Assembly: GCA_903913345.1 (NCBI GenBank)
Contig: CAIWLA010000060.1
Location: 1 to 12,268, forward strand
Source: an uncultured Magnetococcales bacterium
Lineage (GTDB): Bacteria > Pseudomonadota > Magnetococcia > Magnetococcales > Magnetaquicoccaceae
Length of the DNA stretch: 12,268 nt
Direction: 5' to 3'
The translations under genes and the position numbers were made by a program. Below, in pieces: positions 1 through 12,268 of this stretch (position 1 is the stretch's first letter; each line of letters starts with the position of its first letter). The notes under the pieces were generated by a model. That model did no database searches, was not told where the DNA came from, and worked only from the letters and a program-made list of their open reading frames with translations.

Positions 1-4
1 ATCC

Positions 5-10
5 CCTCCT
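5..10 (-). promoter_or_regulatory. Shine-Dalgarno of a gene starting beyond the left edge
   Basis: Read on the minus strand, the last bases before the window edge are purine-rich and contain AGGAGG, a consensus ribosome binding site, 53 bases after the stop of the CYTH-CHAD gene. No minus-strand start codon with suitable spacing lies inside the window. The natural reading is that a third gene of the same operon starts within a few bases of the edge. That gene cannot be identified from here. Confidence 0.45.
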
Positions 11-62
11 GGACCTCCCTGACAGTATGGTCTTTCAACAAAAATTCGAATGTCAACACCCC

Positions 63-1742
63 CTAATGCCAGAAGGATGTCTTGCTGGAAAACTGCTCCC
101 ATTCCCGGCTCGCATCCAACAGATGTCGATGAATACGGGCCTCCTGCCACGCCTGAATGGGATGATTCGCGCTCCCCTCTTTGGTGTTCACCCCCCGCGT
201 CAGAAAACGACTGCTGGTTTGTACATGCACCAGGAGATGAGTCGTGTGTTGCACCCGGTTCAAGGATTCCTGGAAAGAGATGCGGGATTCCGACGGTTTC
301 GCGCGCGCGCCTGTCTCCTGCCGCTTGTTGGCAAAGAGATCCGCAAACAGAATCGTGGCATGGGCCATGCGGTCGATGTCATCCCGCAACGCGCAGAGGG
401 CTGCCAAATCCATGCCGCTCCATTTGCGTCCCCGCTTGCGTACCTGGGCATGGCTTTCCTGCAACCAGTTTGTCGCCAGTCGCCCAATCGGCATCTCCAA
501 CTCTTCCCTTTGCACGGGATCGGATAAAAATTCCCACAGGGTGCCGGTCAGCCAGCTTTCCATTCCCAGTACCAGACGGGCATAGCGAAAGGAGGTCAAT
601 GCCCGTTCCAACCGTTTGATGGCCAGGATGAGACCGTTTTTGGTCTTGAGGAGCATCTCTTCCAAACCCGGATGGGTGGCAAACTGCTCCGTCAAGGGTT
701 CGAGGGTCTCCTGCAGGAGCATCTGACACGCCTGCACCAGGGTCAACTCTTTCAGCAACCAACCGGTCTCTTCCTCCAACTCCGTGCCGATCTCCCTGGG
801 GAAGAGGGGGTCATACAAAGACAACAGGGCGTGCAGGCGACCGGTGGTTTGAAACAGCAATGGCACTCCGGCCAGTTTGGCCTGTTTGCCGCCATACAAG
901 ACAATGCATTGATATTCCTGAAGGCGTCGCAGCAGACCCGAACACAGATGAACAAACGCCTGACGGGCCGTCATGTCGCTCTGCACAGGAGACCATTCCT
1001 CATCCGGTTTGGCCTCGTCTGTGGTACCACTGGCCTTGATCTTTTGGTCAACCGGGGGTATGAGCAACGTGGGATCCAGCCAGGCAAAGCCCCGTGTCAC
1101 CGGGGTCATGCCGATCAATCCCGGTCCACTCTTCTCCCGGTAGTCGATTTTTTCAGGGCCGGTCTTTTCATGCAGGAAGAGAGAATAGGCCAGATCCAAC
1201 GCGGTTTGAAACCAGCGGGCCAAAGGACCGGCCTGATGTTCAAAGACCAGTTCATGAAAAGGATGGCGGGTGGCACCAAACTTGAGATAACCTCTCTCTT
1301 CCCTCAGGAGGATAGATACACCACCTGGGAAATGGATTGACCATGTTTGTTCCCGGCAATGCAGCGTAAAAACGGGGGCCAGGTTTCTGGCATCACTGCC
1401 ATTCAACGTGGGAAACAGGGGGGTCTTGCGGATGGTTTTCAGATCCAATTGTTGGTCGGGTACGGCAGTTTCCACCCATTTTGTCTCCTGCCCTGACCCC
1501 TCTTCCAGGCCAAGTCGCTGTATCCACTGTTCGCCTCGACGGTTCAGGGTGAGTGCGACACGGTTTCGATACAACTGCAAATCGGGTGTATCATAGTGGA
1601 TTTCATTGCGTTCTTGAACAGGGGCCGCCTCCCCGCCAGCGGCACGAATAATGGGATGATGGTGCAGCAGCGGTCCTGCTCCCGACGGCAACGGTACCGT
1701 GCTTAAATCCAGTCGAATCCACTTGTGCAACGTCAGAGCCAT
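63..1742 (-). CDS. CYTH-CHAD domain protein, probably degenerate at its active site
   Basis: Protein of 559 residues, second gene of the minus-strand operon. Residues about 1-205 resemble a CYTH triphosphate-tunnel domain: the block around residues 48-78 (HYDTPDLQLYRNRVALTLNRRG) follows the YFDTPD..L....LRVR pattern. Residues about 258-540 look like a helical CHAD domain, with a typical late helix WSGMDLAALCALRDDI at 441-456. CYTH enzymes hydrolyse triphosphates, and CHAD domains bind polyphosphate. Here the N-terminal ExExK motif is not visible (HKWIRLDL instead), and the usual CHAD histidine/arginine pairs are largely missing, for example cysteine in place of histidine at 450. It may therefore bind rather than hydrolyse its ligand, or have a new role. 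The start is supported by AGGAGG five bases upstream of the ATG. The stop of the ZorA-like gene is 20 bases away, so co-transcription is likely. Domain assignment is by eye. Confidence 0.8.
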   Translation of the reverse strand: MALTLHKWIRLDLSTVPLPSGAGPLLHHHPIIRAAGGEAAPVQERNEIHYDTPDLQLYRNRVALTLNRRGEQWIQRLGLEEGSGQETKWVETAVPDQQLDLKTIRKTPLFPTLNGSDARNLAPVFTLHCREQTWSIHFPGGVSILLREERGYLKFGATRHPFHELVFEHQAGPLARWFQTALDLAYSLFLHEKTGPEKIDYREKSGPGLIGMTPVTRGFAWLDPTLLIPPVDQKIKASGTTDEAKPDEEWSPVQSDMTARQAFVHLCSGLLRRLQEYQCIVLYGGKQAKLAGVPLLFQTTGRLHALLSLYDPLFPREIGTELEEETGWLLKELTLVQACQMLLQETLEPLTEQFATHPGLEEMLLKTKNGLILAIKRLERALTSFRYARLVLGMESWLTGTLWEFLSDPVQREELEMPIGRLATNWLQESHAQVRKRGRKWSGMDLAALCALRDDIDRMAHATILFADLFANKRQETGARAKPSESRISFQESLNRVQHTTHLLVHVQTSSRFLTRGVNTKEGSANHPIQAWQEARIHRHLLDASREWEQFSSKTSFWH

Positions 1743-1762
1743 GGCGACCTCCTGGGGCCGTG

Positions 1763-4474
1763 TTACTTGGTTCGCAGCCGTCTGCGCAAGGCTTCCAGAC
1801 GTTCGCCCAACATTTCAATAAAAACCGTCTGTTCCTGACCAACGGTATTGATGACCTCCTCCAATACCCGCCCCAATTCGGATACCTTTTTGACCATTTG
1901 CTGCGTGCTTTCCTCATTCTTGCTGAGCAACCCATCGCGCATTCCATCGAGATCCTGGCTCAAGCTCTGGTTCAAGTCGTCAATGACCTGGGCCAGATGG
2001 GTGTGGTGGGTGCTGACGTGAGAGATGACTTCGGATATTTTCTGATCTATCTTTTGATCTTTTTCCTTTTCCGTGCGCGAGACATCCGCGCGCCACCCTT
2101 CCATGGTGGAGACGATGGTGTTGCGTTCCGATGCCAACCGTTCCCGCAGTTCGAACAGACCGACGGAGAGGGTGCCAAAGGTCTGTTCCAGACGGGCGAA
2201 CAAAACCTCTGCCACCTTTTCGGCCATCTCCTGTCCGGATTCTGCCTTGGGCTGTTCCTGAAGAGTGGTCTGCAACGTCTGGGAAAAGTGGCTGGCCAGT
2301 TGTTGCACAATCAAACCGATGTTGTGCGCATGTTGTGCGTTCTGTTCTTTGAATTGAAGGATTTCCTGTTCCAGGGTGTCAAACCGGTCTGCCATCTGGC
2401 CGGTGGCCTCCCGGAGTGGATGGACAATTCCCTCTTCCATGCCCGTGCGCCATGCCCGGATCTCCGTGAGCAGGAGCGACATGTCGCCTTTGTCCGGCAC
2501 CTGTCCGATCACCGCGTTCAGGGTGTGATGCACACCGCGCCAGGCTTCGGTCTGGTGGCCCTGTTCCGATTGTATCCATTGCATGAACTCCTCTCTGGAA
2601 GGGAGGGTTTGCAGGCGGGCCTCCAGGGTGTTGGTCCACTGCTGGAGGGTGGACTCCTGTGCCTGCAACGTCTCCTGGAGGCGTTGATGGAGCCTCTCTT
2701 CGGAAGGCTTTTGGGCGATCATCTCTTGCAGGGAGTGGTTCCAGGCCTGGAGGGCCGAGGTCTGACCCTCCAGGGCGTTGCCCAGTCGGGTGGCGATCTC
2801 TTCCGTGCCCCCTCGATCCTGGCCGACCTGTTGCCGTTGTCGGTTGGTCTGCTCCCAGTGGGCCTCCATTTTCTCCAGCCAGGCCAACAGGCTGCCTTGA
2901 TCCTTGCCGGCCTGTTGCCGTTGTCGGCTGGCCTGCTCCATGTGGGCCTCCACCTTTTCCAGCCAGGCCAACACACTGCCCTGATCCTTGCCGGTCTGTT
3001 GCCACTGGCGGTTGGTCTGTTCGAGATGGGCATCCAGTCTGGTCAGGAAGGGCAATGTGTTGCCCTGATCCTGGTTGATCTGTTGCAGTTGGCGGTTGGT
3101 CTGTTCAACATGGGCGTCCACTCTCTCCAGCCAGGAGAGACGTTCTCCCTGCTCCCTGTTGATCTGTTGCAGTTGGCGGTTGGTCTGCTCGAAATGGGCA
3201 TCCATCCTTTCGAGAAGGAGCAATTGGCGGCGCAAAAGATCCTGCATGGCCGTATGGTTTTGGGCCATTTCCGTTCTGGAACTGACAACGGCATGGGCAA
3301 ACTCCCCCAACGCCACATCCAGGCGTTCGCCCACGGAAAGCAACTGAATTTCAAAGGCGCGTCCTTCTTCACGACGACGACCCTGTGTCTCGGAGGTCCG
3401 GTTCAGAACCTGGGAGAATTCCAGCAAAAAATGGTTCAAAACCATCCTGAACGCCTCTGCGTTGTCCGGCACCTTGCCGAGCAACTGGGCGTTGGATTCC
3501 AGAGGCGGTATGGAGGGAGAGCGGGTTTGAGAGTCCAGATGGGTCTGTGCCGTCAGGCTGGCCGTCAAACGGCCGAGTTCCCGTTGGAGTTGCTGAAATC
3601 CGAATTGACCATCGTGGACCAGGTGAGCCAGATATTCCGGCTCAATACCGGCCCGGAAGAGGTCATCCATGTAATGTTGCAAGGTGGCGATCTGGGCATA
3701 ACGCCAATGCAGGAGAAACTTTTCAATGATGGTGACCAGGATGGCGGAAAAAATGGCGAAAAAAGAGGCGATAAAGGCCGTGGTGATACCGGAGAAAAGA
3801 TTTTTCAATTGATAGGTGATCTGTTGGGCCTCGACTGATGGGTTGAATTCACTGAGTCCCAGCAAAATGCCCGCAAAGGTGCTGACGATCCCTGCACCGG
3901 TCAGGATACCCGGCAGGTGACGAAAAAATTCCACGCGCATGGGCACATCGACCAGGGCCTGGGTGCTGAAGATGGTTTCCGCCGCAATGGTGGAACGGTA
4001 TTGTATCCGTGGGGCCTCGCCGGGAAGGGTCTCCAGGGTCTGCCGATGCAGGGTTTCGGCATACTCGCGCCAGAGGCGTGTCATTCTGGGATAATAGAGC
4101 CAATGCCAGGCAATCGGGATCTCTTCCGGGTTGGATTCGGATGGGCGCATCAGACGGCCGTTGCGGCGTGCCCTCTCGATGCTGTTTCTGACCAGGGCCA
4201 ACCGTACAAAATCTTGCAGTGCCTGCCAGACATAGCCGATCAGAAAAAACAGCAAAAACCCGGCGAGTACACCCGCCAGGGTAAAGACAATCATGTTGTT
4301 CGTCTGGTGTTGGAGCGGAATACGCAGAAAATCGGGCAGCAGGTCAAAACCGGGAATCTCTCCCAGACTCTTTTCCTGGGAGACCTGATAACCGACGAAG
4401 GTGGCCAGGCCGATGAGCGTCCACGTCCACAACGTGGAGATCAAGGCCAAAAAGAGGGTGAGAGCATTGCCCAT
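1763..4474 (-). CDS. ZorA-like MotA/TolQ/ExbB-family proton channel protein with long coiled-coil tail
   Basis: Protein of 903 residues. Four hydrophobic segments are visible, at about 5-29, 61-85, 185-208 and 226-251. The last two carry the MotA/TolQ/ExbB signature, including HLPGILTGAGIVSTFAGILL (186-205) and GITTAFIASFFAIFSAILVT (229-248), which closely recalls ZorA. In that family the channel forms a pentamer around a ZorB/MotB-like dimer and uses ion flow to drive a motor. Everything after residue 260 is soluble, Gln/Glu-rich and mostly predicted coiled coil, as in the ZorA tail. It includes five 28-residue repeats at 421-560. Total length suits ZorA, which is commonly 700 or more residues. 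An AAAAGG sequence lies six bases before the start. A CYTH-CHAD gene follows and no ZorB is visible in the window. A channel protein of another MotA/TolQ system is the alternative. Confidence 0.75.
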   Translation of the reverse strand: MGNALTLFLALISTLWTWTLIGLATFVGYQVSQEKSLGEIPGFDLLPDFLRIPLQHQTNNMIVFTLAGVLAGFLLFFLIGYVWQALQDFVRLALVRNSIERARRNGRLMRPSESNPEEIPIAWHWLYYPRMTRLWREYAETLHRQTLETLPGEAPRIQYRSTIAAETIFSTQALVDVPMRVEFFRHLPGILTGAGIVSTFAGILLGLSEFNPSVEAQQITYQLKNLFSGITTAFIASFFAIFSAILVTIIEKFLLHWRYAQIATLQHYMDDLFRAGIEPEYLAHLVHDGQFGFQQLQRELGRLTASLTAQTHLDSQTRSPSIPPLESNAQLLGKVPDNAEAFRMVLNHFLLEFSQVLNRTSETQGRRREEGRAFEIQLLSVGERLDVALGEFAHAVVSSRTEMAQNHTAMQDLLRRQLLLLERMDAHFEQTNRQLQQINREQGERLSWLERVDAHVEQTNRQLQQINQDQGNTLPFLTRLDAHLEQTNRQWQQTGKDQGSVLAWLEKVEAHMEQASRQRQQAGKDQGSLLAWLEKMEAHWEQTNRQRQQVGQDRGGTEEIATRLGNALEGQTSALQAWNHSLQEMIAQKPSEERLHQRLQETLQAQESTLQQWTNTLEARLQTLPSREEFMQWIQSEQGHQTEAWRGVHHTLNAVIGQVPDKGDMSLLLTEIRAWRTGMEEGIVHPLREATGQMADRFDTLEQEILQFKEQNAQHAHNIGLIVQQLASHFSQTLQTTLQEQPKAESGQEMAEKVAEVLFARLEQTFGTLSVGLFELRERLASERNTIVSTMEGWRADVSRTEKEKDQKIDQKISEVISHVSTHHTHLAQVIDDLNQSLSQDLDGMRDGLLSKNEESTQQMVKKVSELGRVLEEVINTVGQEQTVFIEMLGERLEALRRRLRTK
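2795..3214 (-). repeat. Five 84-bp tandem repeats encoding 28-residue coiled-coil units
   Basis: Residues 421-448, 449-476, 477-504, 505-532 and 533-560 of the ZorA-like protein are copies of one 28-residue unit, four heptads long. The shared core is L(E/T)(R/K)x(D/E)AHxEQ(T/A)(N/S)RQxQQ. Neighbouring copies are also very alike in DNA, which suggests expansion by duplication and possible length variation between strains. The fifth copy has drifted at its end. Confidence 0.9.
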
Positions 4475-4493
4475 TGCATACCTTTTCTGCTGA

Positions 4494-4521
4494 ATTTAAA
4501 AAGGTGATCGAGTGTGTTCAA
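4494..4521 (-). promoter_or_regulatory. Candidate sigma-70 promoter for the ZorA-like operon
   Basis: On the minus strand, TTGAAC (4521-4516) and TTAAAT (4499-4494) are separated by 16 bases, each matching four of six consensus positions. The -10 ends about 19 bases before the start codon, leaving a very short leader that still includes the AAAAGG ribosome binding site. The match is weak, and a promoter further upstream is equally possible. Confidence 0.25.
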
Positions 4522-4610
4522 GAGGTGGACGACCGATCAGGGTTCACGATGCGGCCCAGGTATCCGTTATAGCACAACCATACGGGGGGTGACAGGATAA
4601 AGAATCGATC

Positions 4611-4628
4611 GGTTGCCAACGGGCAACC
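4611..4628. repeat. Short perfect hairpin in the divergent intergenic region
   Basis: GGTTGCC and GGCAACC form a 7-bp perfect stem with an AACG loop. No T-run follows on either strand, so it is not a standard terminator. It lies about 140 bases upstream of the ZorA-like start and could be an operator or an RNA hairpin. No function can be assigned. Confidence 0.4.
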
Positions 4629-4756
4629 CGCTGTTCCACCGGCGAGGATGGCGACCGAAGAGTCCATCACCGCCCGCATGCAGTGAGTCCTGCCGTGGGG
4701 ATCTGTCTCCTCCATCCTTTTTCCTGGCCTGTGCAGATGCGATTGGTTATGGCACG

Positions 4757-4787
4757 TTGCCCCGACATTCATTCTTTGACTTATAAT
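4757..4787 (+). promoter_or_regulatory. Candidate promoter with consensus -10 box
   Basis: A perfect TATAAT lies at 4782-4787. The best -35 is TTGCCC at 4757-4762 with a 19-base spacer, which is longer than ideal. Transcription would start near 4795 and run rightward through the structured stretch to the terminator at 5030 and on to the small gene at 5072. Confidence 0.35.
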
Positions 4788-4861
4788 CCCGCCGGTCCAG
4801 TCGCCAGACAACCACACGGCACGGTCTGTTCATCCGGCCTCTTTGCCGCCGCAGCGGAGGG

Positions 4862-4899
4862 GGAAAACCGGGTAAAAAATATTTTTCAGGCGGTTTTCC
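4862..4899. repeat. 9-bp inverted repeat around an A/T tract
   Basis: GGAAAACCG (4862-4870) and CGGTTTTCC (4891-4899) are perfect reverse complements. The 20-base centre contains AAAAAATATTTTT, itself nearly palindromic. It could be a protein-binding operator or a stem of the candidate RNA. Confidence 0.6.
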
Positions 4900-4999
4900 T
4901 GTGGACTTCATGACTTACGGAACCCCCTCGTTTTGGGCCTGCATGCAACCATTGACACCCCCACGGCACTCTGTCAATCTCCCCGACCTTGAGGGGAAC

Positions 5000-5030
5000 A
5001 CTGTCATTATCACAATGCAGTCTTTTTTTT
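5000..5030 (+). terminator. Intrinsic terminator upstream of the small gene at 5072
   Basis: ACTG-T-CATT (5000-5008) pairs with AATG-CAGT (5014-5021), an 8-bp stem with one bulged T and an ATCAC loop, followed by C and eight T residues (5023-5030). The stem is only half GC, so strength is moderate. It points rightward, has no gene upstream on that strand, and sits 41 bases before the next start codon. That fits either the end of a small RNA or a leader attenuator. Confidence 0.55.
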
Positions 5031-5071
5031 AGAAACGCCAACATGCTGGCCTGTACCGGGGGGTAAAACAG

Positions 5072-5353
5072 ATGGGAATATATGATGATAGCAAACTCGC
5101 GAGATCCGCACAGGCCGCCATGGATTCGGTGGATGAGCAGTTGCGAAAGAACCATCCACCTGAAACGAAAGAGACTTATGACCGCCTGCTTTCCCAGGGT
5201 TACGGCGACCAGGATGCGCGGCGGCTCATTGCCTCTGCGGTGGCGAGCGAGTCATTCATGGTCCTCACCCACGAAGAGCGGTTTGATCTGGCGCGCTATA
5301 TCGCCACCTTGAGAAACCTGCCAAGAGTGCCGACCAGCTATGCATGGACATGA
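5072..5353 (+). CDS. Small helical protein of unknown function
   Basis: Protein of 93 residues, with no signal peptide or membrane segment. It is charged and looks all-helical. The block YDRLLSQGYGDQDARRLIAS (36-55), followed by a second helix with ERFDLARYIATLRNLP (69-84), has the style of small conserved bacterial proteins of about 90 residues, but I cannot name the family. The ATG is preceded by a run of six G (5058-5063) at eight bases, a good ribosome binding site. It stands alone: an intrinsic terminator lies just upstream, and about 500 bases without a gene follow. Expression may be controlled by that terminator. The helical pattern and the ribosome binding site are what make it credible as a gene. 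Confidence 0.65.
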   Translation: MGIYDDSKLARSAQAAMDSVDEQLRKNHPPETKETYDRLLSQGYGDQDARRLIASAVASESFMVLTHEERFDLARYIATLRNLPRVPTSYAWT

Positions 5354-5859
5354 AAAATATTTGTTTGCAATGAGTCAATAAAAGAAATATTCCATCCGGG
5401 TGGCGGTGGTGCCGGACATCCGTTGCCTGTTTTCTCCATGCCGGTCATTTCCAGCCGATGTTCCGGGACAAACCGCTCCAGGGTGAGGCGCGTGGTGCGG
5501 GTCTACCACCTCCGGTTCCGTTGCCAGGGGACCAGCCACCCGGTTGGGCCAGGCTTCCCTGGCCGCCTGGGTCGCACCTCCCCGACTGAACGCCGCTGCA
5601 TCCCTCTCGTTATGATTTTCCTCGATTCAAAATTCCTCAATTTATCTCTCTGATCTGCTTCTGACAACCGCTTGGCCGATCGAGAACACCTGGATTTGCA
5701 TGGTGGAATGGTCATGAATGTGGGCTGACTTTTTTTCGTGCATTTTTGGCCAAGGCGTCTTAGAATGCGCAGAGAACGGTGCCTCGAATGAAAACTTGCC
5801 TTTCAAACAAACAAGTTAACGATAGTCAATGATCCAGAACGGCGTGCGGGGGAGTGATC
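5354..5859. other. Intergenic stretch without a convincing gene
   Basis: No reading frame here has protein-like composition and a ribosome binding site. It contains a strong 7-bp hairpin, GGCCAGG (5547-5553) with CCTGGCC (5558-5564) and a CTTC loop, without a T-run. It also has TCCGG/CCGGA arms near 5395-5420 and T-rich tracts near 5729-5748. The pilin operon promoter should lie in the last 150 bases, but I see no convincing -35/-10 pair and no sigma-54 GG-N10-GC element. Confidence 0.5.
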
Positions 5860-6531
5860 GTGAAAGGGGACAGAGCGGGTTTCACCTTGATTGAACTCAT
5901 GGTCGTCGTGGCCATCATCGGCGTACTGGCCGCCATTGGCATCCCCAGAATGACCAGTATGATCCTGACGGGACATTTGGCCGAGGCCAAACCCTATCTG
6001 ATGGCCATTGCGGCGAAGGAGCGGGTTTATAAAACGCAACATGGCGGTTATTACACGCCGAAACCGGGGGATTCGGACGCCGGTTCGGCGACCTGTCCAA
6101 CTCTTGTGTCCGAGTCATGTCTGGAAAGTAATTTGGGCGTCAATCTCAAGGATGCAGGTGATTTTTGTTTTGTGGTACGTAACGCCGACAACACATTAAT
6201 CAGCACATCAGGCAATGTTGTTGCCCCTGCGGTTAATGGGGATCGCTTTGAGGTGTGGGCCATTTTGAACAATCAGGCGGTGGCCGTCAATCCCACGCTC
6301 AACGTCAACCCGGCACCGGCCTCCGGTGCCGTGACCTGCACACTGACGCCCAACAAGCAGGGACCAAACGGTTGGGTGGGGGCGGCTGGTACGGTGGGTG
6401 GACAGGGGCGGGTTGTGGTGTTGCGGTATCCGCCGACCGCCAGTGGTTTGGACACGGCGGCTCGCAGTGGACGCGCTGGCGTTTTTCTGGATTGGATAGA
6501 CGGCATCAGCATAAGCGATCCCCTTCTGTGA
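5860..6531 (+). CDS. Type IV pilin-like prepilin (first gene of pilin operon)
   Basis: Prepilin of 223 residues with leader MKGDRAG, cut by prepilin peptidase before Phe8. The mature N-terminus FTLIELMVVVAIIGVLAAIG has the invariant Glu at +5 and a full hydrophobic helix. The C-terminal region is a globular domain with four cysteines (in SATCP, ESCLE, DFCFV and VTCTL), likely paired outside the membrane. I chose the GTG at 5860 because GGGGGAG (5847-5853) sits six bases upstream and the result is a classical MK leader. A GTG six bases earlier would abut the ribosome binding site. The protein is larger than many major pilins, so it may be a minor pilin or an MSHA-type pilin. The next gene starts inside its stop codon (TGATG). 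Confidence 0.88.
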   Translation: MKGDRAGFTLIELMVVVAIIGVLAAIGIPRMTSMILTGHLAEAKPYLMAIAAKERVYKTQHGGYYTPKPGDSDAGSATCPTLVSESCLESNLGVNLKDAGDFCFVVRNADNTLISTSGNVVAPAVNGDRFEVWAILNNQAVAVNPTLNVNPAPASGAVTCTLTPNKQGPNGWVGAAGTVGGQGRVVVLRYPPTASGLDTAARSGRAGVFLDWIDGISISDPLL

Positions 6532-7121
6532 TGGCCATGGTTGCATGCAGCAGGCATAAAAGGAAATCGAATCGGGGGTTTACCCTGGTCGAGATCATGG
6601 TCAGCATGGTGCTGACCGGTATCCTGGTCGCTGGCATGGTCGGGGTGTGGGGGATGGTCGCCGAGCAGTTTTTTCGGCTGTCGTTGCGGCAGAAGGCCGT
6701 CTTTGTCCTGCATGGGCATATGGAGCGGTTGGCGCAGTTGTATCGTTTGGATAGTGCTGCGGCTGACGCGATGGTTACGACGATTTCGGATGGGTCGAAA
6801 TTTTTAAAGATCACTGCTCCAGCAGTGAAATCATTGGCCGATTTTACATCGGGGGCGGTGGGGAGCGATGGATTCATTTTCCTGGCTCTGACAGGAGATC
6901 GGAATGTGGTTTGGTTGGACCGAGAGAAGGGTGTGACTGCGCAATTGCATTGGATAGAGGAGAATCTCTACCCGAACTGTGCCGGTACAACGGGTAATTG
7001 TCAACTCTTAACGTTATATCTGGATTATCCGTATCGCTTTAATAAAACCACAGGCAATAACCCCTCGATAGATCCGGTGGAGACGATTTCTGTCAAAACC
7101 ATTGTGGGACAACGTCAATGA
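6531..7121 (+). CDS. Type IV pilus/MSHA-type pseudopilin
   Basis: Prepilin of 196 residues with a basic leader MAMVACSRHKRKSNRG, cleaved before Phe17. The mature N-terminus GFTLVEIMVSMVLTGILVAG has Glu at +5. The mature part is long and polar with a single Cys pair (NCAGTTGNC). Such minor pseudopilins (PilV, PilW or MshD type) prime or cap pilus assembly; I cannot choose between them. The ATG at 6531 shares a base with the previous stop and no strong ribosome binding site precedes it, which indicates translational coupling. An ATG at 6537 is an alternative. Its stop overlaps, as ATGA, the orphan start at 7118 of the gene that originally followed. Confidence 0.85.
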   Translation: MAMVACSRHKRKSNRGFTLVEIMVSMVLTGILVAGMVGVWGMVAEQFFRLSLRQKAVFVLHGHMERLAQLYRLDSAAADAMVTTISDGSKFLKITAPAVKSLADFTSGAVGSDGFIFLALTGDRNVVWLDREKGVTAQLHWIEENLYPNCAGTTGNCQLLTLYLDYPYRFNKTTGNNPSIDPVETISVKTIVGQRQ

Positions 7122-7162
7122 AACGCGCCAAATTGAATCGATTGACGGTTGCGAGGAATTAA
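7118..7162 (+). pseudogene. Orphaned leader codons of the interrupted PilW-like prepilin gene
   Basis: An ATG at 7118 overlaps the preceding pseudopilin stop as ATGA, the same coupling seen at 9845. It opens a frame of 14 codons, MKRAKLNRLTVARN, then TAA. Its basic, short composition is what a prepilin leader looks like just before the GFTLxE site, but no such site follows here. A pilin lacking an obvious start of its own, beginning SSGFTLVEV, appears 2.1 kb downstream. I infer that this is the original 5' end of that gene, cut off by an insertion. Confidence 0.6.
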
Positions 7163-7169
7163 AAGGTCC

Positions 7170-8159
7170 ATGCCGGAAAGTGATGATCAACGCCAGAATG
7201 ATGAATTCGACACCCCCTGGAAGGAGATCCTGGAGGCCTATTTCAAGGATTTTCTGGCCTTCTTTCTGCCAGTGGCGCACGATGGCGTCGATTGGGAACG
7301 TGGACATGAATTTCTCGACAAGGAGTTGGCCCGCATCACCCGCGAGGCGGAAACGGGTGATCGGCGCATGGATAAGTTGGTCAAAGTATGGCAGCGCGAT
7401 GGCGTCGAACGTTGGGTGTTGATTCACGTTGAGATTGAGGGCAATCGTGAATCAAACTATTCAGAGAGAATGTACGTCTATCATTATCGCGCATTCGATC
7501 TCAAACGGATGCCCGTGGCCAGTTTGGCCATTTTGACCGATGAGGAGGCCGGTTGGCGACCATCGGAGTACGGCCAGGATTTGTGGGGAACACGACTGCA
7601 CTATCAGTTTACCGCAGTCAAGTTACTGGACTATCCAGAAGCCGAGTTGGAACATTCCAGCAACCCGTTTGCTGTGGTCACGCTGGCGCATTTGCAGGCC
7701 AAGAAGACAAGGAACCGGACGGAAGATCGCTACCGGGTTAAATGGCATCTGATTCGCAGTTTGTATCAAAGTGGTTTTAATCGCCAGCAAGTGATCGATC
7801 TCTTTCGCTTCATCGACTGGGTGCTCCATCTGCCAAGAGAGGTTGATGATCGGTTGTGGGAGAAAATAGCTGACTTGGAGGAGAGCCAAAAAATGCCTTA
7901 TATTACGAGTGTAGAACGGATTGGAATCAGGAAAGGCCGTCAAGAAGGTCTCCTTGAAGGTCGTCAGGAAGGCCGTCAGGAAGGCCGTCAGGAAGGCGAG
8001 TCCACGATGTTGACGCGCCAGTTGCAACGACGATTTGGCACCGTACCGGATTGGGTCAGTGAAAAAATCGCCAAGGCCGATCTGCCCTCCCTGGAGGAAT
8101 GGGGTCTGCGGATACTGGATGCCCCAACACTGGACAGAGTGTTTTTGGACAAGATGTGA
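7170..8159 (+). CDS. Rpn-family PD-(D/E)XK nuclease / putative transposase with DUF4351-like C-terminus
   Basis: Protein of 329 residues. The nuclease core shows RRMDKLVKVW (65-74) followed by WVLIHVEIEG (82-91), the Rpn pattern D...(E)xQ/E. Asp68 and Glu88 are likely metal ligands; the usual glutamine of ExQ is Glu90 here. Further conserved-looking blocks are SERMYVYHYRAFD (98-110) and the RYRVKWHLIRSLYQSGF region (187-203). A GRQEG-repeat linker at 256-275 leads to a DUF4351-like tail, TRQLQRRFGTVPDWV (282-296). Rpn proteins are DNA endonucleases that promote recombination, and some restrict phage. The ATG at 7170 is chosen over an upstream TTG because AAAAGG and GAGGAA precede it. It is the first gene of the segment inserted into the pilin operon and looks intact. 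Confidence 0.85.
   Translation: MPESDDQRQNDEFDTPWKEILEAYFKDFLAFFLPVAHDGVDWERGHEFLDKELARITREAETGDRRMDKLVKVWQRDGVERWVLIHVEIEGNRESNYSERMYVYHYRAFDLKRMPVASLAILTDEEAGWRPSEYGQDLWGTRLHYQFTAVKLLDYPEAELEHSSNPFAVVTLAHLQAKKTRNRTEDRYRVKWHLIRSLYQSGFNRQQVIDLFRFIDWVLHLPREVDDRLWEKIADLEESQKMPYITSVERIGIRKGRQEGLLEGRQEGRQEGRQEGESTMLTRQLQRRFGTVPDWVSEKIAKADLPSLEEWGLRILDAPTLDRVFLDKM
7935..7994 (+). repeat. Five 12-bp tandem units encoding the GRQEG linker
   Basis: Five in-frame 12-base units (consensus GGCCGTCAGGAA) encode GRQE/GLLE repeats in the Rpn protein; the last two units are identical. Such GRxEG tracts are a common linker between the nuclease core and the DUF4351-like tail, and they can change length by slippage. 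Confidence 0.85.
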
Positions 8160-8240
8160 GACGTATTTTTCTGTGCAACGCTGGCAGTATGAGTGGTACA
8201 CGTCTGACAGGGCAGTTGTTCATCGCTTAAAGGGGGCGTC

Positions 8241-9848
8241 ATGGCATCAGATACTTTGCCCCTCGCCGGGGAGATGCTGCTTTACCAGACTGAGGATGGT
8301 CGTACCCGCTTGCAGGTGGTGTTGGACAATCAGACCCTATGGCTCAATCAAAAACAGCTTATGGAGTTGTTTGGCAAGGCCAAGACGACCATCAGCGAGC
8401 ATATTGCCCATATTTTCGAGGATGGAGAACTGATGGAGGAGGCAGTTGTTCGGTTTTTCCGAACAACTGCTGCCGATGGCAAGCAGTACGAGGTGGCCTA
8501 CTACCATTTGGATATGGTTCTGGCTTTAGGCTATCGGGTACGGAGTCCGGCGGGAATGCGCTTTCGCCAGTGGGCCAGCGACAAGCTGAAAGAGTATATC
8601 ATCAAGGGATTCGTGTTGGACGACGAACGACTGAAAAATCCCGGCAAAGGGCCGGACTACTTTGACGAACTGACCCGCCGACTGCAAGACATTCGTACCA
8701 GCGAGCGGCGGTTTTACCAGAAGATTACCGATATTTACGCAACGAGCGTGGATTATGACCCGTCCCATTCAATGACCAAGGAGTTTTTTGCCACGGTACA
8801 GAACAAGGTTCACTACGCCATCCATGGTTATACGTCTACCGAGTTGATTTCTCAACGCGCCAACAGTGCCCTTCCCAACATGGGCTTGACCAACTGGGAA
8901 GGTACGCGGATACACAAGGATGATGTGAGCATTGCCAAGAACTACCTGCACGAGGACGAACTGCGCGCCATGAATAATCTGGCGGAACAGTATTTGATCT
9001 TCGCCGAATCTCAGGCTGAGCGGCGCGTTCCTATGACCATGAGGGACTGGATCAAAAAATTGGAGGGGTTCCTGACTTTGAACGATCGGGAAATTTTGCA
9101 AAACGCTGGCAATGTGTCGGCGCGAATGGCGAAAGAGCAGGCCGAGAGGGAGTATGAAGTGTTTCGAGTGATCGCCGATCGACAACTGGAGTCGGATTTT
9201 GACCGCATGGTCAAACAATTGCCCAAGCCGAAAGGGGGGCGGTCGTCCGGTTTTACCCTGGTCGAGGTGATGATTGCGGGCAGTTTGGGCACGGTTTTGG
9301 CCCTGGTGCTGTTTCAGATATTGATGCAGGCGCAACACATGGCGGACGTGATGATCATGCAATCCACCCTGAACAGCCAGGCACGGGAGGTGTTTGAGTT
9401 GTTGATGGATGGGCGTGGTAATACACAGCTAACCGGTTATCACGGACGCAATGCGGATCCCTTTGTGGGTGAAATCAACCTAAGCCGCCAAAATGATGCA
9501 AGAAACGCTCTTACATTTCGGTTAGGTTTAGGGCCTGCCGGCGGAACAGCCATTCGGACACGAGAGACGATTCCTTTTAATGTGACATGTTCGGGCGTAG
9601 GTACGCCTGTCAAAACATGTGCCGCGAATAACCAGATCCTTAATGTGGATGGTTATATCGACGAATTTGGTTCAAAAGACGCTTTCTATTCTAATCCGCC
9701 GGACCCTTCTTACAGAACATCTGAGGTGACATTCACCATCATCGATCCTCAGCAAATACCGCATAGCACTGGCGACTCGCGTTTCATACAATCGGAATAC
9801 AGTTCTTCCTATTGGACTGTGTTTTCCTTGAACAAGGATGTACCATGA
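8241..9848 (+). CDS. RhuM-family protein fused in frame to a PilW-like pseudopilin
   Basis: Frame of 535 residues with two unrelated parts. Residues 1 to about 330 are a near complete RhuM-family protein: WLNQKQLMELFGKAKTTISE (34-53), VVRFFRTTAADGK (69-81), a YYHLDMVLALGYRVRS block (87-102) and FVLDDERLKN (124-133). RhuM has no settled biochemical role; it occurs in pathogenicity islands and near defence genes. From Gly337 the chain reads GFTLVEVMIAGSLG with Glu at +5, then about 195 residues of pseudopilin. No stop separates the parts. AGGGGG lies four bases before the ATG. Prepilin peptidase could cut after Gly337 and release RhuM on the cytoplasmic side, or the pilin may be translated separately from Met323. 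The fusion could also arise from a sequencing error that removed the RhuM stop. Confidence 0.8.
   Translation: MASDTLPLAGEMLLYQTEDGRTRLQVVLDNQTLWLNQKQLMELFGKAKTTISEHIAHIFEDGELMEEAVVRFFRTTAADGKQYEVAYYHLDMVLALGYRVRSPAGMRFRQWASDKLKEYIIKGFVLDDERLKNPGKGPDYFDELTRRLQDIRTSERRFYQKITDIYATSVDYDPSHSMTKEFFATVQNKVHYAIHGYTSTELISQRANSALPNMGLTNWEGTRIHKDDVSIAKNYLHEDELRAMNNLAEQYLIFAESQAERRVPMTMRDWIKKLEGFLTLNDREILQNAGNVSARMAKEQAEREYEVFRVIADRQLESDFDRMVKQLPKPKGGRSSGFTLVEVMIAGSLGTVLALVLFQILMQAQHMADVMIMQSTLNSQAREVFELLMDGRGNTQLTGYHGRNADPFVGEINLSRQNDARNALTFRLGLGPAGGTAIRTRETIPFNVTCSGVGTPVKTCAANNQILNVDGYIDEFGSKDAFYSNPPDPSYRTSEVTFTIIDPQQIPHSTGDSRFIQSEYSSSYWTVFSLNKDVP
8442..8470 (+). repeat. Perfect 12-bp hairpin inside the rhuM coding sequence
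   Basis: GCAGTTGTTCGG (8442-8453) and CCGAACAACTGC (8459-8470) flank a five-T loop. The left arm, as GGCAGTTGTTC, also occurs at 8211-8221 in the gap before the rhuM start, so the gap could compete for pairing with the right arm. The hairpin encodes the conserved VVRFFRTTAAD block. Confidence 0.8.
9207..9848 (+). CDS. PilW/MshO-like pseudopilin, possible internal start within the RhuM fusion
   Basis: An ATG at 9207 (Met323 of the fusion) would give a 213-residue prepilin with leader MVKQLPKPKGGRSSG followed by FTLVEVMIAGSLGTVLALVL. This is a normal leader length with basic residues and the Gly-Phe cleavage site and Glu at +5. Upstream GGAG lies about 15 bases away, too far to be convincing, so initiation here would be weak or coupled. 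Position between a pseudopilin and a PilX-like protein, the long polar body, and one likely disulphide (TCSGVGTPVKTC, 451-462 of the fusion) fit PilW or MshO. The body has no frameshift or stop, which suggests it is still under selection or was interrupted recently. Confidence 0.55.
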   Translation: MVKQLPKPKGGRSSGFTLVEVMIAGSLGTVLALVLFQILMQAQHMADVMIMQSTLNSQAREVFELLMDGRGNTQLTGYHGRNADPFVGEINLSRQNDARNALTFRLGLGPAGGTAIRTRETIPFNVTCSGVGTPVKTCAANNQILNVDGYIDEFGSKDAFYSNPPDPSYRTSEVTFTIIDPQQIPHSTGDSRFIQSEYSSSYWTVFSLNKDVP

Positions 9849-10321
9849 AAAGACAGAAGACCTCCTTTCCCTCTGTCATCATCGACCAGCGAGGCAACGC
9901 TGTGGTCACGGTCATGATTACGATGTTCATGATCACATTGTTGGTTTCTGCCCTGGTTGAACATTTTCTCGTGGCGGAAGCCAATGCCGTGGAGGAGAGT
10001 TTGGCCAAGCTGCGGGTCTATTGGGCCATGTCGGGACATGTGGATTATATCTACAGCAGAGTCATGAAAGACAGTACTCTAGGAAACATCCAATCTTACA
10101 TGAATGATCTGAGGGATCCGGCACCGGCAATTGATACCAGGACCTGGAACAATTATGGTGATAGTTATACGTTTGCGATTCAACAGAGTCTTGAAGGGAG
10201 TGGCGTACTGCTTGCGCTTGTTAATCCCGGATCAATTTTGCCGTTGCACGTGCAAGCGAATCTTGACACCACTACCCCAGCGTCTCCTGTATTAAAGATA
10301 ACACAATATGAACGCTACTAA
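9845..10321 (+). CDS. PilX/MshP/GspK-like minor pilin assembly protein
   Basis: Protein of 158 residues. After a short basic N-terminus, DQRGNAVVTVMITMFMITLL forms one membrane helix (about residues 15-36), followed by a polar domain beginning VEHFLVAEANAVEESLAKLR. The QRG-x-hydrophobic start is typical of PilX, MshP and GspK, which lack the Phe+1 prepilin consensus. These proteins join the pilus-priming complex with the other minor pilins. ATGA overlap with the preceding frame and AAGGA six bases before the ATG support this start and coupling. The remaining sequence is not diagnostic, so the family choice rests on the N-terminus and the order after a PilW-like gene. Confidence 0.65.
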   Translation: MKRQKTSFPSVIIDQRGNAVVTVMITMFMITLLVSALVEHFLVAEANAVEESLAKLRVYWAMSGHVDYIYSRVMKDSTLGNIQSYMNDLRDPAPAIDTRTWNNYGDSYTFAIQQSLEGSGVLLALVNPGSILPLHVQANLDTTTPASPVLKITQYERY

Positions 10322-10323
10322 AC

Positions 10324-10356
10324 CACTCTCCCACCCCGATCACCAGCCAAAGAGTG
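10324..10356 (+). repeat. Weak intercistronic hairpin before the PilM/PilN-like gene
   Basis: CACTCT (10324-10329) and AGAGTG (10351-10356) can pair across a 21-base loop, just upstream of the GAGGGA ribosome binding site. There is no T-run. It may slightly affect translation of the next gene or be chance. Confidence 0.25.
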
Positions 10357-10371
10357 CTTGAGGGAAACACC

Positions 10372-12268
10372 ATGGAACTTTTTTCATTTCTCAAAAAAGA
10401 CAAGCAGGTCGCCCCCGTTGCCGCAGAGGGGCAGGAGGCGGTTGCCGAGGGCAATCGGTTTGTCCTGTTCACCACGCCGATTGGCTGGCAAAGCGGGATG
10501 CAGCAGGCCGATGGCTCTCTGGCAGAGAGCCAGTCGGGAGACAGTGTCCTGGTGGAGGGAGAGGGGTGGAAACGGATGGAGTCCATCGTCAGGACCGCCG
10601 TCTCTGCCAATACCAAATCCATCAAACAGGCCAAAACCATCTCCCTGTTGCTGGATGATGCATCCGTTCAGGTGACGGACAGCAAGCCCGCCGCCCTGCT
10701 GGCGGCCAGCGGGGCCACCGCCCGGCAATTTGGCAAACAGTGGCTCAACATCAAGGATGTCACCTACGGCTATGCCGACCTGCCGCCTGTGGCAGGGGGA
10801 ATGGAAAAGAAACAAAAGGACGGCGTCTATGCCTTCATGGACGCCCAGAGGATGCGGGATTATCTGGCCGTGCTGGATAAAGAGGGGATCAAGGTCACCG
10901 AGGCCATCCCCATCGAGTATGTCCTGATCCATCGAGCCATTCATTCCGGTGAGCCGGTGTATGGCGGTCTCCAGATTGGGGGTCACAAGTCCACCATCGT
11001 CCTGGTCAACCATGAACTGGGCATTGTGCAGGTCCGCAAAATTCCCGTTGGCTATTTGACCCTGGTCCAGGCCGTTGCCAGTACCATGGGCGTCCCGGTG
11101 CAAGACGCCATCCAGGTGATGGCGCAAAGAGACCTGGCCTCCGAGGTGGTGCCGCTTGCGCCAGACGACGTGGAAGGGATGATCAAGATGCAAAACAGGA
11201 GCCTCCAGTTTCAGGCCCTGCAACCACCGTTGACCCGCCTGCTGGACGACATGAAAGAGTTCCTGGCCTTTTTCACCTTCCAAAAGGTGGCCGGTGCCCC
11301 CAGACAGTTGGAACTGTTCGGTGCCGTCGAACGGGTTCTCGGTCTGACCGCCTGGTTGAGCCACTATTCGGGGATGCCCACCGTGGTCTCCAAACAGTCG
11401 ATGCTGGAACTGTTCGCCCACATGGAGCGTCCCATCCCCTGCAACCTCCTCAAAGGGGCCGAGAGCAGTCTGCTCACGGTCGGTCGGACCCGCTTTTTCT
11501 TTACGGAAGACAAGGGGTTCATATCGAGTCAGGAACTCTCCACACGGAACGTCCAGGGTTCGGCCATCCGTGCGGATCCGTCGCGATCGGCCTCCGGACA
11601 GGCCGATACCCGCAAACAGGCCGACCGTACCCAGAAAGGTCGTCCCGGTCGTTCCAGTCGTCGGGAGGTCAGAGGGGGTGGCAGCGGGGGACTCGGCGCG
11701 CTGTTCGCCCGTTTCAAGATGGGGACACAGCCGCCAGCCGGTGACACTGCCCTGGGCGGAGAAGATGGGCAAGATAGGCAATTTGCCGCACTCTTTGCCT
11801 TTCTTGTGTTGGGCGTCCTCTACTGGGGCTATTCCGAATATGACGCCCTCGGCAAACAATATCAGGCACAGGCCGGAGCCTATCTGGCGGTTACTGCGGA
11901 AAACAACCAACTCCAGAAACAAATGCGCAGCCATGAGGCCACCGTTAAAAAAATGGGGGCCGCCACGGATACCACAAAAATTTTCTGGTCGGAAAAATTT
12001 TTGGCCCTGGCCAACAATATGACCAAGCATATCTGGTTGACCGATGTCTATCTCAGCGAAGAGGAACGGTCTGTGGCGGGTGCCAAGGTGAAAAGCAAGA
12101 CCATGGTCATTGAGGGAAATGTCCTGCCCTCCACCGATGGCCATGTGCAAATTATTGCGGAATACATAGACAGTCTGTTGCGTGACAGTAAATGGTTCAT
12201 GAGCGACTTTCGCGATGTGGTGTTCCAGGGAGCGGAGTTTGAAGGAGATTCCGACAATGCCGTCGGCG
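10372..12268 (+). CDS. PilM/GspL-PilN-like pilus assembly platform fusion protein (partial, runs off right edge)
   Basis: Open frame of at least 632 residues continuing past the window. Residues about 28-380 are a divergent actin-like cytoplasmic domain of the PilM/GspL type. The region YGGLQIGGHKSTIVLVNHEL (197-216) followed by VRKIPVGYLTL resembles the phosphate-binding strand-turn-strand of that fold, but the N-terminal GxDxGS motif is not evident. A basic, glycine-rich linker (about 400-465) leads to one membrane helix, FAALFAFLVLGVLYWGY (471-487), then a coiled coil and a PilN-like domain with IWLTDVYLSEEE and MVIEGNVLPSTDGHVQIIAE. In pili and type II secretion these parts link the cytoplasmic ATPase to the periplasmic platform. 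PilM and PilN are usually separate proteins; here they are one, as in GspL. GAGGGA precedes the ATG by seven bases. Confidence 0.75.
   Translation, partial: MELFSFLKKDKQVAPVAAEGQEAVAEGNRFVLFTTPIGWQSGMQQADGSLAESQSGDSVLVEGEGWKRMESIVRTAVSANTKSIKQAKTISLLLDDASVQVTDSKPAALLAASGATARQFGKQWLNIKDVTYGYADLPPVAGGMEKKQKDGVYAFMDAQRMRDYLAVLDKEGIKVTEAIPIEYVLIHRAIHSGEPVYGGLQIGGHKSTIVLVNHELGIVQVRKIPVGYLTLVQAVASTMGVPVQDAIQVMAQRDLASEVVPLAPDDVEGMIKMQNRSLQFQALQPPLTRLLDDMKEFLAFFTFQKVAGAPRQLELFGAVERVLGLTAWLSHYSGMPTVVSKQSMLELFAHMERPIPCNLLKGAESSLLTVGRTRFFFTEDKGFISSQELSTRNVQGSAIRADPSRSASGQADTRKQADRTQKGRPGRSSRREVRGGGSGGLGALFARFKMGTQPPAGDTALGGEDGQDRQFAALFAFLVLGVLYWGYSEYDALGKQYQAQAGAYLAVTAENNQLQKQMRSHEATVKKMGAATDTTKIFWSEKFLALANNMTKHIWLTDVYLSEEERSVAGAKVKSKTMVIEGNVLPSTDGHVQIIAEYIDSLLRDSKWFMSDFRDVVFQGAEFEGDSDNAVG

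Follow-up and report, generated by a model that had tools for sequence, protein, structure and literature searches.

How can a pilin gene persist once an insertion has separated its body from its own start codon and leader? The question is raised by a 12,268 nt stretch of DNA (the window), contig 60 of the draft genome of an uncultured Magnetococcales bacterium (G000; 3.63 Mb in 729 contigs, 5.17% contamination). Its plus strand carries a pilin operon of five genes, in the order pilin 1, pilin 2, pilin 3, a gene that matches GspK weakly and a longer gene. Between pilin 2 and the body of pilin 3 lie an rpn-like gene and then a rhuM gene (Table 1); pilins and two defence-type genes are now placed in one transcription unit. 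An earlier note on this DNA had described a 14-codon leader ORF with an ATGA overlap, an rpn-like gene, rhuM and a displaced pilin body, all of which are present as it stated. The probable answer to the question, held here with good confidence, is that the 3′ end of the inserted rhuM was exapted as the start and class III leader of pilin 3.

The interrupted operon and its two inserted genes

Table 1. Features of the pilin operon and of the segment inserted into it (window coordinates).
Feature	Position	Strand	Evidence or remark
Pilin 1	5854-6531	+	
Pilin 2	6531-7121	+	Prepilin N-terminal motif, PF07963 E 4.6e-9; upstream neighbour of the insert
Leader relic, from the former start and leader of pilin 3	7118-7162	+	14 codons; sequence; G045 start in the same ATGA overlap
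rpn-like gene (DUF4351), 329 aa	7170-8159	+	PF14261 E 6.2e-10
Linker between rpn and rhuM, origin unassigned	8160-8231	+	Sequence search of 48 genomes
rhuM body	8241-9234 (end approximate)	+	PF13310 E 2.8e-106; DNA match 8232-9234 to G029 and G016
Open frame rhuM-pilin 3, 535 aa	8241-9848	+	Unbroken ORF; the protein collection has it on 3 contigs (P0005)
AGGGAG and GTG 9159, most likely new pilin 3 start	9147-9161	+	-8.0 kcal/mol; homologue comparison; GTG also in G003
ATG 9207, alternative pilin 3 start	9207-9209	+	Ancestral RhuM Met codon; kept in G003
Right join, with the Gly just before the prepilin cleavage site (-1)	9235-9251	+	End of rhuM homology; G-F-T-L-V-E motif
Pilin 3 body	9249-9848	+	Orthologues in G003 and G045; PF07963; omega
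Gene with weak GspK match	9845-10321	+	17.7 bits, cut-off 130
Longer gene, last of the operon	from about 10372	+	

Pilin 2 ends in an ATGA overlap with the former start of pilin 3, an arrangement that the left leader remnant would have kept through the insertion. The relic ORF now stops 7 nt before the rpn-like gene, which has a Shine-Dalgarno of -5.9 at 12 nt, and would hand ribosomes from pilin 2 to that gene. The left boundary of the insert lies somewhere in 7122-7170.

The rpn-like protein has the C-terminal DUF4351 part (PF14261, 39.4 bits, cut-off 25), with GRQE four-residue repeats in the translation. Transposase_31 (PF04754) is absent from its Pfam matches up to E 5, in a search where the HMMER filters discard most weak matches, and the gene is therefore called rpn-like. 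The DUF4351 part and four-residue repeats are shared with the Rpn toxin and RpnS antitoxin of Zhong et al. 2023 (PMC10327210, the sections cited here), as are a possible internal start, ATG 7893, and a second product made from an internal start; the window differs in the missing transposase_31 match and in that the internal product at the rhuM end is an unrelated pilin. ATG 7893 is in frame, has the second strongest Shine-Dalgarno (-9.3) of 107 in-frame ATG/GTG codons, and encodes Met 242, which does not vary among 32 aligned sequences; judged by sequence, it is likely the internal start of a short C-terminal product of RpnS type. Residue 90 (codons 89-91, window 7434-7442) is Glu where 30/32 aligned homologues have Gln, and lies close to the conserved Glu 88; it is possibly an altered nuclease site. 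A search with the alignment of the rpn-like protein found no solved structure. Omega of the rpn-like gene is 0.14-0.18, calculated against two copies from its own genome, where 25 DUF4351 loci exceed the cut-off (26 matches in all). Elsewhere, G003, a relative of the same genus, has another DUF4351 gene (L039, 1005-2009) some 0.65 kb ahead of its pilin 1, and the pilin contig of G026 also bears an rpn-like fragment (G026:C167:75-262).

RhuM passes its Pfam model by a wide margin (PF13310, 354.9 bits, cut-off 33.7). Other rhuM genes can be matched to it up to about 9234, and comparison with them establishes that the stop codon has been lost. The 119 closest listed homologues have 8-19 residues from the conserved Met of the DFDRMVKQ region to their ends; no separate RhuM end is found shortly after this motif in the window, and the frame continues for 200 more codons. 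Both inserted genes are constrained, rhuM with an omega of 0.09-0.10, though this value, like that of the rpn-like gene, includes time before the insertion. In two genomes with close RhuM relatives (G029, G004), rhuM follows a DNA methylase gene (PF01555). The gene after rhuM in G029 starts in an overlap with the rhuM stop and is a relative of type III res (PF04851 over the cut-off; PRK15483 193.9 bits, cut-off 564, in a partial gene), while the corresponding gene in G004 was assessed by its similar first bases alone. RhuM has been proposed as a toxin domain of such restriction-modification loci in a HEPN survey (PMC3710099, the part cited here), and the RhuM family is candidate PDC-S05 in PADLOC. 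The RhuM relatives with methylase and res neighbours resemble these loci; unlike them, the window rhuM is without methylase and res genes, sits after an rpn-like gene and has lost its stop. One other rhuM apart from the usual neighbours was seen (L050, G036:C135), and the sequence after its stop resembles the beginning of res over some 15 nt before the likeness ends.

The linker between the two genes has a full match nowhere but itself in the 48 genomes. Over 31 nt (8195-8225) it shares 87% identity with a pqiB-type gene of G020 (E 4.7e-4, valid for one genome of 48) and also resembles a pqiB-type gene in G011 (E 0.026). An origin from the pqiB-like gene of G000 itself was rejected, as that gene gave no match, and the likeness may be chance or a captured scrap. 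On the opposite strand of the window, a 903-aa ZorA-like protein (1763-4474; PADLOC ZorA1, E 6.6e-64) adjoins a CHAD-domain protein (63-1742; PF05235); no other scanned window protein was named ZorB.

Empty, occupied and scar states among relatives

The placement of the insertion within the leader region of a pilin gene, as the earlier note proposed, is borne out by an empty site in one relative and, in another, by the scar that a deletion left of this insert. In G045, which belongs to another family of the order, the five genes keep this arrangement and the site is cleanly empty, with the pilin 3 start in the ATGA overlap. From the pilin 2 stop to the Gly codon of pilin 3 there are 2128 nt in the window and 219 in G003, compared with 24-84 nt in nine relatives with script-placed pilins (G045, G037, G025, G035, G021, G026, G005, G015, G030); for two of these, G015 and G030, position and motif served to locate pilin 3 (the match to pilin 3 reaches no better than E 9.8e-4 in G015 and is absent in G030). 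The comparison had 14 rows, including three outside the count of nine: G029, with a pilin 3 candidate at 114 nt; G041, where pilin 3 alone was placed by script and the pilin 2 stop directly precedes a 12-codon leader; and G044, which gives no spacing. The empty state is the common one and is taken as ancestral. Neither an ancestral RhuM-pilin order nor an empty-site leader unrelated to the 7118 frame, the outcomes that the earlier note had named against its own reading, was found among the relatives compared.

In G003, what comes after pilin 2 is first a short leader in decay, then a match to 7160-7213 (10 nt before the rpn-like gene and its first 44 nt), next a match to 9103-9247 (the rhuM tail, i.e., the last ~130 nt of rhuM, and the leader) and finally pilin 3. 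The two matches score 53 and 102, respectively, against 32 and 34 for the best of 300 shuffles each, and RhuM residues 288-330 were found by protein search in the scar, with two TAA codons. The joins are thus common to G000 and G003, as read from the two sequences, and therefore point to one insertion before the two lineages split, with a later internal deletion in G003. On this evidence the rpn-like and rhuM segment would have been inserted once, in an ancestor of both, where the leader of the operon's third pilin gene is encoded. Trees built for two of the pilins (11 rows for pilin 3, 7 for pilin 2) do not resolve the branches around G000 and lack a sister pairing of G000 with G003; G045 and another protein are slightly nearer to G000 by path length, although the highest pilin identity to G000 is that of G003.

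The common joins also speak against an assembly chimera or a strain mixture. Such an artefact might be looked for in a fragmented and partly contaminated draft in which rpn genes are a repeated family, but the same two joins occur in a separate genome, on an 86.8-kb contig, the nearest rpn copy in G000 is only 78% identical, and the fusion protein is found on 3 contigs. An artefact is therefore very improbable.

A probable start and leader within the rhuM tail

Pilin 3 had been said to have no proper start of its own, which is incorrect. Two in-frame start codons, GTG 9159 and ATG 9207, lie within the rhuM tail, and alignment establishes that both have been kept in the two species. With its stop codon lost, rhuM became joined in frame to the pilin at the right join; ribosomes would then start within the rhuM tail, most likely at GTG 9159 and otherwise at ATG 9207, giving a prepilin leader made of rhuM codons that prepilin peptidase would cut after Gly. 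The leader, including Gly, has 31 residues from GTG 9159 and 15 from ATG 9207, and is followed by FTLVE.

GTG 9159 is preceded by AGAGGGAG, and its Shine-Dalgarno comes 5th in strength among the 107 ATG and GTG codons examined in frame. Stronger values occur at codons that are not starts, the strongest being at ATG 9405 inside the pilin, and the score of GTG 9159 alone therefore proves nothing. In all 119 of the closest listed RhuM homologues, this position holds another residue (102 K, 11 T, 5 R, 1 S), and the Shine-Dalgarno is -8.0 in the window and -5.7 in G003, against -2.4 to -5.3 in six RhuM relatives. The GTG may already have been present in the donor rhuM. A search for the site among viral contigs found none. 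The codon of ATG 9207 is Met in 113/119 of the same homologues, and its Shine-Dalgarno is weak or distant (-5.9 at 14 nt in the window, -1.5 in G003).

The N-terminus of pilin 3 has the features of a class III leader by sequence, with Gly at -1 (codon at 9249), a hydrophobic stretch and Glu at +5. It shares with type IV pilin class III leaders, as described in the cited part of PMC4471445, a hydrophilic leader, Gly -1, Phe +1 and Glu +5, and differs from them in being built of another gene's codons. Quoted lengths are 6-26 residues, and about 15-30 for type IVb (PMC4471445, same part), and the G037 orthologue has a leader of 29 residues when counted from its nearest in-frame start, so a leader of 31 is long and not absurd. 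A prepilin peptidase domain is encoded in G000 (PF06750). The earlier description of the gene as PilW-like does not hold in the strict sense: no named PilW/GspJ family model is passed, and the best NCBIfam match, PRK10557, reaches 16.1 bits (cut-off 120).

The alternative that pilin 3 is a dying gene in G000, the insertion having removed its leader and left a useless RhuM-pilin fusion, draws on the lack of any stop between rhuM and pilin 3 and on a PF07963 score just under the cut-off (20.3 bits, cut-off 21.2). The frame is open, however, and omega of pilin 3 against G003 is 0.27, like that of its four neighbours (0.24-0.31), which indicates from the codons that pilin 3 is under purifying selection; this value pools both lineages and leaves room for recent decay in G000 alone. 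Moreover, G003 has kept the start and leader though the rest of rhuM is gone. Both scar stops in its leader frame come before the GTG, and the leader's 31 codons contain neither stop nor gap. The first 30 mature codons have an omega of 0.07, below those of the leader halves (0.33 and 0.41; with 16 and 15 codons, respectively, these values carry little weight). We consider a dying gene improbable. Under exaptation of the rhuM end, most of rpn and rhuM would have been deleted later in G003 while the donated start and leader were retained, as proposed because the pilin depends on them. Another pilin 3 orthologue (P0004) has its recorded start after the leader, as if none had been recognised within it, and could be a third case.

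Alternatively, RhuM and pilin 3 could be made as one chain and be cut by prepilin peptidase after Gly 337, with no internal start, yielding a RhuM of natural length and a mature pilin. The unbroken frame and the strong constraint on rhuM accord with this, as do the lengths of RhuM homologues among the matches listed (324-343 aa) and the cutting by prepilin peptidase on the cytoplasmic side (PMC4471445, in the part cited). Against it, the pilin persists in G003 without the rhuM body, the new GTG with its Shine-Dalgarno fits internal starting better, and the predicted structure of the fusion is unusable (pLDDT 47.6). A single chain as the only product is unlikely. It is likewise doubtful that rhuM-pilin 3 is one gene with two outputs, an internal-start prepilin and the 535-aa chain cut after Gly; if true, release of the defence protein RhuM would be tied to pilus biogenesis.

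Arrival of the insert and its meaning

The joins carry no direct or inverted repeats beyond chance, the longest shared word being 5 nt. The target duplication and terminal inverted repeats of an insertion sequence or composite transposon are thus not found there, although old target duplications could have decayed. Further copies of the Rpn-RhuM pair, which the earlier note had proposed to look for, were not found: among the matches listed in a DNA search of 48 genomes (best 6 candidates each), no second match spans both genes, no rpn gene occurs at 36 fetched RhuM loci (some being the same place twice), and no rhuM at 28 fetched rpn loci, with flanks up to about 1.5 kb in both sets.

The earlier note had suggested the nuclease gene as the mobilising activity, a reading in which the rpn product itself carried the segment into the operon and which can hold beside exaptation of the rhuM end. 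Rpn proteins of E. coli stimulate recombination that does not require RecA, the panC-panD gap seems to have received rpnC on two occasions (PMC5350276, the part cited here), and a role of Rpn in the insertion is possible. The joins and the missing second pair count against it, irregular joins being compatible with any illegitimate recombination, and the cited sections of Zhong et al. call Rpn proteins highly unlikely transposases and report no evidence of autonomous transposition (PMC10327210). Mobilisation by the rpn product is, on balance, rather unlikely. The closest parallel is enterobacterial rpnC (yadD) of Kingston et al. 2017 (PMC5350276, same part): in both cases an rpn gene lies between two housekeeping-operon genes and no conventional transposon is described. 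They differ in that rpnC is intergenic, whereas the window insert lies inside a leader, is accompanied by rhuM, and has replaced the start and leader of its neighbour.

Inserted rpn genes and internal starts are already known; for a pilin leader derived from an inserted gene, no precedent was recognised in the open PMC literature. The locus suggests that an insertion into the signal peptide need not be fatal to a gene when the last codons of the insert become its start and leader, and that these can outlast the decay of the insert. With empty, occupied and scar states all found in present genomes, such a leader takeover would be traceable stepwise.
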